From assembly GCF_006489205.2 (NCBI RefSeq), contig NZ_VFYR02000005.1, positions 62,001 to 126,000 on the forward strand: a stretch of DNA of 64,000 bases, read 5' to 3'. Source of the DNA: Brevibacterium sp. XM4083. GTDB taxonomy: Bacteria; Actinomycetota; Actinomycetes; Actinomycetales; Brevibacteriaceae. Each line of letters begins with the position of its first letter. Position 1 is the stretch's first letter. The position numbers were made by a program, and so were the translations under genes. Below are positions 1-64,000 of this stretch, one piece after another. The notes under the pieces are model-generated. The model made no database searches and was not told the DNA's origin. It was given only the letters and a program-made list of their open reading frames with translations.

Positions 1-1
1 C

Positions 2-757
2 GTCGAGTCCGACACCGACCCCGTCGACGTCGCCCAGGCCCTGCGCGACGCCGAGGTCGACGTCCTCGTCTGCTACCTGCCCGTCGGTTCCCAGGACGCC
101 ACCGAGTACTACGCGCAGGCCGCGATCGACGCGAAGGTCGCCTTCGTCAACGCCCTGCCCGTGTTCATCGCCGGGACGAAGGAATGGGACGAGAAGTTCC
201 GGGCCGCCGGGGTCCCCATCGTCGGTGACGACATCAAGTCCCAGATCGGTGCGACGATCACCCACCGCGTCATGGCGAAGCTCTTCGAGGATCGCGGCGT
301 CGTCCTCGACCGGACCTACCAGCTCAACGTCGGCGGCAACATGGACTTCAAGAACATGCTCGAACGCCAGCGCCTCGAGTCGAAGAAGATCTCGAAGACC
401 CAGGCTGTGACCTCGAACACCCACGCCGAGCTCTCCGCCCGCGACGTCCACATCGGCCCCAGCGACTATGTCGAATGGCTCGATGACCGCAAGTGGGCGT
501 TCGTCCGACTCGAGGGCCGCAACTTCGGCGACGCCCCCGTCTCCCTCGAATACAAGCTCGAGGTCTGGGACTCCCCGAACTCCGCCGGCGTCATCATCGA
601 CGCTGTGCGCGCCGCGAAGATCGGCCTCGACCGCGGTGTCGGCGGTGCCCTGATCTCCGCGTCCTCGTACTTCATGAAGTCCCCGCCGGAGCAGAAGAAC
701 GACGACGCGGCGCACGAGGCCGTCGAAGCCTTCATCCGCGGAGACAGCGAACGCTGA
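2..757 (+). CDS. ino1: inositol-3-phosphate synthase (3' part; 5' end outside window)
   Basis: Cytosolic NAD-dependent enzyme that converts glucose 6-phosphate to 1L-myo-inositol 3-phosphate, the entry to phosphatidylinositol and mycothiol synthesis in actinobacteria. About 251 residues are visible; the open frame runs back to the window edge, so the N-terminal Rossmann glycine motif is missing. The visible part has the family's characteristic stretch with [11 protein letters not shown], followed by [14 protein letters not shown] and a C-terminal [19 protein letters not shown] segment. Length fits the actinobacterial family (about 360 aa) with roughly a third cut off. A strong hairpin follows the stop codon, so it probably ends its transcription unit. 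Family assignment is firm; regulation cannot be judged from this fragment. Confidence 0.93.
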
Positions 758-784
758 CCGTCCCCGCGCCGAACGCGACCTGCC

Positions 785-827
785 GCACAGATGCCGGTCA
801 CCCCGACAGGGTGGCCGGCATCTGTGC
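785..827 (+). terminator. stem-loop terminator after ino1
   Basis: Arms GCACAGATGCCGGTCACCC and GGGTGGCCGGCATCTGTGC pair over 19 bp with one mismatch around a 5-nt loop, 28 bp after the ino1 stop. No clear U-run follows, as is common in high-G+C actinobacteria. Confidence 0.75.
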
Positions 828-1037
828 ATCCAGTCCGGCCGCACCATCGCCGGGTCATCCTGCCGCACGTCACATGACGGGCAGTCCTCATCGCGACCGG
901 TCCGGCAGCCGGCCGAATCCTGGTATCTTGTCTCAGTGACTGCGCTCACAGGATGACACGATCCGCCGGGTGACGCAGTCGGCCGCAGAGCACCGAGGTG
1001 CCCGGCGGCGCACCGCCGACCCGACCCAGGAGACACC

Positions 1038-2621
1038 ATGTCGACGAGAACAGCCGACACCGACACCCAGGCGCAGAACCCCGACCGACTGAGCTGGCTG
1101 ATGCGCGTGCTCGTCGTCATCGAGAAGGCCGGCAACAAGCTGCCGCATCCCTTCTGGCTCTTCCTCTCCCTCGCCGTCATCGTCATGATCCTCTCGGCGA
1201 TCTTCTCGGCCACCGGACTCAGCGCCGTCAACCCGGCCACGGGGGAGACGGTGTCGGTGACGAACCTCTTCACGACCGAATCCCTGCGGGAGATCGTCGG
1301 CGGGGCCGTGATGAACTTCGTGACGTTCCCGCCCCTCGGGCTCGTCATCATCGTCCTCCTCGGCGTCGCCGTGGCCGAACAGTCCGGTCTCATCCCGGCG
1401 ATGCTGCGCGGCACGATCGCCGGGGCCTCGCCGAAGTGGATCACCTTCATCGTCGCCCTCGCCGGCACCGCCTCGTCGATCGCCTCCGACGCCTCGTACA
1501 TGATCATGATCCCGCTCGGCGGGCTCGCGTTCCGGGCCGTGGGCCGCAACCCGCTCCTCGGCTGCATCGTCGCCTACGCGGCGACCTCCGGCGGGTACTC
1601 GGCGGCACCGATGGTCAACGCGATGGACACCGTCCTCGGTGGTCTCTCCACCTCGGCGGCGCAGATCATCGACCCCGACTACGTCGTCAGCCCCGTCGCG
1701 AACTTCTACTTCAACTTCGTCTCGATGTTCGTCGTCGCCGGTGCCATCACCCTCGTCACCGAACTCCTCCTGTCCAAGCGCGCCGACGCGATGGTCCTCG
1801 ACGAACCCGACGAGGACGATCCGGAGGTCTTCGACGTCAAGATGGCCCTCGACGCCAAGGAGAAGCGCGGCGTCCTCTTCGCCGTCATCACGATCGTCGT
1901 CTGCGCGGTCGTCCTCTTCCTCCTTGCCCTGCCCGCCGATTCGTTCCTCCGTGACGACGCCGGCGGCTTCGGCCCCGAATCCGGACTCATGGCCGGCATC
2001 GCCGCGATCATCGGCTTCGGCTTCTTCATCGTCGGCATCGTCTACGGGTACGCGACCGGGTCGATCACGAAGATCTCCGACATCCCCGACATGATGGGCA
2101 AGGGGCTGCTGCCGTTCGTGCCCGTCATCGTCCTCTTCTTCGCCGCCAGCCAGTTCCTCGCGCTGTTCAAGATGTCGAGCCTCGGCGAGATCCTCGCGAT
2201 CCGAGGCGCGGACCTCTTCGGCTCGCTCGAGACGAGCACTTTCGTCATCCTGCTCGGCGGCTGGCTGCTCGTCGCCCTCGGCGCGCTCTTCCTCACCTCC
2301 GGGTCGGGTCTGTGGACGCTCATGGCCCCGGTCCTCGTGCCGATGTTCATGCTCCTGTCGATCTCCCCGGAGACGACGCAGGCGCTCTACCGGATCGGCG
2401 ATTCGACGACGAACATCATCTCCCCGATGTCGCCGTACTTCGTCGTCGTCCTCGGCTTCATCCAGCGGTACAAGAAGGACGCGGGCATCGGCACGCTGCT
2501 GTCGTTCACGATCCCGCTCTCGTTCACGATGTTCCTCTTCTGGGGTCTGCTCTTCTTCATCTGGTGGTTCACCGGCATCCCGTGGGGCCCCGGCGCGGCC
2601 CTGCACTACTCGATGAACTGA
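1038..2621 (+). CDS. AbgT-family transporter
   Basis: Integral membrane transporter of 527 aa with about a dozen hydrophobic segments. It matches the AbgT (p-aminobenzoyl-glutamate transport) family by overall plan and by glycine/serine-rich re-entrant segments such as GTASSIASDASYMIMIPL near residues 146-165 and TSGSGLWTLMAPVLVPMF near 422-440. AbgT proteins import p-aminobenzoyl-glutamate, and some members export sulfonamides; the sequence alone does not tell which. The start is the ATG with AGGAGA just upstream. It stands alone between two hairpins, with no AbgA/AbgB peptidase beside it, so a folate-salvage role is not supported by context. Sure of the family, unsure of the substrate. Confidence 0.88.
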   Translation: MSTRTADTDTQAQNPDRLSWLMRVLVVIEKAGNKLPHPFWLFLSLAVIVMILSAIFSATGLSAVNPATGETVSVTNLFTTESLREIVGGAVMNFVTFPPLGLVIIVLLGVAVAEQSGLIPAMLRGTIAGASPKWITFIVALAGTASSIASDASYMIMIPLGGLAFRAVGRNPLLGCIVAYAATSGGYSAAPMVNAMDTVLGGLSTSAAQIIDPDYVVSPVANFYFNFVSMFVVAGAITLVTELLLSKRADAMVLDEPDEDDPEVFDVKMALDAKEKRGVLFAVITIVVCAVVLFLLALPADSFLRDDAGGFGPESGLMAGIAAIIGFGFFIVGIVYGYATGSITKISDIPDMMGKGLLPFVPVIVLFFAASQFLALFKMSSLGEILAIRGADLFGSLETSTFVILLGGWLLVALGALFLTSGSGLWTLMAPVLVPMFMLLSISPETTQALYRIGDSTTNIISPMSPYFVVVLGFIQRYKKDAGIGTLLSFTIPLSFTMFLFWGLLFFIWWFTGIPWGPGAALHYSMN

Positions 2622-2662
2622 GCCCCCACCTCGCCGAGGCGGTCCACCGCTGGCCTGGGCAC

Positions 2663-2691
2663 GCCGGGGACGGCCCGGTCCCGTCCCCGGC
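2663..2691 (+). terminator. stem-loop terminator after AbgT transporter
   Basis: Perfect 11-bp arms GCCGGGGACGG and CCGTCCCCGGC around a 7-nt loop, 41 bp after the transporter stop codon. Confidence 0.7.
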
Positions 2692-2851
2692 GGCGGAATA
2701 CCCGGGCAGGCAGAAGTGTTGCAATCATGCAACGCTCTGTCCCCGGACCCCGCAGTCCTCAGTGGTCGTCCAGGTGGCCCGGCTAGACTGAGACGCGACG
2801 TTCGACTCGCACGACCGCGAGACCACTGCTCAGATCGAAAGGAACTCGACC

Positions 2852-3649
2852 GTGAGTAACCCCATGATGGACCGCACCATCAGAGAAGGCGTCCAAGCCG
2901 GACGCAACCAGCAGCCGGTCATGTCCGACCAGCAGCTCAACGACCTGTTCAACCAGCCGGCAGCGCAGGAGCGCAACACCGGTCGTCCCGTCGACGACCG
3001 GGCGATGACGTATGACGACGTCATGATGAAGACGGGCATCCTCTTCGCGATTCTCCTCGCCGGCGCCGTCCTCGGATGGTTCGTGCCCGTGCTCGCCTTC
3101 CCGGCGATGCTCATCGGCCTCGTCCTCGGTCTCGTCAACGCGTTCAAGCGCGAACCGAACAAGGGCCTCATCATCGGCTACGCCGCCTTCCAGGGCGTCT
3201 TCCTCGGCGGCATCTCCGCGATCTTCGAAGCCCAGTGGGACGGCATCGTCCTCCAGGCCGTGCTCGCGACGCTGTCCGTCTTCGGCGTCATGCTCGCCCT
3301 CTTCAAGTTCAAGGGTGTGCGCTACGGCTCGAAGATGATGAAGTTCATGCTCATCGCCGTCGGCGGTTACGCGGTATTCTCGCTCATCAACTTCGGCTTC
3401 GCGCTCTTCACCGGCACCGGCGGCGCCCGATCGATCGAGGTCTTCGGCATCCCGCTGGGCATCGTCATCGGCATCGTCGCGACCGTGCTCGCCGCGATGA
3501 CCTTGATCATGGACTTCCAGATGATCGAGGAAGGCGTCAAGCAGCGCATCCCCGAGCGCTTCTCGTGGCTGTGCGCGTTCTCGCTCATGACCACGCTCGT
3601 CTGGCTCTACATCGAAATCCTGCGCCTCCTCTCCTACTTCAGGAACTGA
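2852..3649 (+). CDS. Bax inhibitor-1/YccA-family membrane protein
   Basis: A 265-aa membrane protein with a soluble N-terminal region of about 55 residues and seven hydrophobic helices, as in the actinobacterial Bax inhibitor-1-like (TMBIM/YccA) family. Recognisable parts are the helix pair around GLVLGLVNAFKREPNKGLIIGYAAF and the C-terminal MDFQMIEEGVKQRIP...WLCAFSLMTTLVWLYIEILRLL. Homologues such as BsYetJ act as pH-sensitive calcium leak channels; that activity is known for relatives and only inferred here. The start is a GTG preceded by GAAAGGA at good distance; an internal ATG lies four codons later. Monocistronic. Confidence 0.88.
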   Translation: MSNPMMDRTIREGVQAGRNQQPVMSDQQLNDLFNQPAAQERNTGRPVDDRAMTYDDVMMKTGILFAILLAGAVLGWFVPVLAFPAMLIGLVLGLVNAFKREPNKGLIIGYAAFQGVFLGGISAIFEAQWDGIVLQAVLATLSVFGVMLALFKFKGVRYGSKMMKFMLIAVGGYAVFSLINFGFALFTGTGGARSIEVFGIPLGIVIGIVATVLAAMTLIMDFQMIEEGVKQRIPERFSWLCAFSLMTTLVWLYIEILRLLSYFRN

Positions 3650-3673
3650 GGCCTGCGCGCCGAATCCGGCGCG

Positions 3674-3679
3674 TAGGAT
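3674..3679 (+). promoter_or_regulatory. -10 element TAGGAT for a probable leaderless mRNA
   Basis: TAGGAT fits the actinobacterial TANNNT -10 box and ends 6 nt before the ATG at 3686, so transcription would begin at or next to the start codon. No usable Shine-Dalgarno sequence lies between. Confidence 0.5.
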
Positions 3680-3685
3680 GAGGAC

Positions 3686-4015
3686 ATGAACGACACGACG
3701 GCGGACCTCGACACCGAGGTCCGCCGTCTGCGTGTCCGCATCATCGGACTCACCCCCACCCAGCTCGCGCAGGTCGGGGAGTCCGCGGCGGGGACGCGGA
3801 GGCAGACCATCGCCGAGGCGCTCGCGGAGTTCTCGCGGATCGGCTCGGCGGGCCGCCCGGTGCCCGACATCGGCGACCACAGTCTCGCCGACCAGGTCGT
3901 CGTCCTCATCGACACCGGCATCGCCGCCGCGAAGGCCCTGCCGCCCGCACAGGGGCAGGAGATGCTCGAGCGTCTCCACACCGCCGCCGTCGACCTCCGT
4001 CGGAACCTGGCCTAG
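3686..4015 (+). CDS. small protein of unknown function upstream of a molybdopterin oxidoreductase
   Basis: A 109-aa, soluble-looking, mostly helical protein without signal peptide, cysteine or membrane segment; I do not recognise a family. Its N-terminal half (EVRRLRVRIIGLTPTQLAQV) and Ala/Arg-rich helices look like a small adaptor or cofactor-handling protein, but this is only appearance. Its stop is 3 nt before the start of the oxidoreductase gene, so the two are surely co-transcribed and a role in maturation or regulation of that enzyme is a reasonable guess. The transcript is probably leaderless. Codon use matches the neighbours. Confidence 0.7.
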   Translation: MNDTTADLDTEVRRLRVRIIGLTPTQLAQVGESAAGTRRQTIAEALAEFSRIGSAGRPVPDIGDHSLADQVVVLIDTGIAAAKALPPAQGQEMLERLHTAAVDLRRNLA

Positions 4016-4018
4016 ACC

Positions 4019-5641
4019 ATGGCCGGCCGCCGCACGCTCGTCTTCGCCGCCGCCGGTGCGGTCGCCGCCCTCGTCTACTTCGGTGCCTCCGAGTTCCTTG
4101 CCGGGGTGCTCGGAGGCGCCTCGGCGCCGCTGCTCGTCTTCGGGCAGACGCTCATCCCGCTCATGCCGACGGTCCTCATCAAGGCCGCCATCGCGGTGTT
4201 CGGGACGCACGACAAACTCGCCCTCATCATCACAATCGCTGCCGTCGGCGTCGGCGGCGGCGGCCTCATCGGTCTGCTCGGGCGCACCCGACGCGGCCTC
4301 TCACTCGTCCTCCTCGCCGGCCTCGGTGTCCTCCCGATCGTCCTGCTCGTCACGACGGGCGGAACGCTGCTCGACGTCGCTCCCGCGCTCGGCGGCGTGC
4401 TCCTCGGGTGCGCGGTCTACCTCGGGCTGCTGCGCCTCGGCGCTCCGGAGGCGGCCCCGGGCGTACCCGCGCCGGAGCACACACACCTCGTCGGGGTCGG
4501 CACCGGCGGGACCGGACTGTCCGAGCCGGCGTCGCCCGCCGTCGACCCATCCACCGCCGCCGGTCCGGATCGGCGGATGTTCTTCGGCATCGCTGCGGGT
4601 CTGAGCGCTCTCGGCATCGCCGCCATCGCCGCCGGCCAGTCCGCGGCGGTGCTCGCACGGAATGCGGCAGGCACGGTCACCCGGCTCGTCCTGCCCCGCC
4701 CGGCCGCCTCGGCGCCTCCGATCTCCGACGGTGCCGACTTCGACGTCGAGGACCTCGCCCCGATCGTCACCCCGAATGCGGAGTTCTACCGCATCGACAC
4801 GGCCCTCGTCCCGCCCGCGGTCGCCGCGGATTCGTGGTCGCTGCGCATCCACGGCATGGTCGACCGGGAGGTCACGGTGACGATGGAGGAGCTGCTCGCT
4901 CTCCCGCTCGAAGAGCACTATGTGACGCTGACCTGCGTGTCGAACGAGGTCGGCGGCGACCTCATCGGGAACGCGAAATGGCTGGGGTACCCGGTCCGCG
5001 AACTCCTCGCCCGGGCCGGTCCGCAGGCAGGCGCCGACATGGTGCTGTCGGGGTCCGATGACGGCTTCACCGCCTCGACGCCGCTCGAGGTCCTCACCGA
5101 CGACCGTGCCGCGCTGCTGGCCGTGGGGATGAACGGGTCGCCCCTGCCGCGCGACCACGGGTTTCCCGCCCGCCTCGTCGTGCCCGGGCTCTACGGGTTC
5201 GTGTCAGCGACGAAATGGGTGACGAGTCTCGAGGTCACACGGTTCGCCGACAAGCAGGCGTACTGGACGACGCGCGGGTGGTCGACCCACGGACCCGTGC
5301 TCGTGGCCTCCCGCGTCGACGTGCCCCGGGCGGGGTCGACCGTGGCGGCACAGGACGGTCGCGTCGTCACCGCGGGCATGGCGTGGGCGCAGCACTCCGG
5401 GATCGCACAGGTGCAGGTGCGCATCGACAACGGCGAGTGGAACACTGCCGAGCTCAGTGAGGAGCTCACCGTCGACACGTGGCGGCAGTGGAGGTTCGTC
5501 TTCACCGGAGTCGCACCCGGGTCGCACACGGTGACGGTGCGGGCGACGGACAAGGACGGCAACGTCCAGATCTCCGACCGCAGGCCGGCGATCCCCGGCA
5601 GCGCGACTGGACTGCACGACCGGGATTTCCGCGTCGCCTAG
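4019..5641 (+). CDS. membrane-anchored molybdopterin-dependent oxidoreductase (sulfite oxidase family)
   Basis: A 540-aa protein with two parts. Residues 1-215 hold about six hydrophobic segments; residues 240-410 form the sulfite-oxidase-type molybdopterin domain, and residues 425-535 the Mo-co dimerisation (Ig-like) domain. The presumed molybdenum-ligand cysteine is C306 in TLTCVSNEVGG, followed by the typical GLYGFVSATKWV segment. Such actinobacterial proteins place the catalytic domain outside the membrane; no twin-arginine motif is seen, so export would go with the membrane segments. Substrate is unknown (sulfite, sulfoxides or other). Co-transcribed with the small gene just upstream (3-nt gap). 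It ends 4 bp from the convergent acetoacetyl-CoA synthetase gene. Confidence 0.87.
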   Translation: MAGRRTLVFAAAGAVAALVYFGASEFLAGVLGGASAPLLVFGQTLIPLMPTVLIKAAIAVFGTHDKLALIITIAAVGVGGGGLIGLLGRTRRGLSLVLLAGLGVLPIVLLVTTGGTLLDVAPALGGVLLGCAVYLGLLRLGAPEAAPGVPAPEHTHLVGVGTGGTGLSEPASPAVDPSTAAGPDRRMFFGIAAGLSALGIAAIAAGQSAAVLARNAAGTVTRLVLPRPAASAPPISDGADFDVEDLAPIVTPNAEFYRIDTALVPPAVAADSWSLRIHGMVDREVTVTMEELLALPLEEHYVTLTCVSNEVGGDLIGNAKWLGYPVRELLARAGPQAGADMVLSGSDDGFTASTPLEVLTDDRAALLAVGMNGSPLPRDHGFPARLVVPGLYGFVSATKWVTSLEVTRFADKQAYWTTRGWSTHGPVLVASRVDVPRAGSTVAAQDGRVVTAGMAWAQHSGIAQVQVRIDNGEWNTAELSEELTVDTWRQWRFVFTGVAPGSHTVTVRATDKDGNVQISDRRPAIPGSATGLHDRDFRVA

Positions 5642-5645
5642 GGCA

Positions 5646-7661
5646 TCAGCCGGTGGCGTGGCTGCGGGCGAAGTCGACGTACCAGTCGACGATCGTCGGG
5701 TCGACCGCCGTCGTGCGGTTGACGGCCGCGGGGTCACCGCCCTGGATGACGCGCTTGATCGGCACCTCCATCGTCTTGCCCGTCCGCGTCTTCGGGATGC
5801 CGGGGGCTGCGATGATCTCATCGGGCACGTAGCGCGGGGACAGGCGGGTGCGGATCGCCTCGGTGATCGCCGACCTCAGGTCGGCGTCGACGTCCGTGCC
5901 CGGACGGGGCACGACGAAGAGCGGCATGTAGTAACCGCCACCGGGCAGTTCGGCACCGAGGACCATCGATTCGGCGACACCGGGCACCTGGTCGACGACA
6001 TGGGTGATGTCGGCCGAGCCCATGCGGATGCCGCCGCGATTGATCGTCGCATCCGACCGGCCGTGGATGACGTATCCGCCGCCGGGGATCTTCGTCGCCC
6101 AATCGCCCTGTCGCCACAGGCCCGCGAAGTCGTCGAAGTACGCCGCCCGGTACTTCGCCCCGTCCGGGTCGTTCCAGAACATCACGGGCATCGAGGGCAT
6201 GGGGGCGGCGATGACGAGCTCACCGACCTCTCCCTCGACGCTCTGCCCGTCGCCGTCGACGATGCGGGCGTCGACGCCGAGGTAGGGGCCCTGCAGTTCG
6301 CCGAGCCACACCGCCCCGAGCGGGTTCGACCCGAGGATGCCTGAGGCGACGTCCGTGCCGCCGGAGTCGGAGCCGACGAGCATGTCGGCCCTGATCGCCT
6401 CGTACGCCCAGGTCCAGGTCTCCGCCGGCAGGGGAGAGCCGGTCGAGATGATCGTGCGCAGGGAGGAGAAGTCGAGGTCGTCCTTCGGCACCACCCCGGC
6501 GCGGGCACCGATCGAGAGGACCGCGGCGCCTGCGCAGAAGAGGGTCGCACGCTCGGCGCTGCAGATGGCCAGGTGTCGATCCGGTCGCTGCCAGGTCGGG
6601 GCGCCGTCGTAGGTGATGATCGTGGCCCCGCGCATCATCGCGTCGATCATGAGGTTCCAGACCATCCACGTCGTCGAGACCGCGAAGTGGACGCGGTCGC
6701 CGGGGCGGACGTCGTACTGGAGGGCATTGGCCTTGAGCGATTCGAGGACGACGCCGCCGTGGGAGTGGACGATGCCCTTGGGCCGACCGGTCGTGCCGGA
6801 GGAGTAGAGCACCCAGAGCGGATGGGAGAAGTCGACCCGCACATACTGCGGCTGCGCCTCCTCGGCGATGATCTCGCTCCAACGTGCGCTCGGAACCGTG
6901 AGGGACGCGGTGTCCGCGTCGCTGCCGGGGCCTCCGTTCGCCTCGTGGTCGTCGGCGGCCGGCGGTGTGAGGGTGTCGATGAGGATGTGCTGGCGCACGG
7001 TCGGCAGGGCCTCGAGGATGGCCGGCAGCTGGGCCAGCTGGTCGCGGTGAGCCCCGCCGAATTCGTGGGAGTCGACGGTGAAGAGGACGCGCGGTTCGAT
7101 CTGGGCGAAGCGGTCGGCGATGCCGTCGACCCCGAAGTCGGTGTTGACGACCGACCAGATCGCCCCGAGGCTCGCCGTCGCGAGCAGGGCGACCGGGGTC
7201 TGGGCGATGGCGGGCAGCACCGCGCACACGGTGTCGCCGGGGCCGACGCCGAGGCGGCGCAGATGGGCGGCGAGCGAGGCGACCTGGGCGCGCAGCTGCG
7301 CCCACGTCAGGGTCTCCCGCGCCCCGGTTTCGTGGAGGCCGACGACCGCCTCGGCGTCCGGGGTCTCTTCGGCCTGCCGGAGCAGGTTCTCCGCGTAGTT
7401 GAGGGCGGCATCGGGGAACCAGCGGGTCGCGGAGATCGACTCGCCCTCGCGGACGGGACCGGTGCCGCGTTCGCCGATGACGTCGAAGTGGGACCAGATG
7501 GCCTCCCAGAACTCGTCGAGGTGGGAGACGCTCCAGGCGTGGAGGTCGGCGTAGTCGCTCGTCTCCACCCCGTGCGTGTCGGCGAGCCAGGTCATGAACG
7601 CCCGGAGCTGCGAGTCCTCGACGCGCTGCGGGCTCGGCTGCCAGAGTTCGGTCCTGTCCAT
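5646..7661 (-). CDS. acetoacetate--CoA ligase (acetoacetyl-CoA synthetase)
   Basis: Cytosolic ATP-dependent enzyme that activates acetoacetate to acetoacetyl-CoA, allowing use of ketone bodies or polyhydroxybutyrate breakdown products. The 671-aa protein begins with the acetyl-CoA-synthetase N-terminal cap (WEAIWSHFDVIGERG) and contains the AMP-binding motif LYSSGTTGRPKGIVHS near residues 285-300. The C-terminal GRSDATINRGGIRMGSADI and the KTRTGKTMEVPIKRVIQG lysine region identify the acetoacetate-specific subgroup. I chose the ATG at 7661, which has GGGAG six bases upstream, over a TTG eight codons earlier. It is a single gene, convergent with the oxidoreductase and divergent from the symporter pair. 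Confidence 0.92.
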   Translation of the reverse strand: MDRTELWQPSPQRVEDSQLRAFMTWLADTHGVETSDYADLHAWSVSHLDEFWEAIWSHFDVIGERGTGPVREGESISATRWFPDAALNYAENLLRQAEETPDAEAVVGLHETGARETLTWAQLRAQVASLAAHLRRLGVGPGDTVCAVLPAIAQTPVALLATASLGAIWSVVNTDFGVDGIADRFAQIEPRVLFTVDSHEFGGAHRDQLAQLPAILEALPTVRQHILIDTLTPPAADDHEANGGPGSDADTASLTVPSARWSEIIAEEAQPQYVRVDFSHPLWVLYSSGTTGRPKGIVHSHGGVVLESLKANALQYDVRPGDRVHFAVSTTWMVWNLMIDAMMRGATIITYDGAPTWQRPDRHLAICSAERATLFCAGAAVLSIGARAGVVPKDDLDFSSLRTIISTGSPLPAETWTWAYEAIRADMLVGSDSGGTDVASGILGSNPLGAVWLGELQGPYLGVDARIVDGDGQSVEGEVGELVIAAPMPSMPVMFWNDPDGAKYRAAYFDDFAGLWRQGDWATKIPGGGYVIHGRSDATINRGGIRMGSADITHVVDQVPGVAESMVLGAELPGGGYYMPLFVVPRPGTDVDADLRSAITEAIRTRLSPRYVPDEIIAAPGIPKTRTGKTMEVPIKRVIQGGDPAAVNRTTAVDPTIVDWYVDFARSHATG

Positions 7662-7792
7662 GCGTGACTCCCATCGGTCGGTCAAGACGATCGAGCACGA
7701 TTCCTGACCGCAGAGGCCGTCGCACCGCGCTGAGCTGGTTCCATCTTGTCACGACGAGGGGCGGGTGAAGCGCAGGCTCGGGTTGGGCGGTA

Positions 7793-7805
7793 GTGTCGCT
7801 GACAC
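7793..7805. promoter_or_regulatory. short inverted repeat in the acetoacetyl-CoA ligase/symporter intergenic region
   Basis: GTGTC-GCT-GACAC is a perfect 5-bp inverted repeat overlapping a possible plus-strand -10 box TAGTGT (7791-7796). It sits where an operator for the downstream symporter pair would be expected. No binding protein is identified. Confidence 0.3.
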
Positions 7806-7873
7806 AGACGCGCAGCGCGGAGCATGGTCTCCGACTGCTGCGCTCCGTCCCGCGTCACAAAGAGGTGGTTCTC

Positions 7874-8077
7874 GTGTTCGGTCTGCCGACGACGACCGTC
7901 GTCATCATCTTCGGCATCCCCGCGCTCTGGGTGGTCTACACCCTCGTCTTCGTGTTCCTCTCACGCCGCTGGGGTGCTGAGGACGCCGCCGGCGGCGCAC
8001 CCGGTCCCCTCACCGACGGACCGGGCGGCCCCACCGGCACGGGCGGCCTGGGGCATGGAACCGGAGACCGGTCATGA
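7874..8077 (+). CDS. small membrane protein paired with a sodium:solute symporter
   Basis: A 67-aa protein with one strong transmembrane segment (TTTVVIIFGIPALWVVYTLV near residues 5-25), followed by a short basic stretch and a Gly/Pro-rich tail. Start chosen at GTG 7874, which has AGAGG 8 nt upstream; an in-frame GTG at 7865 and an ATG at 7793 are alternatives without good ribosome-binding sites. Its TGA overlaps the ATG of the symporter gene (ATGA), so the two are translationally coupled. Small one-helix proteins commonly precede SSS-family symporters in bacteria and are thought to be accessory subunits; that role is inferred from position. Confidence 0.68.
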   Translation: MFGLPTTTVVIIFGIPALWVVYTLVFVFLSRRWGAEDAAGGAPGPLTDGPGGPTGTGGLGHGTGDRS

Positions 8078-9612
8078 ATATCGAAACCTGGTTCCTCATC
8101 ATCTATTTCATCGCCATGGCCGGAATCGGCGTGTGGACGGTGCGCATCGGGTCGCAGGGATCGGAAGGCTACCTCCTCGGTGGGCGCAGCCTGGGACCGG
8201 CGGTCACGGCTCTGCGACTCCAGTCCTCATCGATGTCGGGGTACATGTTCCTCGGCGCCGGGTCGCTCGGCTACACGCAGGGGTACTTCTCGCTGTGGTA
8301 CGCGATGGGGGACATCGGCGGCGGAGTGCTCAACCTCTCGATCCTTGGCCGGCGGATGCGCAAGCTCTCCCAGATCCTCGGTTCGCTGACGTCGATCGGC
8401 TATCTCGAACAGAGGTACCCGTCGAAGTGGATCCGGTTGATTGCCGCCCCCATCGCCCTGTTCTGCATCTTCTTCTACGTCATGAGCCAGTTCATCGCCG
8501 GTGGTCGCGGCCTCGAGATGGTCACCGGGATTCCGTACGCGTGGGCCCTCCTCGTCGCCGTCGGCGTCATCGTCTTCTACACCTTCCTCGGCGGGTACCT
8601 CGCGGTCGCCTATACGGACTTCGTCCAGGCGATCATCATGTGCGTGGGCATGGTGTGGATTCTCATCGGCACGCTCCAGGCCGTCGGCGGGTTCACCGCC
8701 GGCAATGAGGCGGTCGGCGAGATCAATCCGAATCTGCTCACGATGTGGGGCCCCGGCGGCTACGCCGATGTCCAATGGGGCGTCATCGTCGGCGCTGTGC
8801 TCGTCTTCTCGATCGGGTACATGGGGTGGCCGCACGTCAACGTCAGCCACATGGCGATGAAGAAGCCGTCGGTGGCGCGGGCCGCGAGCCTCTACGCGAC
8901 CGGATTCAACCTGCTCTTCATCCCCGCGCCCTACATCGTCGGCATCATGGCGCTCGTCATCCTGCCGGGCCTCGACAATCCGGAACTCGCCGTGTTCCAG
9001 GTCGCCGATGCCGTGCTGCCGAGCTTCGCCGTCGGCATCGTCATGGCCGGCATCATGGCCGCGATCATGTCGACCGCCGATGCCCTGCTGCTGCAGTCCG
9101 GGACGATCGCCAGTCAGGACCTCTTCCAGCGCTTCGTCAAACGAGACATGAGCGAGCGCGCTTCTGTGTGGGTCTCACGCTTCACCGTCCTCATTCTCGC
9201 CGCGGTCGGCTATGTCGTGGCGGTGGGCGATCCGCCCGCCGTCGCCGAGGTGGTCATCTTCTCCACGACCGTGCTCGGTGCCGCGTTCGTCCCCGTCTAC
9301 GTCGCCGCCGCGTGGTGGAAGAAGGCGAATGTGCCCGGGGCGATCGCTTCGATGGTCGCCGGCACCGTGTCGTCGGTGGGGTGGCAGCTCAGCGGACTCG
9401 TCGACGTCACCGGCATCGACCCGATGGGTGTCGGGATCGTGACCTCGACCCTGGCGATCATCGTCGTTTCCCTGGCCACGCAGCGGTCATATCCGGTGCC
9501 CGCGCACATCGTCGAAGCGCTCGAGGAGACGGCGAAGATCGGACCGATTCCCGCACGGATGCTCACCGGGCAGAACGACGCGCTCTCCTCTCAGGTGCCC
9601 AAGGATGCGTGA
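8074..9612 (+). CDS. sodium:solute symporter (SSS family)
   Basis: A 512-aa integral membrane protein with about 13 hydrophobic helices, probably coupling Na+ entry to uptake of an organic solute. Family marks are EGYLLGGRSLGPAVTALRLQSSSMSGYMFLGAGSLGY in TM1-TM2 (longer than a single motif, residues 30-66), FLGGYLAVAYTDFVQAIIM near residues 170-188, and AAIMSTADALLLQSG near residues 329-343, the last resembling the sodium-site region of PutP. It is translationally coupled to the small membrane protein upstream and overlaps the following unknown gene by 8 bp. Substrate unknown; its divergence from acetoacetyl-CoA synthetase makes a short-chain organic acid a possibility, but that is speculation. 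Confidence 0.9.
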   Translation: MNIETWFLIIYFIAMAGIGVWTVRIGSQGSEGYLLGGRSLGPAVTALRLQSSSMSGYMFLGAGSLGYTQGYFSLWYAMGDIGGGVLNLSILGRRMRKLSQILGSLTSIGYLEQRYPSKWIRLIAAPIALFCIFFYVMSQFIAGGRGLEMVTGIPYAWALLVAVGVIVFYTFLGGYLAVAYTDFVQAIIMCVGMVWILIGTLQAVGGFTAGNEAVGEINPNLLTMWGPGGYADVQWGVIVGAVLVFSIGYMGWPHVNVSHMAMKKPSVARAASLYATGFNLLFIPAPYIVGIMALVILPGLDNPELAVFQVADAVLPSFAVGIVMAGIMAAIMSTADALLLQSGTIASQDLFQRFVKRDMSERASVWVSRFTVLILAAVGYVVAVGDPPAVAEVVIFSTTVLGAAFVPVYVAAAWWKKANVPGAIASMVAGTVSSVGWQLSGLVDVTGIDPMGVGIVTSTLAIIVVSLATQRSYPVPAHIVEALEETAKIGPIPARMLTGQNDALSSQVPKDA

Positions 9613-10255
9613 TCCGACGTCGTCTGCCGACTCCGCCGACCAGCCACCGAACCCAATGCGAGGGCCCGAACTCGACGAGGACGGGTCCGACGCGATCGAG
9701 TCCGGTGACGGTCGTCGATCCGCTCGAATCCTTCGGTTGACGGCCCCGGTCACTGCCGCCGAGGCGGTCGCGGTGTTCCGACGCAAGCTCCCTGGTGCGG
9801 AGGCTGAGGCCAGAGCCGAGGTCCACCCGTTCTGGTGGTGTGCGATCGGCGTGCGGACTCGCGGCAATTTCTCTCGGCGGGGACAGCCAGCCCACGGTGG
9901 CATCGTCCACGTCCTCGTCAACGCCGCAACGGGGAGAGCCGCAATTGCCGACTTCAGTCCGCGGACCGAACCGTTGACGATTTCGGATCGGCACAGCGCT
10001 TCAGCCTGGTCCCACCTCGTCGGCGACGACGCCGGTCGGGCCGACGCCGAGCGCGCCGCGCGCAACCTGGTGCGCACCAGCGTGACGCGGACCGTCAAGC
10101 TGGGCATGCGCATCGAGCTCGAACAGGCGGGACAGGCCGAGTTCGTGCTCAAACCGAATTGGCTGGTCACAGGCGCGAATTCGACGCACACCGCAACGTT
10201 TCTCGTCGACGGTCTCGACGCGTCGCACTACATCGTGCGGGTTGCGAAGCGGTGA
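9605..10255 (+). CDS. protein of unknown function overlapping the symporter gene
   Basis: A 216-aa soluble protein that I do not recognise. The first 40 residues are acidic and probably disordered; a conserved-looking core follows with EVHPFWWCAIGVRTRG, HGGIVHVLVNAATGRAAIADF and a C-terminal TVKLGMRIELEQAGQAEFVLKPNW. The alternation of short hydrophobic strands suggests an alpha/beta fold. The start at 9605 overlaps the symporter by 8 bp and has no good ribosome-binding site, so ATG 9656 (MRGPELDEDG) is an alternative. Position suggests co-transcription with the symporter. The AAA ATPase gene begins about 156 bp downstream, after a set of TACGG repeats. Confidence 0.6.
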   Translation: MRDPTSSADSADQPPNPMRGPELDEDGSDAIESGDGRRSARILRLTAPVTAAEAVAVFRRKLPGAEAEARAEVHPFWWCAIGVRTRGNFSRRGQPAHGGIVHVLVNAATGRAAIADFSPRTEPLTISDRHSASAWSHLVGDDAGRADAERAARNLVRTSVTRTVKLGMRIELEQAGQAEFVLKPNWLVTGANSTHTATFLVDGLDASHYIVRVAKR

Positions 10256-10336
10256 CCGCGGGAGCGCCGCACCTCGCGACACCCACCGGTCGTGAGGTGC
10301 GCGAATTCGGGAGCACACCCGAAGTCGCCGACCGCG

Positions 10337-10369
10337 TACGGGAAATACGGAATATACGGTAATGTACGG
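10337..10369 (+). repeat. four TACGG direct repeats spaced 9-10 bp
   Basis: TACGG occurs at 10337, 10346, 10355 and 10365, i.e. with steps of 9, 9 and 10 bp, in the AT-richer leader of the AAA ATPase gene. Even spacing close to one helical turn suggests cooperative binding of a protein to one face of the DNA. The repeats end 43 bp before the ATPase start. Confidence 0.55.
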
Positions 10370-10411
10370 TCGAGAGTGAAGACCTATCGTCACACCCACC
10401 TGGGGGTCCCG

Positions 10412-11560
10412 ATGACCATTGTCATCCCGCCGTCGTCGGCGGCCAACGAGGAGTCGCCGTATCGGCCCGGATTCGGCACGACACCGCCTGTGGCGGTCGG
10501 TCGCCAACCGGAGGTCAACGCGTTCGCGCGGGCGCTCGATCAGCGCGGCGGCACGGGACGCACCGTGTTCGTCACCGGCCAGCGCGGTGTCGGCAAGACG
10601 GTGCTGCTCAACATCTTCGAAGACGTCGCGGAGTCACGGCAATGGCTGACCGTCCGGGAACAGGCGTCGCCGGGATTCGTCTCCCGGCTCACGCAGGCCC
10701 GGCTGCCCGAAGCGCTCGAGGCCCACGACGCCCATGAGACGACGAAGTCGAAGATCGTCGGCTTCACGCTGCCCGGGGGTGCCGGTGGTCTGACCACCCG
10801 GACCGAGACGACGAGCGCCCTGCAGCCGGACTTCCGACACCACCTCATGTCCGTCCTCGAGATCCTCGACGCCCACGGCACCGGGCTCGTCATCGCCCTC
10901 GACGAGGTGCACCGGTCGAACCTCGACGAGTTCCGGGCCGTCACCGACGCCGTGGCGTATGCGATGTCCCAGGAGGCCCCGCTCGCGTTCGTCGCCGCGG
11001 GCCTGCCGGCGAGCATCGACACGATCGTCAACGACGAGGTCTCGACCTTCCTCCGCCGGGCCGACCGGATCAACCTCGGCAGCTTCTCCGCTGAGGACAC
11101 GACACTCGCCCTCCGGCTTCCCGCGGAGGAGGCAGGGAAGGACTTCGACGAGGAGGCCCTCGACCTCGGCACGCAGGTCTCGCTCGGCTACCCGTACATG
11201 GTCCAGATCATCGGCGATCTGGCCTGGCGGGCGGCCGGAGAGGCCGACCGCATCACCCGCGCCGACGTCGAATCGGTCGTCGACGAGGCCAAGCAGATCC
11301 TCATCCAGCAGATCTACGAACCGACGCTCGCCGCACTCACCCCCGGGGCGCGGAAGTACCTGTCAGCGATGGCCGACGACGAGGACGTCTCGCACACCGG
11401 GGAGATCGCCGACCGCCTCGGCGCGAAGAAGCAGACCGCCAACGACTACCGCCGCATGCTCCTCGCCCACGGGGTCATCGAGGCGCCGGCGCACGGGATC
11501 GTGCGCATCGTCATTCCGCACTTCCGGGAGTACGTGCGCGACCGCACCGGGGACAGCTGA
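10412..11560 (+). CDS. AAA ATPase with C-terminal winged helix (Orc1/Cdc6-like architecture)
   Basis: A 382-aa soluble ATPase. The P-loop is GQRGVGKT at residues 56-63 and the Walker B motif is VIALDEVH near residues 160-167. A lid follows, then a C-terminal helix-turn-helix of about 70 residues (HTGEIADRLGAKKQTANDYRRML then HGVIEAP). This plan is shared by STAND-like and Orc1/Cdc6-like ATPases found in many actinobacteria, usually without known function. Start chosen at ATG 10412, because the protein begins in a conserved manner shortly before the ATPase domain; the frame stays open 40 codons upstream through the TACGG repeats. Transcribed alone or with the unknown gene upstream; a hairpin follows it. 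Confidence 0.8.
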   Translation: MTIVIPPSSAANEESPYRPGFGTTPPVAVGRQPEVNAFARALDQRGGTGRTVFVTGQRGVGKTVLLNIFEDVAESRQWLTVREQASPGFVSRLTQARLPEALEAHDAHETTKSKIVGFTLPGGAGGLTTRTETTSALQPDFRHHLMSVLEILDAHGTGLVIALDEVHRSNLDEFRAVTDAVAYAMSQEAPLAFVAAGLPASIDTIVNDEVSTFLRRADRINLGSFSAEDTTLALRLPAEEAGKDFDEEALDLGTQVSLGYPYMVQIIGDLAWRAAGEADRITRADVESVVDEAKQILIQQIYEPTLAALTPGARKYLSAMADDEDVSHTGEIADRLGAKKQTANDYRRMLLAHGVIEAPAHGIVRIVIPHFREYVRDRTGDS

Positions 11561-11566
11561 CCGTCA

Positions 11567-11597
11567 GTGCCCGCGACGGGCGGGTCGGTGCGGGCAC
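11567..11597. terminator. stem-loop between convergent ATPase and VOC genes
   Basis: Perfect 8-bp arms GTGCCCGC and GCGGGCAC enclose a 15-nt loop immediately after the ATPase stop. It could serve both convergent genes. Confidence 0.5.
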
Positions 11598-11639
11598 CAG
11601 GGCTCCAGGTGGGCGCCCCGACACCGAGGCGGTCGGCAC

Positions 11640-12059
11640 TCAGCCCCAGGCCTTGGCGTCCGTGACGCAGAACGGATGACCGGCGGGGTCGAGGAGGACG
11701 ACCCACGTGTCCCCGGGCTGCGGATCGGCCCGGGTGGCGCCGAGCTCGACGATCTTCGCGGCCGCAGCCTCGACGTCGTCGGCGGCGAGGTCGAAGTGGA
11801 ACTGCTTGCGTCCATCGTCGGGCCAGTCGGGTCGCTGGTAGTCGGGGATCGTCCCGATGCCGAGCGCATTCGACGGCCCGGTGAGCATCGCATAGTTCTC
11901 GTCGGAATAGGAGATCGGCCAACCGAGGACCGCCGACCAGAATTCGCCGAGTGACGCGGCGTCCGGAGCGTCGAGGGTGACCATCGCGAGCGCCGCGACG
12001 GGGGCCTGGGAGGTGTCGGTCGGGGTCGAGTTCGTCTCTGTGTCAGTCATGTCTGCCAT
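11640..12059 (-). CDS. VOC-family protein (glyoxalase-like fold)
   Basis: A 139-aa single-domain vicinal-oxygen-chelate protein. After a short disordered N-terminus it shows VTLDAPDAASLGEFWSAVLGW, the central DGRKQFHFDLAADDVEAAAAKIVELGA and the closing WVVLLDPAGHPFCVTDA, the usual VOC/DUF-type pattern. Function is unknown; such proteins include glyoxalases, antibiotic-binding proteins and many uncharacterised ones. Start could be ATG 12059 or ATG 12050; neither has a clear ribosome-binding site. It faces the AraC gene with only 9 bp between the two chosen start codons, which suggests that one of the starts is placed too far upstream. Confidence 0.8.
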   Translation of the reverse strand: MADMTDTETNSTPTDTSQAPVAALAMVTLDAPDAASLGEFWSAVLGWPISYSDENYAMLTGPSNALGIGTIPDYQRPDWPDDGRKQFHFDLAADDVEAAAAKIVELGATRADPQPGDTWVVLLDPAGHPFCVTDAKAWG

Positions 12060-12068
12060 TCTGGTGTC

Positions 12069-13004
12069 ATGGACGACGACGTCGCTAGGAAAAATCCGCC
12101 AAGTGCGGCGTCCGGCGCGCTCGCCTTCGGGCCTGCGAACCGACCGCCGGATCACTGGCTCGGGCGGGTGCTGCGCCCGAGGGAACTCCTCGATCACGCG
12201 CGCTACGCCACCGCGGTGCCCGATGAGGCGCTCAGCCCGTGGGTGGAGCGCTACTGGTCGGTGACATGGGATCTCGGGCCGGGGGAGCGGTACCGGGCGA
12301 CGACGGTGTCGGAGCCGGCGGTCAACCTCACCTCCGAGTGGGGTCGGCTGCGGCGCGCCGATACACCGGGGCCGGGGATGTGGGTGACCGGTCCGGTGAC
12401 GCGGACGTGCTTCGACGTCGGACTGTCCGGCCGCGGCGGGGTCGTCGGGGTGAAGTTCCGCCTCGGTGGGACGCTCGCCTTCGCCCGGGAGCGACCGGCG
12501 AGCATCCGCGATACAACGGTCCCTGCGGCGCAGTGGTTTCCCGGCATCGATGAGGATCTCGAGGTGCCGCAGGCTCTGCCCGCCGCCGCCGAGGTGCTCG
12601 ACCGTTGGCTGCTCGCGCGCGGTCCCGTGGTCACGGACGGGTACGCCCGGGTCCGTCGCGCGCTCGCCCTCATGGCCGATCCCGCAATGACGAACCTCGG
12701 CAGGCTCGCCGCGGGCATGGCGATGAGCGAGCGCAGTCTGCAGCGTCTCTTCCTCGACCACTGCGGGGTCGGCGTCAAGCGGATCCTCATCAAAGCGCGG
12801 GTGAGCGACGCGGTGGCCGCACTCGATCGCGGGTGGGACGGCCCGCTCGGTGACTTGGCGAACGAGTTGGGCTGGTTCGACCAGTCGCACTTCACCACCG
12901 ACTTCCTCCGCCACACCGGTTACCGGCCCGCCGAGTACGCGGCGGCATCGACGCGTCAGGCACCACAGACTGGGGCCGGCCGCGGAGAGGAGGTCCGTCT
13001 GTGA
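12069..13004 (+). CDS. AraC-family transcriptional regulator
   Basis: A 311-aa DNA-binding protein with an N-terminal ligand-type domain of the DUF6597 kind (RELLDHARYATAVPDEALSPWVERYW, and the VTGPVTRTCFDVGLSG region) and a C-terminal double helix-turn-helix of AraC type. The latter includes GRLAAGMAMSERSLQRLFLDHCGV (near residues 215-238) and LANELGWFDQSHFTTDFLRHTGYRPAEY (near 259-286). Divergent from the VOC gene, which is its likely target. CATTCT lies 6 nt before the ATG and could be a weak leaderless -10 box. The stop is 2 bp from that of the convergent mqo gene. Confidence 0.88.
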   Translation: MDDDVARKNPPSAASGALAFGPANRPPDHWLGRVLRPRELLDHARYATAVPDEALSPWVERYWSVTWDLGPGERYRATTVSEPAVNLTSEWGRLRRADTPGPGMWVTGPVTRTCFDVGLSGRGGVVGVKFRLGGTLAFARERPASIRDTTVPAAQWFPGIDEDLEVPQALPAAAEVLDRWLLARGPVVTDGYARVRRALALMADPAMTNLGRLAAGMAMSERSLQRLFLDHCGVGVKRILIKARVSDAVAALDRGWDGPLGDLANELGWFDQSHFTTDFLRHTGYRPAEYAAASTRQAPQTGAGRGEEVRL

Positions 13005-13006
13005 GC

Positions 13007-14569
13007 TCAGAGCCCTGATTCGAGCGTCCGCGACGGTGACCCCAGCCCGAGCGCCCGGTTCGTGGCGGCGGTGCTCGACGCCACGGCCTCGGCGTCCCAG
13101 GAATCTCGCTCGAGATCGGGAATCGCCCGTCCCAGCGTCGCCTTCCACCGGCGGCGCCACGGCGCCGGGAACGCGCGGCGCAGCAGATCGACCATGATCG
13201 GCACCGCCGTCGACGCACCGGGCGAGGCACCGAGGAGTCCGGCGATCGACCCATCGGCGGTCACGACGAGCTCGGTGCCCTGCTGGAGCACACCGATCCG
13301 CTGCGGATCCGGGGTGACGAGCTGGGCGCGCTGGCCGGCGGGGATGAGCTCCCATTCGTTCTGCCTCGCCCGCGGATAGTAGCGGCGCACCTGCGCGAAC
13401 TTCCGCGCCGGGCTCGCGGCAAGCTGGCCGATGAGGTACCGGACGAGGCCGAGATTCTGCAGACCGGCAGCGGCGATGACATGGAGGTTGTCGGGACGCA
13501 GCGTCGTGAAGAAGTCACTGAGCCGGCCGTTCTTGAGCAGCTTCGTGCTGAAGGTCGCGAACGGTCCGAACAGCAGGTGCTCCTCGCCGTCGATGATGCG
13601 CTTGTCGAGGTGCGGCACGGACATCGGCGGAGCGCCGACCTCGGCCTGGCCGTAGACCTTCGCGTCGTGGCGGCGGACGACCGACGGCGTCGAACACCGG
13701 TAGAACGCCGCCCCGACCGGCAGCACCGCATACCCTCTGACCTCAGGGATTCTCCCTTTCTGCAGCAGGCGCAGGGCATAGCCGCCAGCCCCGACGAACA
13801 CCGTGCCGGCGCGCAGCGAGAAGCGACGCGACCCTCCACCGGAGTCCGTGGGGTGCGCAGTGCCGGTGACGACCCAGCCTTCGCCGTCGCGGCGCAGCCC
13901 GGTGACCTCGTGCCCGGTGAGCACCTCGCCGGCCGCGTCGTGCCGGTCCCGCGTGTTCCCATCGGTCCCGGTGAACACTGCCGTCAGCGCTGTCGTCAAT
14001 GCTCCGAAGTCGATGTCGGTGCCCCGCGGTGACCGGGCAGCGGCCATCGGCTCGTCCCCGGATTCTCTGCCGTCCATGGTCAGCGGCGCCCACTCGGCGA
14101 TGACCTCGGGGTCCTCGGTGAACTCCATGTCGGCGAAGAGCGGATCGGTGCGCAGCGTCGCCACGCGCGTGCGCAGATAGTCGACGTCACGGTCACCGAA
14201 GACGAGATTGACGTGGGCCGCGGAGTGGATGAAGTCGGATGGGTCGATGAGACCCGCCTCGGCGAGGAAGGACCACCACTGGCGGCTGAGCTGGAACTGC
14301 TCGGCGATCGCCGCGGGCTTCCGTCCGTCCTGCGGATCGGGCATGTAGTTGAGCTCGCAGAACCCCGAGTGCCCGGTCCCGGCGTTGTTCCACGGATCGC
14401 TGCTCTCCGCGGCGATGGCGGAGGCCTTCTCGAGCATGACGATGCGCCATGTCGGTTCGAGGACGGCGAGCATCGAGCCGAGCGTCGCCGACATGATGCC
14501 GCCGCCGATGAGGACGACGTCGGCGGCGACGAGATCGGCGGTCGAGTCCGACCGAGTGCGGGTGGTCAT
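13007..14569 (-). CDS. mqo: malate:quinone oxidoreductase
   Basis: Peripheral membrane FAD enzyme oxidising malate to oxaloacetate and passing electrons to quinone, a TCA-cycle step that many actinobacteria use instead of or beside NAD-malate dehydrogenase. The 520-aa protein has the FAD-binding VVLIGGGIMSATLG motif near residues 18-31. Family-typical stretches follow: SSDPWNNAGTGHSGFCELNYMP, then GTDIDFGALTTAL, and GLLGASPGASTAVPIMVDLL near the C-terminus. The start ATG has AGGAG 6 nt upstream; the open frame extends far beyond it but without family similarity. A LysR gene is divergent, with a 108-bp gap, and is a candidate regulator. Confidence 0.95.
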   Translation of the reverse strand: MTTRTRSDSTADLVAADVVLIGGGIMSATLGSMLAVLEPTWRIVMLEKASAIAAESSDPWNNAGTGHSGFCELNYMPDPQDGRKPAAIAEQFQLSRQWWSFLAEAGLIDPSDFIHSAAHVNLVFGDRDVDYLRTRVATLRTDPLFADMEFTEDPEVIAEWAPLTMDGRESGDEPMAAARSPRGTDIDFGALTTALTAVFTGTDGNTRDRHDAAGEVLTGHEVTGLRRDGEGWVVTGTAHPTDSGGGSRRFSLRAGTVFVGAGGYALRLLQKGRIPEVRGYAVLPVGAAFYRCSTPSVVRRHDAKVYGQAEVGAPPMSVPHLDKRIIDGEEHLLFGPFATFSTKLLKNGRLSDFFTTLRPDNLHVIAAAGLQNLGLVRYLIGQLAASPARKFAQVRRYYPRARQNEWELIPAGQRAQLVTPDPQRIGVLQQGTELVVTADGSIAGLLGASPGASTAVPIMVDLLRRAFPAPWRRRWKATLGRAIPDLERDSWDAEAVASSTAATNRALGLGSPSRTLESGL

Positions 14570-14665
14570 CGTGGGCTCCTCGTGGTCGAGCGTGAGAACG
14601 GGCGGTGGGTTCTCCTCCACGATGCGCCCGTGCAGAATCATCCGTCCAATGAGCAGATCGATGGG

Positions 14666-14671
14666 TATGAT
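14666..14671 (+). promoter_or_regulatory. -10 element TATGAT for leaderless LysR mRNA
   Basis: TATGAT (TANNNT) ends 6 nt before the ATG at 14678, and no Shine-Dalgarno sequence is present. This supports a leaderless transcript and this start codon. Confidence 0.55.
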
Positions 14672-14677
14672 CCGAAT

Positions 14678-15598
14678 ATGGATGAATTGGTCGATGCGCT
14701 CTTCCCGCAGCTGCGGGCCCTCGTCGAACTCGCCGATCAGGACGGCCATATGACCGATGCCGCTGCCGCGCTCGGGGTTCCCCAGTCGACGATGAGCCGA
14801 CGCATCCACGGTCTCGAGCGTCACCTCGGCGTGCCGCTCATCGTGCCCGCGGGGCGCGCGGTCGTCCTCACCGCGCAGGCGCGGACCCTCGTCGCAGAGA
14901 TCCGCAGGCCCCTGGCGGAGATCGGCGGGGCTGTCACCGACCTCGCCGAGGCGGCCGATCCCGACCGCGGCGTCATCCGGTTCGGCTTCCCGCTGACGAT
15001 GGGTGCCGGGGTCATCCCCGACCTGCTCGCGGCCTTCAGTGCCGAGCATCCCGGCATCCGCCTCGACCTCAAGCAGGCCCACGGCGCCGTGCTCGTCGAC
15101 GACCTGCGCAGTGGTCTGCTCGACGCGGCGATCATCATTCCGCCGCCGCGGCAGCTGCCCCACGAAGTGCTTGCGAGCCAGCTCATCGTCGCTGTCGTCC
15201 CCACCGGACACCGCCTGGCGAACCGGAGAACCGTGTCGCTGACCGAACTCGCCGAGGAGCGCTTCATCGCGAATCCCGAGTCCTACAACCTCCGCACCCT
15301 CACCGATGCGTGGTGCCTGCAGGCCGGTTTCGCGCCCCAGGTGAAGACCGAGGTCACCGAGTTCTCGACGATCCGCGAGTTCGTCAGCCGGGGCATGGGC
15401 GTGGCTCTCCTGCCGCGCAGCGTCCGCCCCGTCGACGGCCTCGCCGAGGTGGCCCTTCGCGGTTCGGGCTATGTGCGCGAGGTCGCCCTCGTCACCGCGG
15501 TGCGCCGACCCAGCCGGGTCGTCCAACGTCTCCACGACTTCATCGTCGACCGCGCAGGGGAGTGGACGGTCGCCGACGGGATCCGCCGGCCCTCCTAG
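14678..15598 (+). CDS. LysR-family transcriptional regulator
   Basis: A 306-aa regulator. The winged helix-turn-helix is in residues 4-62 (DAAAALGVPQSTMSRRIHGLERHLGVPL) and the periplasmic-binding-like effector domain in residues 90-300, ending in LHDFIVDR. The start is fixed by the first in-frame ATG before the helix-turn-helix and by the -10 box 6 nt upstream. It is divergent from mqo and may control it, or may respond to an aromatic or organic-acid effector; nothing in the sequence names the ligand. Its TAG stop overlaps the stop of the next LysR gene on the other strand (shared CTAG at 15595-15598). Confidence 0.9.
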   Translation: MDELVDALFPQLRALVELADQDGHMTDAAAALGVPQSTMSRRIHGLERHLGVPLIVPAGRAVVLTAQARTLVAEIRRPLAEIGGAVTDLAEAADPDRGVIRFGFPLTMGAGVIPDLLAAFSAEHPGIRLDLKQAHGAVLVDDLRSGLLDAAIIIPPPRQLPHEVLASQLIVAVVPTGHRLANRRTVSLTELAEERFIANPESYNLRTLTDAWCLQAGFAPQVKTEVTEFSTIREFVSRGMGVALLPRSVRPVDGLAEVALRGSGYVREVALVTAVRRPSRVVQRLHDFIVDRAGEWTVADGIRRPS

Positions 15599-16515
15599 CT
15601 GCGCCACTCCTTCGACCCGCTCACTGCACGGAACGAGCGGACGAGAGCGAGCGTCGCCGGGGACTGAACGCGTTCAGCGAGCTTGGCGAGCACGATCCGC
15701 CGCGGGGCGGGATTGCCGCGCAGGGCGACGACCTTGACGTCGGGCCCATGCGATCGCACCGCCAGGCGCGGTGCGATCGCGACGCCGAGCCCGGCGGCGA
15801 CCATCCCGAGGAGTTCGGGGTAGTCATAGGCCTCGAAGACGACGCGCGGGTCGAACCCGGCGTCCCGGCAGATCCGGCTGAGCACCGAGGCGACCGGATG
15901 CGACGAGCGGGTGATCCACGGATCGCTCGCCACCTCCTCGAGCTCGACGATGCGGCGGCGGGCGAGCCGGTGGGTGGCCGGCAGCAGCAGCATCGTCGGC
16001 TCCCGGACCAGCGTCGTCTGGACGGGGATGTCGGCGCTGATCGGCGCCCATGGATAGTCCCACAGCGTCGCGAGGTCGACCTCCCGTCGCTCGAGCGCCT
16101 CGGCGATCCGGTCGAGTCGATAGCTCTTGACGGTCACCTCGATGTCGGGATGGAGGTCATGGAAGTGGAGGAGGACCTTCGGCATGATCGAGGCGGCGAA
16201 CGTCGGGAACGTCGCGATTCTCACCTCACCGCGATCGAGCTGCGCGAACGCCGCCATATCGTTCTTCGCCGCGGCAAGCGCATTGTCGATCGTCATCGCA
16301 TGCGCGCAGAGCTTGATGCCGGCATCGGTGAGCCGCATGCCCTTGGGATGCCGAACGACGAGCGGAAGCCCGACCTCGCGTTCGAGTTTGCTCATCTGCT
16401 GGGAGACCGCCGAGGTCGACAGGGCCAGTTCGTCGGCCGCCGCGGAGAGGCTGCCTGTCCGATAGACGAGAAGCAGGAGGAGAAGCCGGTCGACGTTATA
16501 CGGCGCTGAACTCAT
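15595..16515 (-). CDS. LysR-family transcriptional regulator of the PrpF/MatC genes
   Basis: A 306-aa LysR protein whose winged helix-turn-helix (residues 5-63) contains SLSAAADELALSTSAVSQQMSKLEREVGLPL, followed by an effector domain that ends with APRRIVLAKLAERVQSPATLALVRSFR. It is divergent from the PrpF-type gene with a 167-bp region holding two inverted repeats, the normal arrangement for a LysR activator and its target operon. On the minus strand TATTCT ends 6 nt before the ATG, pointing to a leaderless mRNA and confirming the start. The ligand is probably the dicarboxylate or tricarboxylate handled by the neighbours (inference). Confidence 0.9.
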   Translation of the reverse strand: MSSAPYNVDRLLLLLLVYRTGSLSAAADELALSTSAVSQQMSKLEREVGLPLVVRHPKGMRLTDAGIKLCAHAMTIDNALAAAKNDMAAFAQLDRGEVRIATFPTFAASIMPKVLLHFHDLHPDIEVTVKSYRLDRIAEALERREVDLATLWDYPWAPISADIPVQTTLVREPTMLLLPATHRLARRRIVELEEVASDPWITRSSHPVASVLSRICRDAGFDPRVVFEAYDYPELLGMVAAGLGVAIAPRLAVRSHGPDVKVVALRGNPAPRRIVLAKLAERVQSPATLALVRSFRAVSGSKEWRS

Positions 16516-16521
16516 GGTTTA

Positions 16522-16527
16522 AGAATA
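16522..16527 (-). promoter_or_regulatory. -10 element TATTCT for leaderless LysR mRNA
   Basis: Read on the minus strand, TATTCT is followed by TAAACC and then the ATG at 16515, a TANNNT box with 6-nt spacing and no Shine-Dalgarno. Confidence 0.55.
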
Positions 16528-16528
16528 G

Positions 16529-16567
16529 CTTAGATCAAGTCAACTAAGTATTGATTGAACTTAATCA
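16529..16567. promoter_or_regulatory. two inverted repeats, probable LysR operator
   Basis: CTTAG-N10-CTAAG (16529-16548) and TGATT-N6-AATCA (16552-16567) lie side by side in an AT-rich segment, which stands out in this G+C-rich DNA, just upstream of the LysR -10 box and about 120 bp before the PrpF-type start. Two adjacent dyads agree with the recognition and activation sites usual for LysR regulators. Confidence 0.5.
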
Positions 16568-16682
16568 GCACCCGTGACACCTTGATTCCCATGCATCGCT
16601 GCAGTCCCCGCACTGCAGACGAACAGCCGAACAAACAGTTGCCGGCACCGCAGCCGGGTCGAGACGAATCGAGGACATCCAG

Positions 16683-17846
16683 GTGGACAGCCAACTCCAC
16701 GGACAGTGGTACCGAGGCGGCACATCGAAGTGCTGGCTCTTCTCCGGCGACGAGATGCCGGCCGACCGCGCGCAGATCGCACTCGCCCTCACCGCGGCCT
16801 TCGGCTCCGGTGACGACCGCCAGCTCAACGGCATCGGCGGGGCGTCGTCGACGACGTCGAAGGCGGCGATCATCTCGCCCTCGGCGATCCCCGGCATCGA
16901 CATCAGCTACCTCTTCGCCCAGGTGGGCATCGGGGCGACCGCCGTCGAATTCACCTCGAACTGCGGCAACTGCGCCTCGGCCGTCGCTCTCTACGCGATC
17001 CAGAACGGACTCGTCCGCCCCACCGGGGACCGCACGAGCGTGCGCATGATCAATGAGAACACCCGCTCGGTGCTCGTCGCCGAGGTGGCCACCCCTGACC
17101 GCCGGATCCCGACCGACGGCGTCGAGACCATTCCCGGCAGCGCGATGCCCGGCGTGCCCGTCAACGTCTTCTTCGACAACGTCGACGGCGTCTCGACCGG
17201 GGAGCTCCTGCCGCTCGGTCAGGCGACGACGGCGCTCGACGTCGGCACCCGCACGGTGACGGTCAGTGCGATCGACGCCGGGGCGCCGGCCTGCTTCGTC
17301 GCAGCAGATTCCCTGGGCATGACCGGCACGGAGACCCTGCCCGAGGTGCGTCTGCGGGTGCCGGAGCTGCTCGCCGTGCGCACCGCGGCCTCCCCGGCGA
17401 TGGGGCTGAGCGTCGAGGGGGAGGAGGTCAGCCCCGCCGTGCCGAAGATCGGCATCGTCGCCGCCCCGCAGGACTACGTGACGTCGACGGGGGAGCGGAT
17501 CGCCGCCGGCGACTGCGACATCCTCGTCCGGATGGTCTCGATGTTCGATCCGCACCCGGCGATCGGCATCACCTCGGCGATCGCCGTCGCCCGCGACGCC
17601 TTCGTCGAAGGCAGCCTCGTCCACGACATCCTCGGCGCCGACCACCCCATGCGGGACACTCCCACCGACGACGACCGGGAGGTGAGCATCCGCATCGGCA
17701 CCCCCGCCGGTGTCGTCGCCTGCCGCGTCCAGCTCGACGCCGCCGGCCGGGTCATGCGCCTCGGCGTGCGGCGGGTGGCCCGCCGGATCGCCAACGCAGC
17801 CATCGACCTCCCCGACGTCGACATCGCCCTGCCGCTCGTCGGCTGA
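16683..17846 (+). CDS. PrpF-family isomerase/tautomerase
   Basis: A 387-aa cytosolic protein of the PrpF family (diaminopimelate-epimerase fold). Members isomerise double bonds in small unsaturated di- or tricarboxylates, for example 2-methylaconitate (PrpF), methylitaconate (Mii) or 4-oxalomesaconate (GalD). Family marks are WYRGGTSKCWLF at residues 9-20, GIGGASSTTSKAAI near 50-63 with the conserved lysine K60, and SNCGNCASAV with C94 and C97. The start is a GTG with GAGGA 7 nt upstream. A MatC-type dicarboxylate transporter follows 176 bp later, so uptake plus isomerisation of the same acid is likely. Which acid cannot be decided here; no PrpC/PrpD or gallate dioxygenase lies in the window. 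Confidence 0.85.
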   Translation: MDSQLHGQWYRGGTSKCWLFSGDEMPADRAQIALALTAAFGSGDDRQLNGIGGASSTTSKAAIISPSAIPGIDISYLFAQVGIGATAVEFTSNCGNCASAVALYAIQNGLVRPTGDRTSVRMINENTRSVLVAEVATPDRRIPTDGVETIPGSAMPGVPVNVFFDNVDGVSTGELLPLGQATTALDVGTRTVTVSAIDAGAPACFVAADSLGMTGTETLPEVRLRVPELLAVRTAASPAMGLSVEGEEVSPAVPKIGIVAAPQDYVTSTGERIAAGDCDILVRMVSMFDPHPAIGITSAIAVARDAFVEGSLVHDILGADHPMRDTPTDDDREVSIRIGTPAGVVACRVQLDAAGRVMRLGVRRVARRIANAAIDLPDVDIALPLVG

Positions 17847-18022
17847 GGCCAGCACCGGAGGTGGGCCCGCACCCGCACGATACCGCCGCCCCAGCACCAG
17901 CGACACCCGTCGCACACACGGTGACCGACGCGGCCACCTCGGCGCCCAGAGCCCGGACCGACCGGACAGCGCCCAGCAAGTTCAGGCACGATCACACTGA
18001 CAATGAAGTTGGAGGACACCTC

Positions 18023-19390
18023 ATGACCCTCGTGCAGATTCTCATCCTCGTCGTACTGGTGGTGATGTTCATCGCTGCCACGAAATGGCCGATCAACATC
18101 GGGATCATGGGGTTCGTCGGCGCCTTCGTCTTCGGCACCTTTGTCTTCGGGATGGATGACAAGGAGATCCTCGAAGAGTTCCCGGCGAGCATCGTGCTCA
18201 CGATCGTCGGCGTGACCTTCTTCTTCAGCATGGCCCAGCGCAACGGGACCATCAAGATCCTCGTCGACCTCGCGGTCAGGGCGGTGCGCGGGAGACTCGG
18301 CATCGTGCCGTGGATCTTCTTCGGCATCGCCTCGATCCTCACCTCGCTCGGCACCTTCTCCCCGGCCGCCGTCGCCCTGCTCGCCCCCGCCGCCATGGGC
18401 TTCAGCGCGGCCTCGGGCTACAGCGGAGTCGTCATGGGCGCGATGATCATCAACGGCGCCCACGCCGGGGCCTTCTCCCCGATCTCGGTCTCGGGCATCA
18501 TCGTCCGCGACATCGCGAAGGAGAACGGGTTCGAGATCCACACGGGCGCGCTCTTCCTCGCCTCCTATGTCATCAACGTCATCGTCACGATCCTCACCGT
18601 CATCGTCATGAAGGCCCTCGGCCGGCTGCGCACCACCCCCGAACCCGAGGCCGTCACTGACGGCACGGACGACAACCTCGGCGCGGGCAGCAGCGGACCC
18701 GGCACGGGACGCGACGGCAGTGCGGGTCCCGGTCAGACGGACGGGGGCGGCGGTCTCGCCCTCAAGGCACCGGAGCAGGTGCGGACGTCGACCCTGACCC
18801 CGCAGGTGTGGCTGACGCTCGGACTCATCGGGGTCATGGTCATCGGCGCGGTCGGCTTCGAACTGCCCATCGGCTTCCTCGGCCTCACGTGCGGTCTCGT
18901 CCTCGCCTTCACCTCGATGCGCCATGCGGACACGTTCGTCTCCGGGATCTCATGGTCGACGGTGCTCCTCGTGTCGGGAATGATCGTCTACATCAGCCTC
19001 CTGACCAAGGCCGGAGTCATCGATTCGCTCTCGACGATGGCGGTGGCGCTCGGCGTGCCCCTGCTCGTCGCCGTCGTCCTCTGCTACGTCATCGGCATCA
19101 GCTCGGCCTTCGCCTCCTCGACGGCCCTGCTCACCGCGTTCATCCCGCTGTCGATCCCGCTGCTCGAGCAGAGCGATCTCAGCGCGACCGCGGTGATGGC
19201 GGCGCTGGCGATCTCGGCGACGATCGTCGACGTCTCCCCGTTCTCGACCAACGGCGCTCTCATCATCGCCAATGCCAAGGGCACGGCGGCGAGGACGATC
19301 TGGCGCGACCTCATCATCTACGGGGCGATCGTCGTCGCCCTTGCCCCGCTGCTCACGTGGCTGCTCCTCGTCGTCACCGGCATCATGTGA
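18023..19390 (+). CDS. MatC/SLC13-like dicarboxylate transporter
   Basis: A 455-aa membrane protein with 11-12 hydrophobic segments split by a long Gly/Asp-rich cytoplasmic loop (near residues 208-255). The N-terminal half resembles the dicarboxylate carrier MatC N-terminal domain (FFFSMAQRNGTIKILVDLAVRAVRGR; FSPAAVALLAPAAMGF), and the repeat half has SSAFASSTALLTAFIPLSIPLL and TIVDVSPFSTNGALIIANA. Likely a proton- or sodium-coupled importer of a dicarboxylate or tricarboxylate. The start ATG has GGAGGA 6 nt upstream; the frame is open earlier but without membrane character. It follows the PrpF-type gene and is presumably controlled by the same LysR protein. A hairpin follows. Confidence 0.87.
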   Translation: MTLVQILILVVLVVMFIAATKWPINIGIMGFVGAFVFGTFVFGMDDKEILEEFPASIVLTIVGVTFFFSMAQRNGTIKILVDLAVRAVRGRLGIVPWIFFGIASILTSLGTFSPAAVALLAPAAMGFSAASGYSGVVMGAMIINGAHAGAFSPISVSGIIVRDIAKENGFEIHTGALFLASYVINVIVTILTVIVMKALGRLRTTPEPEAVTDGTDDNLGAGSSGPGTGRDGSAGPGQTDGGGGLALKAPEQVRTSTLTPQVWLTLGLIGVMVIGAVGFELPIGFLGLTCGLVLAFTSMRHADTFVSGISWSTVLLVSGMIVYISLLTKAGVIDSLSTMAVALGVPLLVAVVLCYVIGISSAFASSTALLTAFIPLSIPLLEQSDLSATAVMAALAISATIVDVSPFSTNGALIIANAKGTAARTIWRDLIIYGAIVVALAPLLTWLLLVVTGIM

Positions 19391-19459
19391 CGCGCAGACG
19401 CCGCCGTCACCTGGCATCGCACTGCCCGTGCTGATCCCCTGGGACGGCGCAGCGGCCCG

Positions 19460-19489
19460 GAGGGGTCCGACCGAACGGTCGGGCCCCTC
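19460..19489 (+). terminator. stem-loop terminator after MatC-type gene
   Basis: Arms GAGGGGTCCGACC and GGTCGGGCCCCTC pair over 13 bp with one mismatch around a 4-nt loop, 70 bp after the stop codon. Confidence 0.65.
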
Positions 19490-19562
19490 CTCCCGTCCCG
19501 CCGCCTCATTTCCCGCCACCTCGGCCATTGCGCCGGCAATCGCCGAGGTGGCGGGACGGGAG
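19490..19562. repeat. overlapping inverted repeats able to form alternative hairpins
   Basis: Arms CCCGCCACCTCGGC (19512-19525) and GCCGAGGTGGCGGG (19542-19555) form a perfect 14-bp stem, continued inside by ATTGC/GCAAT. A second left arm CTCCCGTCCCGCC (19490-19502) is perfectly complementary to 19550-19562, which overlaps the first right arm. The two stems exclude each other. They lie between the MatC terminator and the nuclease gene at 19661. Confidence 0.55.
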
Positions 19563-19660
19563 CCGCGCCCGGTCATGACGTGCGTCACTGTCCGTGTCAG
19601 GCCCGTCCCGTAGCCTCGGGAGCGTACATAGGATTGAGGCAGACGTGAGGAGGGAGACCG

Positions 19661-20794
19661 ATGAGATTCATCGCCACCGGGGACTGGCAGCTGGGCATGA
19701 CGGCCCACTTCCTCAGCGCCGAGGCGCGCCCCCGCTACCAGCGCGCCCGGCTCGACGCGATCCGCCGGATCGGTGAGCTCGCGACCGCGCGCGAGGTCGA
19801 CTTCGTCCTCGTCTGCGGGGACGTCTTCGAATCCAATCAGCTCGACCGGGCCATCGTCTCCCGCACCTTCGACGTCCTCGCCGACTTCACGGTGCCCGTC
19901 GTCCTCCTCCCCGGCAACCACGATCCCCTCGATGCGTCCTCGATCTACGACTCCCCGTCGTTCGTCTCCCGGCAGCCGGCCGGGGTCCGGGTCCTCCGGG
20001 ACTCCACCCCCACCGAGGTGGTCCCCGGCGTCGAGGTCGTCGGGGCTCCGTGGTTCTCGAAGCGACCGCTGACCGATCTCGTCGCCGCGGCCACGAAGAA
20101 CCTCGCCGAGGTGCCCGCCGGGCAGGTGCGCATCATCGCCGGCCATGGTGCCGTGAGCTCGCTCGACCCCGACCGCGATTCGCTGGCGACCATCGACGAG
20201 GCGGGGCTGGAGAAACTGCTGAGGGAGGACCGTGCGCAGTTCGTCGCCCTCGGCGACCGGCACGCCACCTACTCTGCGGCCGAGCGGATCTGGTACCCCG
20301 GGTCACCCGAAGTGACCTCGCGGCGCGAGGATGATCCCGGCAACGTCCTCCTCGTCGACATCGACAAGGAGACCCACGCCGTCGACGTCGAGAAGATCCC
20401 CGTCGGGCAGTGGACGTTCACGGTCATCGAGGCCGATGTCGACTCCGACGACGATGTCGCTGCCCTGGAGACCCGCCTCGGGCAGATCCCGGAGAAGGAT
20501 CGGACCGCGGTGTGGCTCATCCTCCGCGGCACCCTGTCGACGGCAGCGAAGGCCCGCCTCGACGAAGTGCTCGACCATGCCGGGGATCTCTTCGCACTCG
20601 TGTCCGTGTGGGAGCGGCATTCGGACATCGCCGTGGTCGCCGCCGATGAGGACTTCGCCGGGCTCGGGCTGAGCGGGTACCTTGAGGATTCACTCGATGA
20701 GCTCGCCGCACGCGCCACCGCGGACGACGCCGCGGCCCTCACGGCGCAGGACGCTCTGGGCCTCCTCTACCGATTTGCGAGGAGCGGAGCATGA
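19661..20794 (+). CDS. SbcD/Mre11-like DNA repair metallophosphoesterase
   Basis: A 377-aa calcineurin-like phosphoesterase, the predicted nuclease half of a two-gene Mre11/Rad50-type pair. Metal-site motifs are ATGDWQLG at residues 5-12, CGDVFESNQ near 52-60, LPGNHD near 83-88, AGHGAV near 162-167 and LGDRHATY near 193-200. In typical SbcD the first motif is D-x-H; here it is D-W-Q, so Q10 replaces a usual metal ligand. AGGAGGGA precedes the ATG. The stop overlaps the start of the ATPase gene (ATGA), so both are translationally coupled and probably made in fixed ratio. The role in double-strand-break or end processing is inferred from the family. Confidence 0.86.
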   Translation: MRFIATGDWQLGMTAHFLSAEARPRYQRARLDAIRRIGELATAREVDFVLVCGDVFESNQLDRAIVSRTFDVLADFTVPVVLLPGNHDPLDASSIYDSPSFVSRQPAGVRVLRDSTPTEVVPGVEVVGAPWFSKRPLTDLVAAATKNLAEVPAGQVRIIAGHGAVSSLDPDRDSLATIDEAGLEKLLREDRAQFVALGDRHATYSAAERIWYPGSPEVTSRREDDPGNVLLVDIDKETHAVDVEKIPVGQWTFTVIEADVDSDDDVAALETRLGQIPEKDRTAVWLILRGTLSTAAKARLDEVLDHAGDLFALVSVWERHSDIAVVAADEDFAGLGLSGYLEDSLDELAARATADDAAALTAQDALGLLYRFARSGA

Positions 20795-23436
20795 GACTGC
20801 ACTCGATCCGACTGCGGAACTATCGCGGCATCACCGACGCGAGGGTGGAGTTCTCCAACGGCGTGACGATCGTCGAGGGCCCCAACGAAGTGGGCAAGTC
20901 CTCGATCCATGAGGCGATCACCCACCTGAGGGAGGACAAGGCAAGTTCGAAGAAGGCGAGCATCAAGGACCTCCAGCCCATCGGCGTCGACGCGGGCCCC
21001 GAGGTCGAACTCCACCTGACCAGCGGCGACGTCGAGATGACGTACGCGAAACGGTGGCTGCGCAGCCAGTCGACGACACTGTCGATCCTCCGTCCGCACC
21101 CCGAGCAGCTCTCCGGCGATGAGGCCCATGAGCGCTTCGCAGCGATCCTCGCCGACACCGTCGACGTCGACCTCCTCGTCGCCCTCGACGTCGCGCAGGG
21201 AGAGAGCCTCGCACAGGCGCCGATGGCCCAGATCAGCGCCCTGCAGTCGGCGCTCGGGGAGACGGGCGTCGAGGTCGCCGACCACGATGCGTTCCTCGAG
21301 AGGGTCGACGCCGAATACGCGAAGCACTTCACGAAGTCGGGCCGGCCGACGGGGGAGTACGGTGAGCTGCAGAAAGCCGTGCCCCAGGCGCGTGAAGCAC
21401 TCGCGTCCCTCGTCGACCGCAGCGAGAGCCTCGATGCGCTCGTCGACCGGCATGCGCGGGCAACGGCCCGACTCGAGTCCGTCCGGGATGGGCTGGCCCG
21501 GGCGCTGAGCGAACGCGAGGACGCCGACGCTGCGTTCGCCGCCGTCGCCGAGCTGCGCACCGCGGTCGACGCGGCCGAGGATCGCGCCGAGGCGGCCCGA
21601 CGGGAGTCCGCGCTCGCCGCCGATGCGGTGGAGCGGCGCACGACCCTCCTCGCCGAAGCCACTGCCGCCGAGACAGCGGTCCGGACAGCGCAGACCGCTG
21701 CGGCCGATCTCGAATCCTCGCACGCGGAGAGGGAAGCTGCGTTCGAGGACGCCAAGCAGCTCCTCGGGGAGAAGCGGTCTGCGCTGGTCGACGCCCGGGA
21801 GCAGACGAAGAATGCCGCCCGCGATGTGGCACGCGCGAGGGCCCGCGGCGAGGTCACCGCGCTGAGGACTCGACTCGACGAGATCCGGACGCTCGAGGAC
21901 AAGCGGAGCCGGGCACGGGCGGTCGTCGGGTCGATCGCTGTCACCACCGCCGATGTCGACCGTCTGGTCGGGCTCGGCACCGAGGTGCGCATCGCGACCG
22001 GCGCGAAGCGGTCGGCGGCCGCACAGGTGCGAGTCACCCGCCTCGGAGAGATCCCCATCGCCGTCGACGGCGTCGACATCGCCGCCGAGGAGACGGGCGA
22101 GGCCGCCGTCGTCGACGATGTGCGCATCGCCATCGAGGGCGTCGCCGATATCACCGTGAGCCCGGGAGCCTCCCCGGTCGACCTCGATCGTGCCGTGACG
22201 ACTGCCGAACGTGCGCTCACCGCCGAGATGGAGCGCCTCGGTGTCGAGTCACTCGACCAGGCGCGGGCGCAGGCGAATCGCCGAGCGGATGCCGAGGCGA
22301 TCGTCACCGAGACGACGGCGACGCTGACGGCGGTGCTCGGGCGGGACAAACGTGACGACCTCGATGCGAAGCTCGCGCGCGCCGAGGCGCTCATCGCCGG
22401 TGATAACGGCAGCACGGAGGACGCCCACGACAAGGCCGCCCGTGACGACCGGAGCGCCGACGGTGTCGCGTCCGTCGACGAGCTCGAGGAGATCGTGGCG
22501 GAGGCCGAAGCAGCGGCGGACGCGGCGCAGACAGCGGTCGCCGAGGCCGAAGCCGACCTCGAGCGCACCCGCGCCGTCCGTGACGATTCGCGGGTCGACA
22601 CGGTGCGTGCGCAGACGACGCTGCAGGAGGCTCGGACGCAGTCTGAGCGGTTGCAGGCGGCGGTGGCCGCCGCGCAGGCCGACCACTCCGATGAGAGTCT
22701 CGACGCTGCCCGGAATGCGGCTGGGACACGGGCTGAGGAGGCCGAGGCGGCGTTCGGCGAGGCGAGAGCGGCCTATGAGGCGGCCGATCCTGAGACGCTT
22801 GAGGCCCGGCGCGACAACGCCCGCAAGGTCGTCGCCGACAACGAGGCGCAGCAGACTGCGGATCGGCAGGAGGTCGACCAGCTCACGGCGCTCATCGACG
22901 ATCGCCTCAGTGAGGGCATCTTCGAGAAGGTCGAGGCGGCACGGGAGTCGCTCGAGACGGCGGAGGCGAGACTTGCCAGGGTCGAGCGGAGTGCGCAGGC
23001 GATCGCGCTGCTGCGCTCGACGGTCTATGCGCACAAGGCCGAAGCCCAGCGGAAGTATGTGGCGCCGTTCAAGGAGCAGATCGAGCGGCTGGGCCGGATG
23101 GTCTTCGGACCGACCTTCGCTGTCGAGGTCTCCGAGGACCTCGAGATCGCCTCACGGACGCTCGACGGCACGACCGTGCCCTTCGACTCGCTCTCGGGCG
23201 GAACGAAGGAGCAGCTCTCCCTCATCGGGCGCCTCGCTGTGGCCGCCCTCGTCGATCCGCGGACCGGTGCCCCGGTCATCCTCGACGATGCGTTCGGGTT
23301 CGCCGACCCCGAGAGGCTTTCCGCCCTCAACGTCATCCTCGGCCGGATCGGCGAGACCGCGCAGGTCGTGCTGCTCACCTGCCAGCCCGACCGGTTCGCC
23401 CGTGTCGGCGGGGCGTCCCGGGTGAGCCTGGGGTAG
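20791..23436 (+). CDS. SbcC/YhaN-like SMC-type ATPase (partner of the SbcD-like nuclease)
   Basis: An 881-aa ATPase with the Rad50/SMC layout. N-terminal Walker A is GPNEVGKSS at residues 30-38; a long Ala/Glu/Arg-rich coiled-coil region spans about residues 190-720. The C-terminal signature LSGGTKEQLSLIGRL is near residue 801 and Walker B VILDDAFGFADPERL near 829-843. The only cysteine I see is in LLTCQPDR near the C-terminus, so there is no CXXC zinc hook at the coil tip. Instead a non-coil, beta-rich insert lies near residues 380-470. This places it closer to YhaN-type ATPases than to classical SbcC. Coupled to the nuclease by ATGA overlap. Confidence 0.86.
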   Translation: MRLHSIRLRNYRGITDARVEFSNGVTIVEGPNEVGKSSIHEAITHLREDKASSKKASIKDLQPIGVDAGPEVELHLTSGDVEMTYAKRWLRSQSTTLSILRPHPEQLSGDEAHERFAAILADTVDVDLLVALDVAQGESLAQAPMAQISALQSALGETGVEVADHDAFLERVDAEYAKHFTKSGRPTGEYGELQKAVPQAREALASLVDRSESLDALVDRHARATARLESVRDGLARALSEREDADAAFAAVAELRTAVDAAEDRAEAARRESALAADAVERRTTLLAEATAAETAVRTAQTAAADLESSHAEREAAFEDAKQLLGEKRSALVDAREQTKNAARDVARARARGEVTALRTRLDEIRTLEDKRSRARAVVGSIAVTTADVDRLVGLGTEVRIATGAKRSAAAQVRVTRLGEIPIAVDGVDIAAEETGEAAVVDDVRIAIEGVADITVSPGASPVDLDRAVTTAERALTAEMERLGVESLDQARAQANRRADAEAIVTETTATLTAVLGRDKRDDLDAKLARAEALIAGDNGSTEDAHDKAARDDRSADGVASVDELEEIVAEAEAAADAAQTAVAEAEADLERTRAVRDDSRVDTVRAQTTLQEARTQSERLQAAVAAAQADHSDESLDAARNAAGTRAEEAEAAFGEARAAYEAADPETLEARRDNARKVVADNEAQQTADRQEVDQLTALIDDRLSEGIFEKVEAARESLETAEARLARVERSAQAIALLRSTVYAHKAEAQRKYVAPFKEQIERLGRMVFGPTFAVEVSEDLEIASRTLDGTTVPFDSLSGGTKEQLSLIGRLAVAALVDPRTGAPVILDDAFGFADPERLSALNVILGRIGETAQVVLLTCQPDRFARVGGASRVSLG

Positions 23437-23485
23437 GTCGGTGGGGCCGGGTCGGTGCGATCTGGGGGTCGGCCCGGACATGGGA

Positions 23486-25234
23486 TCAGCCGGCTGCGGC
23501 TCCACGGTCGCCTGAGGCTGCCTCCGTGGCCGCCTGCGCCGCCTCGGCGGCATCGGCGCGGATCGTGCGGCGCAGGATCTTGCCCGAACTCGTCTTCGGC
23601 AGCTCGTCGACGAACGTTACCTGGTGCGGAGCCTTGAACGAGGCGAGACGGTCACGGCAGTAGGCGATGATCTCCTCACGCGTCGCCTCGGCGCCGGGCT
23701 GCAGGGTGACGAACGCGGCGACGTCCTCACCGCGGTACTCGTCGGGAACACCGACGACGGCAGCCTCCTGAATCGCCGGATGGGTGTAGAGGACGTCCTC
23801 GACCTCACGCGGCCACACCTTGTAGCCGGAGGCGTTGATCATGTCCTTCTTCCGGTCGACGATGAACAGCCACCCGTCCTCGTTCATGTAGCCGACATCC
23901 CCGGTGCGCAGCTCTCCGGCCGGGATCTGATCGGACGTGGCCGTGGGGTTGTTGATGTACTCCGAGGCCACCTCGGGGCCCGAGATCGCGACCTCGCCGA
24001 GTTCGCCCGGGCCCACCGGCTCACCGGAGTCGTCGAGGATCCGCACCATCGTGTCCGGCTGGGGGAGTCCGCATGAGAGGTTGCCGCTGTCGGGATCGAC
24101 CGGGGCCTGCAATCCGTACGGCACGCTGACCGCCTGCCCCATCGTCTCCGTCAGCCCGTACCCCTGGCCGATGTCGATGCCGAGCTTCTCCTTGAACTTC
24201 GTGACGAGTCCCTCGGGCAGTGGCGCGCCTCCGGACATGACGCGCTTGAATGAGGAGAAATGGTCAGCGGTGACGGCGGGGTGGGCGAGCATCGCCGTGT
24301 AGACGGTGGCCGGTCCCGCCATGTACGTCGGCCGCTCCCTGACGATGAGTCCGAGGAACGACTCCGGTTCGAACCGGTAGTTGAGGATGAGGCGCGCGCC
24401 ACCGGAGACCGCGGCGATGAACTGGCAGATGAACCCGGTGATGTGGAAGATCGGGGCGAGTGTGAGGTAGCCGTCGCCGGGTTCGAACCACGAATTGCGC
24501 ATGTTGTAGCGGGAGTTGCTCGAGACCGCCGCGTGCGTGCCCGATGCTCCCTTCGACCGACCCGAGGTTCCTGAGGTGTAGACGACGAGTGCTTCGTCCT
24601 CGGGCGCGACGTCGACGGGTGTGAAGTCCGAATCGAGGTAGGCGCCGACGACGGCTTGGAAGTCCGGCCCGCCGAGGTGGTCCGGCGCACCCGGTTCCGG
24701 ACTGACCCCGGGGGTTCCGGGAAGGGCGTCGAACATCCCGAAGAGCTTCTCGGGACCGTCGACCTGGTAGCTGCGGTCATCGGCGAGCACGATGGTGGGA
24801 ATGTCCGCGGCAAAGGGCCGGACGCGATCGAGATAGGCCGCCTTCGACACGACGAGCGCTCTGACCTCGGCGTCGGAGAACACGTGCTCGAGTTCCCCGC
24901 GGTACATCGGATTGAGGGGAACGACGACACCGCCGGCCTTCCAGATCCCATAGGTCGCGATCATGAAGGCCGGGGTGTTCTGGTCGTAGATGCCCACCCG
25001 GTCCCCGGGTGCGATGCCCTGGTCGCTGAGGTAGGCGGCGAACGCTGTCGAATACCGGTCGAACTCCGCCCAGGTCGGTGCGAACCCGAAGTACGTCAGC
25101 GCCACCTCGTCGCCGTGCGCCGCGACGGTTGCCGCGAGGTCCCGCAGCGTCGTCGACGTATCGAGGACGTGCGGGGTCGGGGCGATGTCGCCCCACGTCG
25201 TCATCCACGGTCGAGTATCGAACCAAGAGCTCAT
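23486..25234 (-). CDS. AMP-dependent acyl-CoA synthetase (fatty-acid--CoA ligase family)
   Basis: A 582-aa member of the ANL superfamily that should activate a carboxylic acid to its CoA thioester with ATP. The phosphate-binding motif is VVYTSGTSGRSKGASGTH near residues 218-235. IGQGYGLTETMG and YMNEDGWLFIVDRKKDMINASGYKVWPREVE carry the adenylate and hinge motifs, and the catalytic lysine is in LPKTSSGKILRRTIR. Substrate chain length cannot be told from sequence. GGAGG lies upstream of the ATG at a slightly long distance. An operator-like palindrome TGAAC-N4-GTTCA stands 77 bp upstream, similar to one before the acyl-CoA dehydrogenase gene, suggesting a shared lipid or terpenoid degradation regulon. 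Confidence 0.9.
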   Translation of the reverse strand: MSSWFDTRPWMTTWGDIAPTPHVLDTSTTLRDLAATVAAHGDEVALTYFGFAPTWAEFDRYSTAFAAYLSDQGIAPGDRVGIYDQNTPAFMIATYGIWKAGGVVVPLNPMYRGELEHVFSDAEVRALVVSKAAYLDRVRPFAADIPTIVLADDRSYQVDGPEKLFGMFDALPGTPGVSPEPGAPDHLGGPDFQAVVGAYLDSDFTPVDVAPEDEALVVYTSGTSGRSKGASGTHAAVSSNSRYNMRNSWFEPGDGYLTLAPIFHITGFICQFIAAVSGGARLILNYRFEPESFLGLIVRERPTYMAGPATVYTAMLAHPAVTADHFSSFKRVMSGGAPLPEGLVTKFKEKLGIDIGQGYGLTETMGQAVSVPYGLQAPVDPDSGNLSCGLPQPDTMVRILDDSGEPVGPGELGEVAISGPEVASEYINNPTATSDQIPAGELRTGDVGYMNEDGWLFIVDRKKDMINASGYKVWPREVEDVLYTHPAIQEAAVVGVPDEYRGEDVAAFVTLQPGAEATREEIIAYCRDRLASFKAPHQVTFVDELPKTSSGKILRRTIRADAAEAAQAATEAASGDRGAAAG

Positions 25235-25310
25235 CGCGTCATCGCCTCCAGCGTCGTCGGCGGTCGCGCACGCGCATCGTCGGTGATGAAGTCCGCGCCG
25301 ACCCTCCGAG

Positions 25311-25324
25311 TGAACATTCGTTCA
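25311..25324. promoter_or_regulatory. TetR-type operator candidate before the acyl-CoA synthetase
   Basis: TGAAC-ATTC-GTTCA is a perfect inverted repeat 77 bp upstream of the synthetase start. It shares the core TTCGTTCAGT with the site at 26651. No TetR gene is in the neighbourhood. Confidence 0.5.
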
Positions 25325-25414
25325 GTGCCATTCACCCTATTGAGGAGAAGCCGGGTGCGTCAATGATTTTCTGTGATCGGCATCACAGGTTGATCGGGCT
25401 CTGGTGCCACGGCC

Positions 25415-26581
25415 TCAGCGTGTGCGGTGGCGCTGCGCGATGTCGCGGCCGATGAGTTCCTTCATCACCTCATTGGCTCCGCCGAAGATCGCCTGGATCC
25501 GGTTGTCTTTGAATACGCGCGCGATGGGGTATTCGAGCATGTAGCCGTAGCCGCCGAAGAGCTGGAGGCAGCGGTTGACGACTTCGATCTCGAGGTCGGA
25601 GCCGAGGTATTTCGCCTTGGCGGCGTCGACTGCGGTGAGTTCGCCGGCGTTGAGGGCCAGCGCGCACCGGTCGATGAACGCCTCGAGAGCGTCGACCCGG
25701 GTCTCGAGCTCGGCGAGTTCGAAGCGGGTGTTCTGGAAGTCCCCGATCGTTTGGCCGAACGCCGGTCGGTCGAAGACGTAGTCCGCCGTCCATGTCAGGG
25801 CGGCGCGCGCTGCAGCCAGGGTGCCCGAGCCGATGAGGAGGCGCTCGGTGGGGAGGTTGACCATGAGGTGGATGAAGCCGTTGTCGAGTTCGCCGAGGAG
25901 GGCGTCGGCCCGAACGCGGACATCGGTGAACGAGAGCTCCGCGGTGTCCTGCGCGTCCATCCCGAGCTTCCTGAGCTTGCGCCCGCGCTCGAAGCCCGGA
26001 GTGTCGGCGTCGACGATGAAGAGCGACGTGCCGCGCGCGGCCTTGGCCTCGGGGTTCGTGCGGGCGACGACGATGACGAAGTCGGCGTGGATGCCGTTGG
26101 TGATGAAGGTCTTCGCCCCGTTGAGGATCCAGTCGTCGCCGTCGCGCACGGCCTTCGTCGTGATGCCCTGGAGGTCCGAGCCGGCATTCGGCTCGGTCAT
26201 CGCGATCGCGCCGATCATCTCACCGGTCGCGAGACCGGTGAGGTACTTCTCCTTCTGCGCCTGCGTTCCGAAGGCCATGAGGTAGCCGGGGACGATGCCG
26301 TCGGACACGCCCCAGCCGGCGGTGACGCCACCGACGCCTCGACGGGCGATCTCCTCCGACCGGACCATCTCGAAGCGGAAGTCCTCGACGCCGGCGCCGC
26401 CGAACTCTTCGGGAATGGCGAGCCCGATGATGCCGGCCGCCGCGGCCTTCTCCCACATGTTCCTGTCGACGAGGTGGTTCTCCTCCCACTCCTCGACGTG
26501 CGGCACGACCTCCCGGTCGAGGAAGGCGCCCACGGTGTCGCGGAAGGCTTCATGGTCATCGTCGTACAGGTTGCGCTTCAC
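25415..26581 (-). CDS. acyl-CoA dehydrogenase
   Basis: A 388-aa FAD flavoprotein that introduces the alpha-beta double bond into an acyl-CoA and passes electrons to ETF. It has the family motifs IGAIAMTEPNAGSDLQGI near residues 124-141, WILNGAKTFITNG near 149-161 and the C-terminal LQLFGGYGYMLEYPIARVFKD and IFGGANEVMKELIGRDIA. It resembles the long-chain/isovaleryl-type branch more than the short-chain one, but substrate is not certain. The start is a GTG with GGAGGA 8 nt upstream. Its own operator-like palindrome lies upstream (26651-26668), and 180 bp separate it from the acyl-CoA synthetase, so the two probably have separate promoters under one regulator. Confidence 0.92.
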   Translation of the reverse strand: MKRNLYDDDHEAFRDTVGAFLDREVVPHVEEWEENHLVDRNMWEKAAAAGIIGLAIPEEFGGAGVEDFRFEMVRSEEIARRGVGGVTAGWGVSDGIVPGYLMAFGTQAQKEKYLTGLATGEMIGAIAMTEPNAGSDLQGITTKAVRDGDDWILNGAKTFITNGIHADFVIVVARTNPEAKAARGTSLFIVDADTPGFERGRKLRKLGMDAQDTAELSFTDVRVRADALLGELDNGFIHLMVNLPTERLLIGSGTLAAARAALTWTADYVFDRPAFGQTIGDFQNTRFELAELETRVDALEAFIDRCALALNAGELTAVDAAKAKYLGSDLEIEVVNRCLQLFGGYGYMLEYPIARVFKDNRIQAIFGGANEVMKELIGRDIAQRHRTR

Positions 26582-26650
26582 CGGGTTCGTCCTCCGTTGG
26601 TGCCGTGAGCGGGCCGCCTCCGCCTCGTCGCGGAGCTCGTGACTCCAGTC

Positions 26651-26668
26651 ACTGATCGTTCGTTCAGT
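26651..26668. promoter_or_regulatory. TetR-type operator candidate before acyl-CoA dehydrogenase
   Basis: ACTGA-TCGTTCGT-TCAGT, an inverted repeat 70 bp upstream of the dehydrogenase start, shares GTTCGTTCAGT-like sequence with the site at 25311. The similarity of both sites suggests one repressor acting on both genes. Confidence 0.5.
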
Positions 26669-26725
26669 TTGGCACCCGCGGTGAGGACGGTCAAGCAGAG
26701 ACGCACCGTCGGAAGGCTGAATCAG

Positions 26726-27652
26726 TCAGCGCACCGCCGCCAGCGCGGACGCGACCGTGTCCACGGTCCTCTGCGCGTCGTCTCCGGCGGCGATGAGCAC
26801 GATGGTGCCGAGTGCCATGTCCGGCGGCGCACATGATCGCGGCAGGGGGCGTGACTCAGCGTGCCCGGACGCCAGATGCACTTCGTGCCAGCATCCGTGC
26901 GTGTCTCTGATGAACCCCTTGGCGCGAGCGAGCAGCGCTCGGTTGTGGGAGAGGATGGCGAGGATCTCGGCCGGATCCACAGCATCGAGTCCGTCAACCG
27001 TGCGTGAGCTGTGGATACCACCTGCATCGGGTGCCGACGCAGAGGAGCGGGGGACCGTGCCCGCCATGGGGCGGTCCTCGGTTCCGCGGAGCCGAACAGG
27101 GAAATCCGGGGGAATGTCGTCGAGGATCTCGGCGTTCGGGGCCAACCGCAGACTCGCCTGTCGGGTCCATGCGATGTCCGCGGCGGAGGCACGGTCCGAT
27201 TTGGTCACGAGGACGATGTCGGCCCCGCCGATCTGGCGTTCGACGAGATCGGAGACGAACCGGTCGGACAGCAGTCTGCGGAGATTCGTCGCATCGGCGC
27301 AGACGATGATCGGACCCGGCGAGAAACCGGGAAAGCGCCGCCAGGCTCCGAGCACAGTGGGATCGCCGACCCCACTGACCTCGACGAGGACCTGGTCGAC
27401 ATCGTCGCGGTCGGAGAAGGCGCGCATCACGCGACTGAGGTCATCGGTGATCTGACAGCAGATGCAGCCGTTTGTCAGTTCGACGGTGTCCTCGGTCTGT
27501 GACGCCACGAGGGAGGCATCGATGCTGATCTCTCCGAAATCATTGACGAGCACAGCTGTGCGTCCGAGGGTCCCCGCCGCCAGCAGAGCGTTGATGAGCG
27601 TCGTCTTGCCTGAGCCGAGATAGCCGCCGATGATGCCCAGACGTGCGCTCAT
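26726..27652 (-). CDS. CobW/COG0523-family GTP-binding metallochaperone
   Basis: A 308-aa P-loop GTPase. The P-loop is GGYLGSGKTTL at residues 9-19, the metal-binding CICC motif lies at 63-66 within ELTNGCICCQ, and TKSDRA near residue 168 is the guanine-specificity motif. A C-terminal CobW_C-like part follows (ILSHNRALLARAKGFIRD). COG0523 proteins deliver or insert Zn, Co or Fe into client enzymes at the cost of GTP. Its ATG shares one base with the TGA of the amidohydrolase gene (TGATG), so they are translationally coupled and the amidohydrolase is the obvious client (inference). No Zur box or cobalamin genes are seen near it, so vitamin B12 synthesis is unlikely to be its job. Confidence 0.88.
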   Translation of the reverse strand: MSARLGIIGGYLGSGKTTLINALLAAGTLGRTAVLVNDFGEISIDASLVASQTEDTVELTNGCICCQITDDLSRVMRAFSDRDDVDQVLVEVSGVGDPTVLGAWRRFPGFSPGPIIVCADATNLRRLLSDRFVSDLVERQIGGADIVLVTKSDRASAADIAWTRQASLRLAPNAEILDDIPPDFPVRLRGTEDRPMAGTVPRSSASAPDAGGIHSSRTVDGLDAVDPAEILAILSHNRALLARAKGFIRDTHGCWHEVHLASGHAESRPLPRSCAPPDMALGTIVLIAAGDDAQRTVDTVASALAAVR

Positions 27653-29328
27653 CAGCTGTCTGCAGGGTCGGCGATGCGGGAGTCGAAATGGCGGCCGCCG
27701 ACGACGGTGCCGCGGACGTGAATATCGCCGATCCGGTCGGGGGCGACCTCGTACGGGTCGGCAGCGAGGATGGCGAAGTCGGCGTACTTGCCCGCCTCGA
27801 GCGAACCCACCTCGTGGTCCATGTGGAGCATATGGGCCGCTCCCAGCGTGATTGCCCGCACGGCCTCGTCGACGCTGATCGCCTCGCCGCCGCCGATCAC
27901 CCGTCCGGTCTGGCTCTTCCGCGTCACGGCGTGAGTCATGGTGCGCAGCGGTCCCAACGGGGTGACCGGCGAGTCCGAATGCAGGGAGATCGGGACTCCC
28001 GCCCGCAGTGCGGTGGCGGCAGCGTCCATGCGTCGGGCGCGATCGGGACCGAGAGTGATGTCCATGTGCTGATCGCCCCACGCGAAGATGTGATTGGCGA
28101 AGATGTTCGCGCAGGCGCCCAGCGCTGCCAGGCGCCGGTACTGTGCGGCCGTCGTCAGCTGGGAGTGCGTGCACGTGTGCCGGTGGTCCGGCCGGGGGGA
28201 TTCGGTGAGGACGCGCTGCAGAGTCTGGAGGAACAGCTCGGTGGCCTGGTCGCCGTTGCAGTGCACGTGGATGAGCAGTCCTGCGCGGTGGAAGACGCTG
28301 AACGCCGCGTAGAACTCCTCGGGGGTGACGTTCCACAGCCCATTGGGCTCATCCCCGAAATAGCCCGGCGCTTCAAGACGCGCGGTGAATCCCTGGATCG
28401 AGCCATCGAGCATGAGTTTGACATTGCCCAGACGCAAGTGCGCCGATGACTGTCCCGCAAGGTCGACGAGGCGCTCGGCATCATCGCTCAGTGACGGCCT
28501 CGGCGCTCCAACGCCCGCACCGAAATGGAAGACATTGAGCCGAGCCGGGAAGGTCTCGTCGACGACGCTGCGATAGAGGTCGACGCCGGCATCATCCATC
28601 AGCGTCAGTGACCCGAGGTCGGTCAGCGTCGTCGTCCCGGTGTTCACTCCCTCCTGTCCGAAGGCCCGCAGCGCCGCCGCGTCGATGCTCAGCGGACCGG
28701 TGCCCTCGGTCAGGTCACTGACCAGCGCCATCGCGGTGAACTCCCGCAGTTCGCCCGTCGGTGCTCCAGACGAGTCCTTGACCACGCCCGGCACCATCGT
28801 CTCTGCGCTGATGTCGTAACGCGACATGACCGCGGAGTTGACCACGCATGCATGCACGCTCGTGTGGATGACATGGATCGGCCGGTGCAGCGACACGGCG
28901 TCGAGGTCGGCTGCGGTGAATGCCTGCCCAGGGAAGTAGATGGGGTCGAATCCCCACGCGAGCAGCGGCTGCTGCGGATCGTCGAGCTCAGCCTCGGCGA
29001 CCCTGAGCCGTTCGACGACTTCGTCGATGCTTGTGCAGCCGGGCCAGTGGTGTCCGCTGGGCTCTGTACGGTCGAGGTAGCCGACATACGTCTGCTTCCA
29101 CACATTGCCCGTGCCGGCATGGGTGTGCGCTTCGACGAATCCCGGGAGGATGACAGCATCCGCGTAGCGCTCGTCGAGGACAGCCCCCGGGTAGGTGAGC
29201 AGCTCCTCGACGGTGCCCACCGCACGGATCCGCTCTCCGCGCACGGCCACGGCCTCAGCGGTGGGGTACGACGGATCGCCGGTGTGGATCCGCCGCGCGG
29301 GGTAGACGATGGTGTCCTCAGGATTCAT
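27652..29328 (-). CDS. amidohydrolase (YtcJ-like, amidohydrolase-3 type)
   Basis: A 558-aa metal-dependent hydrolase of the TIM-barrel amidohydrolase superfamily. It has FVEAHTHAG at residues 64-72 (metal-binding H68 and H70), GNVKLMLDGSIQG with a lysine, LIHVHCNGDQA, the HSQL segment and the closing LGAAHMLHMDHEVGSLEAGKYADFAIL. YtcJ-like enzymes hydrolyse amides of various kinds; the substrate here is unknown. Context is telling: the gene lies between a CobW metallochaperone (1-base overlap) and an SSS symporter (11-bp overlap), downstream of xsc, so an N-acylated or amide-containing sulfonate is conceivable. That is a hypothesis only. GAGGA precedes the ATG. Confidence 0.87.
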   Translation of the reverse strand: MNPEDTIVYPARRIHTGDPSYPTAEAVAVRGERIRAVGTVEELLTYPGAVLDERYADAVILPGFVEAHTHAGTGNVWKQTYVGYLDRTEPSGHHWPGCTSIDEVVERLRVAEAELDDPQQPLLAWGFDPIYFPGQAFTAADLDAVSLHRPIHVIHTSVHACVVNSAVMSRYDISAETMVPGVVKDSSGAPTGELREFTAMALVSDLTEGTGPLSIDAAALRAFGQEGVNTGTTTLTDLGSLTLMDDAGVDLYRSVVDETFPARLNVFHFGAGVGAPRPSLSDDAERLVDLAGQSSAHLRLGNVKLMLDGSIQGFTARLEAPGYFGDEPNGLWNVTPEEFYAAFSVFHRAGLLIHVHCNGDQATELFLQTLQRVLTESPRPDHRHTCTHSQLTTAAQYRRLAALGACANIFANHIFAWGDQHMDITLGPDRARRMDAAATALRAGVPISLHSDSPVTPLGPLRTMTHAVTRKSQTGRVIGGGEAISVDEAVRAITLGAAHMLHMDHEVGSLEAGKYADFAILAADPYEVAPDRIGDIHVRGTVVGGRHFDSRIADPADS

Positions 29329-30784
29329 TGCTCAGTGTCCTCGATTCGTGGTCGGCGGCCGATTCGTCGGTCGGTGTCTCGCGTCCCTCCAGCGCGTAGG
29401 CGGTGACGGACTCGTTGGCAGAGTGCCGAGACACCAGGCTGACGGTCACCAGGGTAATCGCTGAGACGAGAAGTCCTGGCGCGATCTCGTGCAGACCGAA
29501 GGGAGTGCCCGACAGCCTCCACACCACCGCCGCGGCGGCAGCCGCCACCATGCTGACGATGACCCCGGTCGACGTGGCCCGGCGCCAGAACATCGCCGCG
29601 AGGACGGGCATGACGAGCGTCGACGCGGTGAACGTCAGCGCCAGCTCGTAGATTGCGATGATGTCGTCGATGAGCAGGGCAATGACCAGCCCGAGCACCG
29701 CCATCGCGCCGACCGACATCCGCGAGACGAAGAGGATCTTCCGGTCCCCGGCACCGGGGTTGACCCACCCCTGATAGATGTCCTTGGAGATGTTGATGGC
29801 CCCGCTGAGGAGAAACGAGGTGGCGCCGGTGAGCAGCGCAGCGACGAGCGAGACCATGAGCAGGCCTCCGAGCCACGGCGGGAAGATCTCGGAGATGAAG
29901 CTCGTGTAGACGAGGTCAGGTTTGGTGTCGGCGGGAAACCGCTGGAGGGCGGCGATGCCGATGAGGACGGCGACGACGCTGACGAGGCCGGACACGATGA
30001 AACCGATCGTCACGGCCGAGTATCCGATCCTCGGCGTCCTGGCGGCGGTCAGCCGCTGCCAGGTGGTCTGCCAGACGATGTAGAAGGGCCCGAAGATGAG
30101 GAACCAATTGAGGAGTTCCATGCCGCCGATGCTGTCGAACTCGAGCAGCTGCGGGGGAGTGGCTGCCACGACCTCCGCCGGACCGCCGAGCGCGGCGATG
30201 CCGACGACGAGAGCGAGGACCACCCCGACGAGGATGACAACAGTCTGGATCGCGTCCGTCCAGGCCACACTTGGCAGTCCGCCGATCATGGTGAACGCGA
30301 GCGTGACGAGGAAGCCGAGGAGCACTCCCCAGAACGTCGAGATCGGCGTCACCGACGACAGCAGGGCTGCCATACCGACCAGCTGCATCCCGAATGTCGG
30401 AGTCATGTAGAGCAGTCCGGTGATGAGGGCAGGGATGAGGGCTGCGGCTTTGCCGAACCTGCGGGCGAAGAGCTCCGGCAGCGTATAGAGCCGGAGCCTG
30501 CGGATCGTCGGGCCGAGGACGATGACGGTGGCGATGGTGAAGCCGACGAAGGCGAGGCTGGTGATGAGGTAGGAGACACCGAGGGTGAACCCCTTGCCGG
30601 CGGCGCCGATGAGGGCCGCGGAACCGGTGACGGTGGCGATCACCGATCCGCAGATGGGGAAGAAGCCGAGACTGAAATCGCCCATGACGTAGTTGTCGGC
30701 CGTCTTGACGGTCTTCGACGAGCGGAGGCTGACGGCGAAGAGCAGGGCGAGGAACGCGAGTATCCAGACGATGTACCAATTCAA
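29318..30784 (-). CDS. sodium:solute symporter (SSS family) of the sulfonate cluster
   Basis: A 488-aa membrane protein with about 13 hydrophobic helices. SSS-family features are DNYVMGDFSLGFFPICGSVIATVTGSAALIG near the N-terminus (residues 30-60), YTLPELFARRFGK near residue 100-112 and FTMIGGLPSVAWTDAIQTVVI near 165-185. It starts with TTG, preceded by AGGGAG, and overlaps the amidohydrolase gene by 11 bp. A terminator-like hairpin separates it from xsc upstream, so it may be transcribed both by read-through and from its own promoter. Probably imports the substrate of the amidohydrolase; taurine or an organic sulfonate is possible by location. Confidence 0.88.
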   Translation of the reverse strand: MNWYIVWILAFLALLFAVSLRSSKTVKTADNYVMGDFSLGFFPICGSVIATVTGSAALIGAAGKGFTLGVSYLITSLAFVGFTIATVIVLGPTIRRLRLYTLPELFARRFGKAAALIPALITGLLYMTPTFGMQLVGMAALLSSVTPISTFWGVLLGFLVTLAFTMIGGLPSVAWTDAIQTVVILVGVVLALVVGIAALGGPAEVVAATPPQLLEFDSIGGMELLNWFLIFGPFYIVWQTTWQRLTAARTPRIGYSAVTIGFIVSGLVSVVAVLIGIAALQRFPADTKPDLVYTSFISEIFPPWLGGLLMVSLVAALLTGATSFLLSGAINISKDIYQGWVNPGAGDRKILFVSRMSVGAMAVLGLVIALLIDDIIAIYELALTFTASTLVMPVLAAMFWRRATSTGVIVSMVAAAAAAVVWRLSGTPFGLHEIAPGLLVSAITLVTVSLVSRHSANESVTAYALEGRETPTDESAADHESRTLSNES

Positions 30785-30804
30785 TGGAGTCTCCCTACGG
30801 CGAA

Positions 30805-30833
30805 GGGGCGCACGGCCTGCTGCCGCGCGCCCC
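30805..30833 (-). terminator. stem-loop between xsc and the symporter gene
   Basis: Arms GGGGCGCACGGC and GCCGCGCGCCCC pair over 12 bp with one mismatch around a 5-nt loop, 12 bp after the xsc stop in the direction of transcription. It could end the xsc transcript or act as an attenuating or processing site before the symporter. Confidence 0.6.
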
Positions 30834-30845
30834 TGGTCCTCATCC

Positions 30846-32666
30846 TCAGACGTAGTCCTTGTACTTGTCGAGTGTGCGGACCGGCATCCGCAGTGCGTCG
30901 CGCCGGAACGGATCGCCGAGCTCCTTCGTGCACATGATCTCGATGACCGTGGTCCTGCCCTCGTTCATCTGCGCATCGACGGCTCGCTGCAGCGCAGGGC
31001 CGACGTCCTCGAGCCTGTCGACGACGATCCCATCGGCGCCCATGCTCTCGGCCATCGCCGCGAAGCTCTCCCCGTTGTCGAGCTCGCCGGCGATGAAGCG
31101 GCGACCGTAGAACTCGACCTGGTTCTTCTTCTCCGCACCCCACTGGCGGTTGCGGAAGACGACTGCAGTGACGGGGATGTCATGGCGGACGGCAGTGAGG
31201 ACTTCGACCATGCTCATCGCCCATGCGCCGTCACCGGCATACGCGATGGCCGGGCGCTCCGGAGCGGCCCGCTTCGCGCCGATGATCGTCGGCAGCGCAT
31301 AGCCGCAGTTGCCGAAGCTCATCGGGGCGAAGAAGCTGCGCGGTCGCTCGAACCGCAGGTAGCTGTGCGCCACCGAATTGATGTTGCCGATGTCCGTGGA
31401 GACCATGACGTCGGCGGGCATCGCCTTCTCGAGTTCACGCAGAACCTGACGCGGATGGAGCCAGTTGCCCTCCTCCTTCTCTGCTTCGTCGATGACATCG
31501 AGGGAGAACTCGTCCTTCTCGTGTGTCCAGGAGTCGAGCTCGGCCTCCCAGGCCTCCTTCTCCGCACGGATGAGATTCGCCCGTTCGTCCTTGGTGGCGT
31601 CGCTGACGACCGTTTTGTCGTTGAGGCGTGCGAGCAGCTCTGTGGCCACTGCCTTGGCATCGCCGCAGATGCCGACGTCGATCTTCTTCACCAGCCCGAG
31701 CATCTTGTGGTCGGCATCGACCTGGATGATCTTCGCATCCGTGGGCCAGTACTCGAACTGGTACTGCGGGAGCGTGCCGAACGGGCCGAGGCGGGTGCCG
31801 AGTGCGAGGACGACATCGGCCTGATTGAGCAGGGTCATTCCCGCCTTCGACCCCTGGTACCCCAGAGGGCCTGCCCACAGCGGATGGCTGGCGGGGAACG
31901 AATCGTTGTGCTGGTAGCTGTTGACCACGGGGGCGCCGAGGCGCTCGGCCAGGGCGATGCACTCCTCGACTCCGTCGGCCATCACGACTCCGCCTCCGGA
32001 GATGATCACCGGGTTCTTCGCCCGGGCCAGCAGTTCTGCGGCATCGTTGAGGCTCTTTTCGCCGCCTGCACCGCGATCGATGCGCTGGGGCTGCGGGATG
32101 TCGGGGGTCGCCTCGCCGTAGAAGTAGTCGCGGGGAATGTTGAGCTGCGTGGGCCCGATCTCCGACTGGGCCCGATCGAAGCAGCGGGCGGTGAACTCGG
32201 CCATGCGAGCAGGGTTCGTCACGTGGCCCTGGTACTTCGTGAACTCCTGGAACATCGGCAGCTGGTTGGCCTCCTGGAATCCACCGAGCCCGATCGAGTT
32301 CGTCCCGGCTTCGGGAGTGACGATGACGACCGGGGAGTGCGCCCAGAAGGCCGCCGCAATCGCAGTCACGCAGTTCGAGATGCCCGGGCCGTTCTGCCCG
32401 ATGACCACTCCGTGACGGCCGGATGCGCGAGCGTAACCGTCGGCCATATGGGCTGCACCCTGTTCGTGGACGACCGGAACGAAGTCGATGCCGGCCGGCG
32501 CGAAGATGTCCATCGCGTCCATGAACGCCGATCCCATGATGCCGAACACATCGGTGACGCCGTTGGCCACCATGGTTTCGACGAATGCCTCCGAGGAGGT
32601 GATCTTCTGCGGTTTCGGAGCTTGTTCGGGTGCTTCGACCTCAGTCCGATCAGCGAGTTCTGTCAT
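30846..32666 (-). CDS. xsc: sulfoacetaldehyde acetyltransferase
   Basis: Cytosolic thiamine-diphosphate enzyme that splits sulfoacetaldehyde with phosphate into acetyl phosphate and sulfite, the central step of taurine and related C2-sulfonate dissimilation. The 606-aa protein has the PYR-domain catalytic glutamate E68 in VVHEQGAAH, the central domain, and the ThDP motif GDGAWAM (478-484) with N506 in VVFRNRQWG. Features that set Xsc apart from acetolactate synthase are DVFGIMGSAFMDAMDIF, NIPRDYFYGE and the C-terminal CTKELGDPFRRDALRMPVR. The ATG has AAGGAGGAG 6 nt upstream. It is divergent from an IclR gene across a palindrome-rich region, the likely control site. Confidence 0.95.
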   Translation of the reverse strand: MTELADRTEVEAPEQAPKPQKITSSEAFVETMVANGVTDVFGIMGSAFMDAMDIFAPAGIDFVPVVHEQGAAHMADGYARASGRHGVVIGQNGPGISNCVTAIAAAFWAHSPVVIVTPEAGTNSIGLGGFQEANQLPMFQEFTKYQGHVTNPARMAEFTARCFDRAQSEIGPTQLNIPRDYFYGEATPDIPQPQRIDRGAGGEKSLNDAAELLARAKNPVIISGGGVVMADGVEECIALAERLGAPVVNSYQHNDSFPASHPLWAGPLGYQGSKAGMTLLNQADVVLALGTRLGPFGTLPQYQFEYWPTDAKIIQVDADHKMLGLVKKIDVGICGDAKAVATELLARLNDKTVVSDATKDERANLIRAEKEAWEAELDSWTHEKDEFSLDVIDEAEKEEGNWLHPRQVLRELEKAMPADVMVSTDIGNINSVAHSYLRFERPRSFFAPMSFGNCGYALPTIIGAKRAAPERPAIAYAGDGAWAMSMVEVLTAVRHDIPVTAVVFRNRQWGAEKKNQVEFYGRRFIAGELDNGESFAAMAESMGADGIVVDRLEDVGPALQRAVDAQMNEGRTTVIEIMCTKELGDPFRRDALRMPVRTLDKYKDYV

Positions 32667-32719
32667 GCCAACTCCTCCTTGAGGTTGGGAAGACCACATC
32701 TTTGAGGTCTCGTTTATTC

Positions 32720-32760
32720 GTTCAATTCAGCTAAAAAAGTTGAACACCTAGAACACTAGG
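32720..32760. promoter_or_regulatory. two palindromes in the xsc/IclR divergent control region
   Basis: GTTCAA-N14-TTGAAC (32720-32745) is a perfect 6-bp inverted repeat, and CCTAG-AACA-CTAGG (32747-32760) a perfect 5-bp one directly beside it. Both lie in an AT-rich stretch between the two divergent genes. They are good candidates for IclR binding and for control of xsc. Confidence 0.55.
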
Positions 32761-32788
32761 CGGAGGCGGGCGACCGCGTCAATACGTG

Positions 32789-32816
32789 TTCCGGTTATTA
32801 ATCCGTTTGGTATGAT
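32789..32816 (+). promoter_or_regulatory. promoter of the IclR gene
   Basis: TTCCGG, 16 bp, TATGAT: a good -10 box with a passable -35. Transcription would start near 32822, giving a leader of about 23 nt that contains the strong AAGGAGGG ribosome-binding site. Confidence 0.45.
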
Positions 32817-32844
32817 TTTCCGAGACACCAAGGAGGGCGTGCTC

Positions 32845-33660
32845 ATGGACAATCTTGCGGAACCGGGCCTCGGCACCGAACTCTCGCTCGTCGGGGAGAC
32901 GCCGGCGCTGCGCCTCATCTCGCTGCTTGAGCTGATCTCGACGCGCGACGAGATCTTCACCCTGCAGTCCCTCGTCGTGCAGACCGGACTGCCCAAGCCC
33001 ACGCTTCACCGAATGCTTCAGCAGCTCGAGAGCGCCGGTCTCATCACGCGGCACAGCGACGGCCGCCATTACGGAACGGGTGCGCGACTGCGGCGGATGG
33101 CCGAGGACATTCTGCTCAACGACACTCGGCACGGGGCTCGTCGTGCGATCCTGGCTCAGCTCGCCGAGGATGTCGAGGAGAGCTGCAATCTCACGACGGT
33201 CGCGGGCAGCGACGTCATCTATCTCGATCGTGTCGAGACGCAGCATCCCCTGCGGGTCCACCTCGAAGCGGGAGCCCGAGTGCCGATCCACGCATCGGCC
33301 AGCGGGAAGATGATCATGTCCCAGTACGGTGAGACTCAGCGCCGCCGTCTGCTGGCCGGTTCGCAGCTGCCGGCCTTCACCCCTCACACGATGACCGATC
33401 CGGACCGCATCGACGCGGAGCTCACCGAGATCAGGGAGCAGGGATTCGCCGTCGACCGCCAGGAGTACCTCGACGGGCTCGTGTGCCTGGCCGTGCTCGT
33501 CCCCGGGGAAGCGGGGCGGTCGAATCAGTGTGTGGCCATTCAGGCTCCGGTGCTCCGGAAGTCCGAGGAGGATCTCGTCGCTCTCCTGCCGCTGGTGCAG
33601 GCTGCGGCCGAGAAGATCTCCCGTATCGACGACATCGACCGCAGCACCGAGATCGCCTGA
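32845..33660 (+). CDS. IclR-family transcriptional regulator
   Basis: A 271-aa regulator with an N-terminal winged helix-turn-helix (residues 20-80: LQSLVVQTGLPKPTLHRMLQQLESAGLI) and the C-terminal IclR effector domain (residues 95-260, with YLDRVETQHPLRVHLEAGARVPIHASASGK and FAVDRQEYLDGLVCLAVLV). The start ATG at 32845 has AAGGAGGG 7 nt upstream; an in-frame ATG 11 codons earlier has none. It is divergent from xsc, the likely target. Downstream genes are a CobS/CobT-like pair 73 bp further on the same strand, so all three may form one transcription unit. Effector perhaps sulfoacetaldehyde, taurine or acetyl phosphate (inference). Confidence 0.92.
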   Translation: MDNLAEPGLGTELSLVGETPALRLISLLELISTRDEIFTLQSLVVQTGLPKPTLHRMLQQLESAGLITRHSDGRHYGTGARLRRMAEDILLNDTRHGARRAILAQLAEDVEESCNLTTVAGSDVIYLDRVETQHPLRVHLEAGARVPIHASASGKMIMSQYGETQRRRLLAGSQLPAFTPHTMTDPDRIDAELTEIREQGFAVDRQEYLDGLVCLAVLVPGEAGRSNQCVAIQAPVLRKSEEDLVALLPLVQAAAEKISRIDDIDRSTEIA

Positions 33661-33733
33661 TCTGACCACGAGTGCGTCGCCGGAGCGGATCGCCTCTCGC
33701 TTCGGGGAACACCAGACGAAGGGAGCGCCGACC

Positions 33734-34741
33734 ATGCACACCGCCACGGATCCGCGCAGCGCCATGTCCGACCCACCACCGGCCGCGGCCACGACCACCT
33801 GGGAATCCGCACGTCAGCTCTTCGGTCTCGACGGCGACCTGCAGGTGCCGAGGCTGGCCGGCGAGGACAGCCTCGTCCCGGACATCGATCCGAACTACCG
33901 CTTCGACCCGGAGGTGACCAGAGCCATTCTCGCGGGGTTCACCCACAATTCGCGCGTCCTCATCCAGGGTCTGCACGGCACGGGAAAGTCCACGCACATC
34001 GAGCAGGTCGCGGCACGCCTCAACTGGCCGGTCATGCGGATCAACCTCGACGGTCAGATCTCCCGCACCGATCTCGTCGGCAAGGACCAGGTCGTCATCG
34101 AAGACGGCCATCCGCGCACCCGCTTCGAAGACGGAATCGTTCCGTTCGCCCTCGGCCGACCGATGGCGCTGATCTTCGACGAGTACGACGCAGGCCGGCC
34201 CGAGGTCATGTTCATCATCCAGCGGCTGCTCGAGCGGGAGGGCCTCTTCACGCTCACCGAACAGAACCGCGTCATCCGTCCGCACCCCCAGTTCCGTCTC
34301 TTCGCGACGGCGAACACCGTCGGATTGGGCAACCTCAACGGTCTCTACAGCGGGGTCAAGCGACTCAACCAGGCCCAGCTGGACAGATGGGGCATCGTCG
34401 CGAAGCTCGACTATCTGACGCCGCAGCGTGAGTTCGACGTCGTCACCGGCCAGGTGCCGGGATTCGTCGAGCGGTTCGGGAGGGAAACGGCGGAGACCAT
34501 GGTCTCGGTGGCGAACATGACCCGCACGGGCTTCGCCGCCGGGGATCTCTCCGCTCTCATGTCTCCGCGCACCGTCATCTCCTGGGCGCAGAATGCGCTG
34601 ATCTTCAATGACGTCGAACTCGCCTTCAAGTTCTCCTTCGCCAACCGCTGCGACCCGTCTGAACACGTCCTGCTCGGCGAATTCCTCCAACGCGGCTTCG
34701 GCACCGATCCCGCCGTGCTGACCTCGCTGTCGGTGGACTGA
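33734..34741 (+). CDS. CobS-like AAA+ ATPase (MoxR group)
   Basis: A 335-aa AAA+ protein closely similar in plan to CobS, the ATPase subunit of aerobic cobaltochelatase. Walker A is GLHGTGKST at 79-87 and Walker B LIFDEYDAG near 146-154. MRINLDGQISRTDLVGKDQVV, PHPQFRLFATANTVGLGN and GLYSGVKRLNQAQLDRW are CobS-typical. The ATG has AAGGGAG upstream. One base separates its stop from the GTG of the CobT-like gene. No CobN large subunit, no other cobalamin gene and no known metal chelatase lies in the window, so cobalt insertion into B12 is not supported. An AAA+/VWA pair acting as a chaperone or activator for another enzyme is the alternative. Confidence 0.85.
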   Translation: MHTATDPRSAMSDPPPAAATTTWESARQLFGLDGDLQVPRLAGEDSLVPDIDPNYRFDPEVTRAILAGFTHNSRVLIQGLHGTGKSTHIEQVAARLNWPVMRINLDGQISRTDLVGKDQVVIEDGHPRTRFEDGIVPFALGRPMALIFDEYDAGRPEVMFIIQRLLEREGLFTLTEQNRVIRPHPQFRLFATANTVGLGNLNGLYSGVKRLNQAQLDRWGIVAKLDYLTPQREFDVVTGQVPGFVERFGRETAETMVSVANMTRTGFAAGDLSALMSPRTVISWAQNALIFNDVELAFKFSFANRCDPSEHVLLGEFLQRGFGTDPAVLTSLSVD

Positions 34742-34742
34742 G

Positions 34743-36506
34743 GTGGACCCGTCGACCCGACCGCGAGTCGCGTCGGGAAACCGCGACGACGCCGCCCGAT
34801 CCCGTTCGCGGAGCGCCGACGAGCAGCGACGCATCGACCGGACACTGGCAGGTGTGATGCGGGCACTGTCGGGAGACCCCGACCTCGACCGCTGGGGCGC
34901 CCGTCCCATCGGCGCCCACGGGAGACTTCCTCTCAACGCGCCGCATCTCTATCCCTCGGTGGCCGATGCCGGCCTCTCGTCCCTGCGCGGAGCCGCCGAT
35001 GCGATGGCGCTGCGGATGCGGCACAGCGACCTCGGCGAGCACAGGTCAGCCCTTCCTGACTCGACGGCAGAACGGCTCGTCGTCGAGGTCCTCGAGCAGT
35101 TCCGGTGCGAGGCCCTGGCGGACCTGCCCGGGGTGCGACAGAATCTCGCGCAGCGCCACACCGAGTGGTGCCGGGAGTTCCTCGGTTCGCGGCTGCACGA
35201 GACCCACCAGGGGATCCTCCTGCTCACGATCACGGTGGTCGCGCGCTCGACGCTCACCGGAGAGCCGATCAGCGAGGACTGCGTCGACCTCGTCGAGGCG
35301 ACGCGAGCGGATCTCGCCGCCGACATGGGTGGGCTCCTGGTCCGCCTGCGACGGACTCGGACGTCCCAATCGGCGTTCCTTCCCGCCGCACTCGACTTCG
35401 CCGCCTTCGTGGCGGCGCGCATGGCCGAGAACGAGGAGCAGTGGGGCCAGGGCGTCCGACCGCGCCGCGGGGTCACCGCGTCGGCGTTCTCGCTCGTTCT
35501 CGATGTCTCCGAGAGCCCCTTCGCCGCCCCCGGCGGGTCGTCGGAGTCGCCGGGAACGGCCGGTCGCGGCTACGCGATCTGGGACGCGAGCTTCGACACC
35601 ACGCGTCACATCGCCGAGGTCGTCCGCCCGGCTCAGCTGCGTGATCTGCGTCGGCAGCTCGATGAGCAGACGCAGGACCGGCGAGCTCCGGTGGCGCCGA
35701 TCATCAGTCGACTCCAGCCCGTCGTCGCCGCTCCGGTCGAGGTCTGCGATCTGGAGGACGGAGAATCCGGCGTCCTCGATCCGCGCCGACTCTCCCGTCT
35801 CATCACCTCACCGGGGGAGCGCCGTGTCTTCAGGGATGTGACGACGACAGGTCAGCCGGACACTGCGGTGGCGTTCCTGCTCGACTGCTCGGGGTCGATG
35901 AAGCCCCACGCCGCCGGAATCGCCGCACTTCTCGATGGTCTCGTCACCGCCCTCGATCGTCTCGACGTCGTCACCGAAGTCCTCGGCTTCACCACCGGTG
36001 CGTGGAACGGCGGACGACCGAAGACGTCCTGGCAGAGGTCCGGTTCGCCGCCAGGCATCGGTCGACTCAATGAGATCGACCACCTCGTCTTCAAGGATTC
36101 CGCCACCACCGCCCGCCGGGCTCGCTTCGATCTGGCCGGCGTGCTCAAGCTCTCGCTGTACCGGGAGGGCGTCGACGGGGAAGCGGTGCGCTGGGCGCTC
36201 ACGCGCCTCGACCGGGTCGGTGCCGCGCGCACCGTGCTCGTCGTCGTCAGCGACGGCAGTCCGGCAGACGGGGCGACCGCGGAGGCCAACGACGAGGACT
36301 ATCTGGCGCGGGACCTCGTTGCGACGATCACGGCCGAAGCGCGTCCGGACCGTCACCTCATCGGAGTCGGCCTCGGATGCGACGTCTCCGATTTCTACCA
36401 GTCGGCGATCGCTCTCGACCCGGAGACGCTGGGCGATCGCGCCTCGACCCGCGCGGTCGTCGAGGCTCTGCGAACCGCGCTGGGACGTCACGGCGGTCAT
36501 GTCTGA
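34743..36506 (+). CDS. CobT-like VWA-domain protein (partner of the CobS-like ATPase)
   Basis: A 587-aa soluble protein. The N-terminal half (residues 1-330) is helical with Arg-rich stretches. The C-terminal von Willebrand A domain has the complete MIDAS start DCSGSM at 381-386 and CobT-type motifs EVLGFTTGAWNGG, GRLNEIDHLV, VSDGSPADGATAEAND and LIGVGLGCDVSDFY. The acidic middle region of classical CobT is weak here. It begins with GTG one base after the ATPase stop, so the pair is translationally coupled. In known AAA+/VWA pairs (CobST, NorQD, CbbQO, RavA-ViaA) the VWA protein recruits the ATPase to its client enzyme. The client here is unknown; Xsc or a metal enzyme of the cluster is a guess. 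Confidence 0.83.
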   Translation: MDPSTRPRVASGNRDDAARSRSRSADEQRRIDRTLAGVMRALSGDPDLDRWGARPIGAHGRLPLNAPHLYPSVADAGLSSLRGAADAMALRMRHSDLGEHRSALPDSTAERLVVEVLEQFRCEALADLPGVRQNLAQRHTEWCREFLGSRLHETHQGILLLTITVVARSTLTGEPISEDCVDLVEATRADLAADMGGLLVRLRRTRTSQSAFLPAALDFAAFVAARMAENEEQWGQGVRPRRGVTASAFSLVLDVSESPFAAPGGSSESPGTAGRGYAIWDASFDTTRHIAEVVRPAQLRDLRRQLDEQTQDRRAPVAPIISRLQPVVAAPVEVCDLEDGESGVLDPRRLSRLITSPGERRVFRDVTTTGQPDTAVAFLLDCSGSMKPHAAGIAALLDGLVTALDRLDVVTEVLGFTTGAWNGGRPKTSWQRSGSPPGIGRLNEIDHLVFKDSATTARRARFDLAGVLKLSLYREGVDGEAVRWALTRLDRVGAARTVLVVVSDGSPADGATAEANDEDYLARDLVATITAEARPDRHLIGVGLGCDVSDFYQSAIALDPETLGDRASTRAVVEALRTALGRHGGHV

Positions 36507-36567
36507 GCGTGACCGGTTGCTCAGACATCATCGCCGTGGCGCTCGGACTTTCAGCCCGCGAGCATTC

Positions 36568-38160
36568 TCATCCCTCGCGTGACGTCCTGTCATCGGCCTG
36601 CGGCAGTGCGCCCTCACGGCGCAGCTCCGCGCGTTCTCTGAAGCGGGTCGGCGCCGGACGCTCGCTTCCGAGGACGAGCATGTCGACCTGAGCGTCCGTG
36701 AGGCGGCGGTTGTGCCTGATCCGGGAGACGAAGAAGACGATGCCGATGACGATCCAGACGGCCAGAGCGATGAGGGACTCTTTGCCCAGTGCTCCGGGCG
36801 AACCCGGAATGAGGAGCAGGCACATGAAGAAGATTGCAATGACGGCACCGAGACCGCTGAGGACCTTCTTCACCGTCGAATAGGTGCCCGGCAGGGCATC
36901 CGCGGCCGGAGTTTCACTGCTGGGACGGAAGATGCGGAAGGCGCACAGGCAGGTGTAGAGGTAGGCGATCGTCACGCCGATCGAGGACATGTCGACGACC
37001 CACGTCAGTGCGGCACGGCCGAACCATGGGCTGATGAGGCAGATGAGCATGACGGCGAGGATCCCGATGTGCGGGGTCTTGTACTTCGGGTGGAGACGGG
37101 CGAAGACCGGCGGAATCATCTGTGCCCGGCCCATGGCGAGCAGGATGCGACTGGCGGAGACGTAGAAGCCGTTGAGGCCGGTGCTCACCCCCATCGTGAT
37201 GGCCACGGCCAGCAGGAACAGGCCGGAGCCGCCCATGATTCCGGTGACCGCCTCGGCGGTGCCCCACGCCGATCCGGACGTCGCGAGCTCCTGCCACGGT
37301 TCGGCGACCGCCACGGCGAAGACCATCGCCATGTAGAGGGCCGCGGCGGCGAGGATGGCGAGGATGATCAGCCGCATCGCCTTGCTCGGGGAGAAGTCGA
37401 ACTCCTCTGCGGCTTGGGGGACATTGTCGAATCCGATGAAGGCCCACGGGGCGATGGCGACGATGGCGAAGATCGCCGCCGACGGGTCGACGCCGTCGGG
37501 CAGACTCGGCGACATGTTCGCCATGACGGAGATCGGACTCGCGAGCACGGCGATGAGGATCGCGGCGACGGCGACCATCATGATCACGCAGGCCCAGAAC
37601 TGGATGCGGCCGGAGATCGCACTGCCGCGGATGTTGAGCAGGGCGAACACGATGAGCGCGGTGATTGAGATGAGGACCTCCGGCAGGTAGACGTCCCATC
37701 CGGCGACCGTGTAGAGATATCCGGTTTCGATGATCGAGGGCATGAGCGTGCGGAAGAGGAGCGCGAGCGCCGAGGCATTGAGGGCGACGATGCAGATGTA
37801 GCCCAAGGTGAGGAACCACCCTGCGAAGAACGCCTGCACGCGACCGAAGCCGATGAGCGCGTAGGCGAGCTCACCACCGGACACAGGAAAGGTGCGGATG
37901 AGGAAGCCGTAGCTGACCGCGATGACGATCATCAGTGCTGCGCCGATGCCGAAACCCGTGAGCACGCCCAGTGGTCCGCCCGTGGCGAGCCAGTCCGTGG
38001 GAAGGATGAATGCTCCCCACCCGACCGCCGAGCCGAGGGCGATGGCGAAGACCCATTGCGGTTTGAGCGTCTTCGCAAGTCTTTCAGGCTGATTGTGGTC
38101 GTGGTGTGCGGTCATGGCTGGGGCTGTCTGTGGGGTCGAATGCTCTGTTGACTCGGACAT
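36568..38160 (-). CDS. APC-family amino-acid/polyamine-type permease
   Basis: A 530-aa membrane protein with about 12 transmembrane helices of the amino acid-polyamine-organocation family. Typical stretches are WVFAIALGSAVGWGAFILP in TM1, TFPVSGGELAYALIGFGRVQAFFAGWFLTLGY in TM2-TM3 (residues 69-105) and PWAFIGFDNVPQAAEEFDF near residue 245. The C-terminus is charged and cytoplasmic. AAGAGG precedes the ATG and the gene starts 16 nt after the pta stop, so tpa, pta and this permease form one operon. That makes it the best candidate for the taurine or related amino-sulfonate importer in the island, in place of the ABC or TRAP systems found elsewhere (inference). Confidence 0.88.
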   Translation of the reverse strand: MSESTEHSTPQTAPAMTAHHDHNQPERLAKTLKPQWVFAIALGSAVGWGAFILPTDWLATGGPLGVLTGFGIGAALMIVIAVSYGFLIRTFPVSGGELAYALIGFGRVQAFFAGWFLTLGYICIVALNASALALLFRTLMPSIIETGYLYTVAGWDVYLPEVLISITALIVFALLNIRGSAISGRIQFWACVIMMVAVAAILIAVLASPISVMANMSPSLPDGVDPSAAIFAIVAIAPWAFIGFDNVPQAAEEFDFSPSKAMRLIILAILAAAALYMAMVFAVAVAEPWQELATSGSAWGTAEAVTGIMGGSGLFLLAVAITMGVSTGLNGFYVSASRILLAMGRAQMIPPVFARLHPKYKTPHIGILAVMLICLISPWFGRAALTWVVDMSSIGVTIAYLYTCLCAFRIFRPSSETPAADALPGTYSTVKKVLSGLGAVIAIFFMCLLLIPGSPGALGKESLIALAVWIVIGIVFFVSRIRHNRRLTDAQVDMLVLGSERPAPTRFRERAELRREGALPQADDRTSREG

Positions 38161-38176
38161 GGAACCTCTTCTTCAA

Positions 38177-39346
38177 TCACGAACGTGTGATCGTTCGGCG
38201 CGGTGAATGGGGGCGCTGAGGGCGGGTGCCCGTGGCGCCGGTGCGCCGCGCGGCCGCACGTTGAGTGGGATCTGCGCCGGAGTGCCGGTTGCGGCTCTGC
38301 GTCGTCAGATGCTGGAGGGCGGTGATGAGGGCGACATTGACGATGTCGGCTGCGCTGGCCCCGCGCGAAAGGTCGTTGACAGGCGAAGACAGGCCCTGGA
38401 GCAGTGGCCCGAAGGCCTGTGCATGGGCGAGGCGCTCAGCGATCTTGTAGCCGATGTTGCCGGCGGCGAGATTGGGGAAGATGAGCACATTGGCGTGCCC
38501 CGCCACGGTCGAATCGGGTGCCTTGGCGCGCGCCACGGAGTCGATCAGGGCAGCGTCGAACTGGAGCTCCCCGTCGACTTCGAGCTCGGGGTGATCTGCG
38601 CTCAGGGCGGCTGTCGCCGAGCGGATGATCTCGAGGTCGGGGTGATCGGCTGAGCCGGCGGTGGAGAACGAGAGCATCGCCACCGCCGGCGACTCCCCGG
38701 TGATCGAGGTGAAGGTGTCCGCGGTGGCGCGGGCGATCGCGGCGAGCTCGGCGGCATCCGGGTTCGGCACCACGGCGCAGTCGCCGAACCCGAGATACCG
38801 GCCGTCAGCGAGCTTCATGAGAAACGACGAGCTGAGCAGTGCGGTGCCCGGAGCCAGACCGAGGATCCGCAGCGCAGCGCGGATGACGTCGGCAGTGGGG
38901 CGAGTCGCACCGGCGACGACGACGTCCCCGATGCCGGCCTCGACGGCGGCCATTCCCAGGTGGACGGGATCGCTCAACCAGGTGTCGGCCGCTTCCGCAT
39001 GTCGTCCCACCGCCTTCGCTCGGATGATGCCGCCGGCCGCGCCGTGGGCGAGGTCGGCCGCATCGATCGACGGGAGGTCCCGCCGACTCCGGCCGCCCTC
39101 CGCGCTGAGTGAGCAGACCGTGCTCGCATCGCCGACGAGCATGGGAGCCAAACCGAGGTCAGCGAGCACACCGGCCGCACGCACCACCCGTTCATCGTCT
39201 CCCTCGGGGAGGATGATCCGGGGTGCAGGTAGCCCCGCGCCCTCCTCGCACACTCGTGAGACGAGCAGATCGTCGATGCCGTCCGGCGTCGCAGTCGGCT
39301 TCCCGGCGAGGTCGGGCGCGGCGTCTGCGACCGGTGAGCTGCTCAT
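38177..39346 (-). CDS. pta: phosphate acetyltransferase
   Basis: Cytosolic enzyme interconverting acetyl phosphate and acetyl-CoA; in sulfonate dissimilation it converts the acetyl phosphate made by Xsc. The 389-aa short-type protein shows the PTA_PTB pattern: RIILPEGDDERVVRAA near residues 43-58, GMAAVEAGIGDVVVAGATRPTADVIRAAL, FLMKLADGRYLGFGDCAVVPNPDA, and NVLIFPNLAAGNIGYKIAERL, LLQGLSSPVNDLSRGASAADIVNVALITALQ. After this normal end the frame continues for about 43 residues rich in Arg, Thr and Pro that look unlike the family. It starts 7 nt after tpa, with GAGG inside the tpa end, and is followed 16 nt later by the permease gene. Confidence 0.93.
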   Translation of the reverse strand: MSSSPVADAAPDLAGKPTATPDGIDDLLVSRVCEEGAGLPAPRIILPEGDDERVVRAAGVLADLGLAPMLVGDASTVCSLSAEGGRSRRDLPSIDAADLAHGAAGGIIRAKAVGRHAEAADTWLSDPVHLGMAAVEAGIGDVVVAGATRPTADVIRAALRILGLAPGTALLSSSFLMKLADGRYLGFGDCAVVPNPDAAELAAIARATADTFTSITGESPAVAMLSFSTAGSADHPDLEIIRSATAALSADHPELEVDGELQFDAALIDSVARAKAPDSTVAGHANVLIFPNLAAGNIGYKIAERLAHAQAFGPLLQGLSSPVNDLSRGASAADIVNVALITALQHLTTQSRNRHSGADPTQRAAARRTGATGTRPQRPHSPRRTITRS

Positions 39347-39353
39347 CGCTGCC

Positions 39354-40742
39354 TCAGACGGTGGTGAGCAGCGAGGCGCCGAGGTGGGCGTCGACTGAGC
39401 TCATGACGTGATCGACCTTCGTGAGCAGGTCGTCGAGGACGTCCTGGTCGGCGGTCAGCGGCGGTGAGAGCACGAGCATCGTCGCCCCGCGGTTGTCGGG
39501 CCGCGTGATGAGCTGAACCTCTCTCATCGCCGCGGGGATCACCTCGGTGAGAACGGTCTTCGACTCCTCCGGGGTGAGTTCGCGACCGGTCTCCCGATCA
39601 CCCATCATCTCGATGGCATAGAAGAATCCGGCCCCCCGATACTCCCTGATGCTGCGATGATCGTCGACGATCCGGTCGAGGCCGTTCTGGAAGTAGGGTT
39701 CGAGGCTGCGGACGTTGCCGAGCACGTTCTCGTTCTCGACGGCCGTCAGATTCGCCACGGCGACCGCGGTGCTCACCGGATGCCCGCCCCAGGTGGCGCC
39801 GTGCGTGAACAGGCCCGCCTGCGGTGAGGCCAGCACTTCTTCTGCCAGCGGTTTGCGGATGATGACGCCGCCCAAGGGCGCATAGCCGGAGGTGGAGCCC
39901 TTGGCGAAGGTGATGAGATCGGGGACGACGTCGAACTTGATCGAACCGAACCACTCGCCGAGGCGTCCGAATCCGGTGATCACTTCGTCGGCGACGAGAA
40001 GGATCCCGTGCTCGTCACAGATCCTGCGAAGCTCCTGCCAGTAGCCGTCAGGAGGAACGAGAGCACCGCGGGAGTTCTGCACAGGCTCGGCGAAGAGCGC
40101 TGCGAAGGTGTCCCCGCCCTCGGCGGCGATGAGCTCGCGGATGGCGCGGATCGAGGGAAGATCCGCAGCCGTGCCGCCTTCGGGGATCGTCTCCCCGAGG
40201 GTGTTGGGGACGTGGAAGACGCCCGGCATGAGATCGCCGAAGGGTGCCTTGTAGGCCGGAATCCCCGTCACGGCGAGGGCCCCGAGAGTGGTCCCGTGGT
40301 ACGCCATGTCGCGGGCGATGATCTTCGTGCGCTGCGGTTCGCCCTGCGCGACGTGGTACTGGCGTGCGAACTTCACGGCGGATTCGACGGCTTCGGACCC
40401 GGAGTTGACGAAGAACACGGTCTCCAGGTCGCCCGGTGCGTGCTCGGCGATGAAGGTCGCCGCGTCGATGGCTGCTGGGTGGGCTGAGCCCCAGTTCGTC
40501 CAGTAGGCGAGTCGGCTCATCTGCTCGAAAGCGGCCTGTGGGATGTCCGCGCGCCCGTGTCCGATGTTGACGCAGAATAGGCCGGCCAGGCCGTCGAGGT
40601 AGCGGTCGCCGTTCTCGTCGGTGAGATAGCTTCCCTCACCGCCGACGATGATCGGCAGACTGTCGTCGTTCCACACCTTCCCGGTGGTGAAGTGAGGGAA
40701 CAGGTGCTTCTGTGCACGGCTTCTCATATCCGAGTTCGTCAC
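39354..40742 (-). CDS. tpa: taurine--pyruvate aminotransferase
   Basis: Class III PLP-dependent transaminase (462 aa) that should convert taurine and pyruvate to sulfoacetaldehyde and alanine. PLP-binding features are NSGSEAVE near 113-120, ARDMAYHGTT near 143-152, the LVADEVITGFGRLGEWF segment, and the Schiff-base lysine K281 in LITFAKGSTSGYAPLGG. Sequence alone does not separate taurine from other omega-amine substrates; the choice rests on the operon with pta, the neighbouring xsc and the TauR-like gene upstream. Start chosen as GTG 40742, which has GGAGAG 4-5 nt upstream; ATG 40727 lacks a ribosome-binding site. Confidence 0.87.
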   Translation of the reverse strand: MTNSDMRSRAQKHLFPHFTTGKVWNDDSLPIIVGGEGSYLTDENGDRYLDGLAGLFCVNIGHGRADIPQAAFEQMSRLAYWTNWGSAHPAAIDAATFIAEHAPGDLETVFFVNSGSEAVESAVKFARQYHVAQGEPQRTKIIARDMAYHGTTLGALAVTGIPAYKAPFGDLMPGVFHVPNTLGETIPEGGTAADLPSIRAIRELIAAEGGDTFAALFAEPVQNSRGALVPPDGYWQELRRICDEHGILLVADEVITGFGRLGEWFGSIKFDVVPDLITFAKGSTSGYAPLGGVIIRKPLAEEVLASPQAGLFTHGATWGGHPVSTAVAVANLTAVENENVLGNVRSLEPYFQNGLDRIVDDHRSIREYRGAGFFYAIEMMGDRETGRELTPEESKTVLTEVIPAAMREVQLITRPDNRGATMLVLSPPLTADQDVLDDLLTKVDHVMSSVDAHLGASLLTTV

Positions 40743-40813
40743 GCGACTCTCCAATCCTGCAGTCGTGGCCGTCACGACGTTGTGCACGGCCGAGATCACC
40801 GATGGAAGTGATC

Positions 40814-40881
40814 CTGGTCTCACTCTGGTTCCGACGGGCGCGCGGCTGAAGTCCCAATCCGGTGGCATTTCTTTGGTACCA
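40814..40881 (-). promoter_or_regulatory. repeat-containing control region of the tpa operon, candidate TauR site
   Basis: CTGGT occurs at 40814 and 40825, two direct copies 11 bp apart, and TGGTACCA at 40874-40881 is a perfect 8-bp palindrome. All lie between the MocR-type regulator and tpa, where MocR regulators normally bind to direct repeats upstream of their target. Confidence 0.4.
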
Positions 40882-40897
40882 GCTGGGAGGAAGCATC

Positions 40898-42415
40898 TCA
40901 GCTGGTCAGAGGACTGCCGAGCAGGGATTCGAGCGCGATTCTCAACTCCTTGACACCGGAGGGGATTGCGTCGAGTCCGATGACGGAGAAGCCGAGGCGG
41001 AAATGGTTGCGCGAGCGTTGCGGTTCGAGGAAGTATGCGTCACCGCCTTCGATGACGACCCCTCGCCGCAGGCATTCGGCGGTCAGCTCGCGGGCGTCGA
41101 GTTCGGGCGGACCGGCGATCCATACGCTCACCCCGCCGGCCGGGAAGGGGATCGTCCACCGCAGTTCGGCTGTCAGCGCCTCGGTGAGGCACAGCCATTT
41201 CTGCCGCAGATGATTGCGGCGGCGAACGACGGTGCGCTGATACTGCCCGGATTCGATGAGCAGACCCATGGCGCGCTGCGTGTGCCCGGAGACGTGGCGG
41301 ATGGAATAGCGGCGGTGGGTGCGCAGCCGTCGAATGAGCCCGGCATCGGCGACGATGTATCCCAGCCGCAGACCGGGGGCGAGGAACTTGGAGAACGACC
41401 CGAGGTAGATGACATGATCGGACCCCGACAGTGCTTTGAGTGCAGGGGTGGGCTTGCCACGGTAGCGGAACTCCGAATCGTAGTCGTCCTCGATGATGAG
41501 CGAGTCGGCGGCGCGTGTCTGCGCGAGGAGCTGTCGCCGCCGTGCTGAGTCGAGGGTGACATTGCTCGGGCAGTGATGGCTGGGTGTGACGTAGAGGAGA
41601 TCGGGCGGGCTGTCGGGAACGACCATTCCACGGCGGTCGACGGGGATGCCCTCGAGGCTCCCTCCCATCCGGGCGAAGGAGTGCTTGGCATCTGGGTATC
41701 CGGGATCTTCGACTCCGACGCGCATTCCGGGGCGGACGAGCATCTGCGCGAGAAGGTCGAGACCCTGTTGCGAGCCGGCGGTGATGAGGACGTTCTCCGC
41801 GCCGACGTGAATGCCGCGCGCCGGCAGGATTCGCTGACACAGCATGTCGACGAGCATCGGATCGTCCTCGTCGACGGCGTCGCGCACGGAGTGCCAGAGA
41901 TGTTCGGGGTCCATCGCGGTGCGCAGCACCTTCGCCCAGGCGAGGCGGGGAAACTCCTCGGGATCGATCTGGCCCGCCACGAAGGGGTACGGACGGGAGC
42001 GCCAGTCTTTGGGCTTGACGATCTCCGGCAGTGCGGCGTCCGCCCCCACGCGCACCTTTGCGGCCCAGTCGATCGTCTCCGCTCGATCCGGCACTCGCTC
42101 AGTCGTCTCCGTCTCTCCCTCGACGAGCTCGCGATTGACGAAGTGGCCGCTGCGCGAGCGGGCTTCGACGAGTCCGCTGGCGACGAGTTCCTGGATCGCC
42201 GCGTTGACGGTGTTGCGTGAGACTCCGATCTCGCGAGCCAGCGTCCGGGAGGACGGCAGGGGGGTGTCGAGGTTGAACGCTCCGGACATGATCTGATGCT
42301 CGAGGGCTTTCCGCAACTGCCGGTACAGGGGTTCATCGGCAGCGGCGCTGATCTCGATCGGCGATCGGATCTCGGTCCGGCGACGGTCGTGCTGATCGTC
42401 GGATTTCGCGCTCAT
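40898..42415 (-). CDS. tauR: MocR/GntR-family PLP-dependent regulator (TauR-like)
   Basis: A 505-aa fusion of a GntR winged helix-turn-helix (residues 28-97: LYRQLRKALEHQIMSGAFNLDTPLPSSRTLAREIGVSRNTVNAAIQELVASGLV region) and an aminotransferase-like fold I domain (residues 135-500). The latter keeps ITAGSQQGLDLLAQ, IIEDDYDSEFRY and the PLP-lysine region YLGSFSKFLAPGLRLGY. TauR proteins are activators of taurine genes, sensing substrate through PLP. Its position directly upstream of tpa, with direct repeats in the gap, makes this assignment likely; other MocR regulators (GabR, PdxR) look alike. The ATG follows the universal stress protein stop by one base, so it is translated with that gene. 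Confidence 0.83.
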   Translation of the reverse strand: MSAKSDDQHDRRRTEIRSPIEISAAADEPLYRQLRKALEHQIMSGAFNLDTPLPSSRTLAREIGVSRNTVNAAIQELVASGLVEARSRSGHFVNRELVEGETETTERVPDRAETIDWAAKVRVGADAALPEIVKPKDWRSRPYPFVAGQIDPEEFPRLAWAKVLRTAMDPEHLWHSVRDAVDEDDPMLVDMLCQRILPARGIHVGAENVLITAGSQQGLDLLAQMLVRPGMRVGVEDPGYPDAKHSFARMGGSLEGIPVDRRGMVVPDSPPDLLYVTPSHHCPSNVTLDSARRRQLLAQTRAADSLIIEDDYDSEFRYRGKPTPALKALSGSDHVIYLGSFSKFLAPGLRLGYIVADAGLIRRLRTHRRYSIRHVSGHTQRAMGLLIESGQYQRTVVRRRNHLRQKWLCLTEALTAELRWTIPFPAGGVSVWIAGPPELDARELTAECLRRGVVIEGGDAYFLEPQRSRNHFRLGFSVIGLDAIPSGVKELRIALESLLGSPLTS

Positions 42416-42416
42416 C

Positions 42417-43310
42417 TCAGATCGGCTGGGACGGACTGTCCGCACCGTCGAGGGGATGGTACCGGGGGATGACGACCATGGGCACGGGCAGACTGCGCAG
42501 CATCTTGTTGGCTGTCGTTCCGAGGAAGATCGTGTGGCGCTGAGCCAGTCGGCTCGACCCGATGAGGACGATCTCTCCCTCGCTCCAGTCGAGGCTCTCG
42601 ATCGCAGCTTCCGTCGAGCGTCCGCGAGCGATGTCGACGGAGACGTCGACGGCGCCGTCGACGCTGGCCGATGCCTCCTCGAGCACGCGCTCGGCGTGTT
42701 TGTCGGGGGCGTTCGCCGCGGGAACGGCGGCGCGGGCGTCGAGGGAGACGAGTGAGATGATCCGCAGCGGGACGCGATGGAGGACGGCCGAGTCGACGGC
42801 CACCTGGAGCACCGCCTCGGCGCCGGTCCGAGTGCCCAGCGCACACGTGATGCGGGTGAGATCGCTGGGCGGCAGGTAGCCTGCCGGAGCGAGGGCCACC
42901 GGGGCGGTGGCGGTGTGGAGAAGCGCGTTGGCGACGGATCCCACGGTGAAACGGCGGAACGGTCCGTGGCTGGCCGCTCCGACGATGATGAGATCGGTGC
43001 GCCCGGCGGCGGCCACCTCGAGGATCCCCTCCGCCATCGAGTCGGCGAAGTGGATCGTCGCGCGCGCTCGCAGGGTCTTCGGGATGAGGAAGAGGGACTT
43101 CGCCATCCACTCCTCCGCTTCGTCCGCCTTGAGGCGCTGGTACTCCCGCTCCTGAGGGGTGGCGGCATCATCCGGGCGCGCGCCGCTGATGACGTGGACG
43201 AGATCGATCTCTACCGCGCCGGGGTCATCGAGTGACTGCGCCAGAGTCGTCGCCAAGGAGATCGCGTCGCGGCCCCTGCTGTCCTTCGTCAGTCCGACTA
43301 CATAGCGCAT
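42417..43310 (-). CDS. universal stress protein (tandem UspA domains)
   Basis: A 297-aa cytosolic protein with two Usp folds (residues 1-140 and 150-290). The first contains DLIIVGAASHGPFRRFTVGSVANALLHTATAPVALAP and the second GEIVLIGSSRLAQRHTIFLGTTANKMLRSLPVPMVVIP. Both match the G-x2-G-x9-G-(S/T) nucleotide-binding pattern loosely, so ATP binding is possible. Usp genes often accompany transporters and may sense energy or ligand state. Here it is the first gene of an operon with the TauR-like regulator, one base apart, which is unusual; a promoter TTGTGA-N18-TATAGT lies upstream. Its exact role in taurine use is unknown. Confidence 0.9.
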   Translation of the reverse strand: MRYVVGLTKDSRGRDAISLATTLAQSLDDPGAVEIDLVHVISGARPDDAATPQEREYQRLKADEAEEWMAKSLFLIPKTLRARATIHFADSMAEGILEVAAAGRTDLIIVGAASHGPFRRFTVGSVANALLHTATAPVALAPAGYLPPSDLTRITCALGTRTGAEAVLQVAVDSAVLHRVPLRIISLVSLDARAAVPAANAPDKHAERVLEEASASVDGAVDVSVDIARGRSTEAAIESLDWSEGEIVLIGSSRLAQRHTIFLGTTANKMLRSLPVPMVVIPRYHPLDGADSPSQPI

Positions 43311-43377
43311 GGCTCACCCTCCGGCAGGTCGAAACGAGTCGGCATTGAGAACGTCGGTGTTCGCGCCGATGCTCGCC

Positions 43378-43407
43378 ACTATAGGGGCGAGGGCGAATCG
43401 ATCACAA
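43378..43407 (-). promoter_or_regulatory. promoter of the usp-tauR operon
   Basis: On the minus strand TTGTGA (43407-43402), 18 bp, TATAGT (43383-43378), a good housekeeping-type promoter that would start transcription near 43371 and leave a leader of about 60 nt before usp. Confidence 0.5.
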
Positions 43408-43499
43408 CCTCGTTCGGCATGAGAGATGAGCAAAGGCAACTTGGTTTCGAATTCTGTGGAGTTTCTCCGCGCAGCGTTCCGGTTTTTCGAGAGAGACGT

Positions 43500-43535
43500 A
43501 CAGAGGGGCGGAGGCCTGCGCCTCCGCCCCTCTGT
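43500..43535. terminator. strong stem-loop terminator after the FAH-family gene
   Basis: Arms ACAGAGGGGCGGAGGC and GCCTCCGCCCCTCTGT pair perfectly over 16 bp with the loop CTGC, 32 bp beyond the FAH-family stop codon. It separates the aromatic genes from the usp-tauR operon. Confidence 0.8.
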
Positions 43536-43567
43536 GCCGACCCGACCTCAGCGGCCTGGCTTGGTGA

Positions 43568-44410
43568 TCAGCCGACGAACTCCTGGCGGATCGTGCCGAT
43601 GCCCTCGATCGTCGTCTCGAGGACCTGCCCCGGCTGGAGGAGCTTCGGCGGTTCGCGGGTGAAGCCGACTCCCGACGGGGTTCCGGAGAAGATGATGTCC
43701 CCGGGGTGAAGGGTGATGATCTCGGCGAGCTTTTCGACGAGAGAGGGCACGTCGAAGAGCATCTGACTCGTGCGTCCGTCCTGGACGACCTCTCCGTCGA
43801 GGGTGCCCGAGATCGCGAGATCGTCGCGGTTGGGCAGCTCATCGGGAGTCACGAGCCACGGACCCGTGGGGGAGTAGCCGGGGAAGGACTTGCCGAGCCC
43901 GAACTGCGGAGCCGGGCCGTCGAGCTGGATCACGCGCTCCGAGATGTCCTGGCCGATCGTGACGCCGGCGACGTAGTCCCAGCCGGTGCCCGTGGCGATG
44001 TCGTGGGCTTCGCGGCCGATGACGATGACGAGCTCGGCCTCCCAGTCGTTGTCCCCCTCGGCGACGAGCTTGACGGTCGTGTAGGGCCCGGTGATCGAGG
44101 ACTGGAACTTCGGGAACACGGGCGGCAGCTTGTCCGGGGTGTCGAAGCCGCTCTCCGTGACGTGCTCTGCGTAGTTGAGGCCCACTCCCATCGACTGCAG
44201 CGGTCGCGGGGAGACCGCTCCGAGCTGCGCGGGGTCGATGGTCACGGTCTCTCCGGTCGCCTCCGGTGCCCAGGCGAGGAAATCCTCCCACTGGTCGTAG
44301 ACGTTCTGGATCTCGGGTCCGAATCGACCGTCACTGGCAGTGGCGACATCGATGCCCTGGTTGTCGGCGGTGACGATGACGGCGCGGGAGTTGTGGTTGG
44401 CGAGTTTCAT
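43568..44410 (-). CDS. fumarylacetoacetate hydrolase (FAH)-family protein
   Basis: A 280-aa enzyme of the FAH superfamily, members of which hydrolyse or hydrate beta-diketo or enol acids from aromatic breakdown (acylpyruvases, 2-hydroxyhepta-2,4-diene-1,7-dioate isomerases, 2-keto-4-pentenoate hydratase-like). Metal-site and core motifs are NYAEHVTESGF near 81-91, DWEAELVIVIGREA near 122-135, TIGQDISERVIQ and IITLHPGDIIFSGTPSGVGFTREPP near 234-258. AGAAGGA precedes the ATG. It lies 52 nt downstream of the extradiol dioxygenase gene and is surely co-transcribed with it, so it should act on the ring-cleavage product. Confidence 0.9.
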   Translation of the reverse strand: MKLANHNSRAVIVTADNQGIDVATASDGRFGPEIQNVYDQWEDFLAWAPEATGETVTIDPAQLGAVSPRPLQSMGVGLNYAEHVTESGFDTPDKLPPVFPKFQSSITGPYTTVKLVAEGDNDWEAELVIVIGREAHDIATGTGWDYVAGVTIGQDISERVIQLDGPAPQFGLGKSFPGYSPTGPWLVTPDELPNRDDLAISGTLDGEVVQDGRTSQMLFDVPSLVEKLAEIITLHPGDIIFSGTPSGVGFTREPPKLLQPGQVLETTIEGIGTIRQEFVG

Positions 44411-44462
44411 GGGTGTCCTTCTGTCTCGGTGGCGTGATCGTGATGGCGGTCAGGCGCGAAGC

Positions 44463-45341
44463 TCAGCGCTGACGATTGGGAATTCCGTGATCGAGGATCT
44501 CTGCCGGCACCTGACCGTCCCACTGGTTGATCCAGTAGAGATCGTCGGGATCCCAATGGCGGGCCGGGCGATCCTTGTCGCGGATCGTCTCCATGTCGCA
44601 GTAGTACTCGATGACCGCGCCGGTCGGCTCCACGTAGTAGACGGCGACGTTGTCGCCGGCCCCGTGTCGCACCGGCCCCCAGGCCAGTCGCGCACCCCGC
44701 CGGGCCAGGCGGTCGCCGAGGCGGACGAGGTCGTAGACATTCCCGGCCTGCCAGGCGTGGTGATGGATGCCCGTCTTGTTCGAGGTGAAGATCGCGACCC
44801 CGTGATGGTCGTTGTTGCACCGCATGAAGAAGTGCTCGTTGCCGATCTGGTCGGAGACGGCGAAGTTGAAGACGTCCTTGAAGAATTCCGTCTGCGCCGG
44901 GGCGTCGAGGACCTGGATGTTCGTGTGGCCGAGACGGTCCGGCGCCGTCGTGCCCCGCTTGAGCATGCTGTAGTCGAGCTTCTCGGTGTAGATCTGCCAC
45001 GTGAAGCCCTCGGGACCGACGAAGGCGAAGCCCTCCTCGATGTGGTCCTCGATCGGCTGCTCGGAGACGATCCGGTATCCGCCGCGATCGACCTTGGCAC
45101 GGATCGCCTCGAGCTCCGCGGAGTTCTCGACGACGAGTCCCTGATGGTCGACGGCGTCCTGGTCGGACTGTGTGTAGACGAGCTCGTGGTGCTTGTTCTG
45201 CGCGGTGAGGAACGCCTTCTTCGCCGTCGACTCCGTCTCGACGAGACCGAAGACGTCGACGGCATTGGAGATGGAGGCGTGGAGATCCCTGGTGAGCAGG
45301 GAGACGTAGCCGATTTCCGAGATGGATCCTTGTGCGGTCAT
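44463..45341 (-). CDS. extradiol ring-cleavage dioxygenase (type I, VOC fold)
   Basis: A 292-aa two-domain VOC protein similar to catechol 2,3-dioxygenase and homoprotocatechuate 2,3-dioxygenase. Residues 8-122 form the first module and residues 135-255 the catalytic one. The likely Fe(II) or Mn(II) ligands are the His in RLGHTNIQV (about residue 137), one His in TGIHHHAWQAG (about 193-197) and the Glu in GAVIEYYCD (about residue 246). Conserved active-site His and Tyr residues follow in NVAVYYVEP. GAGGAG precedes the ATG. It is first in an operon with a FAH-family hydrolase and divergent from a GntR regulator. Ring substrate (catechol, homoprotocatechuate or other) is not determined. Confidence 0.86.
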   Translation of the reverse strand: MTAQGSISEIGYVSLLTRDLHASISNAVDVFGLVETESTAKKAFLTAQNKHHELVYTQSDQDAVDHQGLVVENSAELEAIRAKVDRGGYRIVSEQPIEDHIEEGFAFVGPEGFTWQIYTEKLDYSMLKRGTTAPDRLGHTNIQVLDAPAQTEFFKDVFNFAVSDQIGNEHFFMRCNNDHHGVAIFTSNKTGIHHHAWQAGNVYDLVRLGDRLARRGARLAWGPVRHGAGDNVAVYYVEPTGAVIEYYCDMETIRDKDRPARHWDPDDLYWINQWDGQVPAEILDHGIPNRQR

Positions 45342-45364
45342 GCCGTACTCCTCATTGAGCTAAT

Positions 45365-45393
45365 CGATATAATGATTATGATGATTACGATAT
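45365..45393. promoter_or_regulatory. AT-rich operator/promoter region of the dioxygenase/GntR pair
   Basis: The region holds ATAAT-G-ATTAT (45369-45379), a perfect odd-centred palindrome, flanked by two direct copies of CGATAT (45365 and 45388). Its low G+C is striking for this genome, and its place between divergent genes suggests the GntR protein binds here. Confidence 0.5.
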
Positions 45394-45438
45394 CAGCGAA
45401 TCGTGGATAATCAAGAGTGACGTGACAAGGAGGTGGCG

Positions 45439-46158
45439 ATGACTGCAACGAAGCAGATCGCCGAGGCGGCGGCGACGTCCGCCGGAACCGCGGCGAGCCG
45501 CACGGAGACCGCGACAGCGATGATCATCGCGATCGCCCAGCGCCATGCTGCGGGCACTCGATTGGGGACGAAGGAGACCCTGCGCACCGAATGCGGAGTG
45601 TCCGTCGGCACCTTCAACGAGGCGCTCGCCCTGGCCCAAGCGCGCGGATACGTGACGATGAAGCCCGGACCCGGAGGCGGCATCTTCGTCGACGAGCAGT
45701 CCGCCATCGCCAGACTCGGCAATGCGATGCTCGCCCTCGACACCGCCGAACCGTCGGTCCCCGACGCCATCCGCATCCGTGACGCCCTCGACCCGCTGCT
45801 CATCGACGACGCCGTGGCCTCCGCACAGGCGGCCGACATCGCCGGGATGCGCGGACAGCTGGAGAGAATGCGCGCTGCCCTCGACGCCGGCGAGCACCTC
45901 GAGTTCGCCCGGGCGAACTGGGCGCTCCACCGCGTCATCGCCGAGGCGTCGCCGAGCCAGATGCTCCGATCCGTCTACCTCGGCGTCCTCGGGCTGCTCG
46001 AGGACCACGCCGTGAGCATCGCCGGCAGCGCGGACGCCCCGCTGCCGGAGTACGTGCGGTCCCGCTTCGACCTCCACGTCGAGATCGTCGACGCGATCGA
46101 AGCGCGCAGCGGGGAGCGCGCCCGCGAGCTCATCGCCCTCCACAACCTCAACGGCTGA
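45439..46158 (+). CDS. GntR-family transcriptional regulator (FCD type)
   Basis: A 239-aa regulator with an N-terminal winged helix-turn-helix (residues 22-85; GTKETLRTECGVSVGTFNEALALAQARGYV, then MKPGPGGGIFV) and a C-terminal helical FCD ligand domain (near residues 100-235) with RIRDALDPLLIDDAVA and HRVIAEASPSQMLRSVY. The ATG at 45439 has AAGGAGG 5 nt upstream; a GTG two codons earlier overlaps that site and is less likely. It is divergent from the extradiol dioxygenase operon and presumably represses it until an aromatic intermediate binds. Confidence 0.88.
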   Translation: MTATKQIAEAAATSAGTAASRTETATAMIIAIAQRHAAGTRLGTKETLRTECGVSVGTFNEALALAQARGYVTMKPGPGGGIFVDEQSAIARLGNAMLALDTAEPSVPDAIRIRDALDPLLIDDAVASAQAADIAGMRGQLERMRAALDAGEHLEFARANWALHRVIAEASPSQMLRSVYLGVLGLLEDHAVSIAGSADAPLPEYVRSRFDLHVEIVDAIEARSGERARELIALHNLNG

Positions 46159-46191
46159 CACGCCGCTCATCTGGCCAGTTCGCCCACCAGC

Positions 46192-47163
46192 TCAGCTGCC
46201 GGGGAGTTCGGCTGAGAGCTGTCGGCGGTGACGCAGGGGAGGGATGCCGAAGCGGTCGCGGTAGGTGCGGGAGAACTGCGCTGCCGACCGGAAGCCGCTG
46301 CTCGCGGCGACCTCAGCCATGCTCAGGCCCGCGGCGTGCGGATCGGCGAGCAGCCCGGCCGCCGTGTCGAGGCGGGCACCGAGCACGGCGCGGGGCACGC
46401 TCAGCCCCGCCTCGGCGAGGATGCGGGTCAGCTGCCGCTCCGAGACCCCGAGGTGACCGGCGATGCGCGCGGCACTCAGATCGGGCTCCCGGTGATGGTC
46501 GGCGATGACGGTGAGCGCCTCCTCGACGATGCCCCCGCCGGGCGCGGCCGCGCCGAGCACGCTGCCGAGCAGGTCGAGGAGGCGGCCCTCAAGAGGCGCG
46601 CCCCCGCCGAGGCCACGGTCGATGAGGCCCTCGGCCACCTCGGCGAAGGCCCGGCCCGGGGCGGTCGGACTCGCGGAGTCGTCGAGGTCGAGAACGGTCG
46701 GGGTCGGCCACGAGGACCCGCCGGTGAGATCGGTGAGAGTGGGGCGGGGCAGTCGGACGACGAGCTCATCGACTCCGGCTCCGAGGCTGCGCGCGAACGC
46801 GGTGTCACCGTCGACGACGATGCCCCGGCCGGGCCCCAGCGTGAGCTGTCCTCCCCGATGGGCGAACGTGCTCGCTCCCCGCAGCGGCAGATAGACGAGT
46901 GCCCCTGACGCCGGGTGGCCGGCGATCTCGGCAGGCCCGCGCCGCACGGAGTGCGGAGTGCCCGTGACCTTGGCGATGCGCACCTGCGGGAGGTCGAGGG
47001 TCGAGGTCACCGCGCGGAAGGCGGCGCCGCCGGCGGAGACGGTGCGCAGCCCCACGAGGGCCGCGGCGTGGTAGGCCTCCCAGTCCTCGACACGGCGCGC
47101 GGGAGGCGCGGCGTCGGTGGAGAACCGCGCTCGCACCGGTGGGTCTCCCGCACTCGCGATCAT
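46192..47163 (-). CDS. AraC-family transcriptional regulator of the hydroxyquinol genes
   Basis: A 323-aa regulator with an N-terminal AraC-binding-like (ActR/XylS-type) domain (GALVYLPLRGASTFAHRGGQLTLGPGRGIVVDGDTAF region, residues 85-125) and a C-terminal AraC helix-turn-helix pair near residues 225-318 (SAARIAGHLGVSERQLTRILAEAG; MAEVAASSGFRSAAQFSRTYRDRFGIPP). It is divergent from the aromatic hydroxylase and ring-cleavage genes and is their likely activator. On the minus strand TACGAT lies 7 nt before ATG 47163, which argues for a leaderless start there; ATG 47172, three codons earlier, is the alternative. Confidence 0.88.
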   Translation of the reverse strand: MIASAGDPPVRARFSTDAAPPARRVEDWEAYHAAALVGLRTVSAGGAAFRAVTSTLDLPQVRIAKVTGTPHSVRRGPAEIAGHPASGALVYLPLRGASTFAHRGGQLTLGPGRGIVVDGDTAFARSLGAGVDELVVRLPRPTLTDLTGGSSWPTPTVLDLDDSASPTAPGRAFAEVAEGLIDRGLGGGAPLEGRLLDLLGSVLGAAAPGGGIVEEALTVIADHHREPDLSAARIAGHLGVSERQLTRILAEAGLSVPRAVLGARLDTAAGLLADPHAAGLSMAEVAASSGFRSAAQFSRTYRDRFGIPPLRHRRQLSAELPGS

Positions 47164-47315
47164 GCCTCTCATCGTAGCCGTGCCCGCGTGACCCAGATCT
47201 CAGCTTTTTGACGATTTCGGCCACGATCACCTCGGCGAGATGACCCCGCGCACCGGCCCGTGCCACCCTCGAGGCCAAGCGGAAACCACCGCACCACACG
47301 ACAAGGAGAGTCACC

Positions 47316-49145
47316 ATGGTCATCTTCGACGACGGAGTCGCAGAGACAGCCACCCCGGACGGGGACATCGTCGACACCGACGTCCTCATCGTCGGTTCGG
47401 GGCCGGCAGGCGCCTCAGCGGCGCTGTTCCTCTCGACCCTCGGGATCCCCAACATCATGATCACGAAGTACCGGTGGACGGCGAACACCCCGCGTGCCCA
47501 CATCACGAACCAGCGGACGATGGAGATCTTCCGCGACGTCGGCATCGAGGATCAGGTCCTCGCCGAGGCGACCCCGCACGAGATGATCGGCGACACCGTC
47601 TTCTGCACGTCCATCGCCGGCGAGGAGATCGGCCGGATCCTCACCTGGGGAAACCACCCGGCCCGGCACGCCGACTACGAACTCGCCTCGCCGTCGCTCA
47701 ACTGCGACATCCCGCAGACCTACCTCGAGCCGATCCTCGTGAAGAATGCGACGATGCGGGGCACGCAGGCCCGCTTCTCCGCCGAATACCTCTCCCACAC
47801 CCAGCATCCCGACCACGTCGACGTCGAGGTCCTCGACCGCCTGACCGGCCGGGTGCTGACGATCCGCGCGAAGTATCTCATCGGCGCCGACGGCGCCCGG
47901 TCGAAAGTCGCCGCCGACATCGACCTGCCCATGGTCGGGGACATGGACATCGCCGGGTCGATGAACATCACCTTCACCGCCGACCTCGAGAAGCTCGTCG
48001 GGCACCGGCCCTCGGTCCTCTACTGGGTCATCCAGCCGGGATCGAACATCGGCGGCATCGGCGCGGGACTCGTCCGCATGGTCAGACCGTGGAACGAGTG
48101 GCTCATCGTGTGGGGCTTCGACATCGCGCAGGGGCCGCCGGAGGTCACCGAGGCCGACGCGCTGCAGATCGTGCGCAACCTCATCGGCGACCCGGACCTC
48201 GACGCGACGATCACCGGGATCTCGCTGTGGGGCAACAACGAACAGTATGCGAGCCGCCTCCAGTCGGGCCGGGTGTTCTGCGCGGGGGATGCCGTGCACA
48301 AGCACCCGCCGTCGAACGGACTGGGATCGAACACCTCGATCCAGGACTCCTACAACCTCGCGTGGAAGATCGCAGCCGTCCTCCGCGGCGAGGCCGGAGA
48401 GGACCTGCTCGAGACCTACAGCGCCGAGCGCGCCCCGGTCGCCGAGCAGATCGTCACCCGGGCCAACAAGTCCGGTCGTGAGTTCGCCCAGCTCTTCGAC
48501 GCCCTCGGGCTCACTCCCGACCAGACCGAGGAGGAGATGAACGAGGCGATCGCCGCCCGCAAGGATGCCACCGCCGACGGCGCAGCGATGCGAGCGAAGG
48601 TGAGGGAGGCGATGGAGGTGAAGAACTACGAGTTCAACGCCCACGGTGTCGAACTCGGACAGCGCTACGTCTCCACGGCCGTCGTCGCCGACGACCGGGA
48701 GCCTGCGGAGAACCCGCGCGATCCCGAACTCTACTACCAGGCAGGCACGGATCCCGGTGTGCGCCTGCCCCATGCCTGGGTCGGCAACTCGCGGGAGAAG
48801 CTCTCCACTCACGACCTCGCCCCGTACACCCGGTTCACCCTCCTCACCGGGACGACCGGCGCCGGCTGGGAGGAGGCGGCGCAGACGGCCGGGCAGCGCC
48901 TCGGCGTCGACATCGGCACCGTCGTCATCGGCCCCGACCGCGACGTCACCGACCTCTACTTCGACTGGGATCGCCTCCGCGACGTCGCCGAGGACGGTGC
49001 GATCCTCGTCCGTCCCGACAAACACGTCGCGTGGCGGGTGCCCTCCCTGCCCGACGACGCCGCCGACCAGCTCACCTCAGCTCTCGCCGCTATCCTGGCG
49101 ACGAGACCGGCAGACTCCGACGAAAGGCTCGGTGACATCGCATGA
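47316..49145 (+). CDS. FAD-dependent aromatic hydroxylase (phenol/resorcinol monooxygenase type)
   Basis: A 609-aa class A flavoprotein monooxygenase. Motifs are the FAD dinucleotide fold [15 protein letters not shown] at residues 23-37, the ADG motif in [13 protein letters not shown] near 189-200, and [31 protein letters not shown] near 322-352. A thioredoxin-like C-terminal domain is typical of phenol-hydroxylase-like enzymes. It probably hydroxylates resorcinol or a similar phenol with NAD(P)H and O2 to hydroxyquinol, because the next gene encodes hydroxyquinol ring cleavage. AAGGAGAG precedes the ATG, and the stop overlaps the next start (ATGA). Confidence 0.88.
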
Positions 49146-51133
49146 CCCTCGATTTCACGCACACCACCCTCGGCCAGCGCGTCGTCTTCGGCACCGGGCA
49201 GGTCGCTGCCTCAGTCGCCGCGGAGGTCGAGCGCATCGGGGCCGAACGGGTCATGGTCATCGTCTCCGGGTCCGCCGCGGACAAGGTCACCGACTTCACC
49301 GAGCACTTCCCGGTCGCCCTGTGGCACCGTGAGGTCGTCATGCACGTGCCCGCCGAGGTGGCTGACCGTGCCGTGGCCGCCGCCGAAATCGGCGACATCG
49401 ACCTCGTCGTCAGCGTCGGCGGCGGTTCGGCGACGGGGCTGGCGAAGGCCGTCGCACTGCAGACGCGGATCCCCGTCATCGCCGTGCCCACGACGTTCTC
49501 CGGCTCGGAGGCGACGAACGTGTGGGGGCGCACCGAGAACGGCCGCAAGCGCACCGGGGTCGATGATGCGGTCCTGCCGCGCACGGTCATCTACGACGCC
49601 GAACTGCTGCGCGGCCTGCCTCACGACCTCGCCGTCGCCTCGGGCCTCAACGCCCTCGCCCACTGCATCGACTCGCTGTGGGCCCCGGCCGCCGACCCGA
49701 TCAACCGGGCGCTCGCCGTCGAAGGCATCCGGGTGCTGAGCGAGGGGCTGCCGCAGCTCGGCGCGGAATCCTCCGCACTGGCCGGGCTCGAGTCCACGCT
49801 CTACGGCGCCTACCTCGCCGCCGTCGCCTTCGCCTCGGCGGGATCGGGCATGCACCACAAGATCGCCCACGTCCTCGGCGGCACCTTCAACCTCCCGCAC
49901 GCCCAGACCCACGCGATCGTCCTGCCCTATGTGCTCGCCTTCAACGCCCCCGCCGTGCCCGAGGCCGAAGCGCGGATGGCGGAGGCGTTCGGAGCCGAGA
50001 CCGCGGTCGCCGGACTCCAGCGGCTGCGCGAGGCCGTCGGCGCCCCGCGGGCACTGTCGGAGCTGGGGTTCGCCTCCGGGGACATCGCCGAGGCGGTCGA
50101 CCTCGCCCTCGAAGCGATCCCAGGTGACAACCCCCAGCCGGTGACGCGGGAAAACCTCACCGCGCTGCTCACCGCCGCCTGGCGCGGCGACGACCCGCAG
50201 ACCATCGCTGCGCAGGGCCCGACAGCCGGGACCGCCGAGGCGGCCGGGGACGATGCCGGGCTCACCCCGGCCGCGGTCGAGGAGAGGCTCATCGACACCG
50301 TCATCTCCTCGTTCTCAGGCACCCCCGACGACCGCCTCCGGCAGCTGATGACCGCGGTCGTCACCCACCTCCACGGACTCATCCGCGACGTGCGGCTGAC
50401 CGAGGACGAATGGAATCAGGCGATCGGATTCCTCACCGACGTCGGACACATCACCGACGACCGCCGGCAGGAATTCATCCTCCTCTCCGACGTCCTCGGC
50501 GCATCGATGCAGACGATCAACGTGAGCAACCAGCCGTACCGTGATGCCACCGAGGCGACGGTGTTCGGACCGTTCTTCGTCGACGACGCCCCGCTCATCC
50601 CCGCCGGAGGGGACATCGCCGGGGGCGGTGTCGGAGAGCCCTGCTGGGTCGAAGGCGTCGTCCGCGACACCGACGGCAATCCCGTGTCCGGTGCCCGCAT
50701 CGAGGTCTGGGAAGCCGACGAGGACGGTCTCTACGACGTCCAGCACGATGACGACCGCGTCTACGGGCGGGCGCATCTGTTCTCCGACGACGACGGGTCG
50801 TTCCGGTTCTGGGCGCTCACCCCCACCCCGTACCCGATTCCCGACGACGGCCCGGTGGGGCGGCTGCTGGCGGCGACGGGGCGCTCGCCGATGCGGGCGA
50901 GCCACCTGCACTTCATGGTCACGGCCTCAGGCTTGCGCACGCTCGTCACCCACATCTTCGTCTCCGGTGACGAACTGCTGACCAGCGATTCGGTCTTCGG
51001 TGTCAAGGACTCCCTCATCAAGGACTTCGCGCAGCAGCCGGCGGGCACCCCCACTCCCGACGGCCGGGACCTCGGTGACGTGCCGTGGTCGCGCACGCGC
51101 TTCGATATCGTGCTCGCTCCCGCAGGCGTCTGA
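49142..51133 (+). CDS. fused maleylacetate reductase / hydroxyquinol 1,2-dioxygenase
   Basis: A 663-aa bifunctional protein. Residues 1-352 are an iron-type alcohol dehydrogenase fold like maleylacetate reductase: [14 protein letters not shown] at 93-106, [14 protein letters not shown] at 116-129, metal-type histidines in [24 protein letters not shown] and [14 protein letters not shown] Gly/Ala-rich linker (353-373) leads to an intradiol dioxygenase at 374-663 with its helical N-terminal domain. Its non-haem Fe(III) ligands would be Y531, Y564, H588 and H590. The dioxygenase makes maleylacetate from hydroxyquinol and the reductase turns it into 3-oxoadipate, so two consecutive steps sit on one chain, in reverse order. 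Coupled to the hydroxylase gene by ATGA. Confidence 0.93.
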
Positions 51134-51152
51134 CGACGGGTGCTGCCGCAGG

Positions 51153-51875
51153 TCACCCGGTGGCTCGTGCGCCGGTCTCGTCGATCCAGATCCACCCGTC
51201 GGGCAGCGGCGCCCACGCCGCGACCTCGCGAACGGACTTCGAGGAGTCGGCGAGGACGATGACGCTGCGGGCGCGCTCGGCGATGAGCTCCTTCGTCCGC
51301 GCCTCGGCGAGCGTCGGCTCTCCGATCCCGACGTCCGGGTCGACGGCGTCGGCGCCGAGGAACGCGACGTCGACGTGGAGGCGTGCGAGTGCGTGATCGC
51401 TCAGCGCTCCCGTCGTCCCGTGTGAGAGCGTCGAGACCTCACCGCCGACCATGGTCACACGCGGACCGTTCGGGTGTGCGAGCGTCAGGGCGATCTCGAG
51501 ACCTCGCGTGATGACGATGAGGTCATCGCGGTCACGGAGGCGCTCGGCCACCCGCACGGTCGTCGATCCGGCGTCGAGGAAGATCGTGCGGACCTGCCCG
51601 CTCAGGTGGCTCACGGCGTGGGCGGCGATCGCGTCCTTCGCCTCGGCCTGGTGCTCCATCCGCTGACCGAGCGGGGGTTCGACGTACCCGGCGGCAGTCG
51701 CCCCGCCGATCGTGCGGATGACCTCGCCGGCCTCGGCCAGCTCCCGCAGATCCCGCCGGATCGTCGACTCCGAGGTCCCGAGTTCAGCGGCCAGGCGCGG
51801 GATCGACCACGCCCCCGACTTCAGCCGGGACCGGATGTCGTCGCGGCGTTTGGCCGTGCCGCTGCGCACGGCCAT
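51153..51875 (-). CDS. DeoR-family transcriptional regulator
   Basis: A 240-aa regulator with an N-terminal DeoR helix-turn-helix (residues 8-60: RRDDIRSRLKSGAWSIPRLAAELGTSESTIRRDLRELAEAGEVIRTIGGA region) and the DeoR C-terminal sugar-phosphate-sensor domain (FLDAGSTTVRVAERL; VAFLGADAVDPDVGIGEPTLAEA). The ATG shares a base with the TGA of the pdxA-type gene (TGATG), making it the last gene of the acid-sugar operon and probably its repressor. The ligand is likely a phosphorylated intermediate such as D-erythronate 4-phosphate or DHAP (inference). Confidence 0.9.
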   Translation of the reverse strand: MAVRSGTAKRRDDIRSRLKSGAWSIPRLAAELGTSESTIRRDLRELAEAGEVIRTIGGATAAGYVEPPLGQRMEHQAEAKDAIAAHAVSHLSGQVRTIFLDAGSTTVRVAERLRDRDDLIVITRGLEIALTLAHPNGPRVTMVGGEVSTLSHGTTGALSDHALARLHVDVAFLGADAVDPDVGIGEPTLAEARTKELIAERARSVIVLADSSKSVREVAAWAPLPDGWIWIDETGARATG

Positions 51876-52921
51876 CACCGCGGCAGGTACTCCGCGCGGA
51901 TGCCGTCGACGAAGGGCGCATAGCCGATCGCCGCACGGTAGGCCGAGCGCATCGTGCCGGCATCGGCGAGTCCCCGTCCGGCGATGTCGAAGGCCGTGCC
52001 GTGGTCGACGGAGGTGCGCAGGATCGGCAGGCCCACGGTCACGGAGATCGTGCCGTCGAAGTCGTACGTCTTCGAGGCGATGTGCCCCTGGTCGTGGTAC
52101 TGCGAGAGGACCCCGTCGAAGCGGCCGGTCAGCCCCTGGTGGAAGACCGAGTCGGCGGGGATGGGGCCGGCGACGTCGAACCGGCCGGCGGCGTTGACGG
52201 CATCGACGGCGGGTCGGAGGATCTCGATCTCCTCGTCCCCGAACGCCCCGTTCTCCCCGCCGTGCGGATTGAGGGCGGCGACGGCGAGGCGCGGAGCGGT
52301 GACCCCGTAGAGCTGCAGGGCCCGATGGGCGCGTTCGATCGAATCGATCTGCGTCTCGACGGACAGCGCGTCGATCGCCTTCCGCAGCGACATGTGCCGC
52401 GTGGCGAAGAAGATCTGGAGCTTGTGGTCGGGGACCTTCGCGTTCTCGACGACGAACATCGTGTCCTGCTTCGTCACCCCGGTGAGCTCACCGAGCATCT
52501 CCGTGTGCCCGAGGTGCTCAGAGCCGGACTGCCACACGGCCTCCTTGTTGATCGGTCCGGTGACGATGCCGGCGATCTCCTCATCCATCGCCGCCTTGGT
52601 CGCGACTTCGATGGCCGTGACCGCGGCCCGGCCGGCGCGCGCGTCGACGACGCCCCAGTCGGGCAGGTCGTCACCGAGCACGCCGATGTCGAAGACGTCG
52701 ATGACGCCCTCTCCCGCCGAGGCGGTCGCGAAGTCGGTGATCGGGCGGAGTTCGACGTCGAGTCCGAGGACGTCGACGGCGCGTCTCATCACAGCGAGAT
52801 CGGCGACGGCGACGCCGTGCTGGTCGTCGCGGGCGGAGAACTCCGCGAGCACCTGGGCGGTGATCTCCGGGCCGATCCCGACGGGATCTCCCACGGTCAC
52901 GGCGAGGACGGGTGCGGTCAT
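51875..52921 (-). CDS. PdxA2-type four-carbon acid-sugar 4-phosphate dehydrogenase
   Basis: A 348-aa NAD-dependent, divalent-metal enzyme of the PdxA family. Motifs are VTVGDPVGIGPEI near residues 6-18, IVTGPINKEAV near 102-112, GHTEMLGEL, LNPHGGENG and LSQYHDQGHIASK with metal-binding histidines. Canonical PdxA acts in vitamin B6 synthesis, but this copy is in an operon with a DUF1537-type kinase and a GntP permease. It therefore belongs to the PdxA2 branch, which oxidises D-erythronate- or D-threonate-4-phosphate with decarboxylation to DHAP. The ATG at 52921 has AAGGAG 6 nt upstream; an upstream in-frame ATG at 52948 is less likely. Confidence 0.88.
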   Translation of the reverse strand: MTAPVLAVTVGDPVGIGPEITAQVLAEFSARDDQHGVAVADLAVMRRAVDVLGLDVELRPITDFATASAGEGVIDVFDIGVLGDDLPDWGVVDARAGRAAVTAIEVATKAAMDEEIAGIVTGPINKEAVWQSGSEHLGHTEMLGELTGVTKQDTMFVVENAKVPDHKLQIFFATRHMSLRKAIDALSVETQIDSIERAHRALQLYGVTAPRLAVAALNPHGGENGAFGDEEIEILRPAVDAVNAAGRFDVAGPIPADSVFHQGLTGRFDGVLSQYHDQGHIASKTYDFDGTISVTVGLPILRTSVDHGTAFDIAGRGLADAGTMRSAYRAAIGYAPFVDGIRAEYLPR

Positions 52922-52963
52922 GTCATGCTCCTTCGGTGGTGCGGTCAATGGTCGGCATCGGGC

Positions 52964-54334
52964 TCATCCCTGCCCGACCCGGGAGGTCGCCATGAGGTAG
53001 TCGAGGCAGAGGGCTGCCGTGTCGGCATCGCCGATGAGCCCGCCCTTGGTGACGATGGGCAGACCGTCGGCGCGTCCGCCGACGAGGCGACCGCCGACGG
53101 CGAGCGGGATGATCTCCCGCTCGAGTTCCATCCCGACGGCGCCCACGGCGCGCATCACCGCGGCAGTGACATCGCCGCCGGTGGTGTAGAGGCCGGTGAC
53201 GGCCGGAGAGGTCATGATGAGCTCGGCGATGGCAGCGAGCCTGCGGGTCGTCTCCTCGGACGCGGCGCTGCTGAGCTCGCGCAGGTCGGAGGCGTCGACG
53301 ACGGTGGCGATGATGATCGCCTTCGCCGAGGTGACGCTGTCGACCCGTGCGATCGTGGCCTCGACATCGGGCAGCCCCTCGTCGTCGAGGACGACGCGGA
53401 GGACGGAGATGAGCGGGTCCTCGTTCAGCGTCGCGAGCTGGGCACGGGTGACCTCGGTGGCCGACCCGGAGATCCCGAGGATGACACCGTTGGGGCGGGT
53501 CGGCAGCAGCGGCAGGGCGAGGGCGAGACTGCCGGGGCCGGGATCGATCGTCACCCAGTCGAGGAGCTCGCCCGTGCCCGGATTCGCCGGCAGGCGGGTC
53601 GCCCCACCGGCGGCGATCTCGCGGGTCACGGCGGCGACGACGGAGCCGACGAGTTCGATGTGCTCGGTGGTGAGCGCATCGACGATGATGACGTCGGCAC
53701 CTGAGGCGATGCCGGCGAACACCGCCTCCCGGACGGCGTGGCGACCGGCGAGCACCTGGGAGATGTCGATGAGATGGCAGTCGAGGTCGGTGCCGTCGCG
53801 CAGGATCTGCGCGACATCGGAGGTGTACATGGGGGAGCGGACGTCGCGGCGCAACTCCGTGTGTTCGAGCAGGCGTCCGTCGAGCAGCTGCAGCCCCTCG
53901 ACCGTCGTGCGGCCGGCGGCAGGGAAGGCGGGAATGCAGAGGCCGATGACCCTGCTGGCCGGGCCGTCCGCGCCGGCGGCGAGCTGCCGGCGGGCAGTCA
54001 GCGCCGCCTCGGCGCTCACCCCGACATTGCCCCGCAGCGTCGTGTCGATCCGGCAGGCGACGAGGTCGACGTCGCCCGCGCTCGCCACGAGCTCTGCGAT
54101 GAGCTCGGCCGCGGTGGCCGCGGGCAGGTGCCGGGAGTCGGCGTTGAGGACGACGGCGTCGTAGTCGTCGAGGAGGACGTCGAGGTCGACCGTCTCCGTC
54201 GCACTCGTCCCGGTCACGGTGATCGTCCGCAGACCCGCCTCGGCGAAGAGGGCCCCGCACGCGTTCCCGCCGGTGAGGTCGTCGGCGATGATGAGGATGC
54301 GCGACGTCTCAGCGTCGCCGTCTGCACTGCTCAT
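52964..54334 (-). CDS. four-carbon acid sugar kinase (DUF1537 family)
   Basis: A 456-aa kinase of the family acting on D-threonate, D-erythronate and similar tetronates. The N-terminal sugar-binding domain has ILIIADDLTGGNACGALF (residues 12-29) and the conserved NADSRHL and CRIDTTLRGN stretches. The C-terminal nucleotide-binding domain has LPLLPTRPNGVILGISGSATEVT and TGLYTTGGDVTAAVM followed by LPIVTKGGLIGD. It would phosphorylate the acid sugar taken up by the GntP permease and hand it to the PdxA2-type dehydrogenase. ATGA overlap with the permease gene; 42 nt separate it from the dehydrogenase gene. Confidence 0.9.
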   Translation of the reverse strand: MSSADGDAETSRILIIADDLTGGNACGALFAEAGLRTITVTGTSATETVDLDVLLDDYDAVVLNADSRHLPAATAAELIAELVASAGDVDLVACRIDTTLRGNVGVSAEAALTARRQLAAGADGPASRVIGLCIPAFPAAGRTTVEGLQLLDGRLLEHTELRRDVRSPMYTSDVAQILRDGTDLDCHLIDISQVLAGRHAVREAVFAGIASGADVIIVDALTTEHIELVGSVVAAVTREIAAGGATRLPANPGTGELLDWVTIDPGPGSLALALPLLPTRPNGVILGISGSATEVTRAQLATLNEDPLISVLRVVLDDEGLPDVEATIARVDSVTSAKAIIIATVVDASDLRELSSAASEETTRRLAAIAELIMTSPAVTGLYTTGGDVTAAVMRAVGAVGMELEREIIPLAVGGRLVGGRADGLPIVTKGGLIGDADTAALCLDYLMATSRVGQG

Positions 54335-55818
54335 GCGACCGCGTCGAGGACGAAGAGGAGCGGGATGGAACCCAGCCACACGGCGGTCGTGATTCCCGAC
54401 CAGCCCTTGATCGCCTGCACCCCGTCGAGGCCGGCGAAGCGGGTGACGACCCAGAAGTACGAGTCGTTGAAGTAGGAGAAGACCATCGATCCCGCGGTGC
54501 ACGCCATGACCGCGACGAGCGGGCTGAGTCCGAGCGGGGCGATGAGCGGGGCCGTCACCGAGGCGGCGGTGATCATGGCGACCGTGCCCGAACCCTGTGC
54601 GATGCGCACGAGGGAGGCGATGATGAACGGGACGAGGAGAGCGGGCAGGCTGATCGAGGCGATCGCCTCGGCGAGGGCGTCTCCGACCCCGGATTCACGC
54701 AGCACCATGCCAAAGCTGCCGCCGGCGCCGGTGATGAGGAGGATGAGCCCGGCCGACGCCGCGGCGTCGGCGAGCCAGCTCTGGACCTGGGTGCGCGGGG
54801 TCAGACGCGGCAGGAGGGTGTAGACGGCGAGGACGAGGCCGATGATGAGGGCGACGACAGGGTTGCCGAGGAACGCGATGGGAGCGACCCAGGCAGACGG
54901 CTCATAGTCATCGCCGGCGAGCATCCCCTGAGCGTTGCGGTCGATCGCCGTCGACACCGTGTTCGCGACGATGAGGAGCAGCGGGATGATGAGCGGGAGG
55001 AAGCCGAGGAACGCACCCGGCTGCTTGGCTCCCGAGATCCGCGGGCCCGCGATGCCGTCACCGGTGTCCGGCGCTGCGGATCCGGCGGCCGTCGCATCAG
55101 CGGCGGGCGTGCCCGTAGCCGCGGTCGCCGTTGGTCCTGCAGACTCCGGGGCTCCCGCGGTCACCGTCGCGTAGACGTCGTGCTTGACCTTGACGTTGAG
55201 GAAGGGTTCGAGCTTCGGTCCGATCCAGCGGGCGTAGATGACGACGACCGGCAGGAGGATGACGGTGAAGATGAGACCGGTGAGGATGACGGCTCCGAGA
55301 TCCGCGCCGAGGATGCCGGTCGCCGCGAGCGGGCCAGGGGTCGGCGGGACCATGTGGTGGGTCAGCGTCATGCCGGCCCCGAGGGCGAGGGCGAGCGTGA
55401 TGTAGCCGCCGCGCTTGACGCGGGCGATCGAGCGGGCGAGGGGGTTCATGATGACGTACCCGGAGTCGCAGAACACGGGAATCGAGACGAGGGATCCGAC
55501 GGTGCCCATCGCCCAGGGCTCACGGCCCCTGCCGAAGGCGCGGAGGAAGGCGCGGGCGAGCGAGTCGGCGGCGCCGGAGACCTCGAGGATCTTGCCGATG
55601 CCCACGCCGAGGCCGATGACGATGCCGATGCTCGCGAGGGTGTTGCCGAACCCGGTGGTCACGGCGTCGACGATCGAGAGCAGATCTTCACCGGCGACGA
55701 TGCCGGTGACGATCGCTGCGAGGAGGAGTGCGATGAAGGCGTCGAGGCGGGTGGCCAGGACGATGACGACGATCGTCGCGATCCCGGCGACGAGGGCGAG
55801 GATGAGCTGCAGGTCCAT
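54331..55818 (-). CDS. GntP-family permease
   Basis: A 495-aa membrane protein with about 12-14 hydrophobic helices of the gluconate:H+ symporter family. Stretches like GLGVGIGKILEVSGAADSLARAF, FCDSGYVIMNPLARSIARVKRGGYI and VPPTPGPLAATGILGADLG near residues 70-175 are characteristic, as is LLITGAGGSFGMVLRESGVG. A Thr/Ala/Gly-rich loop of about 45 residues near 220-260 is longer than usual. First gene of the acid-sugar operon; GGAGG precedes the ATG. Substrate by context: D-erythronate, D-threonate or another tetronate. Confidence 0.9.
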   Translation of the reverse strand: MDLQLILALVAGIATIVVIVLATRLDAFIALLLAAIVTGIVAGEDLLSIVDAVTTGFGNTLASIGIVIGLGVGIGKILEVSGAADSLARAFLRAFGRGREPWAMGTVGSLVSIPVFCDSGYVIMNPLARSIARVKRGGYITLALALGAGMTLTHHMVPPTPGPLAATGILGADLGAVILTGLIFTVILLPVVVIYARWIGPKLEPFLNVKVKHDVYATVTAGAPESAGPTATAATGTPAADATAAGSAAPDTGDGIAGPRISGAKQPGAFLGFLPLIIPLLLIVANTVSTAIDRNAQGMLAGDDYEPSAWVAPIAFLGNPVVALIIGLVLAVYTLLPRLTPRTQVQSWLADAAASAGLILLITGAGGSFGMVLRESGVGDALAEAIASISLPALLVPFIIASLVRIAQGSGTVAMITAASVTAPLIAPLGLSPLVAVMACTAGSMVFSYFNDSYFWVVTRFAGLDGVQAIKGWSGITTAVWLGSIPLLFVLDAVA

Positions 55819-55837
55819 GGGTCCTCCACGTTGAGGC

Positions 55838-55856
55838 TGACCGGTCGGTCCGGTCA
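55838..55856. promoter_or_regulatory. perfect inverted repeat in the GntP leader
   Basis: TGACCGG-TCGGT-CCGGTCA, with perfect 7-bp arms, lies 20 bp upstream of the GntP start, inside the predicted leader. It could be an operator or a small leader hairpin. Confidence 0.4.
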
Positions 55857-55899
55857 GAGGTGCGGTGTCAGCAACGCATCAATATGCACAGCTTGAGCA

Positions 55900-55929
55900 A
55901 GTATGCGCCAGAACTGCACAGAAGTGCAA
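55900..55929 (-). promoter_or_regulatory. promoter of the acid-sugar operon with TGCAC operator
   Basis: On the minus strand TTGCAC (55929-55924), 18 bp, CATACT (55905-55900) forms a plausible promoter. The inverted repeat TGCAC-AGAA-GTGCA (55915-55928) overlaps the -35, and further TGCAC/TGCGC copies occur at 55885 and 55904. Such repeats suit a DeoR repressor encoded in the operon. Confidence 0.4.
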
Positions 55930-55969
55930 AGAAGATTTCTCGCAGATTCGTGCGGATCGCCCTTGATTC

Positions 55970-55991
55970 ATACCCCTAGGGGGTATAGGTT
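55970..55991 (+). promoter_or_regulatory. CsoR-like copper operator and -10 box of the P-type ATPase gene
   Basis: ATACCCCTAGGGGGTAT (55970-55986) is a G-tract palindrome of the kind bound by CsoR copper repressors. TAGGTT (55986-55991) fits TANNNT and ends 6 nt before the ATG, so the mRNA is probably leaderless and the operator covers the promoter spacer. Confidence 0.6.
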
Positions 55992-55997
55992 GACGAT

Positions 55998-58274
55998 ATG
56001 GACACGGAACGGGATCACCAGAGAGCGACGGAACTCGAGCAGGGCCATGCGAGTCACGACCATATGAGCCATGCGGACGCAGCGGGTGCGGACCCGGTCG
56101 GCCGCCACCACTCGGACGCTGATCACTCCGGACACCAGCAGTCCGGGGCCGATCACGCGGGCCATGATCACTCCGGCCACCAACATTCGGGCCACGATCA
56201 CTCCGGGCACGGGGCGATGGACCACTCGGGCATGGACCACTCCGGGCACGGAGGCCACGGTGGACATGCCGCGGTGTTCGGCCGGCTCTTCGGGATCATG
56301 GCGGTCATCGCGGTGCCGGTCATCGCCTTCAGCCCGATGTTCGGCCACCTCGTCGGCTACATGGTGCCCGAATCCGGGCCGTGGGGCTGGGTGCGCTGGA
56401 TCGCACCGGTGCTCGGCACGGTCATGTACGTGTGGGGCGGCAAGCCGTTCCTCACCGGCGGATGGAGCGAGCTCAGGGCCCGCAAGCCGGGGATGATGCT
56501 CCTCATCGCGCTCGCGATCACCGTCGCCTTCGTCGCCTCGTGGGGCGCCTCGCTGGGGATCCTCGACGCCCAACTCGACTTCTGGTGGGAGCTCGCACTC
56601 CTCATCGTCATCATGCTCGCCGGCCATTGGCTGGAGATGCGCTCGCTCGCGCAGACCACCTCGGCGCTCGACAGCCTCGCCGCCCTCCTGCCCGATGAGG
56701 CGGTGAAGATCGTCGACGGCGCTACCGTGACGGTCGCACCGGGCGACCTCGTCGTCGGCGATGTCGTCCTCGTCCGTCCCGGATCCGCGGTTCCGGCGGA
56801 CGGGCGCATCGTCGACGGCACTGCGGAGATGGACGAGTCGATGATCACCGGGGAGTCCCGGCCGGTGCGCCGCAGTGTCGGCGACACCGTCGTCGCAGGC
56901 ACCGTCGCCACGGACTCGGGCCTGCGGATCGAGATCACCGCAACCGGTGACGACACCGCGCTGGCCGGCATCCGCAAACTCGTCGCCGACGCCCAGAACT
57001 CCTCCTCGCGCGCCCAGCGACTCGCCGACCGCGCCGCGGCCTGGCTGTTCTGGTTCGCCCTCGGCGCCGCCGTCATCACCGCGATCGTCTGGACTCTCGT
57101 CGGCATGCCCGACACGGCGGTCGTGCGCACGATCACCGTCCTCGTCATCGCCTGCCCCCATGCCCTGGGACTGGCGATCCCGCTCGTCGTCTCGATCGCC
57201 ACGGAACGCGCCGCACGCGCCGGGGTCCTCATCAAAGACCGTCTCGCGCTTGAGACGATGCGCACCGTCGACGCTGTGCTCTTCGACAAGACGGGAACCC
57301 TGACGAAGGGCGAGCCGACCGTCACCGCCGTCGAGACGACCGGGACCCGCAGCGACGACGAGGTGCTCGCTCTCGCCGCTGCCGCCGAGACCGACAGCGA
57401 GCACCCGCTGGCCCGAGCGATCGTCCGCGCCGCCGAGCAGCGGGGACTGACCGTGCCGGCAGCGCAGAACTTCTCGTCCTCACCGGCCGTCGGGGTGCGT
57501 GCCGAGGTCGACGGCACCGAGGTCGAGGTCGGCGGACCCCACCTGCTCAGCGCCCGCGGTGCCGCCGAGGCCACGATCGCCGAGACCTGGCGGGCGGAGG
57601 GGGCGATCATCCTCCACGTCCTCGTCGCCGGGCAGGTCGTCGGCGCCCTGCGCCTGGCCGATGAGATCAGGGCAGAGTCCCGGCAGGCCGTCGAGGCCCT
57701 CCACGCCCAGGACATCGAGGTCGTCATGATCACCGGCGACGCCGAGGCGGTCGCCCGATCCGTGGCCGCTGACCTCGGCATCGACCGGGTCTTCGCCGGT
57801 GTGCGACCGGCGGACAAGGCGGCGAAGGTCGCCGAACTCCAGGCCGAGGGAAAGACGGTCGCGATGGTCGGCGACGGCGTCAACGACGCCCCCGCCCTGG
57901 CACAGGCCGATGTCGGCATCGCGATCGGTGCGGGCACCGATGTCGCGATCGGCTCGGCGGGAGTCATCCTCGCCTCCGACGATCCGCGCTCGGTGCTCTC
58001 CGTCCTCGAGCTCTCGCGGGCCAGCTACCGGAAGATGAAGCAGAACCTCTGGTGGGCCGCCGGCTACAACCTCCTCGCCGTCCCCCTGGCCGCGGGCATC
58101 CTCGCGCCGATCGGGTTCGTCCTGCCGATGAGCGTCGGCGCGATCCTCATGTCGGCCTCGACGGTCGTCGTCGCCCTCAATGCGCAGCTCCTGCGTCGCC
58201 TCGACCTGCGCCCCGCGGCTGTCGTCGCCGCGGCCGAGAGGCACCCGGCCGGCCGGCATCCGGCCGAGCGCTGA
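55998..58274 (+). CDS. copper-type P1B ATPase with histidine-rich N-terminus
   Basis: A 758-aa heavy-metal pump. Residues 1-90 are an unstructured His/Ser/Gly-rich stretch with repeated DHSGH units in place of the usual ferredoxin-like metal domains. The membrane CPH motif (C386-P387-H388 in VIACPHALGLAIP) marks the CopB-like P1B-3 group. The phosphorylation motif is DKTGT starting at D430; TGES (in MITGESRPV) and MVGDGVNDAPAL are also present. Eight transmembrane helices are expected. Likely exports Cu(II)/Cu(I) (or possibly Ag) from the cytosol. A CsoR-like operator precedes it, so copper induction is expected. Its 3' end forms part of a palindrome shared with the convergent gene. Confidence 0.93.
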   Translation: MDTERDHQRATELEQGHASHDHMSHADAAGADPVGRHHSDADHSGHQQSGADHAGHDHSGHQHSGHDHSGHGAMDHSGMDHSGHGGHGGHAAVFGRLFGIMAVIAVPVIAFSPMFGHLVGYMVPESGPWGWVRWIAPVLGTVMYVWGGKPFLTGGWSELRARKPGMMLLIALAITVAFVASWGASLGILDAQLDFWWELALLIVIMLAGHWLEMRSLAQTTSALDSLAALLPDEAVKIVDGATVTVAPGDLVVGDVVLVRPGSAVPADGRIVDGTAEMDESMITGESRPVRRSVGDTVVAGTVATDSGLRIEITATGDDTALAGIRKLVADAQNSSSRAQRLADRAAAWLFWFALGAAVITAIVWTLVGMPDTAVVRTITVLVIACPHALGLAIPLVVSIATERAARAGVLIKDRLALETMRTVDAVLFDKTGTLTKGEPTVTAVETTGTRSDDEVLALAAAAETDSEHPLARAIVRAAEQRGLTVPAAQNFSSSPAVGVRAEVDGTEVEVGGPHLLSARGAAEATIAETWRAEGAIILHVLVAGQVVGALRLADEIRAESRQAVEALHAQDIEVVMITGDAEAVARSVAADLGIDRVFAGVRPADKAAKVAELQAEGKTVAMVGDGVNDAPALAQADVGIAIGAGTDVAIGSAGVILASDDPRSVLSVLELSRASYRKMKQNLWWAAGYNLLAVPLAAGILAPIGFVLPMSVGAILMSASTVVVALNAQLLRRLDLRPAAVVAAAERHPAGRHPAER
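56121..56270 (+). repeat. His-rich tandem repeat coding region
   Basis: Imperfect repeats of the type GATCACTCCGG(C/G)CAC encode DHSGH and related units at the start of the P-type ATPase. Repeats at DNA level make this part prone to length change between strains. Confidence 0.6.
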
Positions 58275-58288
58275 GACCTCAGCGCTCG
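58265..58288. terminator. palindromic bidirectional terminator across two stop codons
   Basis: CGAGCGCTGAG-AC-CTCAGCGCTCG is a perfect 11-bp inverted repeat that contains both the TGA of the ATPase gene and the stop of the convergent VOC gene, which are only 4 bp apart. Confidence 0.65.
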
Positions 58289-59193
58289 AGGGTCTCCTCG
58301 AGCGTGCTGCCACCGACCCCGACGGTCACCTGCGTGCCCCACGGGTCGGTGAGCCGCACCGAGCGCTCGTCGTCGGCGAATGGCAACGATCGTGCCGTCA
58401 GTCTCTCGACGAGGGCGTCGAGGTCCTCGCGGGCCGGCACCGTGATCGCGAGATCGCCGAGGCCGAGGCTCGCGGCCCGGGGTCCCGCGCCGAGGCTGTT
58501 CCATGTGTTCATCGCGACGTGATGGTGGTAGCCGCCGGCCGAGGCGAAGACGGCCCCGGGCATCGTCGAGTTCGTCGGTTCGAAACCGAGCGCGCCGACG
58601 TAGAACTCGCGGGCCCGGTCGAGATCGCCGACCTGGAGATGGACATGGCCGACGGTGCCGGGCAGCTCCGATGCGCTCGTCAGTGCGCCGCTGTCGAGAT
58701 GCTCGCGGAGGAAGGCGTTGGGATCGAAGCCGATCGAGTCCATCTCGATCTCACCGGCGGGGGAGTGGCCCCACTGCGCGCGGTCCCGATCGACGTAGAG
58801 TTCGATGCCGTTGCCCTCGGGGTCGGAGAAGTAGAACGCCTGCGAGACGAGGTGGTCCTGGGCGGCGAGGAACCGGCTGCGGGTGTTCGCCGCGGCGTGT
58901 GCGACGGTTGCGGCCAGGGATTCGGGGGTCTCGAAGAGGAACGCGGTGTGGAAGAGTCCGGCGCTCCGGCGGCTGCCGACCGGCAGGTCCGGGGTGGAGA
59001 CGAACTTCACCATCGGCGTCGCGCCGCGCCCGAGGACGCGATGGACCTCGCGCCCCCGGGCGGCCTCCTCGAGCGGTTCGAGGGCGAGCGCATTCCGGTA
59101 GTAGTCGGTCATGAGGTCGAGGTCGCCGACACGCAGGGTCACGGCGTCCATTCCGGCATCGGGTGGGAGGACGGTGCTGGGGGCAGAGGTCAT
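58279..59193 (-). CDS. two-domain VOC protein, CatE-like ring-cleavage dioxygenase homologue
   Basis: A 304-aa protein with two VOC modules (residues 12-135 and 180-290), similar in layout to Bacillus CatE (catechol 2,3-dioxygenase-like). It shows VTLRVGDLDLMTDYYRNALALEPL, FYFSDPEGNGIELYVDR and GHVHLQVGDLDRAREFYVGALGFEP. Likely metal ligands are in VGHVHLQV and GGYHHHVAMNTW and the Glu of NGIELYVD. The substrate is unknown; a quinone or catechol detoxification role is possible. I chose the ATG at 59193 with TGGAG 8-9 nt upstream over an ATG 21 codons earlier. Convergent with the copper ATPase. Confidence 0.82.
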   Translation of the reverse strand: MTSAPSTVLPPDAGMDAVTLRVGDLDLMTDYYRNALALEPLEEAARGREVHRVLGRGATPMVKFVSTPDLPVGSRRSAGLFHTAFLFETPESLAATVAHAAANTRSRFLAAQDHLVSQAFYFSDPEGNGIELYVDRDRAQWGHSPAGEIEMDSIGFDPNAFLREHLDSGALTSASELPGTVGHVHLQVGDLDRAREFYVGALGFEPTNSTMPGAVFASAGGYHHHVAMNTWNSLGAGPRAASLGLGDLAITVPAREDLDALVERLTARSLPFADDERSVRLTDPWGTQVTVGVGGSTLEETLER

Positions 59194-59370
59194 CGGGCGC
59201 TCCAGATCAAGATGATTGAATATTGAAGTATATCTGCAGTGAGGCGCGGTGGCCATGTCCGGTGGGGCTGGAGAGCATTCTCGCGCTCGCCCAGGACCCG
59301 AGCCGGCACGGTGAAACCCCGGTCAGTCATCCAATGTATTGACGGTCCCTCAGTTGCGTTTCGACAAATA

Positions 59371-59435
59371 ATCCCGTCGGGATCTTGTCTTTGCTCGACT
59401 GTGCCCCTAGTCTGAGCAACAGACATAGGATGTCT
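59371..59435 (+). promoter_or_regulatory. promoter and operators of the sugar ABC transporter operon
   Basis: TTGTCT (59385-59390), 17 bp, TAGTCT (59408-59413) forms the promoter, predicting a start near 59420. The palindrome AGACAT-AGG-ATGTCT (59421-59435) lies exactly at the start site, and ATCCCG-T-CGGGAT (59371-59383) just before the -35. The first suits a GntR/LacI-type repressor, the second a second regulator. Confidence 0.5.
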
Positions 59436-59481
59436 CGCGTGATGACGTGGGACACGGTATTCAACGAGGAGTCACCGCCAC

Positions 59482-61005
59482 ATGTCAGAGACGACGAGCA
59501 TTCCGCTGCTCGACATCCGCGGCGCCGCCAAATCCTTCCCGGGCGTGAGAGCCCTGGCGAACGTCGACCTCGACCTGTTTCCCGGCGAGGTCCTCGGCCT
59601 CGTCGGGGAGAACGGAGCCGGGAAGTCGACGCTGATGAAGCTGCTCTCGGGCGTCTACACCCCGGATGCCGGCGTGTTCCGGATCGACGGCACCCCGGTG
59701 ACGATCGGGTCGACGACCGACGCCGAACGCCTCGGCATCGCCATCATCCACCAGGAGTTCAACCTCGTCGAGGATCTCACGGTGGCCCAGAACATCTATC
59801 TCGGTCGCGAACCGCGGATCGGTCCCTTCATCAGCGAACGTCAGCTCAACCGGGATGCGCAGACCCTCTTCACCCGGCTCGGCCTCGCACTCGACCCGCG
59901 CGCCGTCGTCGGGCGGCTCACCGTCGCCGCGCAGCAGATGGTCGAGATCGCGAAAGCGCTCAACCAGGACGCGCGGATCCTCATCATGGACGAACCCACC
60001 GCCGCCCTCAACGATGAGGAGGTCGAAGTCCTCCACGGGCTCATCCGCCGCTTCATCACCCCGGAGACCGGCGTCATCTACATCTCGCACCGGATGCCCG
60101 AGCTCAAGGCGATCACGGAGCGGATCACCGTCATCCGCGACGGAGAGAAGATCGGCACCGTGCCGACCGCAACGACCGAGATGCCCGAGGTCATCCGCAT
60201 GATGGTCGGGCGCGAACTCGCCGCCGTCGCCGACGCACCCGCCCACGACGACTCCGCCGAGGTGGTCCTCTCCGTGACGGACCTGCAGACGAAGGCGAAG
60301 CTGCGGGGCATCAGCTTCGATCTTCGCCGTGGCGAGATCCTCGGTCTCGCCGGTCTCATGGGAGCCGGTCGCACGGAGACCGCCCGCGCGATCATCGGCG
60401 CCGACCCCCTGACAGCCGGGACGGTCAGCGTCGACGGCCGAGCGGTGACGATCGGCAGTCCGGCGGCGGCTGCGCGACTGGGGATCTGCTATCTGTCCGA
60501 GGACCGCAAACAGCTCGGCGTGCTCGTGGGCCAGAGCGTCCGCGACAACATCGCCCTGCCGAGTCTGCGGCGCTTCAGTCGCTTCGGGTTCACCGACGAG
60601 ACGGCCATCGACTCCACCGCCCGTGACCTCGTGTCACGGCTGCGGATCCGCACGCCGTCGATCACGCAGGTGCTCGAGAAGCTCTCCGGCGGCAACCAGC
60701 AGAAGGTCGCCATCGCGAAATGGCTCGTCAAGGACTGTGATGTCTTCATCTTCGACGAGCCCACCCGGGGCATCGACGTCGGCGCGAAGGCCGAGATCTA
60801 CGCCCTGCTGCGGGAGCTCAGCGCGCAGGGCAAGTCGATCATCGTCATCTCCTCCGAACTGCCCGAGGTCCTCCTGCTCTCCCACCGCATCGCCGTGCTC
60901 AGCGAGGGCCGCCTCACCGGCATCCTCGCCGCCGCCGATGCCACGCAGGACTCCGTCATGGCCCTGGCCACGCAGCACACCGAATCGATGGGAATCGTCG
61001 CCTGA
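59482..61005 (+). CDS. sugar ABC transporter ATPase (RbsA-like, duplicated)
   Basis: A 507-aa peripheral ATPase with two fused nucleotide-binding domains energising a CUT2-type sugar importer. The first domain has Walker A GENGAGKST at 42-50 and Walker B LIMDEPTAAL near 170-179. The second has a degenerate P-loop region (LAGLMGAGRTETAR), LSGGNQQKVAIAKWL and FDEPTRGIDVGAKAEIY. This pattern, one normal and one altered site, is usual for RbsA/MglA. First gene of an operon with permease and binding protein; promoter and operators lie 50-110 bp upstream. Confidence 0.93.
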   Translation: MSETTSIPLLDIRGAAKSFPGVRALANVDLDLFPGEVLGLVGENGAGKSTLMKLLSGVYTPDAGVFRIDGTPVTIGSTTDAERLGIAIIHQEFNLVEDLTVAQNIYLGREPRIGPFISERQLNRDAQTLFTRLGLALDPRAVVGRLTVAAQQMVEIAKALNQDARILIMDEPTAALNDEEVEVLHGLIRRFITPETGVIYISHRMPELKAITERITVIRDGEKIGTVPTATTEMPEVIRMMVGRELAAVADAPAHDDSAEVVLSVTDLQTKAKLRGISFDLRRGEILGLAGLMGAGRTETARAIIGADPLTAGTVSVDGRAVTIGSPAAAARLGICYLSEDRKQLGVLVGQSVRDNIALPSLRRFSRFGFTDETAIDSTARDLVSRLRIRTPSITQVLEKLSGGNQQKVAIAKWLVKDCDVFIFDEPTRGIDVGAKAEIYALLRELSAQGKSIIVISSELPEVLLLSHRIAVLSEGRLTGILAAADATQDSVMALATQHTESMGIVA

Positions 61006-62061
61006 ATGAATGCCGAAACCGCTTCCGCCGCCCGCCCGCAGACCGCTGATGCCCCGGCGACCGACACCAGTCGTCCCGCCGGGACGCGCAGCTTCTGGCG
61101 CAACTCGCTGCAGCAGCTCCTCGCTGTGGCGAGCCTCATCGTCATCATCATCGTCTTCGCGATCATCAACCCCGATTCGTTCCTCACCGTCACGAACCTC
61201 TCGACGATCCTCACGACCGTGACGACCGTCGGGCTGCTCGCCCTCGGCGTCACGTTCATCATCATCACCGGCGGCATCGACCTGTCCGTGGGCACGGGGA
61301 TGATCCTCTGCGGTGTCATGGCCGGCGTCTTCATCACGAACATGGGTCTGCCGCTCATCGTCGGGATCGCCCTGACGATCGCCTTCGGCGGCCTTATCGG
61401 CCTCGTCAACGGCGTCAATGTCGCCGTCCTCGGGCTGCCGCCGTTCATCGCCACGCTCGGCATGATGATGATCACGCAGGGGCTGTCGCTCGTCGTCAGC
61501 GGGACCAAGCCGATCTACTTCACCGACAGCCCCGGCTTCGGGGCGATCATGAATGTCTCGCTCATCCCCGGGATGCGGCTGCCGCTGGGCACCGTGCTCT
61601 TCCTCATCCTCATCGTCGTCTCGGTCGTCGTCCTCCAGCGCACCCTCATCGGCCGCACGGCGTTCGCGATCGGCTCGAACGAGAAAGCCACGAGGCTCTC
61701 GGGCGTCAATGTCCGCGGCTGGCTGATCTCCGTCTACGTCCTCTGCGGGCTCTTCGTCGGCCTCGCCGGGGTGCTCTCGGCCTCCCGGCTCAGTTCGGCG
61801 CAGCCGACGGGCGGCGCCGGCATCGAGCTGCAGGCGATCGCCGCGGTGATCATCGGCGGCACGTCGCTCGCCGGAGGTCGCGGGTCGATGGTCGGCACCG
61901 TCATCGGCGCCCTCATCATGGCCGTCCTCGACAACGGTCTGCGCATGGCCGGCGTCGCCCAGGAATGGCAGCAGGTGGCCATCGGCATCGTCGTGCTGCT
62001 CGCCGTCTACCTCGACATCGTGCGCAAGAAGAACTCCTCCACCGGATCCGCACCGCTCTGA
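61006..62061 (+). CDS. sugar ABC transporter permease (RbsC-like)
   Basis: A 351-aa membrane protein with about ten hydrophobic segments of the BPD_transp_2 family. TLGVTFIIITGGIDLSVG-type sequence (here LALGVTFIIITGGIDLSVGTGM near residues 76-97), GLVNGVNVAVLGLPPFIATLGMM and AIGSNEKATRLSGVNV, AVIIGGTSLAGGRGSMVGTVIGAL are diagnostic. The ATG directly follows the ATPase TGA. The 37-residue cytoplasmic N-terminus is Ala/Thr/Arg-rich. Works with the neighbouring ATPase and lipoprotein. Confidence 0.93.
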   Translation: MNAETASAARPQTADAPATDTSRPAGTRSFWRNSLQQLLAVASLIVIIIVFAIINPDSFLTVTNLSTILTTVTTVGLLALGVTFIIITGGIDLSVGTGMILCGVMAGVFITNMGLPLIVGIALTIAFGGLIGLVNGVNVAVLGLPPFIATLGMMMITQGLSLVVSGTKPIYFTDSPGFGAIMNVSLIPGMRLPLGTVLFLILIVVSVVVLQRTLIGRTAFAIGSNEKATRLSGVNVRGWLISVYVLCGLFVGLAGVLSASRLSSAQPTGGAGIELQAIAAVIIGGTSLAGGRGSMVGTVIGALIMAVLDNGLRMAGVAQEWQQVAIGIVVLLAVYLDIVRKKNSSTGSAPL

Positions 62062-62099
62062 CCCACCATCGCCCTCACGAAGAATCGAAGGAGATCACC

Positions 62100-63071
62100 A
62101 TGAGGATAGGAAAGCTGCTCACCTCGCTCGCGGCACTGTCGTCCATCGCCCTCATCGCCACCGGCTGCGGTTCGGCCGACACCGGATCGAGCGGAGGGGA
62201 CGGGGAGAGGACGATCGCGATCATCTCGAAGGGCTATCAGCACCAGTTCTGGCAGACCGTGAAGAAGGGTGCGGAGGAGAAGGCGAAGGAACTCGGCGTC
62301 ACCGTCACCTTCGAAGGGCCCGACAGCGAGACCGACGTCGAACAGCAGGTCACCCAGCTGCAGACGGCGCTCGACAAGCAGCCCGACGCCGTCGCGATCG
62401 CGGCACTCGACAGCAAGGCCGTCATCCCGCTGCTCCAGCAGGCGCAGTCGAACGACATCCCCGTCATCGCCTTCGACTCCGGAGTCGACAGCGACATCCC
62501 GCTGACCACGGTGGCCACGGACAACAAGGCGGCAGCCGCCGAGGACGCGAAGAAGCTCGCCGAGGCACTCGGCGGCACGGGCAAGGTCGGCATCGTCACC
62601 CATTCGGAGACGGCCCAGACCGGGGTCGAACGCCGGGACGGCTTCGTCGAGTACCTCGAGCAGAACGAACCGAACATCGAGATCGTCGCCGAGCAGAACG
62701 CCGACGGCGATCAGGCGAAGTCGGCGGACGCGACGAAGGCGATGCTCCAGGCCAACCCCGACCTCGCCGGTCTCTACGGCACGAACGAAGGCGCGGCGAT
62801 CGGCGTCGTCCAAGGAGCCAAGGAGCTCGGCAACACTGACGCGACGATCGTCGGCTTCGACTCGGGCAAGGCCCAGCTCGACGCGATCCGGGACGGGTCG
62901 ATGCTCGGCGCAGTCACGCAGAGTCCGCTCGACATCGGATCGCAGACCGTGCAGGCCGCCGTCGACGCCATCGACGGCAAGGAGCTCGAGAAGCAGATCC
63001 CGACCGCGTTCTACTGGTACGACAAGACCAACATCGACGATCCGAAGATCGCCGAACTCCTCTACGAATGA
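62100..63071 (+). CDS. sugar ABC transporter substrate-binding lipoprotein (RbsB-like)
   Basis: A 323-aa exported lipoprotein. The signal peptide ends in ALIATGC (acylated Cys near residue 23), followed by a short Gly/Ser linker and the Peripla_BP_4 domain. Conserved parts are ISKGYQHQFWQTVKKGAEEKAKELGV, AIAALDSKAVIPLLQQAQSNDIPVIAFDSGVDSD and IVGFDSGKAQLDAIRDG. It captures the sugar outside the membrane and presents it to the permease. AAGGAG lies before the ATG. The likely ligand is a pentose, hexose or sugar acid; none can be named from sequence. A hairpin follows the gene, marking the end of the ABC operon. Confidence 0.93.
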   Translation: MRIGKLLTSLAALSSIALIATGCGSADTGSSGGDGERTIAIISKGYQHQFWQTVKKGAEEKAKELGVTVTFEGPDSETDVEQQVTQLQTALDKQPDAVAIAALDSKAVIPLLQQAQSNDIPVIAFDSGVDSDIPLTTVATDNKAAAAEDAKKLAEALGGTGKVGIVTHSETAQTGVERRDGFVEYLEQNEPNIEIVAEQNADGDQAKSADATKAMLQANPDLAGLYGTNEGAAIGVVQGAKELGNTDATIVGFDSGKAQLDAIRDGSMLGAVTQSPLDIGSQTVQAAVDAIDGKELEKQIPTAFYWYDKTNIDDPKIAELLYE

Positions 63072-63078
63072 GCATCGG

Positions 63079-63117
63079 CCGCCTCGGCGAGGTCTCTGCC
63101 GGCCGTCGCCGAGGCGG
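63079..63117 (+). terminator. stem-loop terminator after the ABC operon
   Basis: Perfect 12-bp arms CCGCCTCGGCGA and TCGCCGAGGCGG around a 15-nt loop, 8 bp after the binding-protein stop. Confidence 0.7.
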
Positions 63118-63193
63118 ACGAACCGGTCGTCGCCGACGAGGACTGGGCAGCCGCCGGCCGCGGCGCTGCCGACGATCATGCCCGGTGAGGACA

Positions 63194-63199
63194 TAAGGT
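63194..63199 (+). promoter_or_regulatory. -10 element TAAGGT for leaderless GntR mRNA
   Basis: TAAGGT (TANNNT) ends 7 nt before the ATG at 63207. A GGAG lies 2 nt from the ATG, too close to act as a good Shine-Dalgarno. Confidence 0.45.
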
Positions 63200-63206
63200 T
63201 GGAGCC

Positions 63207-63911
63207 ATGGCACTGACGGACGACGCGCTCGACAAGATCAAGGATCTCATCGTCACCGGTGAGCTCAGACCGGGGGACCGGCTGCCCCCTGAGGCCGAGC
63301 TCTCCGAGCGGCTCGGCCTCTCCCGCAACTCCCTTCGGGAGGCGGTCAAGGCCCTCGACTTCATCAACGTCCTCGACGTGCGACGCGGTTCGGGAACCTA
63401 CGTCACCTCGCTCTCGGCCGAGGATCTCACCGAGGCGGTGTCGTTCCTCGTCGACGTCCATGCCTCGGGGTCGCTGCGGGAGATCCTCGAGGTCAGGCGC
63501 ATCTTCGAAGCCGAGACCGCGTACCGCGCGGCGACCCGCATCGACGCGGCCGGGCTCGAGGACCTGCGGCAGACGATCAGAGACACCGACGCTGACTCGG
63601 TCGAATCCCTCGTCTCCCACGACTTCGACTTCCATGCGACGATCGCCAAGCACGCAGGCAACGACTACCTCGCCGCGATGCTCGAAGCCGTGTCGATGAA
63701 GACGACCCGAGCGCGGACCTGGCGGGGCATGACCGATCCCGGCGCCATCGAGCGCACTCTCGATGAGCACCGGGCGATCATCGACGCCCTCGCCGCCGGA
63801 GACGCACGACTGGCGCAGTCGATGATGATCCTCCACGTCACCGGTGTGCAGCGCTGGGTCGACGAGGTCGACGTCGTCGCCGACGACGACCCCGGACCGG
63901 GCGCGGGCTGA
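63207..63911 (+). CDS. GntR/FadR-family transcriptional regulator
   Basis: A 234-aa regulator with an N-terminal GntR winged helix-turn-helix (residues 5-68: KIKDLIVTGELRPGDRLPPEAELSERLGLSRNSLREAVKALDFINVLDVRRGSGTYV region) and a helical FCD domain (residues 80-225; EVRRIFEAETAYRAA, HDFDFHATIAKHAGNDYL and the final DEHRAIIDALAAGDARLAQSMMILHV, which supply the metal/ligand site). It follows the ABC operon and precedes a short-chain dehydrogenase on the opposite strand; it probably senses a sugar acid and controls both. The palindrome at 59421 is a candidate target. Confidence 0.9.
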   Translation: MALTDDALDKIKDLIVTGELRPGDRLPPEAELSERLGLSRNSLREAVKALDFINVLDVRRGSGTYVTSLSAEDLTEAVSFLVDVHASGSLREILEVRRIFEAETAYRAATRIDAAGLEDLRQTIRDTDADSVESLVSHDFDFHATIAKHAGNDYLAAMLEAVSMKTTRARTWRGMTDPGAIERTLDEHRAIIDALAAGDARLAQSMMILHVTGVQRWVDEVDVVADDDPGPGAG

Positions 63912-63914
63912 GGC

Positions 63915-64000
63915 TCACTCCGCGCGCAGACGCAGCCCCTGCATGCCGCCGTCGACGGCGATCGCCGAACCGGTCGTCGAGCCCTGGAGAGGACTGGCGA
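63915..64000 (-). CDS. short-chain dehydrogenase/reductase, C-terminal end (5' part outside window)
   Basis: The last 28 codons of a gene entering from the right edge. The readable C-terminus ends in TTGSAIAVDGGMQGLRLRAE, and SAIAVDGGMQGL is the typical SDR ending (x-G-x-x-x-x-V-D-G-G). It converges with the GntR gene, with only 3 bp between the stops. An SDR next to a sugar ABC operon suggests oxidation of the imported sugar or sugar acid. Confidence 0.7.
   Translation of the reverse strand, partial: ASPLQGSTTGSAIAVDGGMQGLRLRAE

Follow-up and report, generated by a model that had tools for sequence, protein, structure and literature searches.

Maleylacetate reductase (MAR) and hydroxyquinol 1,2-dioxygenase (HQD) are consecutive enzymes of hydroxyquinol degradation. 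In Corynebacterium glutamicum, the rol and rhcM2D2 operons provide the same enzymes and pathway as the locus described here, but as two polypeptides, with MAR and the ring-cleavage enzyme of resorcinol use on separate genes (PMC7764795). A single-chain form is annotated in Streptomyces, where RefSeq lists a "maleylacetate reductase and hydroxyquinol 1,2-dioxygenase domain-containing protein" (e.g. WP_112443237.1) with the same two domains in the same order and an adjoining FAD-dependent monooxygenase, as in our locus; the architecture itself is therefore already annotated. AdhE and BdhE, whose domains we take to be partners in one pathway and to stand in pathway order, offer a parallel. They are described as convergent fusions that, like the protein studied here, join an Fe-ADH-fold domain to a partner from the same pathway (PMC12454647); the Fe-ADH domain is C-terminal in AdhE and BdhE, whereas it is N-terminal in the present fusion.

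The fused gene and its operon

We examined a 64,000-nucleotide stretch of the Brevibacterium sp. XM4083 genome (contig NZ_VFYR02000005.1), referred to below as the window. A single uninterrupted frame on its plus strand, from an ATG start to a TGA stop (49142–51133), encodes a MAR-HQD fusion of 663 amino acids. The MAR domain occupies residues 1–357 (49142–50212, plus strand), as indicated by its match to PDB entry 3iv7 and by structural alignment, and the HQD domain occupies residues 378–663 (50273–51130, plus strand), as indicated by its match to 1tmx and by Foldseek. Pfam placed Fe-ADH and ADH_Fe_C on residues 12–347 of the protein, and Dioxygenase_N and Dioxygenase_C on residues 396–646.

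The top PDB sequence match of the MAR half was 3iv7 from C. glutamicum (residues 3–357, E 2.2e-135), and a structural alignment, restricted to rows of the MAR half, superimposed 349 residues on this entry (Z 53.2, rmsd 1.7). The four top matches other than HQDs, by sequence and by structure alike, were 3iv7, 3jzd, 3w5s and 3hl0, the first, second and fourth of which are classed as MARs in PMC5125639. By fold and closest sequences, the N-terminal half fits the MAR subfamily of Fe-ADHs (cd08177). The top PDB sequence match of the HQD half was the Nocardioides simplex HQD, 1tmx (residues 378–661, E 4.5e-137), which ranked third in a Foldseek search with the first AF2 model. This entry scored 462 bits, versus at most 107 bits for chlorocatechol and catechol dioxygenases, so that, judged by these scores, the half is closer to HQDs than to catechol enzymes. 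Because the 3iv7 match ends at residue 357 and the 1tmx match begins at 378, we assigned residues 358–377 (50213–50272, plus strand) to a linker of 20 residues. It is rich in Ala and Gly and is predicted to be disordered, with pLDDT below 50 at residues 357–373 in the first AF2 model and 358–374 in the second.

Nine active-site positions were invariant in all 129 compared MAR-HQD rows, including 33 of 33 fused ones. In the HQD half these are Tyr531 (50732–50734), Tyr564 (50831–50833) and the pair His588 and His590 (50903–50911), all on the plus strand and all predicted Fe(III) ligands. They correspond to the 2-Tyr/2-His iron ligand set of intradiol dioxygenases. In the MAR half, His174, His239, His243 and His253 are kept, and the motif GLNALAHC places Asn170 (49649–49651, plus strand; position mapped by motif) where metal-binding Fe-ADHs have an Asp ligand. 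A review states that MARs are active without metal, perhaps owing to replacement of this Asp by Asn or Arg (PMC5125639); by this rule, together with Asn in 129 of 129 rows, we rejected a metal-dependent MAR half. Asn in place of the metal-ligand Asp is the usual MAR state. The preliminary description of the locus had proposed a natural fusion of two consecutive pathway enzymes on one chain, in the reverse of pathway order (MAR N-terminal, HQD C-terminal), with a flexible linker of 20 residues and a complete set of metal ligands in each half. These proposals agree with our results except the last, which holds for the HQD half and fails for the MAR half at Asn170.

Immediately upstream, and overlapping the fusion gene by 4 nt (ATGA, 49142–49145), lies a gene for an FAD phenol hydroxylase, probably of the resorcinol type (47316–49145, plus strand; Pfam FAD_binding_3 and Rng_hyd_C). 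Its closest PDB relative is 2-hydroxybiphenyl 3-monooxygenase (4cy6, E 4e-185), and the operon suggests that its likely substrate is resorcinol. An AraC-type regulator upstream is divergent from this hydroxylase-fusion operon (46192–47172, minus strand). Farther out on the minus strand (43568–45341), genes for a glyoxalase-type, extradiol-like dioxygenase and a fumarylacetoacetate-hydrolase-family protein adjoin a GntR/FCD regulator; the hydroxyquinol operon may thus have another ring-cleavage cluster as its neighbor. On the other side (51153–55818), a DeoR regulator and a PdxA-like dehydrogenase, followed by what are, by eye, probably a four-carbon acid sugar kinase and a permease, look like a threonate-type catabolic cluster. 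PADLOC returned no match.

Integrity of the fusion and loss of the junction

The same fusion is carried by Brevibacterium sp. W7.2, on a complete chromosome, with 95% identity to the window protein and a 3-residue in-frame indel within the linker. For this pair, dN/dS (Nei-Gojobori) was 0.146 in MAR and 0.112 in HQD, and 0.58 in the linker, the last value resting on 25 codons of one pair. Both the MAR half and the HQD half are under purifying selection. Because of the W7.2 fusion, the in-frame indel and the low dN/dS of the domains, we conclude that the joined frame and both halves are maintained. The opposite reading, that an assembly error or frameshift joined two genes or that one half has decayed to inactivity, is highly improbable: no point in its favor was found, it would have to accommodate a second, complete genome, an indel that keeps the frame and selection on both domains, and all nine key positions are kept. 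The occurrence of the same fusion on the W7.2 chromosome excludes chance or artefact, a concern raised when the locus was first described.

The nearest unfused relative is B. casei, which has the same enzymes, pathway, gene order and upstream hydroxylase as the window but makes two polypeptides. There MAR and HQD are adjacent in different frames, MAR ends in its own TGA stop, and HQD has its own ribosome site (AAGGAG, in the spacer) and its own ATG. In the window and W7.2 junctions, the TGA, the AAGGAG and the HQD ATG are all absent. Comparison of these junctions with that of B. casei indicates that, in the common ancestor of XM4083 and W7.2, a MAR-HQD gene pair lost its MAR stop, its spacer, its ribosome site and the start of HQD. 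The linker contains no in-frame ATG, GTG or TTG, and between codons 320 and 400 the sole such codon is a GTG at 334, within the MAR domain. Going by the reading frame, HQD is produced as part of the fusion, barring release by a protease. With no separate HQD start close to the junction, both activities would be present 1:1 on one chain and close together.

The reverse domain order is inherited: it is that of the ancestral separate genes. Among 101 unfused adjacent pairs, from which near-duplicates were largely removed, 95 had the order MAR-HQD and 6 the order HQD-MAR, in a sample biased by the collection of loci with MAR-HQD queries. None of the six adjacent HQD-MAR pairs was fused in that order.

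Separate genes close to the fused state were also seen. In several loci (L006–L009, L011–L015, L021 and L037), MAR and HQD lie in the same frame with one stop between them (two in L011); with a single stop between, such pairs are one mutation short of fusion, and readthrough is possible. One member of the window's genus (locus L088, genome G039) has a separate pair in which MAR is frameshifted in its C-terminal part and the HQD frame is open. Two candidate fusions were rejected. A single-piece match in Azospirillum lipoferum proved to be two genes with one stop between them, and locus L019 consists of two genes with HQD truncated by the contig end.

Distribution and number of fusion events

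To compare fused and separate genes, a survey proposed in the preliminary description, we considered the best 80 of 218 confirmed loci, all named. Two were fused (W7.2 and Amycolatopsis acidicola), 59 had adjacent separate genes (including the truncated L019), 7 had MAR and HQD about 1.1–1.2 kb apart, and 12 had an HQD without MAR in the locus. We also sampled genomes by taxon; these samples overlap and are mostly even draws from larger groups, and the frame test covered part of the genomes with two matches, so that the fusion counts are lower bounds. The 57 genomes of the window's genus included three with the fusion (G000; G035, which matches W7.2; and G056), five with separate pairs (G005, G006, G021, G028 and G044), one with the frameshifted MAR noted above and one with MAR alone (G007), and extension to the family added three genomes and no match. 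Of 396 genomes of the order, 23 matched and at least three had the fusion (G000, G056 and G172); G172 was alone in carrying it among the six genomes of its own genus and the 13 of its family.

At broader scales, 19 of 396 genomes of the phylum matched, with at least one fusion (G000), and 18 of 394 genomes of the class matched at E 1e-100, with at least three (G000, G1159 and G1206). Two further genera were surveyed under labels inferred from tree neighbors and named records: an Arthrobacter-like genus, in which 55 of 198 genomes matched and at least one carried the fusion (G926), and a Streptomyces-like genus, in which 121 of 392 genomes matched at E 1e-80 and at least 27 had the fusion in one frame. 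Five of the 12 rows listed for named Streptomyces plasmids had the same fusion. One Streptomyces-like genome, G1466, has a full-length fusion and also a second fusion-like copy (C7, 308207–309877; 66%, residues 1–557) with one internal TGA. As the preliminary description had suggested, the fusion occurs in other actinobacteria, namely in Brevibacterium, A. acidicola, Arthrobacter-like and Streptomyces-like genomes; both states were found, with adjacent separate genes in most sampled relatives.

We constructed a quick LG+G4 tree of 129 concatenated MAR and HQD rows, with SH-aLRT support only, from which L069, L088, L142, L148 and L185 were left out for incomplete domains or a frameshift. An 85-row tree, from which L069, L088, L130, L139, L142 and L185 were left out for the same reasons, did not include the Streptomyces-like clade. 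The 85-row tree required five state changes and the 129-row tree six, all six forced by starred branches; these trees do not support one ancient fusion common to all. On the 129-row tree the fused state seems to have six origins: the window with W7.2, G056, G926, A. acidicola, G172 and the Streptomyces-like clade. The window and W7.2 share a single event, and their sister is B. casei with its separate genes (99, starred). The other Brevibacterium fusion, G056, groups with unfused B. aurantiacum and relatives, and the Arthrobacter-like G926 is paired with unfused G361. G172, a member of the window's order, is a single fused row, as is A. acidicola; both have longer branches, and their exact placement is less certain. 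The 27 Streptomyces-like fused rows form one old clade without any separate pair inside.

The window protein thus falls, on the 129-row tree, in a different fusion event from the Streptomyces family; two members of that family (G1159 and G1206) are 46–47% identical to it. Loci of the two groups also differ in arrangement: the Streptomyces-like fusions precede the hydroxylase gene, whereas the window fusion follows it. In all three Streptomyces-like loci checked (L258–L260), the fusion adjoins an FAD hydroxylase of this type, and a hydroxylase adjoins the S. cadmiisoli fusion; no hydroxylase match was found near the G926 fusion (L197). By its place on the tree, the window protein is an independent fusion event of an annotated architecture. 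The recurrent origin is the part of interest here. No earlier description of it, nor any report of a MAR-HQD fusion, was found in open-access titles and the beginnings of abstracts, a collection from which subscription journals are mostly absent, in keeping with the initial impression that the fusion is little studied.

Probable function of the fused protein

By analogy with relatives, the pathway would lead from a phenolic substrate through hydroxyquinol and maleylacetate to 3-oxoadipate. The upstream FAD hydroxylase would form hydroxyquinol; the C-terminal HQD half, by family and ligands, would convert it to maleylacetate at a 2-Tyr/2-His Fe(III) site; and the metal-free N-terminal MAR half would use NAD(P)H to turn maleylacetate into 3-oxoadipate. 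We think it probable that the fusion is a bifunctional two-step enzyme, within an operon of two genes and three enzymes, that provides fixed 1:1 stoichiometry and proximity. We expect its effect to be proximity and fixed stoichiometry, not a tunnel.

Channelling of maleylacetate was suggested in the preliminary description. In its true form, the active sites would face each other, or dimers, the form that MAR and HQD take in relatives, would build a complex, so that maleylacetate is handed over unreleased. This would fit the six inferred origins, each of which joined this consecutive pair in one constant order, and PMC4921024 describes several fusions of neighboring enzymes that produce or consume unstable metabolites, the MAR-HQD pair not being mentioned there. 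We nevertheless consider it unlikely in view of the linkers. Measured as alignment gaps, these are 25 residues in the window, 29 in W7.2, 12 in G056, 6 in A. acidicola, 9 in G172, 29 in G926 and 10–41 in Streptomyces-like proteins, a range of 6–41 residues. The window linker is predicted to be disordered in both AF2 monomer models, and their pTM of 0.58, with no confident packing of MAR against HQD, would fit two domains free of a fixed arrangement, whereas channelling interfaces are reported for AdhE and BdhE (PMC12454647). In eight close Streptomyces-like pairs, dN/dS was 0.18–0.37 for MAR and 0.15–0.21 for HQD, except in the pair L229/L232 (HQD 0.65, at a dS of 0.023), and linker dN/dS exceeded that of both domains in seven of seven computable pairs (10–22 codons each), as it does between the window and W7.2.

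A serious rival to proximity and stoichiometry is a nearly neutral loss of the stop between closely packed operon genes, which would leave both enzymes unchanged and bring no benefit; we regard it as a real possibility, though short of an even chance. Among the genomes sampled, five of the six fusions turned up just once or twice, and 19 separate-pair rows (counted with duplicates, three of them partial) already share a frame with only stops between the genes. The G926 fusion (L170, 1501–3510) retains an in-frame HQD ATG at codon 373, preceded by CAGGAG, and on this evidence may yield free HQD as well as the fusion. Set against this, the Streptomyces-like fusion persists across 27 genomes, with identities as low as about 65%, and its clade on the tree contains no separate pair, although the second copy in G1466 has its TGA. 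A control is offered by the 40 loci in which the hydroxylase gene lies immediately upstream of MAR: hydroxylase and MAR were fused in none of them, versus MAR and HQD in 4 of the same 40 (Fisher p = 0.12), a suggestive result that leans against pure adjacency.

In the XM4083 genome a second HQD stands alone (L195, 6613–9140, contig C2); it is 68% identical to the fused HQD, and its gene overlaps one for an FAD monooxygenase. No MAR was found near it in the 14 kb examined, and no second MAR among Fe-ADH family matches above the cut-off in the genome. The only other match above the cut-off (29% identity over 109 residues) resembles glycerol-phosphate dehydrogenases by eye, and a third, weak one (L264, 25.3 bits) fell below it. 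W7.2 has a similar stand-alone HQD copy (67%). Because the second HQD has no nearby MAR and no other MAR was found, the fused MAR may also serve free maleylacetate.

Returning to proximity and fixed stoichiometry, we tentatively raise a repeated drive to fuse MAR and HQD, with at least six independent events in actinobacteria and MAR always first, though the odds are somewhat against it. If it exists, the shared cause would be a benefit from maleylacetate kept near the reductase or from the two activities locked 1:1, and the fused lineages would offer a natural experiment on what makes successive catabolic enzymes join. It has long been asked whether such enzymes gain from proximity, from stoichiometry or not at all, and some six apparent fusions with close unfused relatives (B. 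casei, B. aurantiacum and G361) make a matched, direct comparison possible. An arrangement that places hydroxylation and the next two steps in two genes may also be useful for engineering aromatic degradation.
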